A program made the position numbers and the translations under genes. Positions 1-64,000 of a DNA stretch of 64,000 bases are shown here, one piece after another (positions within the stretch are counted from its first letter, which is position 1; every line of letters starts with the position of its first letter). The stretch comes from Anaerolineales bacterium (lineage in GTDB: Bacteria; Chloroflexota; Anaerolineae; Anaerolineales; Villigracilaceae): contig JAUXUL010000001.1 of assembly GCA_030680795.1 (NCBI GenBank), positions 1-64,000 of the forward strand, in the 5' to 3' direction. Below the pieces are notes generated by a model. That model was not told where the DNA came from, did no database searches, and worked only from the letters and a program-made list of their open reading frames with translations.

Positions 1-154
1 GCCGATACTCATCCAAAATTTCCTGAGAAATCACCAATTCAAACTCACCTGACTGCCATGCTTGCAGGATTTGATAGGGAGGTCCGCTGAAGAACACTCC
101 AGAAACAAATACATTCGTATCCATCACGATTTTCAAATCCAAAACGATCTTCAT
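1..154 (-). CDS. PIN-domain toxin of a type II toxin-antitoxin pair (partial)
   Basis: Only the first ~51 codons lie in the window; the gene runs off the left edge. The translation begins MKIVLDLKIVMDTNVFVSG, and the MDTNVFVSG segment is the first acidic motif of PIN RNases of the COG1569 type. The family cleaves RNA with a metal held by several Asp/Glu residues; only the first Asp is visible here. The start ATG at 154 overlaps the stop of the upstream AbrB-like gene as ATGA, which favours this start over the internal ATG at 124 and shows translational coupling. The toxin role is inferred from family and partner. Confidence 0.8.
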   Translation of the reverse strand, partial: MKIVLDLKIVMDTNVFVSGVFFSGPPYQILQAWQSGEFELVISQEILDEYR

Positions 155-414
155 TTCTTGCCCCGTGCCTTCGCCACCGCGGACGTGACATCTTCCTCCG
201 TCAGTCCTGCTTCCTTTGCTTGTTGACGCGCCTGCCTGATCAACTCATCGAACTGACTCATATCAGGCAAATTGACCACTTTCAGTACAACCACATCGCC
301 CTCGCCAACGACGATAAATTGTGCGCCTTCTTGCAAGTTCAACTGCTTGCGAATGGACTCGGGGATGACAACCTGCCCCTTCGATGACATACGGGTGGTA
401 GCTAAAGTATCCAT
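151..414 (-). CDS. AbrB/MazE-type antitoxin, swapped-hairpin DNA-binding protein
   Basis: This 87-residue protein carries the classic SpoVT-AbrB segment near residues 9-50 (MSSKGQVVIPESIRKQL, then GAQFIVVG). It is followed by a charged helical tail, the usual place for toxin binding. It should dimerise, bind its own promoter and neutralise the PIN toxin whose ATG overlaps its stop codon by 4 bp. A good Shine-Dalgarno sequence (AGGAGAAATC) precedes the ATG on the minus strand. The short direct repeat around 420-440 (CTTACTAGTAAG, a palindrome) is a plausible operator for autoregulation. Family assignment is firm; the pairing is inferred from the overlap. Confidence 0.88.
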   Translation of the reverse strand: MDTLATTRMSSKGQVVIPESIRKQLNLQEGAQFIVVGEGDVVVLKVVNLPDMSQFDELIRQARQQAKEAGLTEEDVTSAVAKARGKK

Positions 415-439
415 GATTTCTCCTTTCTTACTAGTAAGA

Positions 440-811
440 TTATAGCATGGATATTGATTCTCTGATCTTCCCCACCACCATGGACAACTCCCTCACGACC
501 TCATCATTCCTGAATCGGACAATCCTCAACCCCAGCGCGGACAAAGCCTTCTCCCGCCTTTCATCTTCCTCTTTCTGCAAGTCGTGGATGTCGCCATCTA
601 CTTCAATGACCAGAGATGCTTTGTGACAGTAAAAGTCAACGATGAATCCCTGAATAACTTGCTGCCTCCGAAAGTGGACTCCAAGCTTATTTGCGCGGAT
701 TTCTTGCCACAGCATTTTTTCAGCAGGCGTCATCTCGCGACGCAGTTCTTTTGCACGTTGAAGTTTTTCTTTGGTGACTTTTTGTCCTGTGACGATGTTC
801 TTGATTGACAT
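440..811 (-). CDS. DUF559 / Vsr-like endonuclease-fold protein
   Basis: 123 residues, typical full length for DUF559 proteins of the very-short-patch-repair endonuclease superfamily. Visible family marks are the N-terminal MTPAEKMLWQEIRANKLGVHFRRQ segment (split here: helix then the FRRQ strand), VDFYCHKASLVIEVDGDIH with the Asp and Glu-x-Asp of a PD-(D/E)XK active site, and LGLRIVRFRNDEV near the C terminus. The biological substrate is not known for the family; DNA nicking is only inferred from the fold. It stands alone between the toxin-antitoxin pair and the AT-rich island. Confidence 0.85.
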   Translation of the reverse strand: MSIKNIVTGQKVTKEKLQRAKELRREMTPAEKMLWQEIRANKLGVHFRRQQVIQGFIVDFYCHKASLVIEVDGDIHDLQKEEDERREKALSALGLRIVRFRNDEVVRELSMVVGKIRESISML

Positions 812-1191
812 GGCGGGATTGTACCGAAAAACCCCTCTCCCGTCTCCCCTGAAGGGGAGAAGCTAGAACCATTCCAAGCCAATGTAGCCTGCTACGCAGA
901 TGTCCGCGCCAGCGGACAAGATAAAAGTCACGCCCATACCCTCTCCTTCAGGAGAGGGACAAGCCGATTCTGCGAACCATAACGTCAATCAGGGAGAGGT
1001 CCCTCCGCTGACCACCTCTTCCCTCGCCCGTTTGGATTTGACATGTATTTCATAGCATCAACCTTTATGGATATTGCAATTGAACAACTACTCAAAAGTG
1101 CTATAATGTCACAAAATAATCCACTTGCCTAATCCATTTAGAAGTCAATTGACAGCTCGATAATCTGCTGCAACAAAGGGAGTTTCAAACG
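812..1191. repeat. 380-bp intergenic stretch with two C/T-rich hairpins
   Basis: No credible gene. It holds two short palindromes: TCTCCCCT-ga-AGGGGAGA at 843-860 and CCCTCTCC-ttca-GGAGAGGG at 939-958. A third copy of the same kind, CCCTCTCC-aaaag-GGAGAGGG, occurs at 22410-22430. These look like dispersed palindromic repeats; the first could also end transcription from the left. The right part (1080-1107) holds the promoter of the next gene. Confidence 0.6.
1080..1107 (+). promoter_or_regulatory. Candidate sigma70 promoter of the type VII-like island
   Basis: TTGAAC (1080-1085), a 16-bp spacer and a perfect TATAAT (1102-1107). The next start codon is at 1192, giving a leader of about 78 nt. 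No other good promoter was seen inside the island before 6902, where gene spacing is tight, so this may drive the whole set. Confidence 0.6.
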
Positions 1192-3918
1192 ATGGAACAA
1201 ATTACGGCATATAGGGCACAATATGAAGAGCGGCTCATCAAAGCGGCAAAAAGTTTCAATAGTGCTGTTGATACAATCAATCAAAAATACATCTCTGATA
1301 TGCGTACTGCCAAGGAACGCTATAATTTAGATGTTACTTCAATAAGTAACCGCATTAAAAATGTTGAGTCTATTGTGGGGGCTACTGCGCTCGACTGGTC
1401 CGACCAGTTTTGGGAGAATAATTTTCACAGTAGCACCATACCAGTTGGGATACGTTTTGGAACTGCTGTTCTTAAAGGGCATTTCGGAGAACTCGAACAT
1501 CCTGCATTAGTTCCCATATTAAATCAAGGCAATCTAATATTTGTATCAAATGGTCCAGCCAAGAAAACCGCAATTCAAGCGCTTCAATCATCCATATTGA
1601 GAGTAGTCTCAACTTTTCCGCCTGGGAAAGTAAAACTAACCTTGATAGATCCTGTTGGGCTTGGAGCAAATGTTGCAGGATTTATGAATCTGCCTGAACA
1701 AATTATTGGCAATAAAGCTTGGACAGAGCCGAGAGATATTGAACAACAACTTGCAGATTTATCTGCCCATATGGAAAATGTTATTCAAAAATACCTCCGT
1801 AATGATTATAAATCTATGGAAGAATACAACAAACGAGCGGGAGAAGTTGCCGAACCATATAGATTTCTCACGGTCATCAATTTTCCAGCAAATTTCACAG
1901 ACACTTCAGCAAAGCGGCTTATTAGCATAGCTTCCAATGGTCCGCGCGCTGGAGTTTATGTCATTTGCACAATTGATAGTGAAGCCCCATTGCCTTATGG
2001 GTTTAATTTAGCAGACCTGTTAAGAACTGGATCGGTTATAGAAAGCAATGAAACTGGCGCATTTACTTGGAAAGTTGGGGAATTAGAGAAACTAGGGTTA
2101 CGTCTTGATAAACCACCTGTGCCAGAAAGATTTAACAAGATAATCTTGCCAATCGGAGAACTAGCAAGGGCAGGTGATCGCGTAGAAGTTCCTTTTGAAA
2201 AGATTATGCCACCTGATGCTACATGGTGGAAGGGCGACTCGAGCTTAGAAATAAAAGTTCCATTAGGCAGGAAAGGAGCTAGAGATTCTCAAAATCTCGA
2301 GTTTGGTCAAGGCACACAACATTATGGGTTGATTGCAGGGAAGCCAGGTTCTGGGAAAAGCACATTGCTTCATGTTTTAATAACCAACTTAGCCTTGACG
2401 TATTCACCTGAAGAGTTGGTTTTGTATTTGGTGGATTTTAAGAAGGGGGTGGAATTTAAGGACTATGCGGTTTTTAAACTTCCTCACGCAAGAGTTGTAG
2501 GAATAGAAAGTGAAAGGGAATTTGGCTTGAGTGTGCTTCGAGAAGTTGAGCAAGAAATGAATCGTCGAGGCGACCTTTTCCGTCAAGCCAATTTCCAAGA
2601 TTTCTTTTCCTATCGTAACAAAACGAACACTAAACTTCCTAGAATCCTTCTTGTTGTTGACGAATTCCAAAGACTTTTTAGTGAAGATGACCCCTTAGCA
2701 GACCAAGCCGCTAATATTCTTGCACATATTGTTCAACAGGGGCGCGCATTTGGTGTGCATGTACTCTTAGCGTCTCAAACTTTGGCTGATGCTTATGCAG
2801 TTGGTAGAGCAACATATGACAAGATGAGTGTGCGAATAGCTTTGCAGTGTACGGAAGCAGACTCTCGGTTGATCCTTGGAGAAGATAATGCAGCCGCAAG
2901 ATTACTCTCTCGCCCAGGCGAAGCTGTTTACAATGCCTTGAATGGGCGTGAAGAAGGAAATAATTTCTTTCAAGTTGTTTGGTTGCATGAAGACAGGAGA
3001 GAATATTATCTCAAACAAATTTCGGCATTGGCTGAGAAGAAGAAATTTACTCCTTCATTCCAACAGGTTTTTTTTGAAGGTCATGTTCCGTCAAAAATTT
3101 CTAGCAACATCGAATTATGGAATGCCATCACTTCAAAACAAAATAAGAGTGAAAAAGGCGTCATAAAGGTTTTTCTGGGTGAATCGACAGAAATAAATCC
3201 TCCGCACACCGAATCTTTTATTCGACCTCAAGGACGCTCAAACTTTATGATACTAGGACAAAACGAAAAAACCGCGTACTCTTTAATTTCTACGATTTGG
3301 GTAAGTATCTGCGCCCATACCAAACCTGAAAACGTCAATTTTTTCGTTTTGGATTTTAGCCGAGCCGATGATGTCTGGGCATCAGTATTGCCGAATTTAC
3401 AAAAAGTACTTCCAACCTCTGCGGTTGTAGCACGCCCAAGAGACTTTGAAAAAACATTTTCCGAAGTTAATCAAATCCTGGATAACCGTATTAAGGATGG
3501 AGAAGCGACAGGGAAGAAGATATTTCTCATCCTAGCAGGCTTGCATAGGGCAAGGGAGCTTCGAGAAACGGATCAGTATGGTTCACCTGGAGAACTTGCC
3601 CAAACATTTGCAAAAATATGCCGTGAGGGTCCCGACTTAGGAATTCATGTTATCGCATGGTGTGACAATTTAGGAAACCTAAACCGATTAGTAGACCGCA
3701 AAACACTAGCTGAATTTGATTTGCGCGTTGCAATGCAGTTGGGCGAAGATGACTCTAACCAATTCATTGAGAGCCCGAAGGCAAAATCACTAGGTCAAAA
3801 TAGAGCTTATCTTTACGATGTTGATCAGATTGGGAAACTAGAAAAATTTAGACCGTATGAGCTCATGACAAATGAAGAAATAAGGGAAATCCAGATTGGC
3901 TTTTCAAAAAAGAAATAA
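1192..3918 (+). CDS. EssC/EccC-like FtsK/HerA-type ATPase with three tandem modules
   Basis: 908 residues. The central module has an intact Walker A (GKPGSGKST, about residues 383-391) and Walker B (ILLVVDEF, about 484-491), followed by an FtsK/SpoIIIE-like segment in which bulk substrate is sorted by AFGVHVLLASQ. Flanking modules look like degenerate copies: GPAKKTA near residue 122 and GQNEKTA near 689 sit where Walker A should be. This three-module build matches the motor of type VII secretion systems. Unlike EssC or EccC it shows no FHA pair and no N-terminal membrane helices; the first ~60 residues are a coiled coil. Start has a GGGAG site upstream. Next gene encodes a WXG100-like protein 20 bp downstream. 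Motor function is strongly suggested; the exact pathway is inferred. Confidence 0.85.
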   Translation: MEQITAYRAQYEERLIKAAKSFNSAVDTINQKYISDMRTAKERYNLDVTSISNRIKNVESIVGATALDWSDQFWENNFHSSTIPVGIRFGTAVLKGHFGELEHPALVPILNQGNLIFVSNGPAKKTAIQALQSSILRVVSTFPPGKVKLTLIDPVGLGANVAGFMNLPEQIIGNKAWTEPRDIEQQLADLSAHMENVIQKYLRNDYKSMEEYNKRAGEVAEPYRFLTVINFPANFTDTSAKRLISIASNGPRAGVYVICTIDSEAPLPYGFNLADLLRTGSVIESNETGAFTWKVGELEKLGLRLDKPPVPERFNKIILPIGELARAGDRVEVPFEKIMPPDATWWKGDSSLEIKVPLGRKGARDSQNLEFGQGTQHYGLIAGKPGSGKSTLLHVLITNLALTYSPEELVLYLVDFKKGVEFKDYAVFKLPHARVVGIESEREFGLSVLREVEQEMNRRGDLFRQANFQDFFSYRNKTNTKLPRILLVVDEFQRLFSEDDPLADQAANILAHIVQQGRAFGVHVLLASQTLADAYAVGRATYDKMSVRIALQCTEADSRLILGEDNAAARLLSRPGEAVYNALNGREEGNNFFQVVWLHEDRREYYLKQISALAEKKKFTPSFQQVFFEGHVPSKISSNIELWNAITSKQNKSEKGVIKVFLGESTEINPPHTESFIRPQGRSNFMILGQNEKTAYSLISTIWVSICAHTKPENVNFFVLDFSRADDVWASVLPNLQKVLPTSAVVARPRDFEKTFSEVNQILDNRIKDGEATGKKIFLILAGLHRARELRETDQYGSPGELAQTFAKICREGPDLGIHVIAWCDNLGNLNRLVDRKTLAEFDLRVAMQLGEDDSNQFIESPKAKSLGQNRAYLYDVDQIGKLEKFRPYELMTNEEIREIQIGFSKKK

Positions 3919-3938
3919 CTACGAAGGAGTGAAACACT

Positions 3939-4211
3939 ATGAGTAGCAAAGTAGATGTTGATATTGATGAGCTAGAACGTTTTGCTAATCAATTACGAGA
4001 CTTCAATCAACAACTTGAGCAGATAACATACAAGATTGAAGGGCAACTTCAAAATCTTGGAACAAGTTGGAGAGATGATCAATATGCAAAATTCGCTGAA
4101 GACTGGCATTCGACCTTTAGAGCTATAAATAAATATATTGACCAGAACGCGCCAGAATATGTAAGGTATTTAAAGGTGAAGGTTGCGAAACTCAGGGACG
4201 CTCGGGGATAA
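3939..4211 (+). CDS. WXG100-family (ESAT-6-like) small protein
   Basis: 90 residues, predicted to be almost entirely helical, with a W-R-D turn at residues 44-46 (GTSWRDDQ) between two helices. This is the size and layout of WXG100 secretion substrates, in which the W-x-G/D turn closes a helical hairpin. It has a strong Shine-Dalgarno (AAGGAG) and lies directly after the ATPase gene, the normal neighbour of such proteins. Likely a substrate or co-substrate recognised by the ATPase, by analogy with EsxA/EsxB. The canonical Gly is replaced by Asp. A C-terminal YxxxD/E signal is not obvious, although YVRYLKVKVAKLRD is close in character. Confidence 0.8.
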   Translation: MSSKVDVDIDELERFANQLRDFNQQLEQITYKIEGQLQNLGTSWRDDQYAKFAEDWHSTFRAINKYIDQNAPEYVRYLKVKVAKLRDARG

Positions 4212-4234
4212 ATGACTTTTAGGAGAAAGTAGAT

Positions 4235-4954
4235 ATGGCTGGCAGAATTTACGTTCGCGACTTAGAAACTCTTCTAAATTTGCAAACCGAATTAAGCCAA
4301 TTTAATTACGGCGTTAACAAAGTATTAAGTGATGTTAATCGCAGTTTGTCAAAAACCAAAGAAACACTAAGAACCAGATCTCAATTCTGGACTACTGAAT
4401 TACATAAGCGAGAAGCGGCATTAAGGGCTTGCCAGTCCGATAGAGATGAAGACAGAAACTGTAGTGCAGAGGCTGTTGCAGTTCAACAAGCTCAAGAAGC
4501 AATACAAAAAATTAAGACATTGAATTCCAGATTGGAGCAGACAGAAGGCGAATATATGCCCAATCACAATAGAATTAGCCAACTCGTAAATGGTGAAATA
4601 AGTCGGGCAAAAGGAAATCTACAGCGTAGCATTGAAAAATATCAGAATTATTTGGCGCAACTCACTGTAGGGCATGCAGGAAGTGGATATCGCACTCATA
4701 ATTATGAATATCAAAAGGAAAGAAGAAAGTTTATTTTAAACACACTGAAGGAAGATTCAGCCTTAACCAATGTTGGTAGTGCTATTCGAGGAGAAGTTCA
4801 GACAAATATTAATCAAAGTGGGGGTAAATGGTATATTAGAAGCCCTAAAGAAATGCATGTTGGGCATCGAATCCCAGGCTGGAATCATTGGAGCAATTTT
4901 CGTTGGGAAGGTGCTTATGAAAACTCCTATAGAGGAGGAAAATATAAACGATGA
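4235..4954 (+). CDS. WXG/LXG-like protein with candidate C-terminal HNH/GH-E-type nuclease toxin domain
   Basis: 239 residues. Residues 1-145 are long charged helices like the delivery part of LXG/WXG effectors. Residues ~185-239 are different: compact, Gly/Trp/His-rich, with GGKWYIRSPKE, then HVGHRIPGW, then an EGAYENSYRGGKYKR tail. The G-H pair followed by Asn and RGGKY resembles GH-E/GHH-type HNH nuclease toxins of polymorphic toxin systems. That match is by eye and needs a profile search. It overlaps the next gene by 4 bp (ATGA), the usual arrangement for effector and cognate partner. Alternative: a structural secretion protein without enzyme activity. Confidence 0.55.
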   Translation: MAGRIYVRDLETLLNLQTELSQFNYGVNKVLSDVNRSLSKTKETLRTRSQFWTTELHKREAALRACQSDRDEDRNCSAEAVAVQQAQEAIQKIKTLNSRLEQTEGEYMPNHNRISQLVNGEISRAKGNLQRSIEKYQNYLAQLTVGHAGSGYRTHNYEYQKERRKFILNTLKEDSALTNVGSAIRGEVQTNINQSGGKWYIRSPKEMHVGHRIPGWNHWSNFRWEGAYENSYRGGKYKR

Positions 4955-5409
4955 GATCAAAGAATTCAAGTGGCAAACAAGATTCGTATGTCAACCTTGT
5001 TAAGGGCTATCTGGAAAAATACGGATGGACCTACGAGCTTATTGACCAGGACATGCTTGTTACAGGATTTTCTATAGATGAAAATGTTTTTACGGTGTTT
5101 ATTAGGTGCAGTGAAGAGATGGTGTACTTCTCAATTCCCAATTTTGCAAGTTTAGTCAACGATGAATTTGCACTGATGGTATATCAATACTTACTGGAAG
5201 CCAACCTGTATATGCAATGTGGAAAATTTGGATTAGATGAAAATGGAAAAATTGGTCTGTTTGCTGAATTCCCTGCTTCGGTTGTTTCGTATGAGCTATT
5301 TTCATTTACACTTAATTCAATTGGTGTGAACGCAAACAACCTGATTCAAAAAAACACACGAATATCGCAATATATCCACTTTGATCAAAGATCAGTCGAG
5401 AATAAATGA
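4951..5409 (+). CDS. YbjN-like / type III chaperone-fold protein, candidate immunity protein or chaperone
   Basis: 152 residues, soluble. The order of elements (an amphipathic first helix YVNLVKGYLEKYGW, paired strands around VFTVFIRCSEEMVYFSIPNF, a helix VYQYLLEANLYMQCGKFGL, then strands and a last helix) fits the YbjN/secretion-chaperone fold. Translation is coupled on both sides: its ATG overlaps the stop of the candidate toxin and its stop overlaps the ATG of the next WXG-like gene. This suggests a stoichiometric partner of the 239-residue protein, either immunity protein or secretion chaperone. The fold call is by pattern, not by search. Confidence 0.55.
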   Translation: MRSKNSSGKQDSYVNLVKGYLEKYGWTYELIDQDMLVTGFSIDENVFTVFIRCSEEMVYFSIPNFASLVNDEFALMVYQYLLEANLYMQCGKFGLDENGKIGLFAEFPASVVSYELFSFTLNSIGVNANNLIQKNTRISQYIHFDQRSVENK

Positions 5410-5621
5410 GTTATCTATTTGCCTCTTCTGATGAAATTGTGAAAATATGGCAATCTCTTCGGGCTTGCTGGGATGAAACTCGTCAATCTTGGAAGGACAG
5501 CGATCGGGATCGATTTGAACGCGAATTTATTGTGGAGTTTAGCCAAGTAACTAACACTTACATTGCTAGCCTTCGAAGAATGTCAGAAACAGTTCAGGGA
5601 ATTGAAAAAGAAGTGCCGTAA
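5406..5621 (+). CDS. Second WXG100-like small protein
   Basis: 71 residues, short for the family but with the same helix-turn-helix pattern and a W-K-D turn at residues 29-31 (RQSWKDSD), matching the W-R-D turn of the first WXG-like protein. It starts inside the stop of the YbjN-like gene (ATGA). Two non-identical WXG proteins in one locus often form a heterodimer; that is an inference here. It contains one Cys (residue 21). Confidence 0.7.
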   Translation: MSYLFASSDEIVKIWQSLRACWDETRQSWKDSDRDRFEREFIVEFSQVTNTYIASLRRMSETVQGIEKEVP

Positions 5622-5668
5622 CCATCACTAACCTGTTGAATCCTTTTGAGTAATGAGGAGATTGTATT

Positions 5669-6115
5669 ATGAAAGACGAGCAGATCGATCAAGCCACTGC
5701 ATACGCCGAGTATTACAATGCGGTTAAAGATTTTAATTCAACAAATGACAAATACTTGCAAACAGCTGCCGCAATAGCCAATAACAGGAAGCTTGCCGTT
5801 CAAAAAGCGATTGAAGTTCACATCAATCCCGCGCTTTCCCGTGTTCGCGGAGTTCAATTTGCAAGTGTTATAACGCTTGTGCTTTGCCTCATCTTTTTTT
5901 GTATTGGTGTCAATTTTGTAGGCAATTCGGGAAATACAAGTCAAACATCTGAAGTTCTTGCATACGGTGGTTTGGGTATAATGTTTGTTCTGGGTTCTCT
6001 TGGAGTAGGGCTTCTTGCCTTGATCTTACTATTATGGACATCTTCAAAAATAAACTCCTTGAATTTGAACATTCGTGATGCTCAAGAAAAAGCAAATAAC
6101 CCATTTTATGAATAA
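5669..6115 (+). CDS. Small membrane protein with N-terminal coiled coil and two membrane helices
   Basis: 148 residues. Residues 1-60 are charged helix (AYAEYYNAVKDFNSTNDKY and on), then two hydrophobic helices near 65-85 and 98-122, then a short charged tail. Not recognised as a named family. The only obvious integral membrane components of the island are this protein and the TM2 protein next to it, so it is a candidate anchor for the soluble ATPase. The N-terminal helix shares a loose character with the first 45 residues of the ATPase, which might allow coiled-coil pairing. Strong AGGAG site 9 nt before the ATG. Confidence 0.6.
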   Translation: MKDEQIDQATAYAEYYNAVKDFNSTNDKYLQTAAAIANNRKLAVQKAIEVHINPALSRVRGVQFASVITLVLCLIFFCIGVNFVGNSGNTSQTSEVLAYGGLGIMFVLGSLGVGLLALILLLWTSSKINSLNLNIRDAQEKANNPFYE

Positions 6116-6170
6116 GTAATGGTTTCAACAATGTCAATCATTGATATCAAATTTCTAGGAGGATGCTGCT

Positions 6171-6902
6171 ATGAATCCGCAAGCTAAGTTGACGCTAACT
6201 GATAATTATGGTCAAGTATACCCAGTCACAACTTTATCCGCCCAAATAGGCTCGGCATCGCAATGCGCCATTGTGCTAGATGAGCCAGGTGTGTCTGATG
6301 TTCATGCTGAAATACGTTTTCAAGATAATAATTGGACAATACAGAATATGTCCGAGGAAAATAGTCCAAGTATTAATGGCGAAAAAATACAATCTGTTCA
6401 GAATCTCACCAATGGCGACGTTATATCAATTGGTGGTGCTATTCTTAGAGTCGCTATTCCAGAAATACAGCCAGTCGTTAACCAATTTCAACAGCAAGAT
6501 GTAGGATTGCAAACGCCAGTAGCAGATCTGTCAGGTTTTAGAAGTACTGGGGGGGCATATATATCTGATACACAACCTAACCAAGCAATTCCAAAGAAAT
6601 CTTGCCGTGCATGTCACCAACCTATTCACCCAGAAGCAGAAATATGTCCTCATTGTGGCGTGCGTCAAACACTACCTCCAGCACCTGCGCCAATAGTAGG
6701 AAATAAAAGCCGAACCACAGCAGGACTTTTAGCAATATTTTTAGGTGCATTTGGCATACATAAGTTTTATTTAGGACAAGGATTGGCTGGATTAATTTAT
6801 CTAGTCTTCTTTTGGACATACATACCAGGAATAATTGGTTTTATTGAGGGTATATCTTACTTTATGATGAGCGACCAACAATTCGCACAAAAATACGGGT
6901 AA
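6171..6902 (+). CDS. FHA domain - zinc ribbon - TM2 domain protein
   Basis: 243 residues in three parts. Residues ~1-100 form an FHA phosphothreonine-binding domain (IGSASQCAIVLDEPGVSDVHAEI, then NGDVISIGG). Residues ~143-166 carry four Cys in two CxxC pairs (SCRACHQ and ICPHCG), a zinc ribbon. Residues ~178-243 are a TM2 membrane pair with its usual LGAFGIHKFYLGQ motif. FHA domains form the N terminus of EssC in Firmicutes systems; here that function may be supplied by a separate membrane-bound protein. Last gene of the island, followed by a terminator. Confidence 0.82.
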   Translation: MNPQAKLTLTDNYGQVYPVTTLSAQIGSASQCAIVLDEPGVSDVHAEIRFQDNNWTIQNMSEENSPSINGEKIQSVQNLTNGDVISIGGAILRVAIPEIQPVVNQFQQQDVGLQTPVADLSGFRSTGGAYISDTQPNQAIPKKSCRACHQPIHPEAEICPHCGVRQTLPPAPAPIVGNKSRTTAGLLAIFLGAFGIHKFYLGQGLAGLIYLVFFWTYIPGIIGFIEGISYFMMSDQQFAQKYG

Positions 6903-6934
6903 ATCGAAATACCCTCGAAACAGAACCAACCTAC

Positions 6935-6959
6935 CCCGCCATATGAGGCGGGGTTTTTC
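6935..6959 (+). terminator. Rho-independent terminator closing the island
   Basis: CCCCGCC-atatga-GGCGGGG followed by five T. It lies 30 bp after the FHA-TM2 gene and before ettA, so it marks the right border of the island transcript. Confidence 0.85.
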
Positions 6960-6995
6960 ATCTAAAAAAGAATCATAAGGTAAAATCACCCAACC

Positions 6996-8669
<1,674 letters not shown>

Positions 8670-8694
8670 ACCCAAAGTGACTGTCACTTCAAAT

Positions 8695-8767
8695 GTCATT
8701 GCAAGGAGGGTGTACTTCCCGACGACACTTGCACCGCCCAAAAATCAGAGCCGCGGCTCGCAACGAC
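8695..8767. repeat. Short element bounded by imperfect inverted repeats
   Basis: GTCATTGCAAG (8695-8705) and CTCGCAACGAC (8757-8767) are inverted copies matching at 9 of 11 positions and bound a 73-bp non-coding segment. It resembles the widespread GTCATTGCGAG-type intergenic elements seen in many environmental genomes, here decayed. Confidence 0.5.
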
Positions 8768-8783
8768 AAGCGTACCTAATACA

Positions 8784-8818
8784 AACGACGCCCTGCAACA
8801 GGCGTCGTTCTATTTTTT
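8784..8818 (+). terminator. Terminator after ettA
   Basis: AACGACGCC (8784-8792), an 8-nt loop, GGCGTCGTT (8801-8809), then ctaTTTTTT. It should end ettA transcription. The minus-strand sulfur operon converges from the other side and may also use the stem. Confidence 0.85.
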
Positions 8819-8835
8819 AATGGTCCAACGGTTTA

Positions 8836-9339
8836 TTAGATGAAAACGATCTGCGCGCCTTCGGTCATATCCATGAAGTCGCCGGCGGTGACCACGCTCT
8901 CGATACAGGGCAGGAAGTCTTCCTTCTTGATGCCGAACATGTCCACGGTCATCTTGCAACCGTACATCTTAGCGCCGCCGTCTGAGAGCATTTCAAGGTA
9001 TTCACGCACAGGCGGAACGTCTAGCGCTTTCATCTTCATTTTCATGAACCAGGTGGCAAAGGCGGTCATGCCGGGGATGATGCCCATGATGTTCGGGATG
9101 CCCAGGTTGCCGGTCGGCAGTCCCATCATGCTCATCTTGAAACTGGTATTGGCGACGGGTGCGATCTCTAGCCTATCCACGCGTTTCTTGGTGACCAGGT
9201 CGAGTCCCCAGAAGGTAAAGAACATGGTCACGTCAATGCCGTTGCCGAGGGCGGCCCAGCCCATGATCAGGGCGGGATAAGCCATGTCCAAATCGCCTTT
9301 CGAACAAATGAACGCGATCTTGCGAGGTTGGTCAGTCAT
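8836..9339 (-). CDS. DsrE/DsrF-like family protein
   Basis: About 167 residues from the ATG at 9339, chosen because GGAGAAAT lies directly upstream. The protein begins with an alpha/beta strand (KIAFICSKGDLDMAYPALIMG) and has MGCKMTVDMFGI-like text with the conserved Cys in KMYGCKMTVD, as in DsrE/DsrF/DrsH-like proteins that carry persulfide sulfur. Met/Phe-rich middle part (residues ~80-115) may be membrane-facing. It is the last gene of the operon ArsR-SQR-DUF1641-DsrC-DsrE, so a role in handling sulfane sulfur made by sulfide oxidation is likely. Confidence 0.8.
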   Translation of the reverse strand: MTDQPRKIAFICSKGDLDMAYPALIMGWAALGNGIDVTMFFTFWGLDLVTKKRVDRLEIAPVANTSFKMSMMGLPTGNLGIPNIMGIIPGMTAFATWFMKMKMKALDVPPVREYLEMLSDGGAKMYGCKMTVDMFGIKKEDFLPCIESVVTAGDFMDMTEGAQIVFI

Positions 9340-9361
9340 GATATTTCTCCTTTTAATTTCC

Positions 9362-9394
9362 AAACCCTAAAGGTCTCCAAGACCTTTAGGGTTT
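9362..9394. repeat. 33-bp perfect palindromic element
   Basis: AAACCCTAAAGGTCT (9362-9376), cca, AGACCTTTAGGGTTT (9380-9394): perfect 15-bp arms. It sits between the DsrC-like and DsrE-like genes of one operon. Another element with 15-bp perfect arms and the same CCCTAAAGGT core is at 32063-32096, and a related one lies inside an ABC exporter gene (53469-53500). It would fold in the mRNA and may lower expression of the last gene. Confidence 0.75.
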
Positions 9395-9407
9395 TTGATG
9401 ATTGAAA

Positions 9408-9716
9408 TTACACACAACCCTCGGGCTTGCCGAGACCAGCGATCTTGGCGACCTTCTTGGCGGGTCCCTTTGGGTAGAGGGCAAACAATTCTTTTGTTGA
9501 GATGCCCGTGCCAGCGGAGATCTGGCGCAGGGTGGGGGCATTGCCTGAAGCCAAACCAGTTTGGCGGCAGAAGTCAATGATCTTCCAGTGCTCGGCGGTG
9601 AGGGTTTCAATGGCTTCCTGTTGAGCTAATACTTCGGCGATCTCCTTCGTCCACTCATTGGGGTCCGTCATAAAGCCTTCTTCATTGAAGGCAATTGCAG
9701 TGAGTTCAGCTAACAT
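9408..9716 (-). CDS. TusE/DsrC-family sulfur carrier
   Basis: 102 residues, the normal family length. It ends GLGKPEGCV, with the invariant penultimate Cys (residue 101) that carries sulfur. The second Cys of true DsrC, 11 residues upstream in the KIAG segment, is Ala90 here (VAKIAG), so it cannot form the DsrC trisulfide with sulfite reductase in the known way. It is therefore more like TusE or the RspA-type paralogues that accept persulfide from partner proteins. Neighbours (SQR, DUF1641, DsrE-like) support sulfur transfer during sulfide oxidation. Confidence 0.88.
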   Translation of the reverse strand: MLAELTAIAFNEEGFMTDPNEWTKEIAEVLAQQEAIETLTAEHWKIIDFCRQTGLASGNAPTLRQISAGTGISTKELFALYPKGPAKKVAKIAGLGKPEGCV

Positions 9717-9753
9717 TTTTGTTTCTCCTTATTAAATTTGATCAATGTGACTT

Positions 9754-10323
9754 TTAGTCACCAATGGCTTTGAGTAAATTCAGCGAGCGATACAAGCCGC
9801 GGCGGACTTTTTGATCGCCCAGGGCGCGTAATAGATAGAAGAGCGAGACTTTCGCGGGCGGTTCGGTCTTCAATGCGTCAGCGATGCGAATACCGAGGGA
9901 TTCCACGTCCGCAGGCTTGAAGTCGTGGACAAGCCGCTCGGCCACTTTTGCTCCGGCGCGGGCAAACCCAAAATATCCTTCACGCTCGAGGCGATCCAAT
10001 TCCATCGTCACCTGATGAAAAATGCGCTTGCCCATCTGCTGACCTTCTTCGGCGAGTTCCGCAACCGATTCGAGTTGATCGAGCAAGCCGACCAACATGC
10101 GCGTGTCGCGCAAAACGCGCTTGACGAGGAAGAGCAGGTCGCCAAGTTCGAAATCGTTGCCAACTTCAGCAAGTTCATCAATTGAGAGTTTGACGACATG
10201 GTTGACAATGGGGATGGCTTCATCCATCAACTCCTTCATGCTTTCCTGCCCCTGGCGTTGCGCCTCGAATTGCGCGGTGAGGTAATCCAGTTTCTGATTG
10301 ATTTGTGCCAGTTCGTTATCCAT
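9754..10323 (-). CDS. DUF1641 protein, probable SQR partner
   Basis: About 189 residues starting at the ATG at 10323, which follows a good AGGAGT site; the longer reading frame upstream overlaps the SQR gene and lacks a site. The C-terminal half (GRRIFH-like helix, FGFARAGAKVAERLV, then DVESLGIRIADALK and LFYLLRALGDQKVRRGL) matches DUF1641, a helical family frequently found next to sulfide:quinone oxidoreductases and formate dehydrogenases. N-terminal 35 residues are coiled coil. It lies 8 bp after the SQR stop. Biochemical role unknown; likely a subunit or membrane adaptor. Confidence 0.8.
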   Translation of the reverse strand: MDNELAQINQKLDYLTAQFEAQRQGQESMKELMDEAIPIVNHVVKLSIDELAEVGNDFELGDLLFLVKRVLRDTRMLVGLLDQLESVAELAEEGQQMGKRIFHQVTMELDRLEREGYFGFARAGAKVAERLVHDFKPADVESLGIRIADALKTEPPAKVSLFYLLRALGDQKVRRGLYRSLNLLKAIGD

Positions 10324-10331
10324 TGTGACTC

Positions 10332-11570
10332 CTACTTCCACTTGCCAGCCATGGACATTTGCGACTCGAAGGGCATCTCCCCGCCTTTGAGCAGGACGTT
10401 CCAGTAGATCCACTTGAACATCATTTTGCCCCAGTGGTTGGCAGGGGATTCTTTGAGCAATGAGAATGGACCGAAGCCGGGCAGGGGGAACATACCGGGC
10501 AAAGGCTCCACATCGTAGTTGAAGTCAATCAGTACGCCTTTTTCATTGCCAGATTCGATGAAGCAGTTGGCGTGACCGTCGAATTTGGGAAGCGGGTCGA
10601 GGCCTTCCATGTGACGCAGGATATTTTCCACAACCACATCGAGCATGAAGTGAGCCACCGAGCCAGCCTTCGAGGCCGGAGCATTACTGGCATCGCCTAT
10701 CAGCCAGATGTTGTCCCATTTCTCGCTTTGCATAGTATTCTTGTTCACTGGGATAAAATTCAATTCATCGCCCATACCCGAGGCGCCGATCACGTCCGCG
10801 CCTTTGTTGGTGGGGATGGTCACCAGCAAGTCATAACCGATCTCGCGTTCATCATACGAGCGGATGACCTGTTTGGCGTTATCCACTTCCATGAGGGAGA
10901 ATTCTGTTTCCAGCGCAATGCTGCGATCTGTCAGCATGTTTCCTAAAACGGATGAGGCTCGCGGCTTGGTAAATGCGCCGGGCAAGGGCGTGGCGAATGT
11001 GATATCCACCTTGTCGCGCATGCCGCGTTCCTTGAAGAACCAATCCGCCAGGAAGAGGAATTCCAGCGGAGCAACGGGACACTTGATCGGCATTTCAGCC
11101 ACGTTAAGAATCATGCGTCCGCCCTTCCAGAATTTCAGGAACTTGCTTAAGGCTGTCGCGCCTTGCAGGGTGTAAAAGTCAAAGATATTCTGATGCCAGC
11201 CGCCGCCGTCTTTCATGCCGGTAATTTCTTCGGGGTGAATGTGACTGCCTGTGGAAACCACCATATAGTCATAGCTGATCGTTTTCCCGGAGGGGCCAGA
11301 GAGTTTGATACGGCTTTTGTCCGGTTCGATCAATTCGATGTCGCCAAAGATCACTTCAACGGTCGGCGGCAGGAAATTGCGCTTGGGCTTTACGACATCT
11401 GCTGGCGAATACATCCCAAAGGGGATGAATAAAAAGCCCGGCTGGTAATAATGCGTCTCATCGCGGTCCACGATGACGATGCGCCACTCCTGCGGGTCCA
11501 ATGCGGCAGACATTTTATTGGCAACCATCGTTCCGCCTGTGCCTGCTCCGAGAATAAGAAAGGTTTTCAT
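10332..11570 (-). CDS. sqr: Sulfide:quinone oxidoreductase-like flavoprotein
   Basis: About 412 residues from the ATG at 11570, after CAGGAGCCC. The first strand and loop LILGAGTGGT bind FAD; IVIVDRDETHYYQPG and VVSTGSHIHP are typical of the SQR/NDH-2 superfamily. Two cysteines in the positions expected for the redox bridge are present, in IKCPVAP (residue 164) and in GHANCFIE (about residue 336). The family oxidises sulfide to bound sulfane sulfur and passes electrons to quinone. C-terminal helices near PLPGFGPFSLLK and WIYWNVLLKG would anchor it to the membrane. Which of the SQR types it belongs to needs a tree. Confidence 0.82.
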   Translation of the reverse strand: MKTFLILGAGTGGTMVANKMSAALDPQEWRIVIVDRDETHYYQPGFLFIPFGMYSPADVVKPKRNFLPPTVEVIFGDIELIEPDKSRIKLSGPSGKTISYDYMVVSTGSHIHPEEITGMKDGGGWHQNIFDFYTLQGATALSKFLKFWKGGRMILNVAEMPIKCPVAPLEFLFLADWFFKERGMRDKVDITFATPLPGAFTKPRASSVLGNMLTDRSIALETEFSLMEVDNAKQVIRSYDEREIGYDLLVTIPTNKGADVIGASGMGDELNFIPVNKNTMQSEKWDNIWLIGDASNAPASKAGSVAHFMLDVVVENILRHMEGLDPLPKFDGHANCFIESGNEKGVLIDFNYDVEPLPGMFPLPGFGPFSLLKESPANHWGKMMFKWIYWNVLLKGGEMPFESQMSMAGKWK

Positions 11571-11592
11571 TGAAGGGCTCCTGATAAAATTT

Positions 11593-11925
11593 TTACAAAA
11601 TTGCCTGAGCAAGTTCAGCGCGTTTGGCCAGGTTATCGTGCATCACCGCCCGCAACAGATCAAGCGCCTGGATAAGGCGATCATCACCAAGACTGTACGT
11701 CACCACCGTGCCCCGTCGTTCGGTCGTGACCATTCCGCGCTCGCGCAATACTTTCAGATGCCGCGAGACAAGCGGTTGCGGCATTTCCAACTCGGTGCAC
11801 AATTCTGTCACATTGCGCGGACCTTGCGACAACGCATATAAAATCAAAATACGATTTGGGTCGGCCAGACCGGCGCAAATCTCGGCGTGGAGTTGGGTGA
11901 CTTCGGCTTCGAGGGTTTTATTCAT
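11593..11925 (-). CDS. ArsR-family winged-helix repressor of the sulfide operon
   Basis: 110 residues, full length for ArsR/SmtB. The recognition part reads PRNVTELCTELEMPQPLVSRHLKVLRERG, followed by the wing RRGTVVTYSLGD. The ELCVCD metal site is absent (ELCTEL). Cys17 and Cys43 remain and could sense persulfides as in SqrR/BigR, although their spacing differs from the Cys41-Cys107 pair of SqrR. It is the first gene of the sulfur operon, 22 bp before sqr, and a 22-bp palindrome sits just upstream. Confidence 0.87.
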   Translation of the reverse strand: MNKTLEAEVTQLHAEICAGLADPNRILILYALSQGPRNVTELCTELEMPQPLVSRHLKVLRERGMVTTERRGTVVTYSLGDDRLIQALDLLRAVMHDNLAKRAELAQAIL

Positions 11926-11962
11926 GGCAATACTCTTTCAGAACTATATGCGGATAAACGAA

Positions 11963-11984
11963 TGTTATTGTGAAAATAATAACA
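11963..11984 (-). promoter_or_regulatory. Candidate ArsR operator
   Basis: TGTTATT-gtgaaaat-AATAACA, perfect 7-bp arms, 38 bp upstream of the arsR-like start. A TATAGT -10 box on the minus strand (11943-11948) lies downstream, so the palindrome covers the -35 region. This is where an autoregulated repressor would bind. Confidence 0.6.
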
Positions 11985-12171
11985 AGGGTGCTATATTCGA
12001 TGAAGTGTATACTGTCATGTGAAAGGGATGATGGATGTAATTATTGTGAAATAAATCACAACTTAACTTGTACATCTGTCACTTTTATTTGTATATCAAT
12101 GGCAAGAGGTAATCGGCACATATGTACAAGGTTCTCAGGGTCACAGACGAAAGCCAAAAAAAATACTAAGG

Positions 12172-12252
12172 TATATCGGCAATTGGTCTGATTACGAAGC
12201 CATGATGATGGAAAAGTTTGGGAAGGATTTAACTCCATTGCGGGTGAAGTAG
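12172..12252 (+). pseudogene. Relic of an ettA 3' end
   Basis: 26 codons read [20 protein letters not shown], then TPLRVK and stop. The intact ettA at 6996-8669 ends with [20 protein letters not shown], then QPHRVK and a few more codons. DNA identity is high over about 65 bp. Upstream sequence is AT-rich and unrelated, with no start codon or ABC motif, so this is a remnant of a duplicated or exchanged ettA. The region 11985-12377 holds no other gene that can be supported. Confidence 0.8.
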
Positions 12253-12377
12253 CACATGTTGAAAAAGTAATTTTTTGTAGAGAGATGACCTTGCCTCTAT
12301 ATTAGATAAACGAAAAAGACGGAGGTTGTCAGCCTCCGTCCTTTGTGCATCCTTCGTAACCTTTGTGTCCTTTACAG

Positions 12378-13535
12378 TTAAGAAACCACCGCCGCTTCCA
12401 CCGAGTGGATCGGCGGCAGGAAATCCGCCAGCAACTCCCAACTATCTCCAGAGTCGCTGCTGTGAAACAATTGGCCTGTATTTGTGCCGATATAAATCCC
12501 TGCGTCTTCGAAACTATCCGTCGCCAGCGCTTCACGCAGCACATCCAAGTGCGCGCGCTCAGGCAAGCCCTTTGACATTCTCTGCCAAGACTCGCCCGCA
12601 TCGCGGCTGCGCCAGACGGCGAACTTCCCCTCCACGCTCATGCGATACTCGTCGCTTTCTTCAAGCACCACATAAATTGTTTTGGGCTCTGTAGGGTGAA
12701 CTGCAATCGGGAAGCCGAAGCGCGCAGGCAGTTTGCCATCGCCGATGTCAATCCAGTCCGCGCCGGCGTTGTCACTGCGATACACACCGCAATGATTCTG
12801 CTGATACAACACATTCGGGTTGGATGGGTGCATCGCCATCTTATGCACACACTGTCCGTATTCGGGAAATTTATCGGGCATGAAATCAGCGCGCACATTT
12901 TTGTTGAAGGGATTCCACCTCTGCCCGCCGTCGTCCGTGCGGTAACATCCGCCTGTTGAAATTGCAACATACATGCGCTTGGCATTCGTCGGGTCTAGAA
13001 TAATTGTATGCAAACATAATCCGCCATTGCCGGGGAAGAATGTGCCGCGATGTGGGTGATCGAATAAGCCATCGTTGAGGGTCCACGTCTCGCCGCGATC
13101 TTTGGAGATGAACAAACAGGCGGGTTCCGCACCCGCATACAGGATATTCGCTTCGTTTTCGCGCCCGGGCCTGATATGCCAAACCTTGATCAGTTTCTCT
13201 GGCTGAGACTCCACGTTCGCTCCCTCAGCGGAGCGTTCTGCCTCTTGCGGCGTACCAAGCGGACGTCCAGATTTTGAAGCGCGTGTGATCGCAGGCACCT
13301 GCCTCGCCTGAGTCCACGTCTTTCCAAAATCATCTGAATAATGCGTGGTCGGCCCATAAACAACATGGTTGACCGCCGCATGCAGACGGTTGTCACGCGT
13401 GTCCAACTGCATGTGCATCACATTCCAGCTCTTAAATTGAATATCACTCATTTGCCATTTTTTACGTTTGCTGTCGCTGCTGAATATAAATCCACCCTTG
13501 CTTGTTCCAACGAAGACCATCACTTTTTTGCTCAT
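12378..13535 (-). CDS. BNR/VPS10-type beta-propeller protein
   Basis: 385 residues, cytosolic by sequence (no signal peptide). Repeated Asp-box motifs are visible: SDDFGKTW, SKDRGETW, TDDGGQRW, SDNAGADW, SRDAGESW and SSDSGDSW. These S/T-x-D-x-G-x-x-W turns occur in sialidase-like and VPS10-like six- or seven-bladed propellers. The family is often labelled exo-alpha-sialidase, but no Arg triad or catalytic Tyr/Glu set is evident, so enzyme activity should not be assumed. It has a good AGGAGAAA site. Neighbours give no functional hint. Confidence 0.82.
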   Translation of the reverse strand: MSKKVMVFVGTSKGGFIFSSDSKRKKWQMSDIQFKSWNVMHMQLDTRDNRLHAAVNHVVYGPTTHYSDDFGKTWTQARQVPAITRASKSGRPLGTPQEAERSAEGANVESQPEKLIKVWHIRPGRENEANILYAGAEPACLFISKDRGETWTLNDGLFDHPHRGTFFPGNGGLCLHTIILDPTNAKRMYVAISTGGCYRTDDGGQRWNPFNKNVRADFMPDKFPEYGQCVHKMAMHPSNPNVLYQQNHCGVYRSDNAGADWIDIGDGKLPARFGFPIAVHPTEPKTIYVVLEESDEYRMSVEGKFAVWRSRDAGESWQRMSKGLPERAHLDVLREALATDSFEDAGIYIGTNTGQLFHSSDSGDSWELLADFLPPIHSVEAAVVS

Positions 13536-13627
13536 GGGTTTCTCCTACTGGTCAAAAATAGAATGAACGTTCTAACAATTTTATCACAACATAAGATGAA
13601 TTTTCCACATAACACGCGGTAAAATGA

Positions 13628-13780
13628 CCATACAAATTAGGAGAGTATCATGAACTTTTGCTATGGATCTTCAAAGCCGTCGCGGCAGGCAAAACGCATA
13701 TCCCTCTTGGGTACTATCCGCCTTCAAATGACCCCGTAGAACCGCAACAAATAGTCACTTTCAATGTTACAGTAAAGTAG
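13628..13780 (+). pseudogene. 5'-truncated chagasin-like (I42) protease inhibitor fragment
   Basis: An open frame without a start codon, closing at TAG 13778-13780, reads FKAVAAGKTHIPLGYYPPS, then DPVEPQQIVTFNVTVK. This matches the end of chagasin-type inhibitors: a G-x-x-x-I/L-x-L-x-Y-x-x-P strand followed by a final T-F-x-V-x-V strand. The N-terminal NPTTGY-type loop is missing. The rest of 13536-13862 holds nothing I can support. Call is by eye. Confidence 0.5.
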
Positions 13781-13862
13781 AAGCACAAGGCGATCCAGAT
13801 GGGCCGCCTTTTCTCTCCAACGCCGATGGAGCGCTGAAGCCTAAAATCAAAAGGAGGAAAAT

Positions 13863-14570
13863 ATGAATCGCCTGGTCCTGCTTACGGGACTCATTTCGAT
13901 TGCTCTGCTGGGGTGTAATATTTCAACAACTGCGCCTGCGCCAACTCCTGCCAGTTCCCCTACTAGCCTGCCAAGTACCACACCTAAGCCAACGATCATT
14001 CTCACAGCCACACCTGCCCGAGTCACTTTGCTTGTAAAAACCCAATTGATCAATTGCCGCTTTGGGCCGGGCACGGTATATCAACTGCTCAATGAATTGC
14101 GCGAGGGACAATCCCTGCGAGCGGTGGGACGCAATGCAGCCTCCACCTGGTGGTATATCCAGGACCCCGGCAACCCCGGCAGCTTTTGCTGGGTCTCCGC
14201 TGATGTGACCGAACCGCAAAGCGAGACCGATCCATTGACAATCATACAGCCTCCCTTTGTCACGGTCACAAATATCAAACTGCGCGTGGAGCCGAACCGC
14301 ATTGTGGTGAACTGCAATCAATTCCCACAGACCATTTTCTTCGAGGCCGAGATCACCACCAATGGCCCAACCCTGTTTATGTGGAGATGGGAGGCCAGCA
14401 CGGGCGTCTCATCCGGTGACGGCACACTCATCTTTGAAGAAGCCGGCACACAGGTCATCAATGAGTATTATCAAATTAACGCGCCGAATGAATATTGGGT
14501 CAAACTGCATGTCCTCACGCCAAATGAAAGGATCGAGCAGGTAAATTTCCCTGTAAGCTGCACCCAGTAG
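13863..14570 (+). CDS. Lipoprotein with Thr/Pro stalk and SH3-like domain
   Basis: 235 residues. The signal ends in a lipobox (ISIALLGC, Cys18). Residues ~20-55 are a Pro/Thr/Ser stalk. Residues ~58-115 look like a bacterial SH3 domain (INCRFGPGTVYQLLNELREGQ, then WWYIQDPG and CWVS), common in cell-wall-associated proteins. Residues ~130-235 form a beta-rich domain of unknown type with paired Cys (VVNCNQ and PVSCTQ). Start has AAAGGAGG in the ideal place. Function unknown; surface binding is likely. Confidence 0.78.
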   Translation: MNRLVLLTGLISIALLGCNISTTAPAPTPASSPTSLPSTTPKPTIILTATPARVTLLVKTQLINCRFGPGTVYQLLNELREGQSLRAVGRNAASTWWYIQDPGNPGSFCWVSADVTEPQSETDPLTIIQPPFVTVTNIKLRVEPNRIVVNCNQFPQTIFFEAEITTNGPTLFMWRWEASTGVSSGDGTLIFEEAGTQVINEYYQINAPNEYWVKLHVLTPNERIEQVNFPVSCTQ

Positions 14571-14605
14571 TTTTAGTAGAAATGCAAAAGACTCACCCGC
14601 TTAAA

Positions 14606-14640
14606 AAACAAAGGCAGCCTTTCAAAGGCTGCCCTTGTTT
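14606..14640. terminator. Bidirectional terminator between the SH3 lipoprotein gene and rpoC
   Basis: GGCAGCCTTT-c-AAAGGCTGCC, flanked by AAACAAA on the left and TTGTTT on the right. It serves the lipoprotein gene on the plus strand and rpoC on the minus strand. Confidence 0.82.
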
Positions 14641-14658
14641 ACGTGCTATTTACCGATC

Positions 14659-17600
14659 TCAATCCCCAAGCCCGACATCCGGGAGTTGCGACCATTGGGC
14701 AGCATTATGGACCGCTTCCTCATCTGTGAAGCGGCCATGAATGAAGCCGGTACCCGCCGGAATGAGTTTGCCGATGATCACGTTTTCCTTCAAGCCGAAG
14801 AGCGGGTCGGTTGTGGAACCGATTGCCGCGCTCGCCAGAACCTTGATGGTGTGCTGGAACGATGAAGCCGAGAGGAATGAGTCAGTGCTAAGGGAAGCTT
14901 TCGTCACACCGAGCAGGACTTCCTGGAAGCGAGCCGATTGCTTTCCATCCGCCAGTAATTGTTCATTGATTTTGCGGATCTCAAGCCGGTCGACTGCATC
15001 GCCGGGCAGGTACTTGGTGTCGCCTGGGCGTGTGACCTGCACCTTGCTCAACATCTTGCGGATGATGACCTCGAAGTGCTTGTCATGGATGTTCTGACCC
15101 TGTGAGCGATAGACCTTCTGCACCTCGGTCATGAGATACATCTGGCAGGCATCGCGTCCCTGGATCTTGAGAATGCGATGCGGGTTCAGCGAACCTTCTG
15201 TCAGTGGTTGTCCAGCTTCCACGTGCGCGCCGTCTTTCACGAGCAGGCGTGAGGTATTGGGAATATCATCGGTCACCTCCTCGCGCTGTTCATAGGAAAC
15301 GATGATCTTGCGTTCCTTTTTCTCCACGGCAACGCGTCCGCTGTGCTGGGCTGTGATCGTGGCTTTTTCTTTTGTGGCAAGGATGTCGCCAGCCTGAATT
15401 TCAGTTTCATCCTTTGCAATGAATTTCCAATCTTCTGGAATGGCATATTCATCATGGACCATTTCAGCATGTTCAATGCGGATCTCACGCATATCCGCGT
15501 ATTTTTCTGATTGCTGGATGCGAACCACGCCTCCAATCTCGGCGACCATTGCTTCACCCTTCGGCATTTTGCGTGCCTCGAAGATTTCCTCCACGCGCGG
15601 CAGACCGGTTGTGATATCCGATGTTCCAGATGAAGCGACACCGCCCGTGTGGAAGGTGCGCAGCGTCAACTGCGTGCCGGGCTCACCAATGGATTGGGCG
15701 GCCACGATACCGACAGCAGAACCAAGCTGCACCATTTCGCCGCGGGCCAGGTCAATGCCGTAGCATTTTGAGCAGATGCCGTGATTGAGCTGGCAGGTCA
15801 TCGGCGAGCGGAGTTTCATTTCAGCCACATTTGCGTTGGCGATCTTGCGTGCCAGATCGTGGGTGATGACGTCATTGTATTCGGCGAGCACTTCGCCAGT
15901 CTTCGGGTCGAGTACGCGCTCGGCAATCAGACGGCTGTACATGCGGCTCATCATGGACTGACCAGCCACATCGTCAGTCGTGCGGATCCAGACACCTTCG
16001 TGTGTGCCGCAATCATGTTCGTTGATAATGATGTCCTGCGCAATATCCACGAGGCGGCGGGTTAAGTAACCGGCATCCGCAGTACGGAGAGCTGTGTCCG
16101 CCAGACCTTTGCGCGCGCCATGCGTGGAAATAAAGTATTCCTGCGCTGTAAGTCCTTCACGGAAGTTGGAACGGATCGGCATCGGAATGATACGTCCGGA
16201 TGGGTCAGCCATCAAACCGCGCATACCAGCCAACTGCGAGATCGTGGAGAAACCGCCTTTGGTTGCGCCAGAGGTGGCCATGGTGGAAAGATTCCCATCA
16301 GGGTCCATGTGTTTTCTCACGGCAACACCCACCAGGTCTGTGGTTTCCTGCCAGATCTGGATCTCGCGTTCATTCTTTTCCTGCTCGGTGAGCAAGCCAC
16401 GGCGGAAGTCGCGCAATACCACTTCAACTGCTTTGAGAGCCTCTTCAATGATGCCCTTGCGTTCCGGCGGGATGGAAATATCTGCAACCGCGAGCGTGGT
16501 GCCGGATTTCGTTGCGTATTCAAAGCCAATGCTCTTGATTGCATCAGCCACATCGGTGGTTACTTCCTGTCCGCATAGTTCATATACTTCTGCGATCAGG
16601 TCTTTCACGCCACCTTTATCGAGCTTTTGATTGACGAATTGCACTTGATCAGGCAAAACGCGATTGAATAACACGCGGCCTACAGTGGTATCGATGATAC
16701 GATACTCAACTTCGGGCAGGCGATCGCCCTTGTCATCGTACCAGGTCTTCGCACGGAATTTGATCTCAGTGTGCACATCCACTTGATCAAGCGTATAGGC
16801 GAGTTCCACTTCGTCAATATCAGCGAATGCGCGGCCATCGCCGCGATGAACGGCTTTCTTTTCCATGGTCAGGTAATACACACCCAATACCATGTCTTTG
16901 GATGGGGAGATGATCGGTTCACCATCCGCAGGCTTGAGCAAATTCTTGGAAGCAAGCATGAGTTCGCGCGCTTCGGTGACGGCCTTCTGTGAAAGCGGAA
17001 CATGGACGGCCATTTGGTCGCCGTCAAAGTCCGCATTGAAAGCGGTGGTGACAAGTGGATGCAATTGAATGGCAGAGCCCTCAATCAGGATCGGTTCAAA
17101 GGCCTGAATACCTAAACGGTGCAGGGTGGGAGCACGATTAAGCAGAACAGGGCGGTCTCCGATCACACCTTCGAGCGCTTCCCAGACCTCAGGCCTGTTG
17201 CGCTCGATCAAGCGGCGGGCACCCTTAACATTCGCTGCGTAATTATTCTGCACAAGCCGCGCAATCACGAACGGACGATACAACTCAAGCGCCATGCTCT
17301 TGGGCAGGCCGCACTGGTTCAATTTCAATTGGGGACCCACCACGATCACGGAGCGACCGGAGTAATCCACGCGCTTACCGAGCAGGTTGCGGCGGAAACG
17401 CCCCTTTTTACCTTTGAGCATGTCGCTCAAAGATTTCAGTTCGCGGCGGCCGCGGCGGGAGAGCGCCTTGCCACGCTGAGAGTTATCAATCAGGCTGTCA
17501 ACAGCCTCCTGCAACATGCGCTTTTCGTTGCGGATGATGACATCCGGCGCGCCGAGTTCGAGCAATCTCTTCAAACGATTGTTGCGGTTGATCACGCGGC

Positions 17601-18909
17601 GATACAGATCATTAAGATCGGAGGTCGCAAAACGGCCGCCATCCAACTGCACCATCGGGCGCAGGTCTGGAGGAATGACCGGTAGAACCGTGAGGATCAT
17701 CCAGGCCGGGCTGTTGCCGGAGCGGCGGAAAGCTTCCACCACCTTCAAACGGGTTGTTGATTTCTTGCGTTTCTGCTTACTCTTTGTGGTGCGAACTTCA
17801 TGCCAGAGCTCTTCTGAAAGTTTATCGAGGTCGAGGCGTTCGAGAATGTCGAAGAAGGCTTCAGCGCCCATGTCGGCGCGGAAAACCTGTCCCCAACGCT
17901 GTTTGAGCTCGCGGTAGCGGATTTCGCTCAGAAATGTAAACGGGCGAAGTTCCAGAAGCTCATCCCGCAGGCGCGAGGATTGATTCGACGAAACCGAAGT
18001 CTGCGTCTCCAATTCACTGCGCAGCGCTTCCATATCCTGGTCTGCCTGTGCCTTGATTGTGACAGCCTGAGTCTTCAGTTCTTCGAGTTCACGCTGTTTC
18101 TTGTCTTTCAACTCATTTTCAAGGATTTCCAATTTCTTTTGGACATTCTTTTGAATTAGCGTAATATGCCTGCTGGCAACTTTATCGCCGGCATCAATGA
18201 TCTTCTCGCCAGTCAATTCAAAAACAATGGTTTTGTTAGCGGGTTCACCCATCTGGTCCTGAAGCTGTTTTTCCAACTTCTGGCCTTCCTTGATGATGGG
18301 ATCCATCTGCTCTGCAATAACTTCATCATAGCCCTGCTCGAGCAGGGCTTGCTTTTGCTTAAGTTCAGTTGTCTTTTGGTCACGCTTGGTTTTGACCTCG
18401 GCAATGCGGGCATTGACGCCGGAAGCCTGCTCGCGTTCAGAAACAGAGATTTCATCCTCAAGGCGTTGCACGGCTTTCTTGCGGGCTTCCTCATCCACAT
18501 ACGTAACAATATACTGCGCGAAATACAACACACGGTCCAGGTTGCGGCGGGAAACATCAAGCAGCATGCCCATTTGTGACGGGATACGGCGCGTATACCA
18601 AATATGCGCAACCGGGGTGGCAAGCGCAATATGCCCCATGCGCTCACGGCGGACAGCAGAGCGGGTTACTTCCACGCCGCATTTATCGCAGGTAATGCCC
18701 TTATAACGTGGGTTCTTGTATTTTCCGCAATAACACTGCCAATCGCGGGTGGGTCCAAAAATGGCTTCACAAAACAATCCGTCCTTTTCAGGCCGCAAGC
18801 GGCGATAATTAATTGTTTCGGGTTTGAGCACCTCGCCATACGACCACGACAAAATCGTTTGCGGCGAGGCAAGGCTGATACGGAGTGCGGTCAGTCCCTT
18901 AGTTTCCAC
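14659..18909 (-). CDS. rpoC: DNA-directed RNA polymerase subunit beta'
   Basis: About 1416 residues from the GTG at 18909, which has GGAGAGG five bases upstream and gives the expected N terminus ETKGLTALRISLASP; longer frames lack a site. Visible landmarks are the N-terminal zinc site (CYCGKYK ... CDKCGVEV), the catalytic NADFDGDQMAVH loop, the bridge/trigger region and the second zinc site (CGTHEG ... CQLNHGICSKCYG). A charged coiled-coil insertion occupies about residues 135-300. The usual partner rpoB is not upstream; a penicillin-binding protein gene is, 343 bp away, and rpoC has its own promoter. Confidence 0.97.
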   Translation of the reverse strand: METKGLTALRISLASPQTILSWSYGEVLKPETINYRRLRPEKDGLFCEAIFGPTRDWQCYCGKYKNPRYKGITCDKCGVEVTRSAVRRERMGHIALATPVAHIWYTRRIPSQMGMLLDVSRRNLDRVLYFAQYIVTYVDEEARKKAVQRLEDEISVSEREQASGVNARIAEVKTKRDQKTTELKQKQALLEQGYDEVIAEQMDPIIKEGQKLEKQLQDQMGEPANKTIVFELTGEKIIDAGDKVASRHITLIQKNVQKKLEILENELKDKKQRELEELKTQAVTIKAQADQDMEALRSELETQTSVSSNQSSRLRDELLELRPFTFLSEIRYRELKQRWGQVFRADMGAEAFFDILERLDLDKLSEELWHEVRTTKSKQKRKKSTTRLKVVEAFRRSGNSPAWMILTVLPVIPPDLRPMVQLDGGRFATSDLNDLYRRVINRNNRLKRLLELGAPDVIIRNEKRMLQEAVDSLIDNSQRGKALSRRGRRELKSLSDMLKGKKGRFRRNLLGKRVDYSGRSVIVVGPQLKLNQCGLPKSMALELYRPFVIARLVQNNYAANVKGARRLIERNRPEVWEALEGVIGDRPVLLNRAPTLHRLGIQAFEPILIEGSAIQLHPLVTTAFNADFDGDQMAVHVPLSQKAVTEARELMLASKNLLKPADGEPIISPSKDMVLGVYYLTMEKKAVHRGDGRAFADIDEVELAYTLDQVDVHTEIKFRAKTWYDDKGDRLPEVEYRIIDTTVGRVLFNRVLPDQVQFVNQKLDKGGVKDLIAEVYELCGQEVTTDVADAIKSIGFEYATKSGTTLAVADISIPPERKGIIEEALKAVEVVLRDFRRGLLTEQEKNEREIQIWQETTDLVGVAVRKHMDPDGNLSTMATSGATKGGFSTISQLAGMRGLMADPSGRIIPMPIRSNFREGLTAQEYFISTHGARKGLADTALRTADAGYLTRRLVDIAQDIIINEHDCGTHEGVWIRTTDDVAGQSMMSRMYSRLIAERVLDPKTGEVLAEYNDVITHDLARKIANANVAEMKLRSPMTCQLNHGICSKCYGIDLARGEMVQLGSAVGIVAAQSIGEPGTQLTLRTFHTGGVASSGTSDITTGLPRVEEIFEARKMPKGEAMVAEIGGVVRIQQSEKYADMREIRIEHAEMVHDEYAIPEDWKFIAKDETEIQAGDILATKEKATITAQHSGRVAVEKKERKIIVSYEQREEVTDDIPNTSRLLVKDGAHVEAGQPLTEGSLNPHRILKIQGRDACQMYLMTEVQKVYRSQGQNIHDKHFEVIIRKMLSKVQVTRPGDTKYLPGDAVDRLEIRKINEQLLADGKQSARFQEVLLGVTKASLSTDSFLSASSFQHTIKVLASAAIGSTTDPLFGLKENVIIGKLIPAGTGFIHGRFTDEEAVHNAAQWSQLPDVGLGD

Positions 18910-18993
18910 TGGATCCTCTCCTAAAAAAAGAATACGATTCGAGCTGTCCCTGTCTGCGGCGTGGTATTGCAATACGCCAGAGACAAACAAAGG

Positions 18994-19026
18994 CAAGCGC
19001 TTTGAGAATATTTTCTCAAGCGCTTG
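18994..19026. promoter_or_regulatory. Leader hairpin in the rpoC 5' region
   Basis: CAAGCGCTTtGAGAA and TTCTCAAGCGCTTG form a 14-bp near-perfect stem around a central TATT, between the rpoC promoter and its start. On the minus strand no U-run follows directly, so it is better seen as a leader structure or protein site than as a terminator. The rest of 18910-19251 holds only this hairpin and the promoter. Confidence 0.55.
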
Positions 19027-19061
19027 CTGTTTTTGGCTTGTTTTTTACATCCAACGGGATG

Positions 19062-19090
19062 ATTATATGCGCACAGGGGATGTCCGTCAA
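19062..19090 (-). promoter_or_regulatory. Strong sigma70 promoter of rpoC
   Basis: On the minus strand: TTGACG, exactly 17 bp, TATAAT. The -10 box covers 19062-19067 and the -35 box 19085-19090. The expected leader is about 145 nt and contains the hairpin at 18994-19026. This supports transcription of rpoC independent of rpoB. Confidence 0.85.
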
Positions 19091-19251
19091 GGGTTGTTAA
19101 TTTTAGTGAAGAGGCATGGATTCCAAAGCAACCCCCGCCTCTTTCTGAACCCTGCGACATGCTCAGGGCGATGCCTTTAGCCTGTTTCGCCTACCCAGGC
19201 GCTTTCCTCAGCCGAAGATCGAAAAACTTGGAGGGCTGAACTTTTCATGAT

Positions 19252-22200
19252 TTACGGCGATGTGGTTGGCGTTCCAGATGGCACAAGCACGAGTGTGCCC
19301 GTTGGAATAACGATCACCTGCGTGGGTGTCCCCGTAGGGGTGGGCGAGGGAGTCTCTGTCGGCGTGGCAGGCGGCAGGGTGGGAGTCGGCAGGCTGAGGT
19401 TAAGTCGGATGCGTTTGTCCACTTCCGCTTTATCGCCGATCAGGGTCAAGCGTAACGTGACGATGCCGTCTGGCACATTTGTCAGATCCCATAAGTACAG
19501 CGTGCCGTTTTCAACCGGATTATTTCCATCGCTCAAAACGGACCATAAATCCGGGCCCTCACCCTGACCATATTCCAAGACCCATTTTTTGAATCCCTGG
19601 TCTGCATTGACAGTGCCTTTGATTTCAAGCGACGCGGATGAGATAATCTGCCCGTCGGTTAAGTTGATTTCAACAATAGGTTGAGGGTCGCCAGCCTGAC
19701 ATTCGCGTTCAGGGGCATAAATTGGATTGTCTGGCAGTCCGTTGTCATCCAGCCAGTTTTTTCCGTCGCGGGTCTCAAACCAGTCACGCGCCCATTTGTC
19801 GGTGACCTTCATAACAATTTCATCTTCGCTGGGACCTTTGCAGGCCTCCGAGGCCTGCAAGCCTGTCCACAGGTCAATTTTGATGCGGCGCGCCAGGTCC
19901 TGGCTTGCAGGCAGGGGCAGTTGATCGAGCGCAAAGACTTCGCTGTACTGTGATTTGCAGAAGTTGGATGGTTCCGTACCCGATAGACGACAGACAACTT
20001 TATCCACAATTCCATTTGGACGAATGAACGGAGTCGGCGCGCCGTTGGTGAGATAAGGCACAGCAAACTCCATGAACTGTGACCAGATCGGAGCTGCACC
20101 GCTCAAACCTGATGTATTGAGCATGGGCGTGTAATCTGCGTTACCGATCCAAACCCCTGTGACAAGGTCTGGAGTGTAGCCCAATGTCCAGTTATCGCGG
20201 ATGTCGTTGGTGGTGCCTGTTTTTGCGGCGACCGGGAATGACAAGTTCAGAGGCGAGTTGCTTCCGAACATCCAGGAGCGGGCTTCATTATCCGAGAGAA
20301 TGGATGAGATCAGATAGGCATGTTCTGCGCGGATGACCTGCTCGCCGGGCTGCGGGTTGTATTCGTAGATCAGGTTGCCGGCAAAGTTGGTGATCTTGAG
20401 AATGGCCACCGGCGGCAGGCGTTGCCCGCCGTTCGCAAAGACGGAATAAGCGGAGGTCAGATCTATCAAACTGACATCGCCCCCGCCGAGTGTCAGGGAG
20501 TATCCGTAATCATCCCGGGTAAACGATGTAATCCCAAGCCGTTCCGCCATGCCGATCATGCCTTCTTTTTCCGGCGTGTTCGGGTCATCATAAATACCGA
20601 CAAATTCGAGTGTTTTAACTGCGGGGATGTTGAATGAGTTGGCAAGAGCAACGCGGACGGTTACGCCGCCGTGAAATTTTCCATCATAGTTTCTGGGTTC
20701 GTAGGGCGGATTTGCGCCATCCGGAAATTGAGAAGGGACATCCCAGATGAGGGTGGAGGGAGTCCACCCCTTTTCAAATGCGGCCACATAATTAATCGGC
20801 TTGATCGAGGAGCCCGGCTGGCGCGTGGGGCTGACCGCCATATTGATCTGCCCTGAAATTTCGACATTGTTGAAATCCGGGGAACCGACCATCGCAAGAA
20901 TTTCGCCTGTGGAGGGACGAATGGCAACCAATGCGCCGTTGTGCGTGTTGTTGTCCACCATTCCAGCAACCTGGTCTGTGACGAGTTGTTGCGCTCGGTC
21001 TTGCATGGCGGGGTCAAGCGTGGTGTAAACCACAAAGCCTGAACGGTAAATGGTTTGCGCATCGTATAACTCTTCAAGTTGTGCGCGGACGTAGTTAACC
21101 CAGTGCGGATATTTTGCATCAAATGAAGGCGCACGATATGAATAAGTCTTCATTTCGTCCGCGGCCTGGGTGGCGGAGACTGGTTCCACGCAAACAGGTT
21201 CAGGGCTATTGCTTACTTCAATACATCCTTTTAGGGTACTTAATTCAAACATGAGCACCAATACTTTTTGCTGACGGATCAGCGTGACTTGAGGATTGGC
21301 GTAAATATCGTACACAGCGGGCGATTGCGGCAAACCTGCCAGAAATGAGGCTTCCCCCAAGGTCAGGTCTTTGGCGGATTTCCCGAAATAGGTCTCAGCG
21401 GCGGCTTCAACGCCATAAGCGAGATTGCCGTAATAGATTTCATTCAAATACAGTTCAAGTATCTCATCCTTGGAATAACGGCGCGTGATCTCTGCGGCCA
21501 GGATGATCTCGCGTGATTTGCGCGTGTATGTCCGCTCAGCGCGTTCCTGAGGTGAGAGCAGCAATGTGCGCGCAAGTTGCTGTGTAATCGTGGATGCGCC
21601 TGAAACTGTCCCGCCGCTGCTATAGTTTTGCCACAATGCACGCATAATGGCCATTGGATCAAAGCCGGGGTGGCTGAAAAAGTCCTTGTCTTCTGTTGCG
21701 ATGGTGGCCGCCACCAAAATTGGGGAAATATTCTCGATCGGGATGTAGGTGCGGCGTCCGGCGGTGGGATCCAGGATCTCATAGAGCGGCTGTCCATTGC
21801 GGTCAAGGATGCGTGTGGTTTCAAACTGCGAGGCGCGCTCACGCAAATCACCCACTTCCGGGAGTGTGCTGGCGATGGCATAATATTGATAGATAAAATA
21901 TGACCCCACACACAAGCCAAACACCACCATCGCAAATGCAGATACGATCAGCCCGCGCAGCAGGCAGCCTTTGTTGCCTCGGAAAACGGATTGAAATTTA
22001 TTCCAAAACGATTGTTGATACGGAGACGGCACATATGCAGGCGGCTGATATGCGGGACGCTGCTGGTTTACAGGTCGTTGATATGTGGGGCGTTGATTTG
22101 GAGATGGCTTTGGCTGGGCAGGTTTCGGCTGATTCGTTGTCTGCTTATACGCGGCATTGGTGACACGCGTGCCTTCCACGTCAATTTCATCCACGCGGTT

Positions 22201-22356
22201 CGGCAGGGGCATGTTATCCTTGTCGAGGGCCGGGCGGGTGAATCGGGGTGTTTCACCCTCCGTCCCCGTTGGGGGAGGCGTGGGCTTTATGTCGCCGCGA
22301 GTCTCTTCTTCCGACTTCAATAGCCGGCGTAATCTGTCGTTATCTTCATTACTCAT
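19252..22356 (-). CDS. Class A penicillin-binding protein (PBP1A type)
   Basis: 1034 residues. A cytoplasmic Pro/Gln-rich tail of ~130 residues precedes one membrane helix (~135-160). The GT51 glycosyltransferase part has ATEDKDFFSHPG and TITQQLARTLLL. The transpeptidase part has the nucleophile motif SSIK (in RQPGSSIKPINY) and KTGT (AAKTGTTNDIRDNW). The C terminus adds an Ig-like domain and a Thr/Pro-rich tail (TPTLPPATPTETPSPTP), typical of surface proteins in Anaerolineae. It polymerises and cross-links peptidoglycan. A 23-bp palindrome lies in the coding region near 19838. Confidence 0.93.
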   Translation of the reverse strand: MSNEDNDRLRRLLKSEEETRGDIKPTPPPTGTEGETPRFTRPALDKDNMPLPNRVDEIDVEGTRVTNAAYKQTTNQPKPAQPKPSPNQRPTYQRPVNQQRPAYQPPAYVPSPYQQSFWNKFQSVFRGNKGCLLRGLIVSAFAMVVFGLCVGSYFIYQYYAIASTLPEVGDLRERASQFETTRILDRNGQPLYEILDPTAGRRTYIPIENISPILVAATIATEDKDFFSHPGFDPMAIMRALWQNYSSGGTVSGASTITQQLARTLLLSPQERAERTYTRKSREIILAAEITRRYSKDEILELYLNEIYYGNLAYGVEAAAETYFGKSAKDLTLGEASFLAGLPQSPAVYDIYANPQVTLIRQQKVLVLMFELSTLKGCIEVSNSPEPVCVEPVSATQAADEMKTYSYRAPSFDAKYPHWVNYVRAQLEELYDAQTIYRSGFVVYTTLDPAMQDRAQQLVTDQVAGMVDNNTHNGALVAIRPSTGEILAMVGSPDFNNVEISGQINMAVSPTRQPGSSIKPINYVAAFEKGWTPSTLIWDVPSQFPDGANPPYEPRNYDGKFHGGVTVRVALANSFNIPAVKTLEFVGIYDDPNTPEKEGMIGMAERLGITSFTRDDYGYSLTLGGGDVSLIDLTSAYSVFANGGQRLPPVAILKITNFAGNLIYEYNPQPGEQVIRAEHAYLISSILSDNEARSWMFGSNSPLNLSFPVAAKTGTTNDIRDNWTLGYTPDLVTGVWIGNADYTPMLNTSGLSGAAPIWSQFMEFAVPYLTNGAPTPFIRPNGIVDKVVCRLSGTEPSNFCKSQYSEVFALDQLPLPASQDLARRIKIDLWTGLQASEACKGPSEDEIVMKVTDKWARDWFETRDGKNWLDDNGLPDNPIYAPERECQAGDPQPIVEINLTDGQIISSASLEIKGTVNADQGFKKWVLEYGQGEGPDLWSVLSDGNNPVENGTLYLWDLTNVPDGIVTLRLTLIGDKAEVDKRIRLNLSLPTPTLPPATPTETPSPTPTGTPTQVIVIPTGTLVLVPSGTPTTSP
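19838..19860. repeat. 23-bp palindrome inside the PBP1A coding region
   Basis: TTGCAGGCCTC-c-GAGGCCTGCAA on the plus strand, perfect 11-bp arms, coding for part of TGLQASEACKG near the C-terminal third of the protein. The CCTC-x-GAGG centre is shared with the element at 53490-53500. It may be an element absorbed in frame. Confidence 0.6.
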
Positions 22357-22446
22357 TGTTTAGAGAACCTGTTATTTTAACTTTTACCATCAACTTGAAA
22401 AGCCATTCCCCCTCTCCAAAAGGGAGAGGGCAGGGTGAGGGGCATT

Positions 22447-22896
22447 TTATTTCGGCTTGCTCAACACCAGCAAATTCAACTTGCCACGCTGACAGACTTC
22501 GTCTTTTTGATTGAGCGCTTCAACAGATGCGATCAACGCGCCGGCGCCGATGCGCGGCAATGCTTTGGTTTCAGAGATGGACAAGAACGCATGAACCGTA
22601 TCACCAATGAAAAAGGGTTTCACAAATTTCCAATCATTGATCTCGCGGAAGGCCAGCACAGTGCCTTCGAGCAGACCGGTTTGCATGATAAGCCCGACAG
22701 CAATGGACATGCCCAACAACCCATGCGCAACGCGCTGACCAAACTGGGTTTTGCTAGCAAAGTCCGCATCGGTGTGGATCTGGTTGTAATCACCGCTAAG
22801 ACCGGCAAATGAAAAGATCGCATCCTCACTGAGCGTGCGTCCGGTGGTTTTTACGCTTTGCCCTACTGAAAATTCTTCAAAGTAAAGTCCAGCCAT
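22447..22896 (-). CDS. MaoC-like (R)-specific enoyl-CoA hydratase
   Basis: 149 residues, the size of a single hot-dog MaoC dehydratase. The catalytic loop FAGLSGDYNQIHTDADFA carries the Asp and His of the (R)-hydratase motif, followed by VAHGLLGMSIAVG. It hydrates trans-2-enoyl-CoA to (R)-3-hydroxyacyl-CoA. It is alone, with no neighbouring fatty acid or polyhydroxyalkanoate gene in view, so its physiological substrate is open. Confidence 0.9.
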   Translation of the reverse strand: MAGLYFEEFSVGQSVKTTGRTLSEDAIFSFAGLSGDYNQIHTDADFASKTQFGQRVAHGLLGMSIAVGLIMQTGLLEGTVLAFREINDWKFVKPFFIGDTVHAFLSISETKALPRIGAGALIASVEALNQKDEVCQRGKLNLLVLSKPK

Positions 22897-22910
22897 GGTT
22901 TAGTCTCCTC

Positions 22911-22953
22911 GTCTTGTAGTCGTTAGTCTTGTAGTCGTTAGTTTTGTAGTCGC
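22911..22953. repeat. Three tandem copies of a 15-bp unit
   Basis: GTCTTGTAGTCGTTA at 22911-22925 and again at 22926-22940, then a diverged third copy (GTTTTGTAGTCGCT) to about 22953. It lies in the gap between two divergent genes. Confidence 0.8.
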
Positions 22954-23010
22954 TTGCAAATGACTAACCAACTTTCTGACCATCAGACTGCCTGACTAAA
23001 TTATACCCGT

Positions 23011-23039
23011 TTGACCATCCACCGTTCTGCCCGTACAAT
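23011..23039 (+). promoter_or_regulatory. Promoter for an apparently leaderless mRNA
   Basis: TTGACC (23011-23016), 17-bp spacer, TACAAT (23034-23039). The ATG of the glucosidase gene is at 23047, so transcription should start at or next to the start codon. No Shine-Dalgarno sequence is present between box and ATG, which agrees with leaderless translation. Confidence 0.65.
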
Positions 23040-23046
23040 AAGCGCC

Positions 23047-25437
23047 ATGCGCGACTGGTCTTTAACCCTCGGCGATCCACTCCACCTCACTCTTGCGGCG
23101 GATGCCCGCCTTTGCAAGCCAGACTACACCAATGACCATATCTGGGAAGTGGAACTTGGCACAGCAGATGCAGAACGCGCCGCGATTTCGTTATACACTA
23201 CCTTTGGTTTGCGCGCGCTCTCTATGCGGATATTTTTGCGTTTCACCGAAGGCCGCCACACAGTTACAGACCCTAACACCTTCATCACCAAACCGTCGCT
23301 TAAACGTTTCTATCCAAACTTCCTAACCCTCGATTTCGTTCCCCTCGAAAACCTTTTTGTCACCACAGATTTCTGGGTTCCCGAATCTCACGCCTCTGCC
23401 GGACGCGTAACCATCACCAACAAAAGCACTGCCACCCGCCAGATCAAACTCGAAGTCTGTGCCACCCTCGCCCCGCTGGATGGACAATCCATCATCCCCA
23501 CCCAACAACAACTCGTAAATATTCTAGCAGGACAAACCAGCGGAATTGCCCCCGTCCTCTTTATGACTGGCGGCCCCAAGCACGGACCGGGCCCGCATGC
23601 CTCGCTCATGTTGGACTTGGAACTTGGTCCCGGCGCCACACGGACATTATCCTTCGCTGAAGCCGCTCTCGACACCATCCCCAAAGCCTTTGATCTCGCG
23701 CGTAAAACTGCCGCCCGTTCATGGCAAGCCGAACTCGCCCGCATTGAAATGCTGGATGCCTCGCAAGTGTTGGACATCCGCACTGGCGACCTCGAATGGG
23801 ATGCCGCGCTCGCCTTCAGCCAGAAAGCCGCGCTCGCCTTATTCTTCAGCGAAGGTGAACATTTGCCAAACCCATCCTTCGTGAACGCTCGCTCCATAGA
23901 TCATGGCTACTCACGGACAGGGGACGGCACAGATCACCCGCCCGCCTGGAACGGCCAATTCCCAATGGAGACATACTATATCTCCAGCATTTTGCATGGC
24001 CTGCCGCAAGTGACAAAGAACCTGTTGCTCAACTTCCTCGCCACACAGGATGAAGATGGCGAAGTGGATGGCAAGCCCGGATTGGCAGGTCAGCGCGGAA
24101 AATTTTTAGCCGCGCCCGTGCTCGCCAGCCTGGCCTGGAAATACTACCAAGCCACGCAGGATGAATCTTTTCTGGCAGAGGTATTTCCAAAATTAATTAA
24201 ATTCTTCTGGTCGTGGTTCTCCGGCGCGCATGACCGCAACCGCGACGGCGCGCCCGAATGGGATCACATTCTGCAAACCGGTTTCGACGACAACCCCATC
24301 TTTGATGTCTGGCATCCGTGGTCACAAGGCTTGAATATTTCACTTGTGCACAGTCCGGCGCTGGAAGCCATGCTATATCGTGAAGCGCAGACTCTTGCGA
24401 AGATCGCCAAAAAACTTGGCAAGCCCGATGAAGAAACCGACCTGATACAAGCACAGGCTGAAAAATTAAAAACATCCATTGAAGCGGGTTGGAATCCGCG
24501 CACCAGTTTTTATTCCTATCGTGACCGCGAAACGGGTTTGGTTTCAACCGGCAAGATCATCGCAAGGAAAAAAGGCACTGGTACGCAAAACATGCGACTC
24601 AAGTTTGAGTCCGAGAGTGGAGTCCGCTTGTTGATCGAAATCCAGACCAAAAGTCCAGCCGCGAAGCGACCGCAAGTGGAGATCGGCGAATACTTCAGCA
24701 AATCCAAAGGCGAAGTTGAAACCATTTTGGGTCATCAATTCCAATGGCGCACAGGCGGGCTGGTGGCAACCAGTCAAAAAATCTATAACCGCGTCGGGCG
24801 TATCACCGTCACAGGCTTGGATGAAAAAGATAAGATCATCGTCAAGGTCGTGGATACCAGCGGCGAAGACATCACACTGGCGTTGCCGCTCTGGGCTGGG
24901 GTTCTCGAAAAGCAAAAAGCCAACGCATTGATCGGGCGCAACCTGATGACAGCCGAACGCTTTGACCGCCCCTTTGGAATGCCTTCTCTTCCGCTCTCTC
25001 CCGATCCTGAAGCTGAATCGGTTTCAATGAGCGTGAGCCTGCCCTGGAACATGTTGATCTGCGAGGGCTTGCTCGCCTACGGATTCCGCGCGGAAGCCAC
25101 ACGCCTGACCGCGCATTTGATGAACGCCGTGATCCAAAACTTAAAACAGAGCCGCGCTTTTTATCAACGCTATCACGCCGAAAAAGGCGGGGGCATTGGC
25201 GAACGAAATTCATTGCACGGCTTCGCGCCGGTTGGTTTGTTCATGCAGGCATTGGGTGTGACAATTCTTTCATCTACACGGGTAAAACTCGAAGGTAGGA
25301 ATTTATTCCCGTGGCCCGTTACGATCAAATATAAAGGTCTCACCGTTGTACGCGGCATGGAGCAAACGACGATCACATTTATGAACAGCGAGAGTATGAT
25401 TGTCAAAGAAGAAACTGCTTGTATTGTTGATATGTAA
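23047..25437 (+). CDS. GH63-like glycoside hydrolase
   Basis: About 796 residues from the ATG at 23047; the TTG upstream at 23011 is the -35 box of the promoter. The C-terminal two thirds look like an (alpha/alpha)6 barrel: WNGQFPMETYYISSILHGL, then DEDGEVDGKPG, WKYYQATQDESFL and DRNRDGAPEWDHILQTG, with PEWD and DR-x-RDG resembling the acid residues of GH63 glucosidases. Bacterial GH63 enzymes include glucosylglycerate and mannosylglycerate hydrolases. The window has a glucosylglycerate-type cluster 14 kb away, which makes such an activity a reasonable guess, nothing more. No signal peptide, so it acts in the cytosol. Confidence 0.72.
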   Translation: MRDWSLTLGDPLHLTLAADARLCKPDYTNDHIWEVELGTADAERAAISLYTTFGLRALSMRIFLRFTEGRHTVTDPNTFITKPSLKRFYPNFLTLDFVPLENLFVTTDFWVPESHASAGRVTITNKSTATRQIKLEVCATLAPLDGQSIIPTQQQLVNILAGQTSGIAPVLFMTGGPKHGPGPHASLMLDLELGPGATRTLSFAEAALDTIPKAFDLARKTAARSWQAELARIEMLDASQVLDIRTGDLEWDAALAFSQKAALALFFSEGEHLPNPSFVNARSIDHGYSRTGDGTDHPPAWNGQFPMETYYISSILHGLPQVTKNLLLNFLATQDEDGEVDGKPGLAGQRGKFLAAPVLASLAWKYYQATQDESFLAEVFPKLIKFFWSWFSGAHDRNRDGAPEWDHILQTGFDDNPIFDVWHPWSQGLNISLVHSPALEAMLYREAQTLAKIAKKLGKPDEETDLIQAQAEKLKTSIEAGWNPRTSFYSYRDRETGLVSTGKIIARKKGTGTQNMRLKFESESGVRLLIEIQTKSPAAKRPQVEIGEYFSKSKGEVETILGHQFQWRTGGLVATSQKIYNRVGRITVTGLDEKDKIIVKVVDTSGEDITLALPLWAGVLEKQKANALIGRNLMTAERFDRPFGMPSLPLSPDPEAESVSMSVSLPWNMLICEGLLAYGFRAEATRLTAHLMNAVIQNLKQSRAFYQRYHAEKGGGIGERNSLHGFAPVGLFMQALGVTILSSTRVKLEGRNLFPWPVTIKYKGLTVVRGMEQTTITFMNSESMIVKEETACIVDM

Positions 25438-25518
25438 ACAATTAATTCATTTTTATTTCTACGGGGAATTAATCTTAATCCCCAAAGATCATGATTTAAT
25501 ATTTCAGGGAATTTTGAA

Positions 25519-25635
25519 TTCAGAGGCCACCATGCTCTCATCCATTCTGCCGGACTCGTGATCTTGATCGTCGGAGCAGACCTGCTGGTGCGCGCCGCAT
25601 TTTGCCCGCACCACGCAGGAAAGGAAAGCCATTGA
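25519..25635 (+). pseudogene. Possible remnant of a CaCA-type cation antiporter N terminus
   Basis: An open frame without start codon reads HSAGLVILIVGADLLVRAA, close to the first membrane helix of Na+/Ca2+ antiporters (G-L-x-x-L-x-x-G-A-D-L-L-V). It then runs into unrelated sequence and stops. It may be a deletion scar that fused antiporter DNA to the region just before the DUF389 gene. Weak evidence from a short stretch. Confidence 0.35.
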
Positions 25636-26984
25636 AAAATCTTCAGAGACTTCGCCAATTCATTCACACTCCAACACCTGCGGAACGTCAGAAAATCGTC
25701 AACGAGATTGTCGAATCCGCTTCGCCGCGCTTTGACTTTTTCCTGCTTGTGGTGCTTTCATGCAGTATCGCCACCATGGGCTTGATCATAAACTCCCCTG
25801 CAGTGATCATCGGGGCCATGCTTGTCGCGCCCTTAATGTCGCCGATCATTGGGCTTGGTTTGGCATCCATCATCGGCAATGCAAAACTGGCCGAGTCTGC
25901 GCTTTTAGCTTTCGGGCTCGGCGCTGCGCTGGCTGTCCTGCTATCCACAGCGCTGACAATCATCAATCGCAATTTGCCCTTTGCCGTGTTATACGAACTG
26001 CCTAATGAAGTATTGGTGCGCACACATCCCTCTCCTATTGATCTGGCCATTGCGCTGGCAGGAGGACTCGCCGCCGCATACGCCATGACGCGCCCAAACA
26101 TCTCGGCGGCGCTGCCTGGTGTGGCAAATGCCACTGCGCTGATGCCGCCATTAGCCACAGTTGGCATCGGACTCGCTTGGAGCATTGGGAGGTCGCGGGC
26201 GGCGCGGGATTATTGTTCATCACCAATGCCATAACCATCGCCTTCGCCGCAGCCCTCATATTTTTTCCTGCAAGGTTTTGCATCCGGAACACATTTGGAA
26301 AACCATCGCGCTCCGCGTACTCTGGTAATCTCCGCGCTCCTGATGTTGATCCTACTGGTGCCGCTTTCCTATTACAGCACCCGATTTTTTAATGAAGCCA
26401 ACGAGAATCGAAATATCAATGAAATCGTCGCGTTGGAAGTCGCGCGCGTAAACGGCTCGGAACTGATCGAATTGGATGTGCAACGGATGCAGGATCGTCT
26501 GAACATGATCGCCACCATCCGCACAAATATCCCGCTGCGCTACGATCAGGTGACGCTGCTCCAAAAATCCATTGCGACCAACCTGCAAAAACCCGTCGCA
26601 TTAAAAGTGAATCAGATATTGGCGGAGCAATTTGACCCTTTGATTCCCCCCACATTTACGCCGACAGTCCAATTCACCCACACGCCAACCCAAACCCCAA
26701 CTGCGACGTTGACCCCCACGCCGATTCCCACTGCGACTTTTACGCTGACGCCTACCGCGGGGTTGGTTCAAACTGCCAATGGAACTTTACCGCCCCTCAA
26801 ACTGTATCAATCACCAGGTGGGCCAGTGATCGGGCAGATACTTCGGAAACAGACGCTTGTTCTATTATATGAAAGATTGGAATTGAACGGCTTGATCTGG
26901 GTCAATGTGATGGACAGCGAAGGACGGATTGGCTGGGTTCCGGAAATGTACCTGTATTTTATCACTGCAACACCAGAGCAATAG
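25632..26984 (+). pseudogene. DUF389 membrane protein with SH3-like tail, interrupted by two compensating frameshifts
   Basis: The first part, from TTG 25632 after AGGAAAGG, has the DUF389 signature (NSPAVIIGAMLVAPLMSPI) and several membrane helices. The frame is lost near 26175, continues in another frame as HWEVAGGAGLLFITNAITIA, and returns to the first frame at the T6 run 26262-26267. One added T near 26175 and one removed T from the T6 run would give an unbroken protein of about 450 residues. The restored product continues with a membrane helix, a periplasmic segment, a Thr/Pro linker (~26650-26755) and an SH3-like domain ending at 26984. Both indels are in homopolymers, so sequencing error is as likely as decay. 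Function of DUF389 is unknown. Confidence 0.75.
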
Positions 26985-27114
26985 AGCTGTATTGAATCAC
27001 ATGAATCCGCCTAAACGTTAATTTTTTATGGTATAAAAACTGTGGATTAAATATTAAATTAACAAGGGTAGTAGTGGGAAACTGGCGCTCAAAGAACAGA
27101 GAGGAGAGTAGCTT

Positions 27115-28749
27115 GTGAAAAAAACTGTTGTTGCAGCTGCATTGGGCGAATGTGTTCATGTGGCAGGTATTATGAATTTTCTCAGGCTCGCGGAATCGGC
27201 TGGATGGAATACCGTATTTCTTGGCCCCGCTGTACCGATCGAAGAAGTGCTAAACGCGATAAAACGCGAAAAGGCTGATCTTGTCGGAATTTCATATCGC
27301 CTCACACCTGAAACAGGTGAGCGTTTGCTTGGCGAATTTGCAGAAGCCGCCTCTGAGTTACACGAGAAGGGAATCCGTTTTGCATTTGGGGGTACGCCTC
27401 CTGTTGTTGAACGCGCAAAAATCATAGGTTTCTTTGAACGCACATTTGACGGCAGTGAACCCGTCGAGGAGATTCTTGCCTATTTAAAGGGCAAGCAGGT
27501 TTCGGGTCAGAACGAAGCGAGTTACCCTCAATCCACTGTTGAACGGATCAAATGGAAATCTCCTTATCCGATCCTTCGTCATCATTTTGGACTCCCCACG
27601 ATGGAAGCGACAATTGATGGAATAAAAAAGATCGCAGAAGCGAAGGCGTTGGACATCATCTCGCTTGGCATTGACCAGGACGCGCAGGAAAATTTTTTTC
27701 ATCCTGAAAGACAGGATGCGCGGCGCAAAGGCGCGGGCGGCGTGCCAGTTCGTTCGGAGGAGGATTATCGCGCATTATATCAAGCCAGCCGCCGCGGAAA
27801 TTATCCGCTGTTGCGAACCTATTCGGGGACGGATGATTTTATTAAACTGGCAGAAATGTACGCGCGGACGATCAACATCGCATGGTGTGCCATTCCGTTA
27901 TTCTGGTTCAATCAGATGGACGGGCGCGGACCCTGGGATTTGGAAGATTCGATCCGCGAACATCAAAGTGTAATGAAGTGGTACGGTGAACATATTATTC
28001 CCGTTGAATTAAACGAGCCGCATCATTGGGGCATGCGCGATTCTTCGGATGTTGTATTTGTGGTCGCGGTGTATCTTTCCGCGTATAACGCGCGCGCATT
28101 TGGCGTGAAAGATTACATCGCGCAATTTATGTTCAACAGCCCGCCAGGATTATCCGACGCGATGGATCTGGCAAAGATGTTGGCGGGACTTAAGATGATC
28201 GAACCACTTGCAAATAAAAGCTTTCATATTTTGAAACAAACCCGCATCGGCTTACTCTCACATCCACTTGATTCTGATGCGGCGCGCGGGCATCTGGCGG
28301 CTGCCACATATCTGCAAATGACATTGAAGCCACATATCTATCACATCGTCGGTCATACTGAAGCGCATCACGCTGCGACCGCCGAGGATGTCATCGAAGC
28401 CGGCAAGATCGTGCGCCGCGCGATTGACAACGCGCTGGGCGCGCCTGATATGACGGCAGACCCTGCGATCAAGAAACGCGTTAATCAACTGGTTGCGGAG
28501 GCCAACAAAGTATTGGACGCGATCCGCAAACTTTCCGCCTCATCTTCGGACGCACTCATTGATCCCATAGCTTTGACTCGCGCTGTTACTTCGGGCATTC
28601 TTGATGCGCCGCAATTGCTCAATAATAGATTTGGGCGTGGTTTGGTAAAGACCCGCATCGTGAACGGTGCAAGCGTATCTGTTGACGGTCAGAACAAACC
28701 AATTTCGGAAAGTAAACGTATCAAGACATTGTTAAAAAAGGAGGCGTAA
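27115..28749 (+). CDS. B12-binding, mutase-like fused protein of unknown substrate
   Basis: 544 residues. Residues 1-125 look like a cobalamin-binding Rossmann domain: GECVHVAGI sits where the D-x-H-x-x-G cobalt-ligand motif belongs, with His kept and Asp changed to Cys, followed by ADLVGISYRLTPETG and FAFGGTPP. Residues ~145-480 are a large alpha/beta domain (ALDIISLGIDQDAQENFFHPE, NEPHHWGMRDSSD, HTEAHHAAT) reminiscent of catalytic subunits such as methylaspartate mutase E, but I cannot assign it. GTG start at 27115 after GAGAGGAGAG. It is followed 3 bp later by an opine dehydrogenase-like gene, suggesting a joint pathway. Confidence 0.65.
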   Translation: MKKTVVAAALGECVHVAGIMNFLRLAESAGWNTVFLGPAVPIEEVLNAIKREKADLVGISYRLTPETGERLLGEFAEAASELHEKGIRFAFGGTPPVVERAKIIGFFERTFDGSEPVEEILAYLKGKQVSGQNEASYPQSTVERIKWKSPYPILRHHFGLPTMEATIDGIKKIAEAKALDIISLGIDQDAQENFFHPERQDARRKGAGGVPVRSEEDYRALYQASRRGNYPLLRTYSGTDDFIKLAEMYARTINIAWCAIPLFWFNQMDGRGPWDLEDSIREHQSVMKWYGEHIIPVELNEPHHWGMRDSSDVVFVVAVYLSAYNARAFGVKDYIAQFMFNSPPGLSDAMDLAKMLAGLKMIEPLANKSFHILKQTRIGLLSHPLDSDAARGHLAAATYLQMTLKPHIYHIVGHTEAHHAATAEDVIEAGKIVRRAIDNALGAPDMTADPAIKKRVNQLVAEANKVLDAIRKLSASSSDALIDPIALTRAVTSGILDAPQLLNNRFGRGLVKTRIVNGASVSVDGQNKPISESKRIKTLLKKEA

Positions 28750-28752
28750 AAT

Positions 28753-29862
28753 ATGAAAGCTATTAATTTTGCTGTTGTGGGGGCTGGTCATGGCGGCAAA
28801 GCCATGGCGGCGCATCTCGCGCTGATGGGGTTTTCCGTCTCGCTGTATAACCGCACACCCGAACGTATTGCCGTGATCAAAAAACGCGGCGGCATCGAAT
28901 TAGTGGATGGAGGCGATAGCGTACCGAATGGGTTTGGCAAACTGGTGCGGGTGACATCCAACATGGATGAGGCGCTAAAGAATGTGGAAGTCATCATGGT
29001 GGTCCTGCCATCTTCCGCGCATGCGGATATTGCCAATGCAATGTCGCCGCATTTGAAGGATGGACAGATCGTCATTTTGCATCCGGGGCGTACCTGTGGC
29101 GCGCTGGAATTTTCCAAAATTTTGCGCGACACCGAATGTAAAGCGGATGTGACCATTGCTGAAGCGGAGACTTTCATTTACGCAGCACGTTCTGATGGTC
29201 CCGCGCAGGCGCATATCTTCCGCATCAAGGAAGCTGTTCCGCTTGCCGCACTACCTGCCACGCGCACACAAAAAGTGCTGGATGCGATCATCGATGCATA
29301 TCCCCAATTCATTGATGGGGGCGATGTGCTAAATACAGGCTTGAACAATATGGGCGCCATCTTCCACCCTGCGCTAACTTTGCTCAACACAGGCTGGATC
29401 GAAGCTACGCACGGCGATTATCAGTTTTACATTGACGGCGTGACGCCGTCCGTTGCGCGTATGTTGGAAGTGCTGGATCGCGAGCGTGTAACCGTAGCAT
29501 CTGCATTGGGTCTCCGGGCGCGTACTGCGCTGGAATGGCTGAAACTCGCATATGACACAGAGGGCGAAGACTTGCACGAAGCAATTCATAACCAGCCCGG
29601 TTATTACGGCATCAAAGCCCCGCCCACGCTTAATCATCGTTATCTCTTTGAAGATGTGCCGATGAGCCTGGTGCCCATTGCATCCCTGGGAAAACGATAC
29701 GGCGTTTCCATACGCGGCATGGAAAGCATGATCCAGATCGCCAACATCCTCCACCGCACCGATTACTGGCGACGCGGACGCACTGTGGAAAAACTTGGGC
29801 TTGAACACATGAGCGTAAGCGAGTTAACGCACTTCGTACAGGAAGGTGTGATTGATTCATAA
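28753..29862 (+). CDS. NAD/NADP octopine/nopaline-dehydrogenase family protein
   Basis: 369 residues, full length. The N terminus has a Rossmann motif AVVGAGHGGKAMAAHLALMG, and the C-terminal helical domain has GLNNMGAIFHPALTLLNTG, with the His of the catalytic region. Opine dehydrogenases reductively join an amino acid and a 2-oxo acid; this family also includes enzymes for metal-binding opines and for N-(1-carboxyethyl) amino acids. The gene starts 3 bp after the B12-binding gene and overlaps the next methyltransferase gene by 11 bp. Substrate not predictable from sequence alone. Confidence 0.85.
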   Translation: MKAINFAVVGAGHGGKAMAAHLALMGFSVSLYNRTPERIAVIKKRGGIELVDGGDSVPNGFGKLVRVTSNMDEALKNVEVIMVVLPSSAHADIANAMSPHLKDGQIVILHPGRTCGALEFSKILRDTECKADVTIAEAETFIYAARSDGPAQAHIFRIKEAVPLAALPATRTQKVLDAIIDAYPQFIDGGDVLNTGLNNMGAIFHPALTLLNTGWIEATHGDYQFYIDGVTPSVARMLEVLDRERVTVASALGLRARTALEWLKLAYDTEGEDLHEAIHNQPGYYGIKAPPTLNHRYLFEDVPMSLVPIASLGKRYGVSIRGMESMIQIANILHRTDYWRRGRTVEKLGLEHMSVSELTHFVQEGVIDS

Positions 29863-30535
29863 CAGCCCGATCTTGAACCACAGGGAAAGCCGCGCCAATT
29901 ATGACCGCCTGAGCCGCTGGTACGACCTGCTCAGCGGTTCAAGCGAACGCCCCGCACGGTTGCGCGGTCTGCAGATGCTGGATATCCAGCCTAGAGAACG
30001 CATCCTTGAAGTTGGATGCGGAACAGGAGAGTCTCTACCCACGTTGGCATCCCGCGCAGAATCTGCAGGCTGTGTCTTCGGCTTGGATCTATCTGCGGGC
30101 ATGTTGGATGTCGCAAAGAACAAACTCAAAAAACTTTCTTTATTCAACGTCACCTGCCTTCAAGGTGATGGAGTCCGATTGCCATTTCAAGATGAGTCAT
30201 TCGACGCTGTTTTCATGAGTTTTACGCTGGAATTATTTCCCGCAGAAGAGATGCCCCGCCTTCTTCAGGAATGTATGCGCGTGCTTCGTTCTGGCGGACG
30301 AATCGGTGTTGTGTCCCTTTCACAGACGGAAAAGCCAGGCTGGATGGAAAGACTCTACACTTGGGCGAATCACCGCTGGTCACGCATCATTGACTGCCGT
30401 CCAATTCTGATCGAAGATGTTATAAAGGACGCTGGCTTTGAAATTTCCGGCGCCCACGAAATGTTCATGTGGGGGTTGGTGATTGGCATTCTCGTTGCCA
30501 TCAAACCTCTGCAAATCAACCCGAAAATTAACTGA
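29852..30535 (+). CDS. Class I SAM-dependent methyltransferase (UbiE-like)
   Basis: 227 residues. SAM-binding motif I ILEVGCGTGESLPTL, motif II FGLDLSAGMLDVA, and LPFQDESFDAVFMSFTLELFP are visible. The best start is the TTG at 29852, with AGGAAGG eight bases upstream, which overlaps the opine dehydrogenase gene. The last ~20 residues are hydrophobic (MWGLVIGILVAIKPL), perhaps a membrane contact. Probable substrate is the product of the neighbouring enzymes, or a quinone/lipid; both are guesses. Confidence 0.85.
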   Translation: MIHNSPILNHRESRANYDRLSRWYDLLSGSSERPARLRGLQMLDIQPRERILEVGCGTGESLPTLASRAESAGCVFGLDLSAGMLDVAKNKLKKLSLFNVTCLQGDGVRLPFQDESFDAVFMSFTLELFPAEEMPRLLQECMRVLRSGGRIGVVSLSQTEKPGWMERLYTWANHRWSRIIDCRPILIEDVIKDAGFEISGAHEMFMWGLVIGILVAIKPLQINPKIN

Positions 30536-30562
30536 AACATAAATAAAAAGGAGAAATAAATT

Positions 30563-32056
30563 ATGTGTGGAATCGCTGGCGCATTACAACAACCAGCAAG
30601 TGACAATGTCAAAAGTATGGTTGAAAAACTTGCTCATCGGGGGCCCGATGGTCATGGCGTGAAAAACCTTGCACATGCAACCCTCGGACATACACGCCTG
30701 GCTATTTTGGATATCGAAGGCGGCGTTCAGCCCATGGGTTTTGAGGATACGTGGATCGCGTTCAACGGGGAAATCTACAACTATCGCGAACTGCAAAAAA
30801 AATATCTGCCCGAACTAAAAATGCAAACTCATTCTGACACTGAAGTAATGATGCATCTTTACCTCAAGCTCGGTGTGGACTTTGTGAAACATCTCGATGG
30901 TATGTTCGCCATCGCCCTTTATCAAAACGGTGAGTTTATGCTCGCACGTGATCCGCTGGGAATCAAACCCTTGTATTACGGCACAAGTCTTGATAATCAA
31001 CATTTTTATTTTGCATCCGAGATTAAAGCCCTGAAGGATCATGTAAACTCCATCAAGGAATTTCCCGCCGGACATTGGTATCACTCACAAAAAGGATGGA
31101 GTCGTTATTACAACATAAATGAAACCATCCAACCGTTTGAGGGAACGGAAAACGCTGCGCTGCCTTTGATCCGCTCGACACTGAAAGATGCAGTACAGAA
31201 ACGCCTGCTTGGAGACGTCCCGGTGGGGGTAAGTCTTAGCGGCGGATTGGACAGCAGTATTGTCTCCATGCTTGCATGTGAAGGGACGGAACAACTCCAT
31301 TCCTTTGCAGTTGGCGTGGAAGGCAGTGAAGACCTCCCCGCGTCACAGCAAATGGCCGAGTTCCTCAACACCAAACATCACCAGCTCATTTACACATCCG
31401 AGGACATGGTTAACGCCCTGCCTGATGTTCTTTATTATTTGGAAACCTTCGATCCCGCGCTCGTGCGCAGCGCCATCCCAAATTATTTTCTCGCCAAACT
31501 TGCATCGCAGCACGTCAAGGTATTTCTCACCGGCGAAGGCGCAGATGAGATCTACGCGGGATATGAATATCTTTCAGATTTCACCAATCCCGAAGCTTTG
31601 CAGCAGGAAATGATCGACATCACCCAATCTCTGCACAACACGAATCTGCAGCGCGCAGACCGAATGTCGATGGCGTTTGGATTGGAAGCCCGCGTCCCCT
31701 TTCTGGATACCGAATCTGTTTCGCTTGCATTGAGTTTTCCCGCCGCCTGGAAATTGCACAACGGACGCGTCCCCAAACAGCTCCTGCGTCAGGCATTCGT
31801 AAATGACCTGCCTGAGAATATCGTCAGCCGGCCCAAACAAAAATTCTCCAAAGGCGCCGGCTCTTCAGATATACTTGCCGTACTTGCGAATCGCGAAATA
31901 TCAGACAATGCATATTCATCCGAAAGCATGCGATTAAAGAACGAGTGGAATTACACGCTGCAAAACAAGGAAGCCTTGTATTATTACAAAACCATCCATG
32001 AACATTATGCCGACGAGTTTCTGTTCCACACCATGGGACACAGCCGCAGTTTATAA
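30563..32056 (+). CDS. asnB: Glutamine-hydrolysing asparagine synthetase
   Basis: 497 residues. Cys2 of MCGIAGAL is the class II glutaminase nucleophile; FNGEIYNYREL and DGMFAIAL follow. The synthetase half has the ATP-pyrophosphatase loop SLSGGLDSSIVSML and FLTGEGADEIYAGYEY. It is a little shorter than E. coli AsnB (554 residues). AsnB-like enzymes amidate aspartate but are also used for other carboxylates in secondary metabolism. Being the fourth gene in a co-directional set, it may act in that pathway. AAAAGGAG site present. Confidence 0.9.
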   Translation: MCGIAGALQQPASDNVKSMVEKLAHRGPDGHGVKNLAHATLGHTRLAILDIEGGVQPMGFEDTWIAFNGEIYNYRELQKKYLPELKMQTHSDTEVMMHLYLKLGVDFVKHLDGMFAIALYQNGEFMLARDPLGIKPLYYGTSLDNQHFYFASEIKALKDHVNSIKEFPAGHWYHSQKGWSRYYNINETIQPFEGTENAALPLIRSTLKDAVQKRLLGDVPVGVSLSGGLDSSIVSMLACEGTEQLHSFAVGVEGSEDLPASQQMAEFLNTKHHQLIYTSEDMVNALPDVLYYLETFDPALVRSAIPNYFLAKLASQHVKVFLTGEGADEIYAGYEYLSDFTNPEALQQEMIDITQSLHNTNLQRADRMSMAFGLEARVPFLDTESVSLALSFPAAWKLHNGRVPKQLLRQAFVNDLPENIVSRPKQKFSKGAGSSDILAVLANREISDNAYSSESMRLKNEWNYTLQNKEALYYYKTIHEHYADEFLFHTMGHSRSL

Positions 32057-32062
32057 GCGTCC

Positions 32063-32096
32063 AGACCCTAAAGGTTTTAATAAACCTTTAGGGTCT
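32063..32096. repeat. 34-bp perfect palindromic element after asnB
   Basis: AGACCCTAAAGGTTT, taat, AAACCTTTAGGGTCT: perfect 15-bp arms. It shares the CCCTAAAGGT/ACCTTTAGGG core with 9362-9394. It lies 6 bp after the asnB stop and may act as a processing or termination hairpin, though no T-run follows. Confidence 0.78.
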
Positions 32097-32119
32097 CTGA
32101 AATGTTCTTAAGGAGACCT

Positions 32120-32686
32120 ATGTTTGATTGGTACATGTGGGTTGGCTTGCCCCTGCTCGTCTTCCTCGCCCGCATGGTGGATGTGACCCTCGGCACTCTC
32201 AGGATCATATTCATCTCGCGCGGCAGGAAATATCTCGCGCCATTGCTCGGCTTTGTGGAAGTCCTCATCTGGGTGACGGTCATCGCACAGATCACAAAAG
32301 GCGCGCATAATATCGTCGTCTATCTTGCCTACGCGGGCGGGTTTGCCGCAGGCAACTACATCGGCATGTATATCGAAGATAAACTTGCAATGGGTATGCT
32401 GGTGATACGCGTCATCATTCCAGAACACGTCAAAGACCTGGCGTTAAAACTTCACGAAAAAGGCTACGGCTTTACCAGTGTTGACGCATATGGCTCGCAG
32501 GGACCTGTGAAACTGATCTATACCATTGTCATGCGAAAGAACCTGCCAGAAGTCGCAGGAATTATTCAACAAGCATATCCCAGCGCGTTCTTCACCGTGG
32601 AGGAATTGCGGTCGGTCGAACATGGTGTTTTTCCCCGCCCATCCTCCCACCCGCAAGACCCTTTTTTTAGAAGAAAATCCAAATAG
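32120..32686 (+). CDS. DUF2179/DUF5698 (UPF0316-type) membrane protein
   Basis: 188 residues from the ATG at 32120, which has an ideal AAGGAGACCT in front. Three N-terminal membrane helices (WVGLPLLVFLARMVDVTLGTL, VEVLIWVTVIAQI, LAYAGGFAAGNYIGMYIED) precede a soluble DUF2179-like alpha/beta domain (IIPEHVKDLALKLHEKGYGFTSVDAYG). This matches the UPF0316 layout. The function is unknown; DUF2179 domains may bind nucleotides or small ligands. Confidence 0.85.
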   Translation: MFDWYMWVGLPLLVFLARMVDVTLGTLRIIFISRGRKYLAPLLGFVEVLIWVTVIAQITKGAHNIVVYLAYAGGFAAGNYIGMYIEDKLAMGMLVIRVIIPEHVKDLALKLHEKGYGFTSVDAYGSQGPVKLIYTIVMRKNLPEVAGIIQQAYPSAFFTVEELRSVEHGVFPRPSSHPQDPFFRRKSK

Positions 32687-32808
32687 GCTTGGGGAATAAC
32701 TGGCGATTACTCATTTCTTTGTTTTGCCTTGTCAAGCGACATAAATATTGCGTTTTGGTTGCGGGGTAAAATTTGGTGATTTGTGGGTAATCACCAGAAC
32801 GCGGCCTA

Positions 32809-32858
32809 TTGATTTCCAAAACGTTTTGGTATATAATTTCGTTACCAAAACGTTTTGG
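32809..32858 (+). promoter_or_regulatory. lacI-type promoter with two perfect operators
   Basis: TTGATT (32809-32814), 17 bp, TATAAT (32832-32837). Two identical 14-bp palindromes CCAAAACGTTTTGG lie at 32816-32829, inside the spacer, and at 32845-32858, over the start of the transcript. Their centres are 29 bp apart. CpG-centred palindromes are the usual LacI/CcpA-family site. The arrangement predicts tight autorepression of the LacI gene. Confidence 0.88.
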
Positions 32859-32864
32859 TTAATT

Positions 32865-33878
32865 ATGCCGACCACGATCCGTGATGTTGCTAAACAGCTC
32901 AATCTCTCGATCACAACCGTCTCCCGCGCTCTGGATGGTTATAGCGATGTTGCCGAGGAGACCCGTCAGCGCGTCATCCAGGCTGCGGAGGAGATGGGCT
33001 ACGCACCGAGCAGGAGCGCGCGCCAATTACGGCGTCAACGCACTGACACGATTGGTTACATCATGCCAACTTCACAGCCGCGCTTTGCTGACCCTTTTTT
33101 CTCTGAGTTTATCGCGGGCCTGGGTGATGAGGCCAGCGCGCAAAACCTTGATCTGCTGATTACCCGCGCCCCACCTGACCAAGAGGCCGAACGGGTTGTG
33201 TATCAACGTTGGGTCCAGGGTCGGCGCGTCGACGGGGTCGTGCTTAGCCGTATGCGACAGGATGACTGGCGTGTTCGTTACTTGCACGAATCCAGCTTTC
33301 CCTTTGTGGCTTTTGGGCGCACGAACGCCTCATTTGAATTTACGCATATTGGGGTGGACGGCGCAAGCGGCATCCGCCGTTTAATCGCCCACTTGGTTGA
33401 ACAGGGTCATCAACACATCGCCTTCGTCTCTGCCGCGTCAGACCTGTCCCTGCAAATTGACCGTTTTAAAGGCTATCAAGAAGGACTGGCTGAAGCCGGC
33501 CTTATTTTCGAGGAAAGATTTGTTGCTGAAAGCAATCTCACCCGCGACGGCGGTTATTTGGCAGGAAAAAAACTATTGGCATTACAGTCTCCCCCCACAG
33601 CGATCATTGGAGCCAATGACCTGACTGCAATTGGCATCCTGCGCGCCGCCCGGGAATCGGGCATCAGCGTCGGCTCTGATCTAGCAGTAGCCGGCTTTGA
33701 TGGAATTGATGACACGGAACATACCGCTCCGCCTCTGACAACACTCAAACAACCTGTCTATGATTGCGCTCGCCGTTTGGTGCGTATGTTGACCGCTCTG
33801 ACCAATAACGAAGCAGTGGAGGAACCGCATGTTCTCTTGATTCCAGAGTTAATCATTCGTGATTCTACACTACGATAG
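32865..33878 (+). CDS. LacI-family sugar-responsive repressor
   Basis: About 337 residues from the ATG at 32865, where the helix-turn-helix starts (TIRDVAKQLNLSITTVSRAL, then GYSDVAEETRQRV). The periplasmic-binding-like sensor follows (TIGYIMPTSQPRFADPFF, HIGVDGASGIRRL, PTAIIGANDLTAIG, AVAGFDGIDDTEHTAPPLTTL). It should bind the two CCAAAACGTTTTGG sites upstream and control the ABC transporter genes that follow. The effector sugar is unknown; the downstream phosphorylase suggests a glucoside. Confidence 0.93.
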   Translation: MPTTIRDVAKQLNLSITTVSRALDGYSDVAEETRQRVIQAAEEMGYAPSRSARQLRRQRTDTIGYIMPTSQPRFADPFFSEFIAGLGDEASAQNLDLLITRAPPDQEAERVVYQRWVQGRRVDGVVLSRMRQDDWRVRYLHESSFPFVAFGRTNASFEFTHIGVDGASGIRRLIAHLVEQGHQHIAFVSAASDLSLQIDRFKGYQEGLAEAGLIFEERFVAESNLTRDGGYLAGKKLLALQSPPTAIIGANDLTAIGILRAARESGISVGSDLAVAGFDGIDDTEHTAPPLTTLKQPVYDCARRLVRMLTALTNNEAVEEPHVLLIPELIIRDSTLR

Positions 33879-33992
33879 ATTAATGTCAGGGCCTATGTTA
33901 TCCAACGAAAGGAGGCAGCATCTCAAGATTAAAATAGTGTTTCTTTGTGTTTATGACAAACTACTAAAAACTAATTTGAATTTGGAGAAGAT

Positions 33993-35408
33993 ATGAATAA
34001 ACTACTAGTAAAAGTTCTGGTATTGATGGTGGCTCTTAGCCTGCTCGCAACAGCTTGTCAGCCCCAAGTTGTCGAAAAAACAGTCGTGGTCACGAAGGAA
34101 GTCCCGGTAGAAGTTCTGGTGCCGGCAGAACCAACTGAAAAGACTGTTATCGAATTCTGGACCACCGATAACGAAGAAGTGCGCGTCAATCTATACGATG
34201 AACTTGCGCAGCGCTATATGGACGAACATCCCGAGGTTGAGATTCGCATCGTTCCGATTGATGAAGCCTCCATCAGCCAGCGCATTGCGACTGCCCAGGC
34301 AGCCAACCGCTTGCCCGATATCGTTCGCATGGGTGTGGAACGCGTGGCAGCCTTCGCAGCAGACGGTATTCTCGATGAAGATGCCGCAGTCGCAACTATC
34401 GAAAGCATTGGTAAGGATGATTTCCGCACCAGTCCGCTCGAAATGGTCACCGATCCTTCGACCGGCAAATATGCAGCCATCCCATTTGATGGCTGGCTCC
34501 AGGCCATTTGGTTCCGCCAAGATGTATTCACTGAAGCCGGATTGAATGCGCCCGTTTCGTGGGAGGACATCAACGCTGCCTGCGATAAACTGCCCGGCAC
34601 TGGCAATTTGCTCTACAGTCTGGTGTTGCCTGATGACCCCGGCCAGAACTACCCGCATCAGGTTTTTGAACAGGTAGCCATATCCAACAATGCCTGGCCC
34701 TTTGATGAAAGCGGCAATGTCACGATGAATACGCCTGAAATGGTCGAGGCGCTCAAGTTCTACAGCGAATTGATCCGTTGCGCGCCTCCCGGCCCGCAAT
34801 ACTGGCGCGGGGCCCGCGAGATGTATGAACTCGACCAATCCGGCATGTTGTTCTACAGCACCTACATCATGGACGACTTAGTGGAAGGCTCCGGCTTGGA
34901 AGCTGGCGGAAATGTCCAGATCGCTGTCGATAAACTCGCCGAGAAGACCGGCTTCGCGCCCTCGATGAAGGGACCAAACGGCGAAGCCACCTATGGTCAG
35001 TTGGTCACACTGGGGATCATGCAGGGCGCTGATCCAGTAGCCCAGGATGTGATCAAGTTCTTTATGACCGGCCAAAATTATCAGGATGTGCTTACGCTGG
35101 CGCCTTTTGGTAAAGTGCCAGTGCTTAAAAGCGCAGTAGACGGCTGGAAAGGCCTCAGCCCCTTCTTTGCGAACTACACGGATGATACGCTGGATCAGAT
35201 CGCCAACGGTTACGATAGCATGCAACGCTGGCTCTTCCGTCCCGACTACGACGCTACTGAACGCGCAGTTGTCGGCGATATCGAAGGCCGCCTGCTCATC
35301 CCGCAGGTTTTGAGCGCGATCGCTCTTGAAGACACGATGACACCCGAAACGGGTGCCCAGTTCCTGCAAGAACAGGTAGAGATACTGCTGGCGGATCGCC
35401 AAAAGTAG
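33993..35408 (+). CDS. Sugar ABC transporter substrate-binding lipoprotein
   Basis: 471 residues. Signal peptide with lipobox LLATAC (Cys22), a Val/Glu stalk, then the family 1 sugar-binding fold starting IEFWTTDNEEVRVNLYDELAQRY. Asp/Trp-rich loops typical of maltose-type binding proteins follow. It should capture an oligosaccharide or glycoside outside the membrane and deliver it to the two permeases encoded next. No ATPase gene is in the cluster, so a shared MsiK/UgpC-like ATPase elsewhere is expected. Confidence 0.9.
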   Translation: MNKLLVKVLVLMVALSLLATACQPQVVEKTVVVTKEVPVEVLVPAEPTEKTVIEFWTTDNEEVRVNLYDELAQRYMDEHPEVEIRIVPIDEASISQRIATAQAANRLPDIVRMGVERVAAFAADGILDEDAAVATIESIGKDDFRTSPLEMVTDPSTGKYAAIPFDGWLQAIWFRQDVFTEAGLNAPVSWEDINAACDKLPGTGNLLYSLVLPDDPGQNYPHQVFEQVAISNNAWPFDESGNVTMNTPEMVEALKFYSELIRCAPPGPQYWRGAREMYELDQSGMLFYSTYIMDDLVEGSGLEAGGNVQIAVDKLAEKTGFAPSMKGPNGEATYGQLVTLGIMQGADPVAQDVIKFFMTGQNYQDVLTLAPFGKVPVLKSAVDGWKGLSPFFANYTDDTLDQIANGYDSMQRWLFRPDYDATERAVVGDIEGRLLIPQVLSAIALEDTMTPETGAQFLQEQVEILLADRQK

Positions 35409-35431
35409 CCAGTTCCCGTCATGTTCACGAT

Positions 35432-35462
35432 GGAGGAGGCGCTTTTTTCCAGCGCCTCCTCC
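35432..35462 (+). promoter_or_regulatory. Intercistronic hairpin between binding protein and permease genes
   Basis: GGAGGAGGCGC, a 9-nt T-rich loop, GCGCCTCCTCC: 11 perfect base pairs, no T-run after it. Such stems protect the upstream mRNA and give more binding protein than permease, as in other sugar ABC operons. Confidence 0.7.
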
Positions 35463-35485
35463 AAATCCTAAAGGAAAGAGTGTTG

Positions 35486-36430
35486 ATGAACCAGTTATCT
35501 TTCATCTCTCGTTGGAATGCCTTACAAGCCCGTGAAGCCCGCCTGGCGTGGCTTCTGCTTTTCCCAACGGCACTGATTGTCTTTGGGCTGATCATCTTTC
35601 CGGCTGTTTTCAGCGTTTGGATCAGTTTTCACGATGTAGGGCTTCGCAATCTCAACGATGTCTTTCATGCGCCATTCGCTGGCTGGTCAAACTACACTCG
35701 TGTTTTCCAGGATTTTGCCTTCAAATACCAGGGTCCGACCAATTGGGGCGCCGCTGTCACGAGCATTGTTTATTCCTTTTCATCCACCGTGCTGACCGTG
35801 CTGATCGGGCTGTTTGCTGCACTGCTGCTCAACCGCCCGTTTATCGGTCGGGGCATGACCAGAGCCATCTTCCTTTTCCCTTATGTCGCCCCGATTGTCA
35901 GCGTTGCCTTTGTCTGGCGTTGGATCCTGGACCCTCGTCCATCCGGGGTCGTCAATGACCTCCTCATGCGATTGGGTGTTATTGAATTGCCGCTGGGGTA
36001 TTTATCCACACGAGGTCTGGCATTATTGCTGGTTATTATTTTTGAAGCTTGGCGCTATTTTCCCTTTGCCATGTTAATGATCCTGGCTCGCCTGCAAGCC
36101 ATTGATAACACCCTCTACGAAGCTGCCGAAGTGGATGGCGCCAACACCTGGCAAAAATTTAGTTTCATCACTCTGCCCGAATTGCGCTATGTGTTGGGCG
36201 CCATTTTCCTGCTGCGTCTGATGTGGACCTTTAATAAATTCGATGACATCTTCTTGCTTACCGGCGGCGGCTTCGGGACAAAGGTATTGCCAGTGTTGAC
36301 CTATGAGTTCAGCTTCCGCCTGTTTGACTTTGGGCGTGGGGCAGCCACCGCGATGACCTTGCTGGTTTTGTTGATTGTATTCATGCTGATCTACGTGCGC
36401 GTGGTGATGCGAAACGTTGATGAACAATAA
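35486..36430 (+). CDS. Sugar ABC transporter permease (MalF/UgpA type)
   Basis: About 314 residues, six membrane helices. The EAA loop is visible (YEAAEVDGANTWQKFSFITLPEL). ATG at 35486 is better spaced from AAAGGAAAG than the GTG six bases before. Forms the channel with the next gene product. Confidence 0.9.
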   Translation: MNQLSFISRWNALQAREARLAWLLLFPTALIVFGLIIFPAVFSVWISFHDVGLRNLNDVFHAPFAGWSNYTRVFQDFAFKYQGPTNWGAAVTSIVYSFSSTVLTVLIGLFAALLLNRPFIGRGMTRAIFLFPYVAPIVSVAFVWRWILDPRPSGVVNDLLMRLGVIELPLGYLSTRGLALLLVIIFEAWRYFPFAMLMILARLQAIDNTLYEAAEVDGANTWQKFSFITLPELRYVLGAIFLLRLMWTFNKFDDIFLLTGGGFGTKVLPVLTYEFSFRLFDFGRGAATAMTLLVLLIVFMLIYVRVVMRNVDEQ

Positions 36431-36443
36431 GAGAAAGGTGAAA

Positions 36444-37346
36444 ATGATTGAGACGAGACGCATGAATCTGATCCAACACCTGGCCCACCGCTTTTCTCTC
36501 AGGCAAATCGCCTTTTTACTGATCCTGACCTTTTTTCTGACCAGTATCCTGTTTCCGTTCTATTGGATGATCAGTTCATCCTTCAAGACCCAGGCTGAGA
36601 TCGGCGGTAGACAACCCGTTTATATTCCTTCTGCTATTCGTTTGGATGCCTACCGTGAGTTATTCGATCCATCCCATCCGAGTTTTCAGAACTTTGGCGC
36701 CAACATCTTTAATAGCCTGATGGTTTCTATCCCAACCGCCCTGATTGCTGTCATTCTATCTGTACTGGGCGCTTATGCGATTGCCCGATTGAAGTTCAAA
36801 GGCAAAAACCTGTTCTTGAACGGCGTATTGATGGTCTACCTGTTGCCGGGCGTGTTGCTGATCATCCCGCTTTTTTCGATGCTGGCCAACATCGGTGATC
36901 GTATGGGTTTCAACGTGCAGGATAATCTGAGTGTGCTGATTGTCACTTACCTGGCGCAAACCCTGCCGGTTGCCATGTACATGCTGACCAACTATTTCCG
37001 CACCATCCCGGACGAGATCGAGCAGGCCGCCCTGATCGACGGTTGCAGCCGTTTGGGGGTGATCTGGCGTGTCACCCTCCCGCTGGCCATCCCGGCTTTG
37101 GTTTCGGTTTTCATTTACACATTCATGATCGCCTGGAATGAATTTCTGTATGCCCTGGTCTTCTTGAACAGCCGGGAGTTATTCACCATGCCGATCAAGG
37201 TCAATACCATCTTCAACGACCCCAGTCCGCGCCCGCATGTGGTCATGGCAGCATCTACTATCATGACCATTCCGGTTGTGGTGTTGTTCCTTGCACTGGA
37301 AAGATTCCTGGAAGAAGGCTTGACCGCAGGCGGCGTCAAAGGATGA
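36444..37346 (+). CDS. Sugar ABC transporter permease (MalG/UgpE type)
   Basis: About 300 residues from the ATG at 36444, after GAGAAAGGTG. Six membrane helices and the EAA loop EQAALIDGCSRLGVIWRVTLPL are visible. It follows the first permease by 13 bp. With no ATPase gene nearby, ATP hydrolysis must come from a separate subunit. The C-terminal GLTAGGVKG is the usual end of this family. Confidence 0.92.
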   Translation: MIETRRMNLIQHLAHRFSLRQIAFLLILTFFLTSILFPFYWMISSSFKTQAEIGGRQPVYIPSAIRLDAYRELFDPSHPSFQNFGANIFNSLMVSIPTALIAVILSVLGAYAIARLKFKGKNLFLNGVLMVYLLPGVLLIIPLFSMLANIGDRMGFNVQDNLSVLIVTYLAQTLPVAMYMLTNYFRTIPDEIEQAALIDGCSRLGVIWRVTLPLAIPALVSVFIYTFMIAWNEFLYALVFLNSRELFTMPIKVNTIFNDPSPRPHVVMAASTIMTIPVVVLFLALERFLEEGLTAGGVKG

Positions 37347-37373
37347 TTTTTGACATTCTAAACTTTTGCATAT

Positions 37374-37409
37374 GGCTGTGCCGGCATTTCACATGCCCGC
37401 ACGGCTTTT
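37374..37409 (+). terminator. Imperfect terminator after the ABC operon
   Basis: GGCTGTGCCGGCAT-ttcac-ATGCCCGCACGGC followed by TTTT. One bulge in the stem. It separates the transporter operon from the phosphorylase gene. Confidence 0.6.
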
Positions 37410-37422
37410 GAAAGAGCCATAC

Positions 37423-37506
37423 ATGCGCATCAGTTTTATCGGCAACCCGCTTGTAAACTTCCTGCAAAGCAATACTCTGGCTTTTGAGTTCAAAGAGGGC
37501 GCATGA
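37423..37506 (+). pseudogene. 27-codon fragment, possibly the N terminus of a lost enzyme
   Basis: Reads MRISFIGNPLVNFLQSNTLA, then FEFKEGA and stop. It looks like the start of a longer alpha/beta or glycosidase protein, but no known family is recognised and no Shine-Dalgarno is strong. The rest of 37347-37704 shows only the terminator before it and nothing else I can support. A lost glycosidase downstream of a sugar ABC operon is plausible. Confidence 0.3.
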
Positions 37507-37704
37507 CTAAATTTCGCTGATTACATCAGCGAATAATGCCTTATGAAAGATCAAGCAGGATGCAAATTGATGGCGTCATAGGGGAACACACATTAATAAA
37601 AAAGCAAATTAATCATAATCGGCAATATTTGTGGCAAAATTATTAAATAATTTTCATCGTCGCCAGGAGAGTATACTCATGGGAGCTTATTACTAAATTT
37701 AACA

Positions 37705-39510
37705 ATGACAACCCTACTATCTCACCTCACTTTCCTGTATGGTACGGATTTAGCGCCACAACTACTTGACCGCACTCATAAACTTGTGGCAATCTATCAA
37801 AGACGAATCTCTGTGCGCAACAATGAGTTAACGGAGCGAGATTCAATCCTCATTACCTATGGCGACCAGGTTCAATCGCCAAATAAAACCCCTTTACAGA
37901 CCTTAAGCACATTTTGCAAACAACATTTAACAGGTGTCGTAGGTGGAATCCACATCCTGCCGTTCTACACTTGGACATCCGATGATGGCTTCTCAGTAGT
38001 GGATTATCGCAAGGTCGATTCTGTTTTGGGGGATTGGGATGATATTTCTACCATGCAAAGCCATTTCCGCTTGATGTTCGACGGCGTGATCAATCACATC
38101 TCGGCGCAAAGTAAGTGGTTCAAGGGATTTTTACGCGACGATTTGCGTTATCGCGATTACTTTATTACAGTGGCAGGCTCGCCTGATCTTTCGCAGGTGG
38201 TTCGTCCGCGTGCTTTGCCATTGCTGACGACATTCGAGACGTCATCGGGCAAAAAACAAGTATGGACAACGTTCAGCGATGACCAGATTGATTTGAATTT
38301 TCAAAACCCTGAAGTATTGCTTGAAATCCTCGACATCCTACTCCTGTATGTGGAACGCGGCGCGACTTTCATCCGTCTTGACGCGGTTGCTTATCTATGG
38401 AAAGAAATCGGCACCAATTGTATTCACCTGCCGCAAACTCATCATGTGATTCAATTCCTGCGTGCCGCGTTGAACGAAGTTGCTCCGCATGTTCATTTGA
38501 TCACCGAGACCAACGTGCCGCATGTGGATAACATCTCCTATTTCGGCGATGGAACGGACGAAGCCCAACTCGTTTATAACTTTGCCCTGCCGCCATTAAC
38601 CCTGCATACGTTCCACACAGGTGACGCGCGTGTGCTTTCAAATTGGGCAAAGACACTGACAGTGCCATCTGATAAAACGACCTTCTTCAACTTCCTTGCT
38701 TCGCATGACGGCATTGGCTTGAACCCCGCGCGCGGAATCTTATCAAGCGAAGAAATTGATTCGCTGGTCAATAAAACACTCGAACACGGCGGCTTGGTTT
38801 CCTACAACCACAACGCGGATGGTTCGCAAAGTCCGTATGAGATGAACATCAATTACTTTGACGCGTTGTCAAACCCACAAAATCTGCTTCAGGCTGCGTC
38901 CCCGCCGCCGTCCCACAGGGATATTTCGCAAAGGACGGCGGCAGGAGCAAGTTTTGAAACCTTGGACTTGCAAGTGGATCGTTTTATCGCCGCGCAAGCG
39001 ATCATGCTCTCGCTCCTCGGCGTGCCTGGCATTTACTTTCACAGTTTGTTCGGCTCACGCGGCTGGATCGAAGGCGTGAAACAGACAGGACGAAACCGCA
39101 CTATCAATCGTGAGAAGTTACAATATGATCAATTGCAAAACGAACTCACGAATGAAAACTCGTTGCGTTCAAAAATCTTCGCACGCTATCGCCAATTGCT
39201 TTTAGCGCGAAGCAGTTCACCTGCATTTCATCCACACGGCACGCAACGCGTGCTGGATCTGGGTGGGGCTATCTTCGCCCTTGTCCGCCAGTCTCCGACA
39301 GGCTGCCAGCATGTTCTCTGTCTGCAAAATGTTTCAAATGAGATTCAGACCGTCATAGTGGATTTCGAAGAGGTTTTTGGTTTAGAACTGCAGGGCAGCT
39401 GGCTTCTTGATTTAATCCAAGGCAAACGATTCAATATTCGGCGAAAGACACCGCTCCATACGCTCCCATATCAAACGCGCTGGCTGATTCGAGAAAAGAA
39501 AAGCAAATGA
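37705..39510 (+). CDS. GH13_18 sugar phosphorylase (glucosylglycerate or sucrose phosphorylase type)
   Basis: 601 residues. Catalytic parts of subfamily GH13_18 are present: nucleophile Asp in FIRLDAVAYLWKEIG, acid/base Glu in HLITETNVPH, and the third Asp in FLASHDGIGLNP. The GTNCIHLPQTH stretch after the nucleophile is typical of this group. The enzyme splits an alpha-glucoside with phosphate to give glucose 1-phosphate. Candidates are sucrose, glucosylglycerol and 2-O-glucosylglycerate; the GpgS gene 6 kb downstream favours glucosylglycerate. Weak translation signal (no clear Shine-Dalgarno). Confidence 0.82.
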   Translation: MTTLLSHLTFLYGTDLAPQLLDRTHKLVAIYQRRISVRNNELTERDSILITYGDQVQSPNKTPLQTLSTFCKQHLTGVVGGIHILPFYTWTSDDGFSVVDYRKVDSVLGDWDDISTMQSHFRLMFDGVINHISAQSKWFKGFLRDDLRYRDYFITVAGSPDLSQVVRPRALPLLTTFETSSGKKQVWTTFSDDQIDLNFQNPEVLLEILDILLLYVERGATFIRLDAVAYLWKEIGTNCIHLPQTHHVIQFLRAALNEVAPHVHLITETNVPHVDNISYFGDGTDEAQLVYNFALPPLTLHTFHTGDARVLSNWAKTLTVPSDKTTFFNFLASHDGIGLNPARGILSSEEIDSLVNKTLEHGGLVSYNHNADGSQSPYEMNINYFDALSNPQNLLQAASPPPSHRDISQRTAAGASFETLDLQVDRFIAAQAIMLSLLGVPGIYFHSLFGSRGWIEGVKQTGRNRTINREKLQYDQLQNELTNENSLRSKIFARYRQLLLARSSSPAFHPHGTQRVLDLGGAIFALVRQSPTGCQHVLCLQNVSNEIQTVIVDFEEVFGLELQGSWLLDLIQGKRFNIRRKTPLHTLPYQTRWLIREKKSK

Positions 39511-39634
39511 ATGAAAGATGTCTTGAAGCGATCAATTCCAGAATCCCAAAAATGATATTGGTACAATAAGATTGTTCAGTATCGACCCAAACAGGGAATA
39601 TTTGCCTTATGCAACACGAACAGGAGTAAATGTT

Positions 39635-40720
39635 ATGAATCGAAATGATGTACAACAACTACAATCTTTGAGCGATCCTCTTTCACTATCCATTCTATTG
39701 CCAACCAATCGCTCTCATCCGGAAAATCAGCAGGATACAATCAGACTAAAAAACTTAGTATCTGAGGCAACCGATCGTTTGGTAACTCAATATGGAAAAC
39801 GTGAAGTCGAACCTTTGTTAACCCGTTTGGAAGCGCTGACTGCCCAGGTTGATTTCCGCAACACACTCGATGGTTTGGCTCTTTATGTGAGTCCCAACTT
39901 TTCCCGACAGTATGTCCTGCCTTTCTTATTGAAAGAGCGGGTTATCCTCGACCAGACATTTGCCACACGTGATCTGGTGTTTGCTCTCCATCGCAGTCCC
40001 CGCTACTGGACGCTCGTACTGAGCGAAAAACCAACCCGGTTATTTGAAGGGCTCCGTGATACTCTGATAGAGATCAGGGAGGGCGAATTTCCAATGATGC
40101 ATCTGGGACCGGGCGGGGCTGAATCATTGCCGGGCGGATTCGGCATTAAACGGTCAGGTATACGGGATGAATATGATCGGCAATTCTTCCGTCATGTGGA
40201 TGAAGCCTTTGAACACTTCCAGTCCGCCGATCCACTGCCCCTTACTGTTGTAGGCGTGCAGCGCAATTTAGCCTTCTTCGAAGAAGTTTCAAAACATAAT
40301 AACTCGACCCTGTGTACTCTCGAAGGCAGTCACGACAAGACCTCGCCGCACGAATTGGGAGAGCTTGTTTGGCCGCTGGTGCAGGAAGGACTGGCAAGCC
40401 AGAGAAAAGAAGTCTTTAACGAGTTGGGAAAAGCAATAGGAGCCAGACAGTTTGCTTCCGGCATTCAGTCGGTCTGGCAAGCCGCGCAGGAGGGGCGCGG
40501 CGCCATCCTGCTCGTGGAACAGGGTTTTCACACTTCAGCTCGTCTTGATTCCACTGGAATTAACCTGATACCTGCCGATAACCTGGCTGAAGCGGGTATT
40601 TTGGATGATGCTGTGGATGAACTCATTGAAACCGTGTTGTCAAAAGGCGGGCAGGTAGTCTTCACAGAGGATGGCACACTGGAGCTTCACCAGCGCATCG
40701 TTTTGATTTTGCGTTATTAA
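39635..40720 (+). CDS. BaeRF-family protein (archaeo-eukaryotic release factor 1-like)
   Basis: About 361 residues from the ATG at 39635 (AGGAGT upstream). The segments SLSILLPTNRSHPENQQDTIRL, GLALYVSPNFSRQYVLPF and DELIETVLSKGGQVVFTEDG match the baeRF_family3 pattern: an N-terminal domain, a central RNase-H-like fold and a C-terminal domain related to the L7Ae-like part of eRF1. These proteins may act on stalled or special ribosomes, but no GGQ loop is visible. Location in the osmolyte cluster suggests stress-linked expression. Confidence 0.72.
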   Translation: MNRNDVQQLQSLSDPLSLSILLPTNRSHPENQQDTIRLKNLVSEATDRLVTQYGKREVEPLLTRLEALTAQVDFRNTLDGLALYVSPNFSRQYVLPFLLKERVILDQTFATRDLVFALHRSPRYWTLVLSEKPTRLFEGLRDTLIEIREGEFPMMHLGPGGAESLPGGFGIKRSGIRDEYDRQFFRHVDEAFEHFQSADPLPLTVVGVQRNLAFFEEVSKHNNSTLCTLEGSHDKTSPHELGELVWPLVQEGLASQRKEVFNELGKAIGARQFASGIQSVWQAAQEGRGAILLVEQGFHTSARLDSTGINLIPADNLAEAGILDDAVDELIETVLSKGGQVVFTEDGTLELHQRIVLILRY

Positions 40721-40743
40721 TCGGTTGAAAAGGATATTCACAG

Positions 40744-42123
40744 ATGGGCTTGAAAAAATCTCTTAAAATCTCTCAACCTCTGCCCAATCATCACATCGGT
40801 TTTATTTCAACCCGCTTCGCAGGCACAGACGGCGTTTCGCTTGAAACAGAAAAATGGGCAGCCGTGCTGGAACGGCTGGGACACAAGTGTTTCTATTTTG
40901 CAGGCAAATGCGATCGAAACGCAGACCAGTCCCAGGTCGTGCCTGAGGCGTTTTATCGTCATCCCGAAATTGACAGGATCAATCAGCAGGCATATTCGGG
41001 CAGTTGGACGGTCACGAAAGAAGCGCGCGAATCCCATCCTGAAATGTCCGACTTACATAAGGATTTTTTTTCTATCTATGTGCGCCCGCCGCAAATGACG
41101 CGCCGCGTCAACGAATTGAAAGAATATTTCAAGGAAGAGTTGTACAAATTTGTTCGTCGTTTTGACTTGGAAATTCTTGTGATCGAGAACGCAGTCACGA
41201 TCCCGCTTAACCTGCCGCTTGGTCTGGCGTTGACGGAGTTCATTGCCGAGACGGGTTTCCCCACCATCGCGCACCATCATGATTTTTATTGGGAGCGCCA
41301 GCGCTTTCAAGTCAATTGCGTGGGAGATTATCTTGCGGCGGCATTTCCGCCCAACCTGCCCTCGATTCGACACGTGGTCATCAACTCATTGCAAGCCCAA
41401 CAGATCGCTTCGCGTTACAGCTTGACCTCGCGTGTGATCCCCAACGTGATGGACTTTGACTCCCATCCACCTGATCCTGATCACGATCCTTACACTCAGT
41501 CCATCCGCGCAGACTTTGGTATTGAACCAGGCGAATATTTTTTCCTGCAACCCACGCGCGTCATCCAACGCAAAGGCATCGAACATGCCGTTGAACTTGT
41601 GCGCCGACTTGGGCTTCCTGCGAAACTCGTCATCTCACATGCTTCGGGCGATGAAGGCCCGGACTATGAGAAACACGTGCGCGAATATGCCCGTCTTTTG
41701 GATGTGACTGTTCGCTTTGAATCCGACCAGGTGCAGGATAAACGCGGCACCACAAAGGATGGCAAAAAGATTTACACACTGGGAGATGTTTATCCACATG
41801 CCGACCTTGTCACCTATCCATCCGCCATGGAAGGGTTTGGCAACGCCTTCCTCGAAGCTGTGTATTATCACCGTCCGATTTTGGTCAACAACTATTCCAT
41901 CTATGAAGTGGATATCAAACCCAAAGGCTTTCGCGCGGTCTGGTTCGATGGCTTCATCAGTAAAGATACTCTTGGGGTGGTTCGTTACATTCTGCAAAAT
42001 CCAACACAGGCGCAGGAATGGGCGGAGGAGAATTATCAACTTGCAAAAAGATATTTCTCCTTCACAGTTTTGGAGCGCCGTTTGCAATCCATTCTGGCAG
42101 ATTGTTTGGGACAACAAATATGA
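40744..42123 (+). CDS. GT4 glycosyltransferase, candidate mannosylglucosylglycerate synthase
   Basis: 459 residues, two Rossmann-like halves of GT-B type. FISTRFAGTDGVSLETEKWAAVL is the acceptor-side glycine loop; FFLQPTRVIQRKGIEHAVELV and ADLVTYPSAMEGFGNAFLEA (with the E-x7-E type motif) mark the donor side. In bacteria making mannosylglucosylglycerate, a GT4 enzyme adds mannose to glucosylglycerate or its phosphate; this gene lies beside a GpgS gene and a phosphatase gene. The specific activity is inferred from context only. Confidence 0.72.
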   Translation: MGLKKSLKISQPLPNHHIGFISTRFAGTDGVSLETEKWAAVLERLGHKCFYFAGKCDRNADQSQVVPEAFYRHPEIDRINQQAYSGSWTVTKEARESHPEMSDLHKDFFSIYVRPPQMTRRVNELKEYFKEELYKFVRRFDLEILVIENAVTIPLNLPLGLALTEFIAETGFPTIAHHHDFYWERQRFQVNCVGDYLAAAFPPNLPSIRHVVINSLQAQQIASRYSLTSRVIPNVMDFDSHPPDPDHDPYTQSIRADFGIEPGEYFFLQPTRVIQRKGIEHAVELVRRLGLPAKLVISHASGDEGPDYEKHVREYARLLDVTVRFESDQVQDKRGTTKDGKKIYTLGDVYPHADLVTYPSAMEGFGNAFLEAVYYHRPILVNNYSIYEVDIKPKGFRAVWFDGFISKDTLGVVRYILQNPTQAQEWAEENYQLAKRYFSFTVLERRLQSILADCLGQQI

Positions 42124-42209
42124 ACATTAAGTCAAAACCAATCCACAGATTTTGCAGATTACACAGAATTATTTTTTCCTTCAAAAATAAGCGAAATCCC
42201 CTGGCACTG

Positions 42210-42228
42210 CCCGCCAGGGCAAGTGTGC
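42210..42228. repeat. 19-bp repeat, copy 1
   Basis: CCCGCCAGGGCAAGTGTGC is identical to 49810-49828. Both copies lie in short non-coding gaps and both are preceded by GCACTG. Part of a dispersed intergenic element. Confidence 0.7.
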
Positions 42229-42259
42229 TTAATCTGCGGATAAAACGGAGCGGCAATAT

Positions 42260-43471
42260 ATGAACATCGCCCTGCTTCATTACTCAGTTCCGCCCATTGT
42301 CGGCGGTGTGGAAAGCGTGATCGCCCATCATGCGCGGCTGATGTCTGCGGATGGACATTCTGTCCGCTTGATCGCGGCGCGCGGTGAAGGATTGAACGAA
42401 AACATACCCTTGATTTCAATTCCTTTTGCAGACTCACGCCACGCGCGTGTGACGAAAATGAAAGAGCAATTGGATCGGGGTGAAGCGACAAAGGATTTCG
42501 AGTCGTTGCGCGATGAACTCGCCAAACAATTGCAGGACGCTTTCTCTGGTGTGGATATTTTGATCGCGCACAACGTCTGCTCGCTGAATAAAAACCTCGC
42601 GCTGACCGCCGCGCTTCATCAATTGCACGCTGCGCGAAAATTGCCGCGCCTGATCCTCTGGCATCATGACCTGGCATGGACGACGCCACGTTATCAACCT
42701 GAACTGCACGATGGCTATCCCTGGGATTTGTTGCGTACCAACTGGGGCAACACCATGCATGTCGTTGTTTCAGAACTTCGTCGCAGGGAATTGTCGGATT
42801 TAATGAAACTTGAGCCTGCTTCCATCCATGTGATTCCCAACGGCGTGGATGCGGCGCGCTTTTATAAACTTGAACCGCAAACCCAAACCCTGCTTGAACA
42901 AACGCATTTGCTGGAGGCCGCGCCCATTCTGCTTTTACCTGTCCGCGTGACGCCGCGCAAGAATATTGAACTGGCTTTGTATACTCTGGCTGAACTACGA
43001 AAGCAATTTCCAAATGCCGCACTGCTGGTGACGGGCCCCCTGGGTCCGCATAATGGGGACAATCTCAAATACTTCGAGATGCTCACAAGTTTACGCACGC
43101 AATTGGGTTTGCAAGGTTCGGTTCATTTCCTTGCCGAACTTGTAGATTCCTTCCTGCCAGATGAAGTCATCGCGGATTTTTATCGTATTTCAGATGCGCT
43201 CTTCTTCCCCAGCCGCGAAGAGGGCTTTGGGATTCCGTTGATCGAAGCCGCATTCAGTCATTTGCCCGCCTTTTGCGCGGATATCCCTCCCCTGCGCGAG
43301 TTGGGCATAAGTGACGCGGCTTTCTTTTCGCCCGATGAAAACCCCGCCAAGATCGCGGCATTGCTTGCTGAGTATTTTCAATCTGCCTCACCCGCACGTC
43401 TCGCCATGCGCGCGCGTTCATCCTTCCGCTGGGAAGCGATCTATCATCAACACATCGCGCCGATATTATAA
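42260..43471 (+). CDS. GT4 glycosyltransferase
   Basis: 403 residues. HYSVPPIVGGVESVIAHHARLM is the N-terminal glycine-rich loop; LLPVRVTPRKNIELALYTLAEL and DALFFPSREEGFGIPLIEAAF the donor-binding part with the E-x7-E motif. Sugar donor and acceptor unknown. Position between the other GT4 gene and GpgS suggests it works on the same glycerate glycosides, or extends them. It ends one base before the structured element at 43473. Confidence 0.83.
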   Translation: MNIALLHYSVPPIVGGVESVIAHHARLMSADGHSVRLIAARGEGLNENIPLISIPFADSRHARVTKMKEQLDRGEATKDFESLRDELAKQLQDAFSGVDILIAHNVCSLNKNLALTAALHQLHAARKLPRLILWHHDLAWTTPRYQPELHDGYPWDLLRTNWGNTMHVVVSELRRRELSDLMKLEPASIHVIPNGVDAARFYKLEPQTQTLLEQTHLLEAAPILLLPVRVTPRKNIELALYTLAELRKQFPNAALLVTGPLGPHNGDNLKYFEMLTSLRTQLGLQGSVHFLAELVDSFLPDEVIADFYRISDALFFPSREEGFGIPLIEAAFSHLPAFCADIPPLRELGISDAAFFSPDENPAKIAALLAEYFQSASPARLAMRARSSFRWEAIYHQHIAPIL

Positions 43472-43472
43472 A

Positions 43473-43529
43473 TTTGGAGTACAGAAGCCTGCTTCTGGTT
43501 GTGCGAACAGCAATCTGTTCGACTCCAAA
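43473..43529 (+). ncRNA. Compact three-way-junction RNA element before the USP-GpgS gene
   Basis: Outer stem TTTGGAGT (43473-43480) with ACTCCAAA (43522-43529), 8 perfect pairs. Inside it are CAGAAGC-ct-GCTTCTG (43482-43497) and CGAACAG-caat-CTGTTCG (43504-43521 including the last G). Junction strands are 1, 6 and 0 nt. It lies directly after the stop of the GT4 gene and is followed by GGGAAAGGATAATCCC, whose GGGA/TCCC could hide the ribosome site of the next gene. It is either a cis-acting RNA leader or a dispersed palindromic repeat of that shape; not a tRNA. Confidence 0.6.
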
Positions 43530-43545
43530 GGGAAAGGATAATCCC

Positions 43546-45345
43546 ATGATAAAACATTCTGATTTTAAGCCCATTCACACCATCCTCATCCCGCTTGTGC
43601 ATGAGGGTCCAGGTTTGGATGCGCTCGAACTTGCGCGCCATTTTGACGCGGAAATCCTCCTTGTGGGCGTGGTGGTTGTTCCGCCCGATCAATCATTGAG
43701 CGTTGGCGCGATGGCCGCGCGCGCCTTGCGGAAACAATTACGCCATTATGGAAAAGATGAACGCATTACCAGCAAATCACAGATCATCGTTTCCCATCAA
43801 CCGTGGAACGAACTCTCAAACCTTTTGCAGAAGGAGAAGCCAGACCTGCTCTGCCTGGAGTGGGATTCTCATCTGACTGCCTTAGGCGTGACCACAAATG
43901 ACGTATTGACGCGCCCTCCTTGCGACGTCGCTTTGGTGCGCGGAAAAATTACCAGTAAACCGAAGCAGGTCCTCGTTCCAGTAAGAGGCGGACCTCATGC
44001 GGAGTTATCTTTGCGTGTCGGTTTGGGCCTGCATCCAAAAGGGGTCACGGCTCTTCATCTTCGTAAAACAGATGATCCTGATGATGGAAGCGATGCGCCG
44101 TTCAAGGGTCTGGAGCGCGTGCTGAAGCAAATGCCTGATGTGCAGAAACAAATTGTAGTTACGGAGGACGCAGCGCAATCGATCATTGACAATGCCAAAC
44201 GGGCAGATGTGATTATTTTGGGTGCAACCTCCCAGCCCGTTACAAGTTCCGTTTCGCTGGGCGCTTTTGCAGACCGCATATTGCGAGATGCGCCTGGCGT
44301 GGTCATTGCTGTAAAAAGCGGGCGGCCACTGCCTCAGTTTAATTATGACGAAAGCGCGGGCGTGCAAGCCATTTCGATTTTGGTGGATAAATGGTTTGCT
44401 GAAAATACGTTTCATGCGGATGAATTCAAACAATTGAATGAACTGGTTGAATTGAAACGCCAGCAAGGTGTGAGTATCAGCCTGGCTTTGCCCGCGTTGA
44501 ATGAAGAAGAGACGGTCAGTAAAGTATTAAAGATGATGAAAAAAGAATTGGTGGGGAAATTCCCGTTGTTGGATGAGATCGTTTTGATCGATTCCAATTC
44601 AACCGATCGCACGCGCGAGATCGCGGAGCAGGAGGGTGTCCCTGTTTACATCCACCAACATTTGCTTGAACGATTAAGACCAAGAACAGGCAAAGGCGAG
44701 GCCTTGTGGAAGAGCCTGCTGGTCACGCGTGGAGATATCATCGTGTGGATTGATACGGATATTGTTAATATCCATCCGCGTTTTGTGTACGGCATTCTGG
44801 GACCGATGCTGATCAATCCGCAGGTTCAATTTGTAAAAGGGTTTTATCGCCGGCCTTTGAGGGTAGGCGATAAAATGCAGGCGGGCGGCGGAGGGCGCGT
44901 AACCGAATTGACGGCACGTCCTTTGTTGAATCTGTTTTATCCCGAACTTTCGGGCGTGGTGCAGCCGCTTTCGGGAGAATATGCGGGCAGGCGTGAGGCA
45001 TTGGAACGCGTACCGTTCTTTTCCGGCTACGGCGTCGAGACAGGTTTGTTAATTGACATTTACGAAAAGTATGGCTTGAATGCCATCGCGCAGGTTGACC
45101 TGCTTGAACGCATTCATCACAACCAGCCCCTGGAGGCATTGAGCAAAATGTCTTTCGAGATCATCCAGGCGGTCATTCACAAACTGGAGAATCGGCTGGG
45201 GTATGCGGTGCTTGAAGACGTGAACCGCTCCATGAAATTGATCAGATACAACTCTAAAGGTTATTTTCTGGATGTCGAAGAGATCGCCGAACGCGAACGT
45301 CCGCCGATGATCGAAGTGCAGGAATATGTGGAAAGAAAACGATGA
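43546..45345 (+). CDS. gpgS: Fusion of two universal stress domains to glucosyl-3-phosphoglycerate synthase (GT81)
   Basis: About 599 residues from the ATG at 43546. Residues ~10-130 and ~138-260 are two UspA-like domains (HTILIPLVHEGPGLDALELA; QVLVPVRGGPHAELSLRVG), the second ending in a region like the Usp ATP loop (GATSQPVTSSVSLGAFADRILRDAP). Residues ~310-590 are GT81: LPALNEEETVSKVL, DSNSTDRTREIA, WIDTDIVNIHP with the metal-binding DTD, and FFSGYGVETGLLIDIYEKYG. GpgS joins glucose from a nucleotide sugar to 3-phosphoglycerate. The Usp fusion is unusual and may link synthesis to ATP level or stress. The next gene, a phosphatase, overlaps by 4 bp. Confidence 0.88.
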   Translation: MIKHSDFKPIHTILIPLVHEGPGLDALELARHFDAEILLVGVVVVPPDQSLSVGAMAARALRKQLRHYGKDERITSKSQIIVSHQPWNELSNLLQKEKPDLLCLEWDSHLTALGVTTNDVLTRPPCDVALVRGKITSKPKQVLVPVRGGPHAELSLRVGLGLHPKGVTALHLRKTDDPDDGSDAPFKGLERVLKQMPDVQKQIVVTEDAAQSIIDNAKRADVIILGATSQPVTSSVSLGAFADRILRDAPGVVIAVKSGRPLPQFNYDESAGVQAISILVDKWFAENTFHADEFKQLNELVELKRQQGVSISLALPALNEEETVSKVLKMMKKELVGKFPLLDEIVLIDSNSTDRTREIAEQEGVPVYIHQHLLERLRPRTGKGEALWKSLLVTRGDIIVWIDTDIVNIHPRFVYGILGPMLINPQVQFVKGFYRRPLRVGDKMQAGGGGRVTELTARPLLNLFYPELSGVVQPLSGEYAGRREALERVPFFSGYGVETGLLIDIYEKYGLNAIAQVDLLERIHHNQPLEALSKMSFEIIQAVIHKLENRLGYAVLEDVNRSMKLIRYNSKGYFLDVEEIAERERPPMIEVQEYVERKR

Positions 45346-45905
45346 CGGTTCTCTGGCTTATCCGTCACGGACAGACGGATTGGAATCTGACGGGCAGGTG
45401 GCAGGGACAGGCGCCTGACGCGCCAGGATTAAATGAGGCAGGACGCGCACAAGCGCTTGCCCTTCGTGATGAACTGAAGGATGTGCGTTTTTCCGCGATT
45501 TATTCCAGCGAAATGCTGCGCGCCAGGCAAACCGCCGAGTTGATCGCTGAACCCCTGGGCTTGACCGTCACCCTCGAGCCGCGTTTGCGAGAAATGAATC
45601 TCGGCGCGTGGGAGGGAATGCTCTCCAGTGACATCGAAGTGCAATATCCGCAGGAACTGGCAGAACGCGCACGTGATCCTTTTCATGCTCGAGCGCCGCA
45701 AGGCGAATCCCCTTTGGAAGTGGCGGAACGCGTGATTGCGGCAGTGAATGATATCGCCACAAAACATCAGGACGAATCAGTATTGATCGTTGCACATGGC
45801 GTTTCGCTGGCAGTCATTATCTGCCACGCGCTAGGCATTCAAATTGACAAAGTGTATGAGCACGTTCCTGAAAACGGGAAACCTTATCGGGTAGAATGGG
45901 AATGA
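45342..45905 (+). CDS. Histidine phosphatase, probable glucosyl-3-phosphoglycerate phosphatase
   Basis: 187 residues. LIRHGQTDWN holds the RHG nucleophile motif; the second His is in VLIVAHGVSLAV, and EMNLGAWEGM carries the acid region. The ATG overlaps the GpgS stop (ATGA), so the two are made together. Mycobacterial GpgP is of this same histidine-phosphatase type, which supports removal of the phosphate from glucosyl-3-phosphoglycerate. General phosphoglycerate mutase-like activity cannot be excluded. Confidence 0.85.
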   Translation: MTVLWLIRHGQTDWNLTGRWQGQAPDAPGLNEAGRAQALALRDELKDVRFSAIYSSEMLRARQTAELIAEPLGLTVTLEPRLREMNLGAWEGMLSSDIEVQYPQELAERARDPFHARAPQGESPLEVAERVIAAVNDIATKHQDESVLIVAHGVSLAVIICHALGIQIDKVYEHVPENGKPYRVEWE

Positions 45906-45953
45906 AATTGTTTGGGTTATACTTTCAAAATCCAATAACCATTCGGAGATGAT

Positions 45954-46412
45954 ATGAATGTAGCTTCCTGTATGAAACGAAACGTGGTTTCCATTCCATT
46001 GACCGCCAGGATCCGTGAAGCCGCCGCCATCATCGTAAAAAAACATATCGGTTTACTGCCTGTGATCGATCGGAAGGGGAAACCGGTTGGCGTAATCGGG
46101 CTGCGCGATTTGCTAAATCTCGAACTGCCGGATTTTGTCAAGTTTGTGGAAGATGTGGATTTTGTCCACGATTTTGGCGCAGTGGAAGAGACCCGACCGC
46201 CCGCAAAGATGCTGAAAAAAACCATCCGTTCTTTGATGCGGCCTGTAATTACTGTCGAGGGGGATTGCGGCCTCCTTCGCGCATATGCCTTGATGCTGCA
46301 ACAAAACCTGCACGACATTCCAGTGGTGTCAAAAGACGGGCGGCTGGTTGGGATTGCTTCCCGCGTGGATGTCGGCGTTGCCATCCTTTCCACCTGGTCC
46401 AAGGTGGAATGA
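45954..46412 (+). CDS. Tandem CBS-domain protein
   Basis: 152 residues. Two CBS motifs: LPVIDRKGKPVGVIGLRDLL and IPVVSKDGRLVGIASRVDVG. CBS pairs bind adenine nucleotides and act as energy or ionic-strength sensors. The TGA overlaps the ATG of the next permease gene, so it probably regulates that transporter. A TATACT-type -10 box lies at 45917-45922 upstream. Confidence 0.92.
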   Translation: MNVASCMKRNVVSIPLTARIREAAAIIVKKHIGLLPVIDRKGKPVGVIGLRDLLNLELPDFVKFVEDVDFVHDFGAVEETRPPAKMLKKTIRSLMRPVITVEGDCGLLRAYALMLQQNLHDIPVVSKDGRLVGIASRVDVGVAILSTWSKVE

Positions 46413-47701
46413 TGCCCATATTCCCAGTCCTCCTTTCCAGTCTCATCTTTTTTGGAAGCCTCATTCTCATCTTTTCCGAGAAGATCAACCGTTCTATCGT
46501 CGCTATTGCCGGGTCGGTGTTGATGATCGGAGCGGGAAAATTTCTGGGTTTTTATTCAGAAGAAGCCGCAATCGAAGCGATCGATTTCAACACGCTGGGG
46601 CTTTTGATGGGCATGATGATCTTGGTCGCCATGCTCGAACCAACCGGATTCTTTGAATACCTCGCGGTGCTCGCCGCACGTGCGTCAAAAGGAAAGCCCG
46701 TGCGTCTGTTCATCCTTCTGGGAGGCATAACCACCATCCTTTCCATGTTCCTTGATAACGTGACGACTGTGGTATTGATCGCGCCCGTGACCATTCTTAT
46801 CAGCGAGATCCTCGGTGTCAGCGCTCTCCCCTATCTTATAGCGGAGGCGCTGTTATCGAATACGGGAGGGGTTGCCACCCTGGTGGGCGATCCGCCCAAC
46901 GTGTTGATCGGCTCCGCGGCAAACCTGTCCTTCATCGATTTCCTTGTGTATTCCCTGCCCATTGTCCTTGTCGCATGGGTGGCTGCGTTGATCCTTTTAC
47001 TATACCTGTTCAAAAATGAATTGTCCAAACGCCCGCGCAGAAGCAAGGCCGTGATGAAACTCATACCCGCCGAAACACTCAACCAGCCTGAGACAGCCCG
47101 CCGGATTTTGGTCGTGTTGGGCGGGGCAGTATTATTTTTCTTCGTGCATCACCTGTTGCATATCGAACCGGCTTTTATTGCGCTCAGCGCCGCCGCAATT
47201 GCCTTGATCTGGGTCCAGCCCGATATTCAGGAAGTATTGAAGAAGGTGGAATGGAGTGTGCTTCTTTTCTTCGGCGCTCTTTTTATCATGGTTGGAGGGC
47301 TGCAGCATTCGGGAGTACTTAAAATGGTGGCCGGAATATTTGATGCCGCAACTGATGTTTCCCCGGTTCTGTTTGGGGTTTTGATTATTTGGGTTGTGGC
47401 CGGCCTTTCCGCCGTGGTGGATAATGTGCCGATTACCATCGCATTGATTCCCATCGTCAAAGAACTGGGAGCGACCGGCATTAATATAACGCCATTGTGG
47501 TGGGCGCTTGTATTTGGCGCAGGCTTTGGCGGCAACGGCACGATCATCGGCTCCACTGCGAACATCATCGTTGCCTCACTTTCCGAAAAAACGCGCACAC
47601 CCATCACAGCATCCCTGTGGATTAAACGCGGCCTGCCTGTCATGCTGTTGACCTGTCTCATTGCCAGCATCCTGTTTGCCATTTTATACAAGGTCTTCTA
47701 G
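46409..47701 (+). CDS. SLC13/ArsB/NhaD-type ion permease
   Basis: About 430 residues from the first of two adjacent ATGs (46409; the second is 46412). Ten or more membrane helices. FLDNVTTVVLIAPVTI and GGVATLVGDPPNVLIGSAANLSFIDF, then GFGGNGTIIGSTANIIVASLSEK near the C terminus, are the re-entrant loop motifs of the ArsB/NhaD/citrate-transporter superfamily. Substrate cannot be fixed: Na+/H+, arsenite and anions all occur in the family. Coupled to the CBS gene by overlap. Confidence 0.85.
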   Translation: MMPIFPVLLSSLIFFGSLILIFSEKINRSIVAIAGSVLMIGAGKFLGFYSEEAAIEAIDFNTLGLLMGMMILVAMLEPTGFFEYLAVLAARASKGKPVRLFILLGGITTILSMFLDNVTTVVLIAPVTILISEILGVSALPYLIAEALLSNTGGVATLVGDPPNVLIGSAANLSFIDFLVYSLPIVLVAWVAALILLLYLFKNELSKRPRRSKAVMKLIPAETLNQPETARRILVVLGGAVLFFFVHHLLHIEPAFIALSAAAIALIWVQPDIQEVLKKVEWSVLLFFGALFIMVGGLQHSGVLKMVAGIFDAATDVSPVLFGVLIIWVVAGLSAVVDNVPITIALIPIVKELGATGINITPLWWALVFGAGFGGNGTIIGSTANIIVASLSEKTRTPITASLWIKRGLPVMLLTCLIASILFAILYKVF

Positions 47702-47802
47702 TTCCATTGGTAAATGGGCGCAGCCATGTCAAAATACGGCTATTACAGGAGAAATTGTTTCACATCCAAACAGAAGCGGGTATACTTTAATCGTAACATT
47801 CG

Positions 47803-49077
47803 ATGAGCATCTTTCTGCAACTTGCCTTTCTCCTTTCGATCATCCTGCTCTCTGCAAAGATGGCGGGATATTTAAGTATTCGCATCGGCCAGCCCTCGGT
47901 ATTGGGGGAGCTTTTGGTTGGCATTTTACTTGGTCCCTCCCTCATCAATTTGCTCAATCTCTCTTTCATTGAGCACGAACTCACAGAGACGGTTGCCAAA
48001 CTTGGCGAACTCGGCGTGTTGTTGCTCATGTTCCTCGCGGGATTGGAATTACATTTCGGCGAGATGAGACAGAATCTACGTGTAGCCGCTTTTGCTGGGT
48101 TAATGGGCGTGGTCTGGCCTGTTTTGCTGGGATGGGGCGCTGGTCTGCTTTTTGGTTTGGATCAGTCTGCTTCGATCTTTCTTGGACTGATACTTGGCGC
48201 CACCAGCGTGAGCATCTCCGCCCAGACGTTGATCGAGCTAAAGGTGTTGCGCAGCCGTGTTGGAATAAGCCTGCTCGGCGCGGCAGTGTTTGACGATGTA
48301 TTGATCATCTTATTGCTTTCTGTATTTCTCGCCCTGCAAGGCGGGGGCGGAAGCAGTTACGATATTTTATTGATCATCGTCCGCATGGTCTTGTTCCTTG
48401 CCCTTTCGGTGATGTTTGGCTTATGGGCGTTGCCATGGATCATCCGACGTATCTCCAAACTTCCTGTCAGCCAGGGCTTGCTTACTATTTCTCTCGTCAT
48501 TATGCTGGCCTATGGCATCGCTTCGGAGTATTTTGGCGGCATGGCGGCCATCACAGGCGCATTTTTGGCTGGCTTGATGTTGGCGCGCACACCTGAAAAA
48601 GAGAGAATCGAATCAGGTATGCACGCGCTTGCTTATGGATTGTTCGTACCGATCTTCTTCGTCAACATTGGTCTATCCATTGATCTGCGCGAGTTCCAAT
48701 TACAGGCATTGCTCTTTACAGTTGTTATTATTCTGGTGGCAGTTGCCGGCAAATGGCTTGGCTCGGGCTGGGGCGCGCGGCTGGGCGGACTTTCGCAACG
48801 CGAATCGATTCAACTCGGCGCGGGGATGATCTCGCGCGGCGAAGTGGGGCTGATCGTTGCAAGTGTGGGGAAACTCGCAGGTTTGGTTAACCCAGAGGAG
48901 TTTTCCGCAATTGTCGTCATGGTGCTGATCACCACCTTGATCACACCGCCCATCCTGCGCGCATTGTTTACGCAAAAGGAAGATAAGGCGAAGAAAATGC
49001 AACTCGAAGCGGAGCAGGTTCCGGCTTCGTCTGCAACGTCCCCGCAGGGGGATGCGAATGAATTGGAGGTGTCCTAA
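47803..49077 (+). CDS. CPA2 (KefB-like) monovalent cation:proton antiporter
   Basis: 424 residues, about 12 membrane helices, no TrkA-N domain. QPSVLGELLVGILLGPSLI, LGELGVLLLMFLAGLELHF, GAAVFDDVLIILLLS (the paired acidic site in helix 5) and GMISRGEVGLIVASVG are typical of CPA2. It likely exchanges K+ or Na+ for H+. The RCK domain that usually gates Kef proteins is missing; the three small PII-like proteins encoded directly after it may replace it. No clear Shine-Dalgarno; a TATACT box lies about 20 bp upstream. Confidence 0.92.
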   Translation: MSIFLQLAFLLSIILLSAKMAGYLSIRIGQPSVLGELLVGILLGPSLINLLNLSFIEHELTETVAKLGELGVLLLMFLAGLELHFGEMRQNLRVAAFAGLMGVVWPVLLGWGAGLLFGLDQSASIFLGLILGATSVSISAQTLIELKVLRSRVGISLLGAAVFDDVLIILLLSVFLALQGGGGSSYDILLIIVRMVLFLALSVMFGLWALPWIIRRISKLPVSQGLLTISLVIMLAYGIASEYFGGMAAITGAFLAGLMLARTPEKERIESGMHALAYGLFVPIFFVNIGLSIDLREFQLQALLFTVVIILVAVAGKWLGSGWGARLGGLSQRESIQLGAGMISRGEVGLIVASVGKLAGLVNPEEFSAIVVMVLITTLITPPILRALFTQKEDKAKKMQLEAEQVPASSATSPQGDANELEVS

Positions 49078-49439
49078 TGTATTTGATCATCCTGTTTTTA
49101 CATAATCCAGACCTGTTGGAAGAACTGTTAAAAGAATGGAATGATGAAGGCGTGGATGGCGCGACAGTGCTCTTTAGCACGGGTATGGAGCGGCTTCTTC
49201 AAAAGCAGGGAATACGCGATGATATTCCGCTCATTCCTTCGCTGGATGATTTTTATAAAGCGCCGGAAACACTCAGCCGTACGATCTTTGCAGTCATAAA
49301 AGAAGAAGCCCAGATCGATAAAGTTCTCGCCGCCACGCAACGTGTGACGGGAGATTTGAATACTCCCGGAGCTGGTGTGTTTCTTGTCATGCCGGTATTG
49401 AAGACATACGGTTTTATAGAACAAGGGAGAAAAAAATGA
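49077..49439 (+). CDS. PII-like small regulatory protein
   Basis: 120 residues, strand-helix-strand-strand-helix-strand ferredoxin-like fold: MYLIILFLHNPDLLEELLKEW at the front and FAVIKEEAQIDKVLAATQRVTGDL, then GVFLVMPVLKTYGF at the end. No uridylylated Tyr loop. The start overlaps the last base of the antiporter stop codon. It may form trimers that bind a nucleotide and gate the antiporter. Confidence 0.65.
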   Translation: MYLIILFLHNPDLLEELLKEWNDEGVDGATVLFSTGMERLLQKQGIRDDIPLIPSLDDFYKAPETLSRTIFAVIKEEAQIDKVLAATQRVTGDLNTPGAGVFLVMPVLKTYGFIEQGRKK

Positions 49440-49774
49440 CACAAAGCCCAGTTCAATTATTATTGGTGGCAGTCATTCAAGATCAAGACCTTGAGACCGC
49501 AACCAAGGCCTTGCAGGGCCTTGGCGCATCGCTGACTTATCTTTCAAGCGCGGGCGGTTTCCTGAGCCGCCGCAATGCCACCTTGTTGATCGGTCTGCCT
49601 GCTGAAAAGAAAAATGAAGCCTTCGCAGCATTGCAGGAAGCCTGCCGCCAGCGCGTTGAATATATGACCCTTCCGCTCGAAGGCTCGTCCATGCCGATGC
49701 CCGCGCCTGTGCCAGTCACCGTCGGCGGCGCGACTGTGTTTGCGTTACCGGTTGAAAGATTCGAACAGATTTGA
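49436..49774 (+). CDS. Cyclic-di-AMP receptor-like PII protein (DarA/CdAR type)
   Basis: 112 residues. QLLLVAVIQDQDLETATKALQGLGASLTYLSS followed by AGGFLSRRNATLLIGL matches the DarA/PstA pattern, in which S/T-x-G-G-F-L binds the nucleotide. The C-terminal GGATVFALPVERFEQI is also typical. Starts 4 bp inside the previous gene. Binding of c-di-AMP would connect the antiporter to turgor control. Confidence 0.8.
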   Translation: MTQSPVQLLLVAVIQDQDLETATKALQGLGASLTYLSSAGGFLSRRNATLLIGLPAEKKNEAFAALQEACRQRVEYMTLPLEGSSMPMPAPVPVTVGGATVFALPVERFEQI

Positions 49775-49809
49775 TTTCGCTTTTTGCGCCGTCCTTCCCT
49801 AGCACTGTG

Positions 49810-49828
49810 CCCGCCAGGGCAAGTGTGC
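49810..49828. repeat. 19-bp repeat, copy 2
   Basis: Identical to 42210-42228. It lies in a 145-bp gap between two DarA-like genes, which otherwise holds only Gly/Cys-free non-coding sequence ending in a GAAGGAG ribosome site. Confidence 0.7.
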
Positions 49829-49919
49829 GAAGCACCCTGCGGGCGGCGCAAAAATCGCCGCCGAGGTTTGTACTGAGTCTGTCGAAGTGACGGCGGTTTG
49901 AGCAGAAGGAGAATTCACT

Positions 49920-50180
49920 ATGAAAATGATCATTATCATTGTGCAAGACAACGATGCCGATATGCTTACCCAGGCGCTTACCGCGGGAAGTTTCCGCGTA
50001 ACGCGTGTGGCCTCCACGGGTGGTTTTTTACGGAGCGGGGTTGTGACTATGCTGCTCGGAGTGCAGGCAGACCAGGTGGATGCGGTCTTACAAACAGTTC
50101 GCAATTCACTGCCCTCCATAGCCGATCAAAAACGCGCCACTCTCTTTGTAGTGCCTGTGCAGCACTTCGAGCAAGTTTAA
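49920..50180 (+). CDS. Short DarA-like cyclic-di-AMP receptor paralogue
   Basis: 86 residues, shorter than the preceding paralogue because the extended B-loop is missing. MKMIIIIVQDNDADMLTQAL, then VASTGGFLRSGVVTMLLGVQ and the ending TLFVVPVQHFEQV all align with the 112-residue protein. The TGGFL core is intact. AGAAGGAG site 9 nt before the ATG. Two DarA copies in one antiporter locus is uncommon; mixed trimers are possible. Confidence 0.78.
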   Translation: MKMIIIIVQDNDADMLTQALTAGSFRVTRVASTGGFLRSGVVTMLLGVQADQVDAVLQTVRNSLPSIADQKRATLFVVPVQHFEQV

Positions 50181-50181
50181 T

Positions 50182-51384
50182 ATGAAAAATAATTTACGCT
50201 TTGCATTTGCATTCATAACATTGCTCGCGGCAATGCTCGCCTGCGCAAATCCTTTAAGTGGAACTGCGCCCGCAACTGCAAACGTGGAGACAGTTGTCGC
50301 CGCGACACTGGACGCGCTGACCGCTTACGCGCCTGCGCCTGAAGTGAGCGCAACGCCTCTTCCTTTAACCGTTAGCCTGCTCCCGCATTCGATGTATTTT
50401 ATCAACAACGACAGCGCCGGACTCGCGCAAGTCTATCGCCTGGATCAAGCGGGTGTTACCGTCACACAACTCACCTTCGAACCTGCCAATGTAGACGACT
50501 ACGATGTTTCGATGCTGGACGGCAGTGTCGTCTATGTTTCCAATAATCAATTGCTGACCATCCATGCGGATGGAAGCAGCCGCAGTACGATCTTTGATGG
50601 CTTTTCGGTCAACAGCCCGGTCTGGTCGCCCAACGGCGAGACGATCGCCTATGCTTACAAAGGTTTAAATTTCTATTCCATCGTGAGCGGACAGTCCAAC
50701 CGCGTGCTGGAAGACCAGATTGACGACCTGGGCGGCGGGCAAACTTTTCCACGCGAATTATATTGGCCTGAAGTTTATTCAGCCGATGGAAACAAACTGA
50801 TCGTCACACTCGCATATTACGAAGGCGCATCCAGCGCGATCTACTATCCGAACGGCGGGGCGCTGGTCCGCTTGAGTGGAGACGAAGGCGCGATCATTTG
50901 TTGCGGTGATTATCACCTCGCCAGCGATGGTACTGTGTTATTCGCCGCCAACCCAAGCTCAGGCATGTTCAACGCCGGTCTCTGGCGGGTGGATACGGCT
51001 ACAGGGAATGTGACCACCTTGCTCCTGACAAGTTATGATACCAACCCCGATGAAGTTGCCGATAATCCCTTCCTGGCCGCGGATGGTCAACTATATTTCT
51101 TTTATGCCAGCGTTCCCAACGCGGATGATTTTATCAACGATCCGCCCTTGCAAATCGTGCGCTCTGCGGCGGATGGTGTAACGGGCCGGACTGTCCTGCG
51201 CCCGGAAACATTCCAAAATATGAATGAAGCGCTTTGGGCGCCGGATGCCAGCTTTGTGATCGTCGCCAATCCAGCAGTTCCTGAAATCTATCAGGGCGGC
51301 GCGGCGCAGTTGTATTACACCGACGGTCAAAAAGCCATGCTTCCGCTGTTACCGTTCGCATCGAAAATGAAGTGGGGACCGTAA
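50182..51384 (+). CDS. Lipoprotein with WD40/TolB-like beta-propeller
   Basis: 400 residues. Signal peptide with lipobox AMLAC (Cys20) and a short Ala/Thr stalk. The rest shows repeating strands with PVWSPNGETIAYAY, LASDGTVLFAANP and EALWAPDASFVIVANP, i.e. TolB/PD40-type blades. The D-x-S-L/W-SPDG repeats fit six or seven blades. Surface-exposed; partner unknown. Only one base separates it from the DarA-like gene stop, but its function seems unrelated. Confidence 0.82.
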   Translation: MKNNLRFAFAFITLLAAMLACANPLSGTAPATANVETVVAATLDALTAYAPAPEVSATPLPLTVSLLPHSMYFINNDSAGLAQVYRLDQAGVTVTQLTFEPANVDDYDVSMLDGSVVYVSNNQLLTIHADGSSRSTIFDGFSVNSPVWSPNGETIAYAYKGLNFYSIVSGQSNRVLEDQIDDLGGGQTFPRELYWPEVYSADGNKLIVTLAYYEGASSAIYYPNGGALVRLSGDEGAIICCGDYHLASDGTVLFAANPSSGMFNAGLWRVDTATGNVTTLLLTSYDTNPDEVADNPFLAADGQLYFFYASVPNADDFINDPPLQIVRSAADGVTGRTVLRPETFQNMNEALWAPDASFVIVANPAVPEIYQGGAAQLYYTDGQKAMLPLLPFASKMKWGP

Positions 51385-51403
51385 CGATTTGCCAATTGAT
51401 ATT

Positions 51404-51438
51404 AAAAAAGCCTTCGTCATTTATGACGAAGGCTTTTT
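51404..51438. terminator. Bidirectional terminator
   Basis: AAAAAAGCCTTCGTCAT-tt-ATGACGAAGGCTTTTT, near-perfect 15-bp stem with A and T tracts on both sides. It ends the propeller-lipoprotein gene (+) and the ABC exporter operon (-). Confidence 0.93.
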
Positions 51439-51443
51439 ACTAA

Positions 51444-53450
51444 CTATGCAACCGCTTCCACTTCTTCCTGCTTCTTGAATTGACTCATGTACAGGTCGTA
51501 ATAGAAGCCTTTCTTCTCCAGTAGTTCATCGTGTACCCCTCGTTCGATGATCTGACCATCTTTCAAGACGAGGATCATATCTGCATTTCGAATTGTGGAC
51601 AAACGATGTGCGATAACAAAAGACGTGCGGCTTTGGAGCAGTGCGTCAAATGCTTTTTGGATGAGACGCTCGGTGCGTGTGTCTACGCTGGAAGTTGCTT
51701 CGTCCAAAATGAGGACGCGTGGATCTGCGAGAGCAGCGCGTGCAATGGACAATAGCTGGCGTTGTCCCTGACTCAAGCCTGAGCCGCGTTCACCCAAAAC
51801 TGTTTCATATTTCTCCGGCAGGCGCGAAATGAATGAATCGGCGTTGGCAAGTTTGGCGGCAGCGTAGATTTCTTCATCCGTCGCATCTGGTTTGCCAAAG
51901 CGGATGTTTTCCATGACTGAGGCGCTGAACAGGAAGGTATCCTGCAGTACGATTCCGATCTGTTTGCGGAGCGATTCAGCGCTGACATCGCGCACATCCA
52001 CGCCGTCTATTTTGACCGAGCCATGCGTCACATCGTAGAAACGCGGAAGCAGGTTGATGATGGTGGTCTTACCCGCGCCTGTCGGGCCAACGATGGCAAT
52101 GGTTTGCCCAGGCTCGGCGGTGAAGGAAACTTTATTTAACACAGATACGCCATCTTCATATTCGTGCGAAACTTCGTTGAACTCAACTTTGCCTTTGATC
52201 TCAGTCATCGCTTTGGCTTCGGGTTTATCAACCACTGCGGGTTTTTCATCGAGAATGGTAAAGATACGTTCGGCGCCTGCGATGGCATTTTGGATATTCG
52301 TCCACAGCACAGCGATCTGTTGGATGGGTTGGTTGAAGCGCTGCACATAGGCGAGGAAGGTAATGACCAGTCCCAATGTGACAGTTGCACCGAAGAGCGA
52401 GTCGCCTGTCAGTAAGTACCAGCCGCCCACGCCTGTGACGATGGCAAGCCCAAGATAGGAAAAGGCTTCCAGCGTTGGCGCAAGCGCGGAGGTGTAAGCC
52501 ACGGCGCGCACGTTGGCATCGCGGTTGGCTGCGTTGACTTCCTTGAACTGCACGATATTTTCATCTGCACGGTTGAAGGCTTGCACTTCGCGTACCGATG
52601 AAATAGTCTCTTGTAATTCAGCGTTGACATTGCCGATCTCTTCGCGGCTCTTGCGGAAGGCTTTACGCGCCTGTCCTGAGAACCAGACGGTGGCGATGAA
52701 CATCAGCGGCGAGACAGCCAGCGAAAGCAAGGCAAACGGCAGGCTTAAGGTCAGCATGTTATATGCAACCCAAACCAGCAGAAGGATTCCGCTGAAGACG
52801 TTGACGAGCGCAAATGAAAAGGCCTGTTCGATTGCAGAGGTGTCGTTGGTGATGCGGCTCATCAGGTCGCCTGCTTCGTGTTCGGCATAGTAACTGAGTG
52901 AGAGTGAATGCAATTTCTCGAACACTTCCACGCGCAGGACACGCAGAACGTGCTGGCCTGTCCATGCCATGGTGAAGAAGGTTGCGCCTGTCAGAATTGC
53001 GCCAAGCACGTACAGCGCGATGACGATCAATATCAAGCGGAACATGCCTTCGATGCGCTGGTCATTCGTGGCAGTGGCAATATCGGGAGTTGTGTATCCG
53101 CCGAAGTGATAGGCTTTGTAGATGATCTGGCGCGAGTATGACAACGTGGACGGGTCTGCGGTTATCCCAAGCCAGCAGCTGGAAACTGTTTTTTGGTCAG
53201 TGGCAGGCATGGGGGCGAGGGAAGCGAATGCACTTCCTCCAGCTGGCACGAGGAAACAATCTGTGGCTTGTCCTAATAATTCGGGAGAGGTCACTTGTGT
53301 CCAGGTTGAGACGACGACGAAGAGCACCGCAAGGATGATCATGTACCAAAAACGTCCAAAGTAAGCTCCGAGGCGACCGAGCGTTTCGCTCAGGTTACGC
53401 GGCTTGATGGTTTCTTGATTGAGTAAACTGCCGGCGCGGCCATGCATCAT
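51444..53450 (-). CDS. ABC exporter subunit, membrane-ATPase fusion (second of a pair)
   Basis: 668 residues. Six membrane helices, with an unusually long loop between helices 1 and 2 (about residues 65-125), then an ATPase: Walker A GPTGAGKTT, signature GLSQGQRQLL, Walker B LILDEATSSVD. The catalytic Glu is present (DEATSS). Start overlaps the stop of the partner gene (ATGA). Forms a heterodimeric multidrug-type exporter with the next gene's product; the MarR gene upstream suggests substrate-induced export. Confidence 0.93.
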   Translation of the reverse strand: MMHGRAGSLLNQETIKPRNLSETLGRLGAYFGRFWYMIILAVLFVVVSTWTQVTSPELLGQATDCFLVPAGGSAFASLAPMPATDQKTVSSCWLGITADPSTLSYSRQIIYKAYHFGGYTTPDIATATNDQRIEGMFRLILIVIALYVLGAILTGATFFTMAWTGQHVLRVLRVEVFEKLHSLSLSYYAEHEAGDLMSRITNDTSAIEQAFSFALVNVFSGILLLVWVAYNMLTLSLPFALLSLAVSPLMFIATVWFSGQARKAFRKSREEIGNVNAELQETISSVREVQAFNRADENIVQFKEVNAANRDANVRAVAYTSALAPTLEAFSYLGLAIVTGVGGWYLLTGDSLFGATVTLGLVITFLAYVQRFNQPIQQIAVLWTNIQNAIAGAERIFTILDEKPAVVDKPEAKAMTEIKGKVEFNEVSHEYEDGVSVLNKVSFTAEPGQTIAIVGPTGAGKTTIINLLPRFYDVTHGSVKIDGVDVRDVSAESLRKQIGIVLQDTFLFSASVMENIRFGKPDATDEEIYAAAKLANADSFISRLPEKYETVLGERGSGLSQGQRQLLSIARAALADPRVLILDEATSSVDTRTERLIQKAFDALLQSRTSFVIAHRLSTIRNADMILVLKDGQIIERGVHDELLEKKGFYYDLYMSQFKKQEEVEAVA

Positions 53451-55429
53451 AGTGTCACCTCGCGGGTTGAGACTTGCGAAGTCTCCAAGACCTCGGAGGT
53501 TTGATGCGCGAGAATTTGCGAGTTATAAATTTCAGCATAGATCGGTTCTTCTTCCATTAATTGAGTATGTCTGCCTTGCGCCACAACTTCGCCTTTATCA
53601 AGCACGAGAATTTTATCGGCGTTCATCACTGTGCTGATGCGTTGCGCGATGACAAAGGATGTGCGTCCTTTCATCAGCGTTTCAAGCGCTTTTTGAATAT
53701 GTGACTCGGTGGTGACATCCACGCTGGAAGTTGAGTCGTCGAGAATCAGAATGCGCGGGTCGAGCAGCAGCGCGCGCGCAATTGCCACGCGTTGTTTTTG
53801 TCCGCCGCTTAATGTGGTGCCGCGTTCGCCGACGTGGGTATCATAGCCAGTGGGGAAGGACATAATGAAATCGTGCGCCGCGGCAGACTGTGCTGCCGAT
53901 TGGATTTCTTCGAGTGTGGCTTCGGGTTTACCAAAGGCGATGTTCTCGCGGATCGTCCCGCTGAATAAAGTTGTTTCCTGGAGCACGATGCCGATTTGCG
54001 AACGAAGCGAATCAAGCGTGACATCGCGCAGGTCGTGACCGTCAATGGTGATGCCGCCTTCGCTTGGATCATAGAAGCGCGGTAGTAAGTTGATGATGCT
54101 GGTCTTGCCTGAACCCGTCGCGCCGAGCAAGGCAATCGTTTCACCAGACTTCGCTTCAAAGGTAACATGCTTAAGCACAGGCTCGCCGCCGCCAAAATAA
54201 CGGAAGGTGACGTTCTCGAATTTCACATCGCCTTTCACAGAGGGGAGTTTCGATGCATTGGGTTTGTCAACGATGTCGCTCTTGGCATCGAGAATTTCAA
54301 AGATGCGGTCAGCGGATGCGGAGGCCTGTCCCATTTGCGTGACGATCATGCCGAACATCATGATGGGGAAAAACAGGTACATCAGGTACAACGAAAATTC
54401 CTGCCATGCGCCAATCGTCAACGTGCCGAGGATAATTTGCTTGCCGCCCACATATAAAATTGCGGCTTGTCCGAGATTGGCGATCAAGAACACCAGCGGA
54501 AACAAAAACGTGAACAAACGCGAGACCGTGATGGACTGATTCATTGTGTCATCTGCGGCGTTGCGGAATTTCACTTGCTGTTCCTTCTCGCGCGTGAATG
54601 CCTTGATCACTTTGATGCCCGCGAGATTTTCCTGCAAGACCGTATTCAATGTCGAAAGTTTTTGCTGTACTTTTGTAAACAACGGCTGGCTGATACTTGC
54701 GAACACAGCAAACAACACCATCGCAATCGGCAGGATCGGCATGGCCGTCCACGCCAGCGAAACGTTTGACGAGAACAGAATGATGACCGTGCCACTCAAC
54801 AAAATCACAGCGCCTACAAGCTGCAACAAGCCCTGTCCAATAAACAAACGCACCTTTTCGACATCGTCCGTTGCGCGGATCATTAACTGTCCTGTCTGAT
54901 TTTTATCGTGATATGCAAAAGATAAATCCTGTATCTTGGCATACAGATCGTTGCGCAGATCGTACGCAACCGATTGCGAATTCTTCTCCGCCCAAAATGC
55001 CTGTAGGAAGGAAAATAGTCCGCGCAGAAGGGCGAAGACAACAATGGCGACCAGGGCCGTGACCAAAGCACGCGGCGCGTTATATAGATCCGCTTCAAGC
55101 GTGACTTTGAGTTGCTCCAGCGTTACAGCAGGATCGTACTTTAGGGCTTCGAGAATCTTCGGCAACGCCGCGCTGACAAATTGCGCGGGAATATTTTCCA
55201 GCGCCTGCAAAACCTGGTCCGCGAGAAAGCCGCTGGTGACCGCGTCGATCACATTGCGAATCATGCGCGGCACAGCCAGTTGCGAGAGCGTGGCAATGAC
55301 GAGGAAGATATACGGTAAAACCGCCTGACGACCATAATGCGTCAGGTACTTGATTGCGCGGCCAATACCTTTAAAAGAGGTGCGTTGGCGCTTGGCACGG
55401 GTTTGAGGTTGTGTCATGGTTGCTTGCAT
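53447..55429 (-). CDS. ABC exporter subunit, membrane-ATPase fusion (first of a pair)
   Basis: About 660 residues from the ATG at 55429, after AAAGGAATTCC. Six membrane helices and an ATPase with Walker A GATGSGKTS, signature LSGGQKQRV and Walker B LILDDSTSSVD. Here the catalytic Glu after Walker B is replaced by Asp (DDSTSS), as in the degenerate half of heterodimeric exporters such as TM287/288, so one ATP site should be non-canonical. Loop after helix 2 is also long. The last ~17 codons lie on a palindromic element (53469-53500). Confidence 0.93.
   Translation of the reverse strand: MQATMTQPQTRAKRQRTSFKGIGRAIKYLTHYGRQAVLPYIFLVIATLSQLAVPRMIRNVIDAVTSGFLADQVLQALENIPAQFVSAALPKILEALKYDPAVTLEQLKVTLEADLYNAPRALVTALVAIVVFALLRGLFSFLQAFWAEKNSQSVAYDLRNDLYAKIQDLSFAYHDKNQTGQLMIRATDDVEKVRLFIGQGLLQLVGAVILLSGTVIILFSSNVSLAWTAMPILPIAMVLFAVFASISQPLFTKVQQKLSTLNTVLQENLAGIKVIKAFTREKEQQVKFRNAADDTMNQSITVSRLFTFLFPLVFLIANLGQAAILYVGGKQIILGTLTIGAWQEFSLYLMYLFFPIMMFGMIVTQMGQASASADRIFEILDAKSDIVDKPNASKLPSVKGDVKFENVTFRYFGGGEPVLKHVTFEAKSGETIALLGATGSGKTSIINLLPRFYDPSEGGITIDGHDLRDVTLDSLRSQIGIVLQETTLFSGTIRENIAFGKPEATLEEIQSAAQSAAAHDFIMSFPTGYDTHVGERGTTLSGGQKQRVAIARALLLDPRILILDDSTSSVDVTTESHIQKALETLMKGRTSFVIAQRISTVMNADKILVLDKGEVVAQGRHTQLMEEEPIYAEIYNSQILAHQTSEVLETSQVSTREVTL
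53469..53500. repeat. Palindromic element in the 3' end of an ABC exporter gene
   Basis: GAGACTT-gcg-AAGTCTC (53469-53485) followed by ACCTC-g-GAGGT (53490-53500). It shares GTCTCCAAGACCT (53481-53493) with the intergenic palindrome at 9373-9385. It encodes the tail SEVLETSQVSTREVTL after the natural-looking end of the ATPase. Confidence 0.7.
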
Positions 55430-55528
55430 GGAATTCCTTTTGGGTGAGGCATAAAGGTACAAAAGTAAACAAGTACACAGGTAAACAAGTGATGACGTGT
55501 CTACATGTCTGAGTGTTTACCTGTCTAT

Positions 55529-55972
55529 TTAGTTATCCATCTTTTCCACTGCATTCGTAAGCAGGATCAAAGCTTCGCTGACTTTGTCGCGTTCTTCCGA
55601 GCTCAAAGTCGCCCCGAGATCGTCCATCCAGCGATGGCGTTCTTCAGCGCCTTGATTGATCAATTCTCTGCCTTTATTACTCAAGGTCAATAACTTGGCA
55701 CGGCGGTCATTTGGATCTTCCTCGCGTTCGAGATAACCGGCCTGCACGAGTTTATCCACTAGTTGACTGGCGGCGGCGGCGGTCACATCGAAACGTTCGC
55801 TGATCTCCGAAAGGCCGCACGGACCTTTGTGATGCAACTGCATCAGAATACTAAATTGCGGCATGGACAATCCCGTGCTTTTGGCAAAGTGACTCCATCC
55901 GCGCATGGAACGGTGCATGAAGGTATCCATCCAGGCGCGCAGGGTTTGGGGGAATTGGGTAGGTTTGGTCAT
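55529..55972 (-). CDS. MarR-family transcriptional repressor
   Basis: 147 residues. The winged helix is GLSEISERFDVTAAAASQLVDKLVQAGYLER with the wing EDPNDRRAKLLTLS. It is followed by the two exporter genes on the same strand, about 100 bp away, and preceded by a perfect inverted repeat that is probably its operator. The usual logic is release of the promoter when a toxic compound binds, inducing the exporter. The effector cannot be seen. Confidence 0.93.
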   Translation of the reverse strand: MTKPTQFPQTLRAWMDTFMHRSMRGWSHFAKSTGLSMPQFSILMQLHHKGPCGLSEISERFDVTAAAASQLVDKLVQAGYLEREEDPNDRRAKLLTLSNKGRELINQGAEERHRWMDDLGATLSSEERDKVSEALILLTNAVEKMDN

Positions 55973-56007
55973 AGTTAAGCCTGCTTTTTAGTTAAGCGAA
56001 CTTAACT
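55973..56007 (-). promoter_or_regulatory. MarR operator
   Basis: Perfect inverted repeat AGTTAAG-cgaa-CTTAACT at 55990-56007, plus another AGTTAAG half-site at 55973-55979, immediately before the marR-like start codon. Size and place fit a MarR dimer site. Confidence 0.72.
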
Positions 56008-56097
56008 TTATGCCTGAATTATTTTTTGGTCAAGGGATGGGATGTTAGAGGTGTGTTAGAGATTAACGAATTGCGAGAATTAAGAACGTTCTTTATT

Positions 56098-57474
56098 TTA
56101 GGACAATTCAAAGTTTTGAGGCAGATACACTACAAAGGTTGTTCCTTGTCCGATTGTACTAAGCGCTTCGATTGTTCCGCCGTGCGTGTGGGCAATTTCT
56201 TGCGCGATGGCTAAACCTAGCCCTGCTCCACGCATAGCTCGTGATTCATCGACTCGATAAAAACGGTCAAAGATATGCGGGAGATGTTCAGGAGAAATTC
56301 CAATACCTGTATCTTCTACATTGATAGCAATATCTTTTTCACCCTGTTGAGCAGTAATAGTTATCTTTCCATGTTCTGTATATTTGATAGCGTTATCCAG
56401 CAGATTGACAAACAGGCGGATTAGTTCATCGCTATCGCCAAAGATTGTCAGATTTTCAGGAATGTCACAAGCAAGGCTAAGGCTTTTTGTTTCGGCTAAT
56501 GGGCGCAAAGAATCCGCAACATCTTTTATCAGTATTGACAGGTTAATCATTTCATGCAGGTTGTAACTGCGTTTTCCCCCACGTGCCAGACGCATTAGAT
56601 TTTCAACCAAAGTTCTTAATCGGTCCGTCTCTTCGTTCAGGTCATCCAGGGCTTGTTCATACACTTCGGGTGTGCGCCGCTTCGTGCGGATCACGCCGAG
56701 GATGGCTTGCATGGCCGTTAACGGAGTGCGAAGTTCGTGCGAGGCGTCGTTCGTGAATTGACGTTCACGTTGAAAGGAATTATCAAGACGCCCAAGCATA
56801 TCGTCAAATGTTTGCGTCAAGCGTCCTACTTCATCATCGGTCACAGGGATATTGAGCCGCGCAGAAAGGTCTTCTGCGGAAATTCGGCGGGCAGTTAAAG
56901 TAATTTGGTCAATCGGGGCAAGCGCGCGGGCGGCGAGAAAGTAGCCGCTTACTCCTGCAATGGTCACAAGAATTGGCACGCTTATGAGTAATGTGGCTAG
57001 CAATCGCTCAAGTGTATCCTGTATGTCATCGAGTGATTGCGCTACTTGAACGATGGCAATAAACTGATCGTTATCATAGACTGGCAGGTTGTAAATTTGG
57101 ACGGTTGTACGGCTGGCGGGGTCGGTATAAGTTACGAAAGATTCATTTAGAGACACAGGCAAATTGCGATATGCCCCAAACTCTTGAAGTGATTTTCCTT
57201 GTGATGTGAGAACGCGAATCGTAAATCCGAGTCCACGCAGATTGGCATTTTCTGGATCTTCAGCCAGGCTATCGGGAAGAATAAGTGTGCCATTATCAAT
57301 ATTCAACCCGGCGGCAACTTGTGAAGCGTTGAGCGTGAGAGAGTCATCAATTGCGGCGGAGAGGCCGCTCGCCATGCTGAGGTAGACATAGACGCCGAAA
57401 ACTGTCAGGATCGCGAGAAACAGGCTCGAGGTCCAGATGGCGAAGCGGATTCGCAGGGTCTTAAGTCGCTTCAT
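56098..57474 (-). CDS. HAMP sensor histidine kinase
   Basis: About 458 residues from the ATG at 57474. Two membrane helices (~10-32 and ~150-175) bound an external sensor of ~120 residues; a HAMP domain follows (~175-225). The kinase has the H box FTNDASHELRTPLTAMQ, N box LLDNAIKYTEHGKI, and ATP-lid motifs DTGIGI and GAGLGLAIAQEI. It lies in one operon with the regulator gene upstream, overlapping by 14 bp. The sensor is not a known domain; there is no acidic patch of PhoQ type that I can point to. Confidence 0.94.
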   Translation of the reverse strand: MKRLKTLRIRFAIWTSSLFLAILTVFGVYVYLSMASGLSAAIDDSLTLNASQVAAGLNIDNGTLILPDSLAEDPENANLRGLGFTIRVLTSQGKSLQEFGAYRNLPVSLNESFVTYTDPASRTTVQIYNLPVYDNDQFIAIVQVAQSLDDIQDTLERLLATLLISVPILVTIAGVSGYFLAARALAPIDQITLTARRISAEDLSARLNIPVTDDEVGRLTQTFDDMLGRLDNSFQRERQFTNDASHELRTPLTAMQAILGVIRTKRRTPEVYEQALDDLNEETDRLRTLVENLMRLARGGKRSYNLHEMINLSILIKDVADSLRPLAETKSLSLACDIPENLTIFGDSDELIRLFVNLLDNAIKYTEHGKITITAQQGEKDIAINVEDTGIGISPEHLPHIFDRFYRVDESRAMRGAGLGLAIAQEIAHTHGGTIEALSTIGQGTTFVVYLPQNFELS

Positions 57475-58153
57475 TGTCACTTTCCATTGAAAGGCGATAG
57501 CCAGCACCGCGCACGGTATGGATCAGTTTGACTTCAAAGTTGTCGTCAATTTTACGGCGCAGATTGCGGATATAAACATCCACGATATTTGACTGATTGT
57601 AAACATCGTAGTTCCAAACATGCTCGGCAATTTGAGTTCTAGTAAGAACACGCTCGGGTTCGCGCAGCAGACATTCCAAAACAGCATATTCTTTGGCGGC
57701 GAGTTCGATGGTTTTATTGCCGCGCTTGACGCGGCGAGTCAGCGTATCCAGAGTGAGATCGGCTAATTGTAAAACGGGACTTTTAGGCACATCAGAGGTA
57801 CGGCGAGTGAGGGCGCGCAGACGCGCCAGTAATTCTTTGAGCGCGAAAGGCTTGACGAGATAATCATCCGCGCCTGCATCCAGCCCAGCCACGCGATCGT
57901 CAATGGCATCGCGGGCGGTGAGCATTAACACTGGCGTGCGGTTGCCGCGCTGACGTAGTTCACGGCACACCGCCAGGCCGTCCATTTCAGGGAGCAGGAT
58001 GTCAAGCAAGATCAAATCATAAGGCGCGGCGTCGGCGAAATCCAATGCTTCAGTGCCGGTGTAAGCGGCGTCAACAGCATAGCCTTGCTCTTCCAGACCA
58101 CGCTTGACATAAGCCGATATTTTGCGTTCATCTTCCACGATCAATACTCGCAT
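57461..58153 (-). CDS. OmpR/PhoB-family response regulator
   Basis: 230 residues. Receiver with acidic pair VEDE, phospho-acceptor Asp51 (LLDILLPEMDG) and KPF; DNA-binding winged helix with RVLTRTQIAEHVWNY, YIRNLRRKID and RGAGYRL. It most resembles the MprA/TcrA type. It binds tandem repeats with an 11-bp period as all members of this family do, and exactly such a repeat (58191-58208) lies before its own gene and before three other transcription units to the right. Confidence 0.95.
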   Translation of the reverse strand: MRVLIVEDERKISAYVKRGLEEQGYAVDAAYTGTEALDFADAAPYDLILLDILLPEMDGLAVCRELRQRGNRTPVLMLTARDAIDDRVAGLDAGADDYLVKPFALKELLARLRALTRRTSDVPKSPVLQLADLTLDTLTRRVKRGNKTIELAAKEYAVLECLLREPERVLTRTQIAEHVWNYDVYNQSNIVDVYIRNLRRKIDDNFEVKLIHTVRGAGYRLSMESDNEAT

Positions 58154-58175
58154 GAGTTCATTCCTTTATAAATGC

Positions 58176-58208
58176 AGTATAAGATAAAAAGATGAAGTTA
58201 AGATGAAG
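58176..58208 (-). promoter_or_regulatory. Regulon promoter A: response regulator/kinase operon
   Basis: On the minus strand: CTTCATCTTAA-CTTCATC (58208 to 58191), 9 bp, TATACT -10 box (58181 to 58176). Direct repeat with 11-bp period in place of a -35 box. Same layout at 59654-59686, 60156-60188 and 63652-63684. Suggests autoregulation. Confidence 0.78.
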
Positions 58209-58215
58209 TCTCCCG

Positions 58216-58260
58216 AAAAAAAATAAGACGCACCCCATTTTACGATTAGGCGTGTCTTTC
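58216..58260 (-). terminator. Terminator of the DedA-PAP2 gene
   Basis: On the minus strand AAGACACGCC and GGTGCGTCTT form an imperfect stem followed by ATTTTTTTT. It lies just after the DedA-PAP2 stop and before the regulator promoter. Confidence 0.65.
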
Positions 58261-58274
58261 GAAATAGATCAGAA

Positions 58275-59630
58275 TTAGTTTTGCCTGGTTTCAGAAGAAA
58301 TTTGGTTTAGGTTTCGGGATGGATAAAAAGAGGTCTCCAACATAATGATACAGGTGATTAGCCAGGTCAAACCAGCAGACCAACCGCCTAAAACATCGGT
58401 CAAATAATGAACGCCTAGTGCCATGCGACTGAAGCCAATCAACAAGATCAGGGTCAAAGCTCCTATTGCTAATGAGACTCGCCATTTCCAATTCTTTGTC
58501 ATATTTATCAGTATGTAGGAGGTCATCCCATAGAATAATACAGACATCATTGCGTGGCCGGACGGAAAACTATATCCGCTTTCGTGATAAAAGGCATTTG
58601 GGAAATCTGGTCGTTGCCGCAAGAACATATATTTAAGGAGAAGGTTGAGTAAAACGCCGCCGCCTACACTGACAACTAATGCCATCAAAGCAGACCATTG
58701 TTTGCGTAAAAATAGCCAGGCTGACAGGGCGAGGCTTCCGAACCCAATTACCCACAGACTGGCTAGTTGGGTTACCACAAAGAAAAACTCAGAACTATCT
58801 TCGGTGGCGTGGGTTAACAGCCAGCGACCGATTCCAGCATCATAGATCGTTATGGAATCTTTCATGATTACATCTTCGGCTAACGCGCCGAACATCCACC
58901 CGAAGAAAAGCGCCAGCAGCAATCCGCCAACAAAAAAGAGGAGCCTTTGCTGATTGACACTAAAACGCTTCATCCGCCAGGCTTGGAGTCTGATAGACTT
59001 TATGCGCTGCGTAAAACGTTCCAACACGATGGCGCTTCTGGATTCATTACGGATGAGCAGTCGCGCAGTCCAAATTGCGAACGACAAAATTCCAATTGAA
59101 ATCACCAAGCCAATACCAAATCGCCGCATGAGTGATTCGAGCAATGGAAGATTGCTTCCAAAAAAATATCCGATACTGCCCATCACGGTTGCCCTGGCCA
59201 GTCCGCCTGCCGCGTTATAAAAGCTAAAAGTTTGAAAGCGCATGGCGGAAATGCCAGCCAGATTGGCGGCAATGACGCGTACAACAGGTACAAAGCGCGC
59301 TAGAAAAACAGAAGCCGCGCCGTAGCGGGTAAAAAATGCTTGTCCTTTGGCAAGATGTTCTTCGTAGGCAATGCCGAGAATGCGCTTGAATATAACGGAA
59401 CCGCCTTTGCGTCCAATCCAATAGCCTCCCATATCGCCGATGATGGCTCCTAGTGTGGCGCTCAAAATTACTCCGAACACGGATAATAGATGTCCGTTGG
59501 CGGCGCTGGCAGAGGCAATAACTAACATGGTTTCGCCGGGTAAAGGTAATCCAGCGCTTTCCAGCAAAATTAAGCCAAAGACCAATCCATAACCATAAGT
59601 TGATAGCAGGGAAGTTAATGTAGCAAACAT
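58275..59630 (-). CDS. DedA (SNARE-associated) - PAP2 phosphatase fusion
   Basis: 451 residues. Residues 1-200 are DedA: ESAGLPLPGETMLV, GDMGGYWIGRKGG and FLARFVPVVRVIAANLAG. Residues ~230-440 are a PAP2 acid phosphatase with KYMFLRQRP, YSFPSGHAMMS and SRMALGVHYLTDVLGG, so all three catalytic motifs are intact. DedA proteins flip or recycle lipid carriers such as undecaprenyl phosphate, and PAP2 enzymes dephosphorylate undecaprenyl diphosphate or phosphatidate. The fusion suggests coupled dephosphorylation and flipping. It has its own regulon promoter. Confidence 0.92.
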   Translation of the reverse strand: MFATLTSLLSTYGYGLVFGLILLESAGLPLPGETMLVIASASAANGHLLSVFGVILSATLGAIIGDMGGYWIGRKGGSVIFKRILGIAYEEHLAKGQAFFTRYGAASVFLARFVPVVRVIAANLAGISAMRFQTFSFYNAAGGLARATVMGSIGYFFGSNLPLLESLMRRFGIGLVISIGILSFAIWTARLLIRNESRSAIVLERFTQRIKSIRLQAWRMKRFSVNQQRLLFFVGGLLLALFFGWMFGALAEDVIMKDSITIYDAGIGRWLLTHATEDSSEFFFVVTQLASLWVIGFGSLALSAWLFLRKQWSALMALVVSVGGGVLLNLLLKYMFLRQRPDFPNAFYHESGYSFPSGHAMMSVLFYGMTSYILINMTKNWKWRVSLAIGALTLILLIGFSRMALGVHYLTDVLGGWSAGLTWLITCIIMLETSFYPSRNLNQISSETRQN

Positions 59631-59653
59631 GTTTTACTCCATAGTGTTGAATA

Positions 59654-59686
59654 ATTTTAGCAATTAAAGATGAAATCTACGTGAAG
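59654..59686 (-). promoter_or_regulatory. Regulon promoter B: DedA-PAP2 gene
   Basis: On the minus strand: CTTCACGTAGA-TTTCATC (59686 to 59669), 9 bp, TAAAAT -10 box (59659 to 59654). Two mismatches to the CTTCATC consensus, but spacing is identical to the other three sites. Confidence 0.68.
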
Positions 59687-59737
59687 TTTTTGATGGTTGC
59701 AAAATATAAGTGTTGTGAGTGGTATGCTTAAAAAGTG

Positions 59738-59763
59738 AACGCCCCCGGTTGTCCGGGGGCGTT
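59738..59763 (-). terminator. Terminator of the acidic exported protein gene, copy 1
   Basis: AACGCCCCCGG-ttgt-CCGGGGGCGTT, followed by CACTTTTT on the minus strand. The same hairpin follows the second gene copy at 63701-63729, so terminator and gene were duplicated together. Confidence 0.9.
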
Positions 59764-59778
59764 GTAGTGAGGATGAAA

Positions 59779-60081
59779 TTACGGGGCAGCTGGGGCTTCG
59801 ACTTCGGGCGCTTCCACGCCAGTGTCTGGTCCGCTTTGATTACCGACTTCTTCCTGGACATTGTCGGTATCCGCCGCGCCATCCGGCTGACCATCTTCGA
59901 CCTGCTCGCCGCACTGCAGTTCAACGGTGTCGGTATCCGTAGCAGACGCTACCTCCGTGCCATCTGCCTGATCCTGCGCGCAGGCATCTGCCTGGGTAAC
60001 TGGGGCTTGCGAGCCCTTCGCAAAAGCCTTCATACTGATGGCGCCCATTGCGCCCACTACGAGCAGGGCGATGGCGGCCAT
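59779..60081 (-). CDS. Small acidic exported protein, copy 1
   Basis: 100 residues from the ATG at 60081. Residues ~1-22 form a hydrophobic signal or anchor helix (MAAIALLVVGAMGAISM); the rest is very rich in Asp, Glu, Ala, Gln and Pro with two Cys (ADACAQD; ELQCGEQ), and ends VEAPAAP. No known family. A better translation site lies further out: AAGGAG at about 60109-60114, then an ATA codon seven bases on that would add IKINRFVA; an in-frame TAA blocks any earlier start. Real start therefore uncertain. Near-identical second copy at 63743-64000. Confidence 0.75.
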   Translation of the reverse strand: MAAIALLVVGAMGAISMKAFAKGSQAPVTQADACAQDQADGTEVASATDTDTVELQCGEQVEDGQPDGAADTDNVQEEVGNQSGPDTGVEAPEVEAPAAP

Positions 60082-60155
60082 TGCAACAAAACGATTGATT
60101 TTTATTTTTTAACTCCTTTTTGAATTACGACAGTACGCCTGCCGTTCTGATGTTT

Positions 60156-60188
60156 ATGTTAGCAGGCAAAAATGAAGTGACCATGAAA
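60156..60188 (-). promoter_or_regulatory. Regulon promoter C: acidic exported protein gene, copy 1
   Basis: On the minus strand: TTTCATGGTCA-CTTCATT (60188 to 60171), 9 bp, TAACAT -10 box (60161 to 60156). Spacing identical to the other sites. The leader before the gene is about 70 nt. Confidence 0.7.
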
Positions 60189-60228
60189 CGAAATAGCCAA
60201 TTGCTTCATCATTGAAAACTCTTCAAAT

Positions 60229-60861
60229 TCACTGCGTTCGAAATGCCAGCACAATCGTGTGTCCCCACCAGCGATGGGGAAATGCAAACTGTATATTTGA
60301 GAGCAATAAGCCTGAAGACCAGATAGCCGGAGACAGTTTTTCCGCTGAGGTGGAATACGCCTGGCAGGTGAATCGGGACAATGAAGTATAAACCCAGCCG
60401 AATGGGCTGCTTGCATTGGGAACAGTGGCAATCAATTGTCCATTATGCAATAGCAATTGCCGCCAATCGGTCAGGATGGCTGTTTTATCCGGATAGTAGT
60501 CCAGTACCCCTAAAGACACGATTAATGGCCAGGGAGCGCTTATCTCGTTTGGGTCTGATGTAAAAAACACATCAGGACGTTTCCCAATGTTAATTCGTGC
60601 CTGGTCTAACATACGGGGGGAGATATCGTATGCAGTCACGCGGTACCCCAATTCAAGCAATAAGGTAGCCACACGCCCGGTACCGCACCCAAAATCTAGG
60701 GCTCGGGTTTCCCCGGGGCGAGGCGCTGTCGGGATCATCTCACGCAGTACGCTTAATTCGCTATGCCCAACCCAACGCGTGAATGGATTAAGGTGATATT
60801 GAAACGTTAGATGGTTAAACCTTTGACGGAGAAAATTTATGTGGTCAGGCGTGGCGGTCAT
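60229..60861 (-). CDS. Class I SAM-dependent methyltransferase
   Basis: About 210 residues from the ATG at 60861, whose ATGA overlaps the stop of the preceding flippase-like gene. SAM motif I ALDFGCGTGRVATLL, then VTAYDISPRMLDQA, and PLIVSLGVLDYYPDK. It is the last gene of the GT2/PIG-L/flippase operon, so the substrate is probably the glycolipid or carrier handled by those proteins. Family is broad; exact reaction unknown. Confidence 0.85.
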   Translation of the reverse strand: MTATPDHINFLRQRFNHLTFQYHLNPFTRWVGHSELSVLREMIPTAPRPGETRALDFGCGTGRVATLLLELGYRVTAYDISPRMLDQARINIGKRPDVFFTSDPNEISAPWPLIVSLGVLDYYPDKTAILTDWRQLLLHNGQLIATVPNASSPFGWVYTSLSRFTCQAYSTSAEKLSPAIWSSGLLLSNIQFAFPHRWWGHTIVLAFRTQ

Positions 60862-61904
60862 ACTGTGACCTCTGCAAGTTGCCGGGAATACCCTCGTTCG
60901 AGCCATAACCAGGCTATGCCTCCAACCAAACGAGGCAACCAGTAGTCTGTCAGGCGGTATGTTAATGCGATTGCCAATGCCATCTCGGTGGAAATGCCAA
61001 ACTGGGCATACAATGCGGCTAACGAGACTTCGGCCAATCCAATTCCGCCAGGGATGGCTCCCACCAGGGTATTAATTGCAATGGTGAACGTGTAAATCAG
61101 CAGGATGGTGGCAATTGGCGGGTATTGCCCCAGAGCATAAAAGCACATCATCAACCCTAAAGCTTCAAAGCCTGAACGCGCCAGCAAGGTAAGAAGGATC
61201 GCAAAAGGTCGCTCATGCAGCAACAAGGCAAATTCCACTCCCAGATACTGCAATCGCTTATGCAACCGTTGTGACGGCCATGCGCCAAGTTGTTGAGTCC
61301 AGCGGGAACGGAGCTGGTGATCCCAGAAACGAAGGAACGCCTGGAATGCTTGCGCCCTGAATTGAACAAAGCGCCGCGCACGCCATTGCTTGATCATGAT
61401 GATAATCAAGACAGCGATGCCAATTAAAATGAGTAACCAGCGGTTTAGCGTGCCCATACCCAGCGCGCCATTAAGCATGACGCTTCCGATTACCGGCAGG
61501 GCAAATAATACGACGCTTGCCGAAATAAGACCCATCTCGGCCATTGTGGTGACGGTAGCCACATCAGCCGAAACATGATGTGGCTTGAGCAGCCTAATTC
61601 GCAGTACAGCCCCGCTGACGCTTGCGGTAGGCACAGCCGCTTCGATGAAGGCCATTGCCAGTTGAATAACATATTGCTTTCCGAAGGGAACCCTGGCGCC
61701 ATAACGCTGTAAAAGAAGTTCATTGAGCCAGGCGACTGCGCCATAGGCGCCTGCCTGCCAGAAAAGCGCCAGCAAGAGCCAGCCCCACTGAGCTTGATGC
61801 AACGCGGCTTGCAGATCATGCCATTGGATACCCCGGCGGAGGAACAGCACGGCTAGCAAAAGCGTTACGAAAAAAGGAAAGCTGCGTTTGATGTATGTTT
61901 TCAT
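60858..61904 (-). CDS. YbhN/UPF0104-type flippase-like membrane protein
   Basis: 348 residues, eight or nine membrane helices. VPTASVSGAVLRIRLL and GAIPGGIGLAEVSLAALYAQFGIS are the two signature loops of the lysylphosphatidylglycerol-synthase transmembrane (LPG_synthase_TM) family. No catalytic GNAT-type domain is attached, so it would move a lipid rather than aminoacylate it. Overlaps the methyltransferase gene by 4 bp and starts 3 bp after PIG-L. Confidence 0.88.
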   Translation of the reverse strand: MKTYIKRSFPFFVTLLLAVLFLRRGIQWHDLQAALHQAQWGWLLLALFWQAGAYGAVAWLNELLLQRYGARVPFGKQYVIQLAMAFIEAAVPTASVSGAVLRIRLLKPHHVSADVATVTTMAEMGLISASVVLFALPVIGSVMLNGALGMGTLNRWLLILIGIAVLIIIMIKQWRARRFVQFRAQAFQAFLRFWDHQLRSRWTQQLGAWPSQRLHKRLQYLGVEFALLLHERPFAILLTLLARSGFEALGLMMCFYALGQYPPIATILLIYTFTIAINTLVGAIPGGIGLAEVSLAALYAQFGISTEMALAIALTYRLTDYWLPRLVGGIAWLWLERGYSRQLAEVTV

Positions 61905-61907
61905 CTG

Positions 61908-62858
61908 TCAGGATTGCCTTTCTGCGACGATGTCGTAAGGTCGTATTGAACAAAATATTTCTTGTATGCTGTTTGCGCCACCCTGTAGAAGTTGTCCTGC
62001 AGAGAAATTTTGACTGTGATAGCATTCCAGAGCCCGCGCCTTTTGTGTTTGAATATCCAGGGACATTGACAGCCTCTGCCACTTTACTTGCAGCGGTTTT
62101 TTTGCAACAATCTTGCTGGTGACTTCATTTGAGCGTGCCCCAGTCAACCAAAATTTGTTTCCTGTCCACATCATGTACGCCAACAGCCTGGGAGACCTCT
62201 GTGGGTGTTGGCCGTAATGTATCCCTGCCGCTAAAAGTGTCAAGGTTGCCAGTGTTCTGTGATCCGAATGAGCATCCTGGGGATGCGGCAAAATGATGGT
62301 TGTCGGCTGGAATCCAGTCAATTCTTCCTGAATTAATCTTAGCAATGACATGCCAGTATATTGTGTTACCGGACTATTCAAAGCCTGCTCGGAGCGGTCA
62401 AAGCCGGTCGTGGGCGAGCGATAAGGCTGATGTGTGTCCCAATAACGCAGCCAGATGGGAGACAATCCCCGATCCGGGAAGCCCCAGAAGCGGATTTGTG
62501 CCAGGTTAAGTCCCAAAAAAATCAAGGCGTTCAGGCTTTCCTGTTGACGGATGGCTGCCATGTCCCGGAAATGTTGCTTTGAGAAAGTATGGGAACCATG
62601 AAAAAACGCAGTCGCATAGGATGCGTCCCCGTTGGTCGCTATTGCCACTCGAAGTTTGGACGGAGGATGCGACTTCTGGGATGTTGCAATCACGCCGCCA
62701 GCAGCTAAAATTTCGTCGTCTGGGTGCGGAGCTAAGACCAGTATCCGTTCTTCTGGCCCGGGAATCCAAACAGGCATCTCATCCACGCTGTTTGTGTTTC
62801 CTGCTGGGGGTGTAATAGATTTTCTCTTGTTCAACATATTTGATCTCTTCGAAAACAT
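61908..62858 (-). CDS. PIG-L/LmbE-family deacetylase
   Basis: 316 residues. The zinc site is visible as APHPDDEIL near residue 43 and DAHSDHRTL near 192. The family deacetylates N-acetylglucosamine-linked lipids or glycosides; members include MshB, BshB and GPI-pathway PIG-L. With a GT2 transferase, a flippase and a methyltransferase in the same operon, a glycolipid sugar is the likely substrate, giving a free positive amine. ATG directly follows the GT2 stop codon. Confidence 0.9.
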   Translation of the reverse strand: MFSKRSNMLNKRKSITPPAGNTNSVDEMPVWIPGPEERILVLAPHPDDEILAAGGVIATSQKSHPPSKLRVAIATNGDASYATAFFHGSHTFSKQHFRDMAAIRQQESLNALIFLGLNLAQIRFWGFPDRGLSPIWLRYWDTHQPYRSPTTGFDRSEQALNSPVTQYTGMSLLRLIQEELTGFQPTTIILPHPQDAHSDHRTLATLTLLAAGIHYGQHPQRSPRLLAYMMWTGNKFWLTGARSNEVTSKIVAKKPLQVKWQRLSMSLDIQTQKARALECYHSQNFSAGQLLQGGANSIQEIFCSIRPYDIVAERQS

Positions 62859-63587
62859 TTAACGGAAAATCCGACGGGTACCATTGGAATATTGCCAAAA
62901 ACTATAATTGTTTTTTGTCGGAACAACTACAGCCATAATCTGGCGATACATTTGCCAGCGGCTTTTCATTCCGGCCATGCCATTTCGTTTTTGTTCCTTC
63001 ATGCGATGGGTAACGCCCTGCCAAATAATTTTTCGCACGCGCCATTCCTGTCGTCTGGCATGAACGGTCAATCCAATTTCGACACCATAACGTGTGCCAG
63101 CTAACGGCATCAGAACCTCCTCGGCTTCTGTTCTACGCAAACAGCGCTGTCCCGTGAGATATGGAGCAACACGATGAGATGCGTCGGTCAATAAGCCGCC
63201 ACGCCGAAAAACAGCGATCGTCATTTCGCACTCATTGTTTTCGAAAGGTAAATAAAGTTCTCGTAAATGATTTTCCGATATTTTCAAAAGGTCGGCATCC
63301 AGGAACATGACAATGTCTGTCTGCAAGGCGCGCACACCAGCCAGCATGGCGCCCGCTTTGCCTTGATTTTCAGGAAGACGCAAGGCAAGCACGCGCGCAT
63401 CATGATCTGCAACTTGTTCCGCAATAGAAAGAGTCCCATCCGTGGAGCCATCATCCACGACAACAATCTGCTTGAGCCAATTGACAGCACAGACTGTATC
63501 CAGCACAGCGCGTAGATTTGTTGCTTCGTTGAAAGCAGGAATGACGACCCCGACAGTCAGCCCTTCCTTTTGAGTTTTGTATTTCAC
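62859..63587 (-). CDS. GT2 glycosyltransferase (dolichol-phosphate-mannose-synthase-like)
   Basis: About 242 residues if started at the GTG at 63587, which has GAGG at good distance; the ATG at 63599 lacks one. VVIPAFNEATNLRAVL, VVDDGSTDGT and MFLDADLL (metal-binding DAD) are the GT-A motifs. No C-terminal membrane helices. It should transfer a sugar to a polyprenyl or lipid carrier. First gene of a four-gene operon under regulon promoter D. Confidence 0.9.
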   Translation of the reverse strand: MKYKTQKEGLTVGVVIPAFNEATNLRAVLDTVCAVNWLKQIVVVDDGSTDGTLSIAEQVADHDARVLALRLPENQGKAGAMLAGVRALQTDIVMFLDADLLKISENHLRELYLPFENNECEMTIAVFRRGGLLTDASHRVAPYLTGQRCLRRTEAEEVLMPLAGTRYGVEIGLTVHARRQEWRVRKIIWQGVTHRMKEQKRNGMAGMKSRWQMYRQIMAVVVPTKNNYSFWQYSNGTRRIFR

Positions 63588-63651
63588 GGCGCACCTCATA
63601 GATTATGGTTACGGTTCGAATGGCTTGGCTTCATAAAACATGTCGATACTT

Positions 63652-63684
63652 ATCTTATCCTCCCAAGATGAAGTTGCGATGAAG
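63652..63684 (-). promoter_or_regulatory. Regulon promoter D: GT2/PIG-L/flippase/methyltransferase operon
   Basis: On the minus strand: CTTCATCGCAA-CTTCATC (63684 to 63667), 9 bp, TAAGAT -10 box (63657 to 63652). Both half-sites match the consensus perfectly. Leader about 55 nt. Confidence 0.78.
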
Positions 63685-63700
63685 TTTGATTTAAAAAGAG

Positions 63701-63729
63701 AACGCCCCCGGTTTGTCCGGGGGCGTTTT
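63701..63729 (-). terminator. Terminator of the acidic exported protein gene, copy 2
   Basis: AACGCCCCCGG-tttgt-CCGGGGGCGTT with CTCTTTTT on the minus strand. Same stem as 59738-59763. Confidence 0.9.
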
Positions 63730-63742
63730 AGTGAGGAGGAAA

Positions 63743-64000
63743 TTACGGGGCAGCTGGGGCTTCGACTTCGGACGCTTCCACGCCGTTATCTGGGCCGCTT
63801 TGATCACCGACTTCTTCCTGGACATTGTCGGTATCCGCCGCGCCATCAGGTTGACCATCTTCGACCTGCTCGCCGCATTGCAGTTCAACGGTGTCGGTAT
63901 CTTCGGCGGATGCTACTTCCGTGCCATCCGCTTCATCCTGTGCACAGGCATCTGCCTGAGTAACAGGAGCCTGCGAACCCTTTGCAAAAGCCTTCATACT
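63743..64000 (-). CDS. Small acidic exported protein, copy 2 (partial, 5' end beyond window)
   Basis: The visible 85 codons differ from copy 1 at only a handful of residues (AQDEADG for AQDQADG, AEDTD for ATDTD, GDQSGPDNG for GNQSGPDTG, ASEVE for APEVE). The substitutions keep the strong negative charge, which argues for selection. The hydrophobic N terminus lies outside the window. Together with its terminator it forms a direct repeat of copy 1 about 3.96 kb away. Confidence 0.75.
   Translation of the reverse strand, partial: SMKAFAKGSQAPVTQADACAQDEADGTEVASAEDTDTVELQCGEQVEDGQPDGAADTDNVQEEVGDQSGPDNGVEASEVEAPAAP

Follow-up and report, generated by a model that had tools for sequence, protein, structure and literature searches.

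The genes for a single-chain, cobalamin-binding mutase-like protein and for the opine dehydrogenase that follows it are a conserved unit, inherited together in many Chloroflexota. The two proteins probably form an undescribed two-step pathway, and we lean, by a modest degree, towards a two-enzyme module in which an adenosylcobalamin (AdoCbl) mutase is coupled to an opine dehydrogenase for acidic amino acids. In the window (the whole stretch of 64,000 nucleotides that was analysed), the pair opens a run of four plus-strand ORFs (27115-32056) separated by a 3-bp gap, an 11-bp overlap and a 27-bp gap; this co-directional layout, described in the earlier note, is borne out by the ORF coordinates (Table 1).

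Table 1. Features of the four-gene run in the window
Feature	Position	Strand	Remarks
Clade-A single-chain mutase-like protein, putatively AdoCbl-dependent	27115..28749	+	544 aa, GTG start, ORF list
GlmS-like B12-binding domain, residues ~1-128	27115..27498	+	PF02310, 1cb7_A/1i9c_A, GlmS hmmsearch
ECVHVAG motif, residues 12-18	27148..27168	+	Cys13 replaces Asp of DxHxxG; His15 retained
GlmE-like TIM-barrel domain (predicted), residues 134-537	27514..28725	+	AlphaFold model, 1cb7_B, hhalign
Opine dehydrogenase, putative acidic-amino-acid type	28753..29862	+	369 aa; PF02317, 1bg6, signature residues
Arg113 codon (= Arthrobacter Ala111), predicted acidic-substrate determinant	29089..29091	+	88/88 linked clade-A rows
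Gly201 codon (= Arthrobacter Asn198), predicted acidic-substrate determinant	29353..29355	+	88/88 linked clade-A rows
SAM methyltransferase (Methyltransf_25/UbiE type)	29852..30535	+	227 aa, TTG start; variable neighbour (probable)
Asparagine synthetase B (glutamine-hydrolysing)	30563..32056	+	497 aa; NF006949, Asn_synthase with GATase

Conservation of the gene pair

Relatives of the mutase-like protein were encoded on 177 genome-contig stretches, of which 80 were kept for the locus counts (every name that was recognised is of Chloroflexota, among them the culturable Anaerolinea thermolimosa and Ornatilinea apprima); across these 80 loci the protein is 66-84% identical (best segment), far above chance. 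A homologue was present in 28 of 400 Chloroflexota genomes (E 1e-10), and plasmid searches returned none with the window mutase and, with the clade-B protein, GlmL-type matches only. The sequences fall into two clades about 40% identical to each other, clade A containing the window protein and clade B carrying a fused MutL domain (PF13941, 270 bits).

The dehydrogenase lies beside the B12 protein in 77 of the 80 loci (76 plus L093), and in clade B in all 11 loci long enough to judge; L085 and L203 were too short for a pairing call, and the dehydrogenases of L093, L188 and L205, hidden by overlong ORFs, were recovered by tblastn. Among 61 related genomes, both genes occur in the same 17, with two copies of each in G009, and in G047 they are 1.9 kb apart. 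Exceptions are L071, where no dehydrogenase was found within 8 kb of the mutase, and L095, where only a remnant is found near it. In L190 and L197 the sequence stops shortly before the mutase, and the part after it holds no dehydrogenase. An apparent 414-residue neighbour protein was rejected as an antisense ORF of the dehydrogenase. Scattering in relatives, which the earlier note took as a sign of chance proximity, was seen for the third and fourth genes, whereas the first two stay together. Its statement that no pathway with this set is described stands for the mutase/dehydrogenase pair, for which literature searches found no published description.

Architecture of the mutase-like protein

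Pfam places a B12-binding domain (PF02310, 43.2 bits) at residues 4-102 and has no match for the remaining ~440 residues. In the AlphaFold model (pLDDT 83.6, pTM 0.84; residues 187-211 below 50), the N-domain resembles 1cb7_A and 1i9c_A (TMt 0.74, 28% identity), and hmmsearch connected it with GlmS at E 1.3e-4. The top fold match of the modelled barrel is GlmE (1cb7_B; Z 30.1, rmsd 3.0, 362 residues aligned), followed by lysine and ornithine aminomutases with lower scores (Z 24.5-28.4; lysine 28.4, ornithine 24.8), and hhalign with a profile built from 40 mutase rows of both clades aligned the barrel to GlmE at E 9.5e-8 (probability 94). Since sequence searches alone did not reach GlmE from the mutase-like protein, its homology to GlmE rests on fold and profile comparison; matches to designed barrels in the sequence search were taken as chance. 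Judged by the predicted model, the protein is a GlmS-like cobalamin domain fused to a GlmE-like barrel in one chain, and the carbon-skeleton rearrangement put forward earlier is consistent with such a fold.

The replacement of Asp by Cys in the cobalamin motif, already pointed out in the earlier note, proved general: all 99 aligned mutase rows (window included, some duplicate loci) read CxHxxG, with Cys13, and with His15 and the Gly of DxHxxG retained, and Cys13 and His15 are found in 11 of 12 clade-B rows, the twelfth being a gap. By homology, His15 would be the cobalt ligand. The window's genome encodes a cobalamin adenosyltransferase (PF01923) and, elsewhere, a MutL-like gene; 200 of 400 Chloroflexota genomes have such a gene, whether or not they carry the mutase, and no MutL homologue was found in the mutase-positive G337 and G413. 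In five genomes a MutL-like gene and the mutase are 13-30 kb apart, but this was rejected as evidence of linkage in clade A: the gene belongs to a block of its own that is common to four genomes, is present with or without the mutase and is on another contig in several other genomes.

Substrate signature of the dehydrogenase

The 369-aa protein matches Octopine_DH (PF02317) with 166 bits and the Arthrobacter opine dehydrogenase 1bg6 at E 7.8e-73 (38% identity), and is predicted to accept NADPH. According to the accessible part of a study on metagenomic opine dehydrogenases from hot springs (mODHs; PMC10787698), Arg 111 and Gly 198 (Arthrobacter numbering) favour acidic L-amino acids. The window enzyme carries both, as Arg113 and Gly201, together with Arg at 35 (Arthrobacter numbering) and the reported state at 13 of the 15 cleft positions named in that text, its likeness to the mODHs being one of published residue states; the mODHs themselves (BK063522-BK063532) are described there without genomic context or physiological role. 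The Arg/Gly pair is present in all 99 mutase-linked copies checked, some of them duplicate loci (88/88 in clade A; 11/11 in clade B, ten aligned and L188 read by eye), and in one of 20 hand-picked unlinked Chloroflexota PF02317 proteins, 19 of which came from genomes in which no mutase was found and one from G248. This sole unlinked protein with the pair follows an importer that shares 65-69% identity with that of clade B; L228, one of the 19, has the Arg (by eye) and Ala in place of Gly. G248 itself harbours a clade-A pair elsewhere. The His-Asp catalytic dyad corresponds to His205 and Asp301, with His in 88/88 rows and Asp in 79/88, the other nine having Glu (a clade-A sample of 17 rows, with L048 entered twice, is a subset of the 88; alignment A2 omits L089, which has stops in the stretch). 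As far as the accessible text of PMC10787698 goes, mODH-type enzymes accept Asp and Glu and prefer pyruvate as keto acid; one of them has a KM of 24.8 mM for L-Asp, and Asp may therefore not be the true substrate. An acidic-amino-acid opine dehydrogenase is the best reading of these signature residues.

Genomic setting of clade B

Clade-B loci bring in further neighbours: an RpiR/SIS regulator in 8 of 13, and family-5 ABC importer genes (at least 45% identity, same strand) in 10 of 13, L136 included. Gamma-glutamyltranspeptidase and racemase-like neighbours were also recorded, and would suit breakdown. The importer setting points to import and then breakdown of a compound as the probable direction in clade B. 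It may not carry over to clade A, because such an importer was seen there in one of 80 loci (L063, 35-50% identity) and Na+ exchangers occur instead.

Proposed reaction and alternatives

In the module that we favour, the GlmS-like N-domain would hold cobalamin through His15, the GlmE-like C-terminal barrel would hold the substrate, and a 5'-deoxyadenosyl radical would, by homology, start a 1,2-shift. The two enzymes would act sequentially, the mutase rearranging the skeleton of an acidic amino acid or an opine and the dehydrogenase, which may reversibly couple pyruvate to an acidic L-amino acid (Asp, Glu or one closely related to them), making or splitting the opine. Pathways with ornithine 4,5- and lysine 5,6-aminomutases likewise pair an AdoCbl barrel mutase with a dehydrogenase; these mutases have a related fold, a weaker match than GlmE, and their dehydrogenases belong to other families. 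Six Arg and four His of the barrel are invariant in both clades (R155, H157, R213, R234, R271, H283, R308, R377, H410, H419), which would be a better match for a tricarboxylate than for glutamate. A more specific version, tentative and well short of an even chance, is that the opine itself is the substrate of the mutase, which would rearrange an N-(1-carboxyalkyl) acidic amino acid by radical B12 chemistry, the pathway breaking such compounds down in clade B and perhaps building an anionic solute beside Na+ exchangers in clade A. Literature searches found no published description of a B12 rearrangement of an opine.

Also possible, at a low probability, is that the clade-A pair produces an anionic solute for use under salt or ionic stress; opine-type di-/tricarboxylates would balance cations. 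A hint of an ionic or osmotic role comes from the recurrence of NhaA, Na+/Ca2+ or CPA-type Na+/H+ exchangers, mostly on the same strand, in 25 of the 80 clade-A loci, and of CitMHS-type transporters in 9, whereas none of the 13 clade-B loci has Na+ exchangers; in the window, ORFs resembling CitMHS and Na+/H+ exchangers lie at 46019-49074. Na+/Ca2+ exchangers in 10 loci and NhaA in 6 (1.0 Mb of loci) exceed the ~0.3 and ~0.06 expected by a rough estimate from family numbers in 61 genomes, the families having been chosen after they were seen in the loci, and the excess does not amount to 25 independent events, because related loci share ancestry. Exchangers were, however, found in only 4 of 27 further clade-A loci (partly from the same genomes) and also in one of 8 flanks without the mutase, and neither NhaA nor a PF01699 gene was found in the window's genome.

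That the protein is a divergent glutamate mutase interconverting glutamate and 3-methylaspartate, with the dehydrogenase N-carboxyethylating 3-methylaspartate or splitting that opine, appears rather unlikely. GlmE as the top fold match and the acceptance of Asp and Glu by mODH-type enzymes (PMC10787698, accessible part) are in line with it. Both domains resemble those of glutamate mutase in fold, and clade B has a MutL-type domain fused to the mutase. Unlike glutamate mutase (GlmS and GlmE, with GlmL/MutL), however, the window protein is a single chain with the B12 domain first, and PF06368, the family model for GlmE with a cut-off of 26.6 bits, has no match anywhere in the window's genome. 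Of the arginine claw of glutamate mutase, given as R66, R100 and R149 in the accessible text of PMC10947579, R100 and R149 correspond, in a profile alignment of 18% identity, to Gln191 and Tyr236, both invariant in the 40 rows of the two clades, and no position was found for R66; opposite E171 stands Cys, Ala or Pro. With Cys in place of the motif's Asp and with claw arginines missing, the protein is no plain glutamate mutase, and its chemistry could differ. Glutamate mutase clusters of Rhizobium/Ensifer, moreover, have methylaspartate ammonia-lyase, which is absent from the neighbours identified here.

Nothing specific was found in favour of the metallophore product suggested in the earlier note, and it is improbable that the pair makes an opine-type chelator re-imported by the family-5 ABC system. 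Opine zincophore clusters (CntKLM), as described in the accessible part of PMC7438024, do combine an opine dehydrogenase with import machinery, as clade B does with its family-5 importer, but their dehydrogenase gene is preceded by one for nicotianamine synthase. Here the B12 mutase is the fixed partner directly upstream, no nicotianamine synthase was found among the 9 window proteins scanned, the clade-B regulator is of the RpiR/SIS type, and the gamma-glutamyltranspeptidase and racemase-like neighbours suit breakdown.

Opine dehydrogenases of marine invertebrates serve as a fermentation redox sink. A sink of this kind, in which condensation of pyruvate with a mutase-derived amino acid regenerates oxidised cofactor, would fit the keto acid preference of the mODH type (PMC10787698, accessible part), but it could do without the mutase and disagrees with the importer setting of clade B, so that we give it little credence.

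The methyltransferase and AsnB are best explained as neighbours rather than pathway steps. In 4 of 63 loci the former comes directly after the dehydrogenase, and it is probably a variable neighbour outside the core; its assignment as the corrinoid-associated CpaM was rejected (69 bits versus a cut-off of 180). Of 52 loci, 11 have an AsnB of more than 45% identity no further than 3.5 kb downstream. The window's AsnB, which starts with MCGIAG and thus has Cys2, is most simply, and probably, a housekeeping enzyme, because it passes the NCBIfam equivalog NF006949 for asparagine synthase B (557.5 bits versus a cut-off of 499) and no other PF00733 gene was found in the window's genome. A single four-gene biosynthetic pathway, as proposed earlier, is very improbable in view of these counts and of this sole asparagine synthase, despite the tight spacing in the window and an AsnB (53-54%) after the dehydrogenase also in L130, L133 and L134, three loci of another class: the mutase/dehydrogenase part of the proposal survives, and methylation and amidation drop out.

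Implications

With this pairing, a hot-spring type of opine dehydrogenase, described in the accessible part of PMC10787698 as a biocatalyst without a role, acquires a partner gene that stays with it, and the AdoCbl carbon-skeleton mutases, which are few, gain a branch with a different cobalamin motif and substrate pocket. The pairing restricts the candidate substrates to acidic amino acids and their opines, so that a small panel of compounds is enough to test the reaction. If the mutase acts on the opine, mutase and dehydrogenase would constitute a new pathway. The pairing also bears on the use of amino-acid derivatives by Chloroflexota of sediments and hot springs.

Results

The conserved unit consists of two genes, those of the mutase (B12 protein) and the opine dehydrogenase. 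A genome_contigs scan with the B12 protein yielded 177 encoding stretches, from which 80 loci were kept; in 76 of these the dehydrogenase adjoins the mutase on the same strand, L093 being added by tblastn. The dehydrogenase lies upstream in two of the 76 paired loci (L048, L062), and the genes overlap by 4 bp in nine loci, counted from the first possible start. At locus L071 no dehydrogenase was found beside the mutase, L085 is too short and ends before one could appear, and in L095 only the final 82 dehydrogenase residues remain, joined in frame to the mutase. This fusion looks like a deletion of the gene border, which could be a real event or an assembly error.

Among 61 genomes of the same order, which are related and hence not 61 independent trials, 17 encode a full-length mutase and the same 17 a dehydrogenase more than 60% identical, with two further genomes giving a match to the B12 domain only. 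Genome G009 carries two copies of each gene, and in G047 the two lie 1.9 kb apart. The remaining 44 genomes have neither, except for a distant dehydrogenase (32%) in G059. Presence of the pair is patchy inside the genus, which points to repeated joint gain or loss. The window's own genome (a 3.45-Mb assembly in 54 contigs; nearest named relatives Anaerolineales, Chloroflexota) encodes a cobalamin adenosyltransferase, and no PF02317 gene besides the dehydrogenase was found in it.

The earlier note had suggested one pathway for four genes. Their spacing (3-bp gap, 11-bp overlap, 27-bp gap) agrees with the re-read ORF coordinates, and the pairing of the first two bears the proposal out in part, but methyltransferase and AsnB are attached only loosely: the former (blastp E 1e-10) comes directly after the dehydrogenase in 4 of the 63 loci with room for it, and 11 of 52 loci have an AsnB more than 45% identical at most 3.5 kb downstream. 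In 20 further loci, AsnB comes after the dehydrogenase at 53–54% in L130, L133 and L134 (another class) and at 35% in L145, and sits upstream in L148. Because no other PF00733 gene was found in the window's genome, AsnB most simply makes asparagine. Past residue 102 the B12 protein had no Pfam match, and none of the three proteins other than AsnB scored above an NCBIfam cut-off.

Features of the window and of related loci (L, loci from other genomes; G000:C45, genome:contig)
Feature	Position	Strand	Remarks
B12 protein	window 27115-28749	+	ORF; Pfam B12-binding domain, residues 4-102
Octopine/nopaline dehydrogenase	window 28753-29862	+	ORF; Pfam
SAM methyltransferase	window 29852-30535	+	ORF; Pfam
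Asparagine synthase (AsnB)	window 30563-32056	+	ORF; Pfam; above NCBIfam cut-off
229-residue protein	window 26295-26984		Hydrophobic N-terminus, Thr/Pro-rich linker; no Pfam match
MGH1-like glycoside hydrolase, 808 residues	window 23011-25437		Several relatives have homologues close to the pair
CitMHS-like transporter and Na+/H+ exchanger-like ORFs	window 46019-49771		17 kb downstream; both families also occur close to the pair in many relatives
Mutase–dehydrogenase fusion	L095 461-2233
Gamma-glutamyltranspeptidase and alanine-racemase-like genes	L198 3924-6908
Same, with amidohydrolase	L199 1988-6716
MutL-like protein, 585 residues	L169, G000:C45 25835-27592		Block common to four genomes; relatives in many Chloroflexota, with or without this mutase
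ATP-grasp (Dala_Dala_lig_C) protein	L034 3069-4124		Near the pair in 7/80 loci (similar ORFs in six others)

The AlphaFold model of the B12 protein (44 sequences) has a mean pLDDT of 83.6 and a pTM of 0.84, with residues 187–211 unsure. Foldseek ranked glutamate mutase E (GlmE) first for this model and found the GlmS subunit with the N-terminal domain. In VIA-align, GlmE gave a Z of 30.1 (rmsd 3.0, 362 aligned), lysine 5,6-aminomutase 28.4, ornithine 4,5-aminomutase 24.8 and methylmalonyl-CoA mutase 18.6. Sequence searches alone did not reach GlmE from the B12 protein, and PF06368 had no match anywhere in the window's genome; hhalign of a two-clade mutase profile against six GlmE sequences gave E 9.5e-8 (probability 94, 388 columns), and 3.9e-6 with a smaller sequence set. 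The GlmE/GlmS fold matches and the profile match place the B12 protein among the relatives of glutamate mutase, with both domains in a single chain.

All 99 mutase rows, which include some duplicate loci, have the cobalamin motif CxHxxG in place of glutamate mutase's DxHxxG; in clade B, where the mutase is additionally fused to MutL, 11 of 12 rows have it and the twelfth has a gap. Invariant Glu416 aligns with glutamate mutase E330, which we take to belong to the adenosine site, and further invariants include R155, H157, R213, R234, R271, H283, R308, R377, H410 and H419.

Mutase homologues of either clade occur in 84 of 249 genomes of the class. In G240, a PF02317 gene lies directly upstream of a 1,264-residue relative that has KCVHNLG and the mutase barrel and carries MutL (PF13941, 270 bits) at its C-terminus. 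Among 13 clade-B loci (L136, L188–L199), two break off upstream of the mutase (L190, L197), and the dehydrogenase adjoins it in all 11 that could be judged. Family-5 ABC importer genes (at least 45% identity, same strand) accompany 10 of the 13 and an RpiR/SIS regulator 8; L136 also carries an amino-acid permease and an AAT-type hydrolase. This setting suggests that an amino-acid derivative is imported and broken down. The racemase-like, gamma-glutamyltranspeptidase and amidohydrolase genes of L198 and L199, matched in a scan of 10 neighbour proteins from 6 loci, are possible further pathway steps.

The window-type clade A has a different setting, with importer genes more than 35% identical to clade B's in 1 of 80 loci (L063). 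NhaA, Na+/Ca2+ or other Na+/H+ exchangers occur in 25 of these 80 (20 of the 54 of at least 10 kb), in 23 of the 25 with at least one on the mutase's strand, and CitMHS-type transporters in 9. From counts in the 61 genomes, an estimated 0.3 Na+/Ca2+ exchangers and 0.06 NhaA would be expected in 1.0 Mb, versus 10 and 6 loci seen; the background count covered these two families. Against this excess, the families were picked after being seen, and related loci share ancestry. NhaA is found in two of the 17 mutase-positive genomes (G006, G009), each time immediately beside a mutase. Also against the excess, exchangers were present in 4/27 further clade-A loci (partly from the same genomes), 1/8 mutase-free stretches and 0/13 clade-B loci. 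Exchanger-like ORFs do occur in the window, but its genome has no PF06965 and no PF01699 gene.

Discussion

According to PMC10947579, glutamate mutase holds its substrate by R66, R100, R149, E171 and Y177. In our profile alignment (18% identity), R100 and R149 align with window Gln191 and Tyr236, both invariant across 40 mutase rows of both clades, E171 with Cys, Ala or Pro, and R66 has no placeable counterpart. At this identity, the replacements and new invariants suggest a substrate that is probably not free glutamate yet still anionic.

Telek et al. 2024 (PMC10787698), the only report found on opine dehydrogenase and Chloroflexi in the literature searched, describe hot-spring metagenome enzymes preferring L-Asp and L-Glu with pyruvate; double mutants trace the acidic preference to two positions, 111 (Arg) and 198 (Gly) in Arthrobacter numbering, and NADPH is associated with an Arg at position 35. 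In the window's enzyme, Arg113, Gly201 and Arg34 occupy these positions, and 13 of the 15 positions named by that study match its published state (exceptions 157, 287). The Arg/Gly pair is present in 88/88 clade-A rows and 10/10 aligned clade-B dehydrogenases, some just 22–26% identical to the window's, and was seen by eye in the eleventh (L188). Among 20 unlinked Chloroflexota PF02317 proteins it occurs once (L210), directly behind an importer 65–69% identical to clade B's, in a genome that holds a clade-A pair elsewhere. L230 (G248:C155), from that genome, shows the family-5 ABC importer with the Arg/Gly dehydrogenase behind it, and the 20 kb read there holds no mutase. In the tree, Arg/Gly proteins separate into a clade-A group, a group of the clade-B downstream type together with L210, and a very distant group of the clade-B upstream type, all three apart from the other 19 unlinked dehydrogenases and the Arthrobacter enzyme. 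The signature is either ancient, with loss in the unlinked proteins, or of more than one origin; under both histories it tracks mutase or importer.

No description of the pair was found in the literature searched, whose scope left out most subscription papers and all preprints. Mutase and dehydrogenase probably share a single family of acidic compounds as substrates: N-(1-carboxyethyl) derivatives would be made or split by the dehydrogenase, and the mutase would use AdoCbl radical chemistry to shift a carbon skeleton, either the amino acid's or the opine's.
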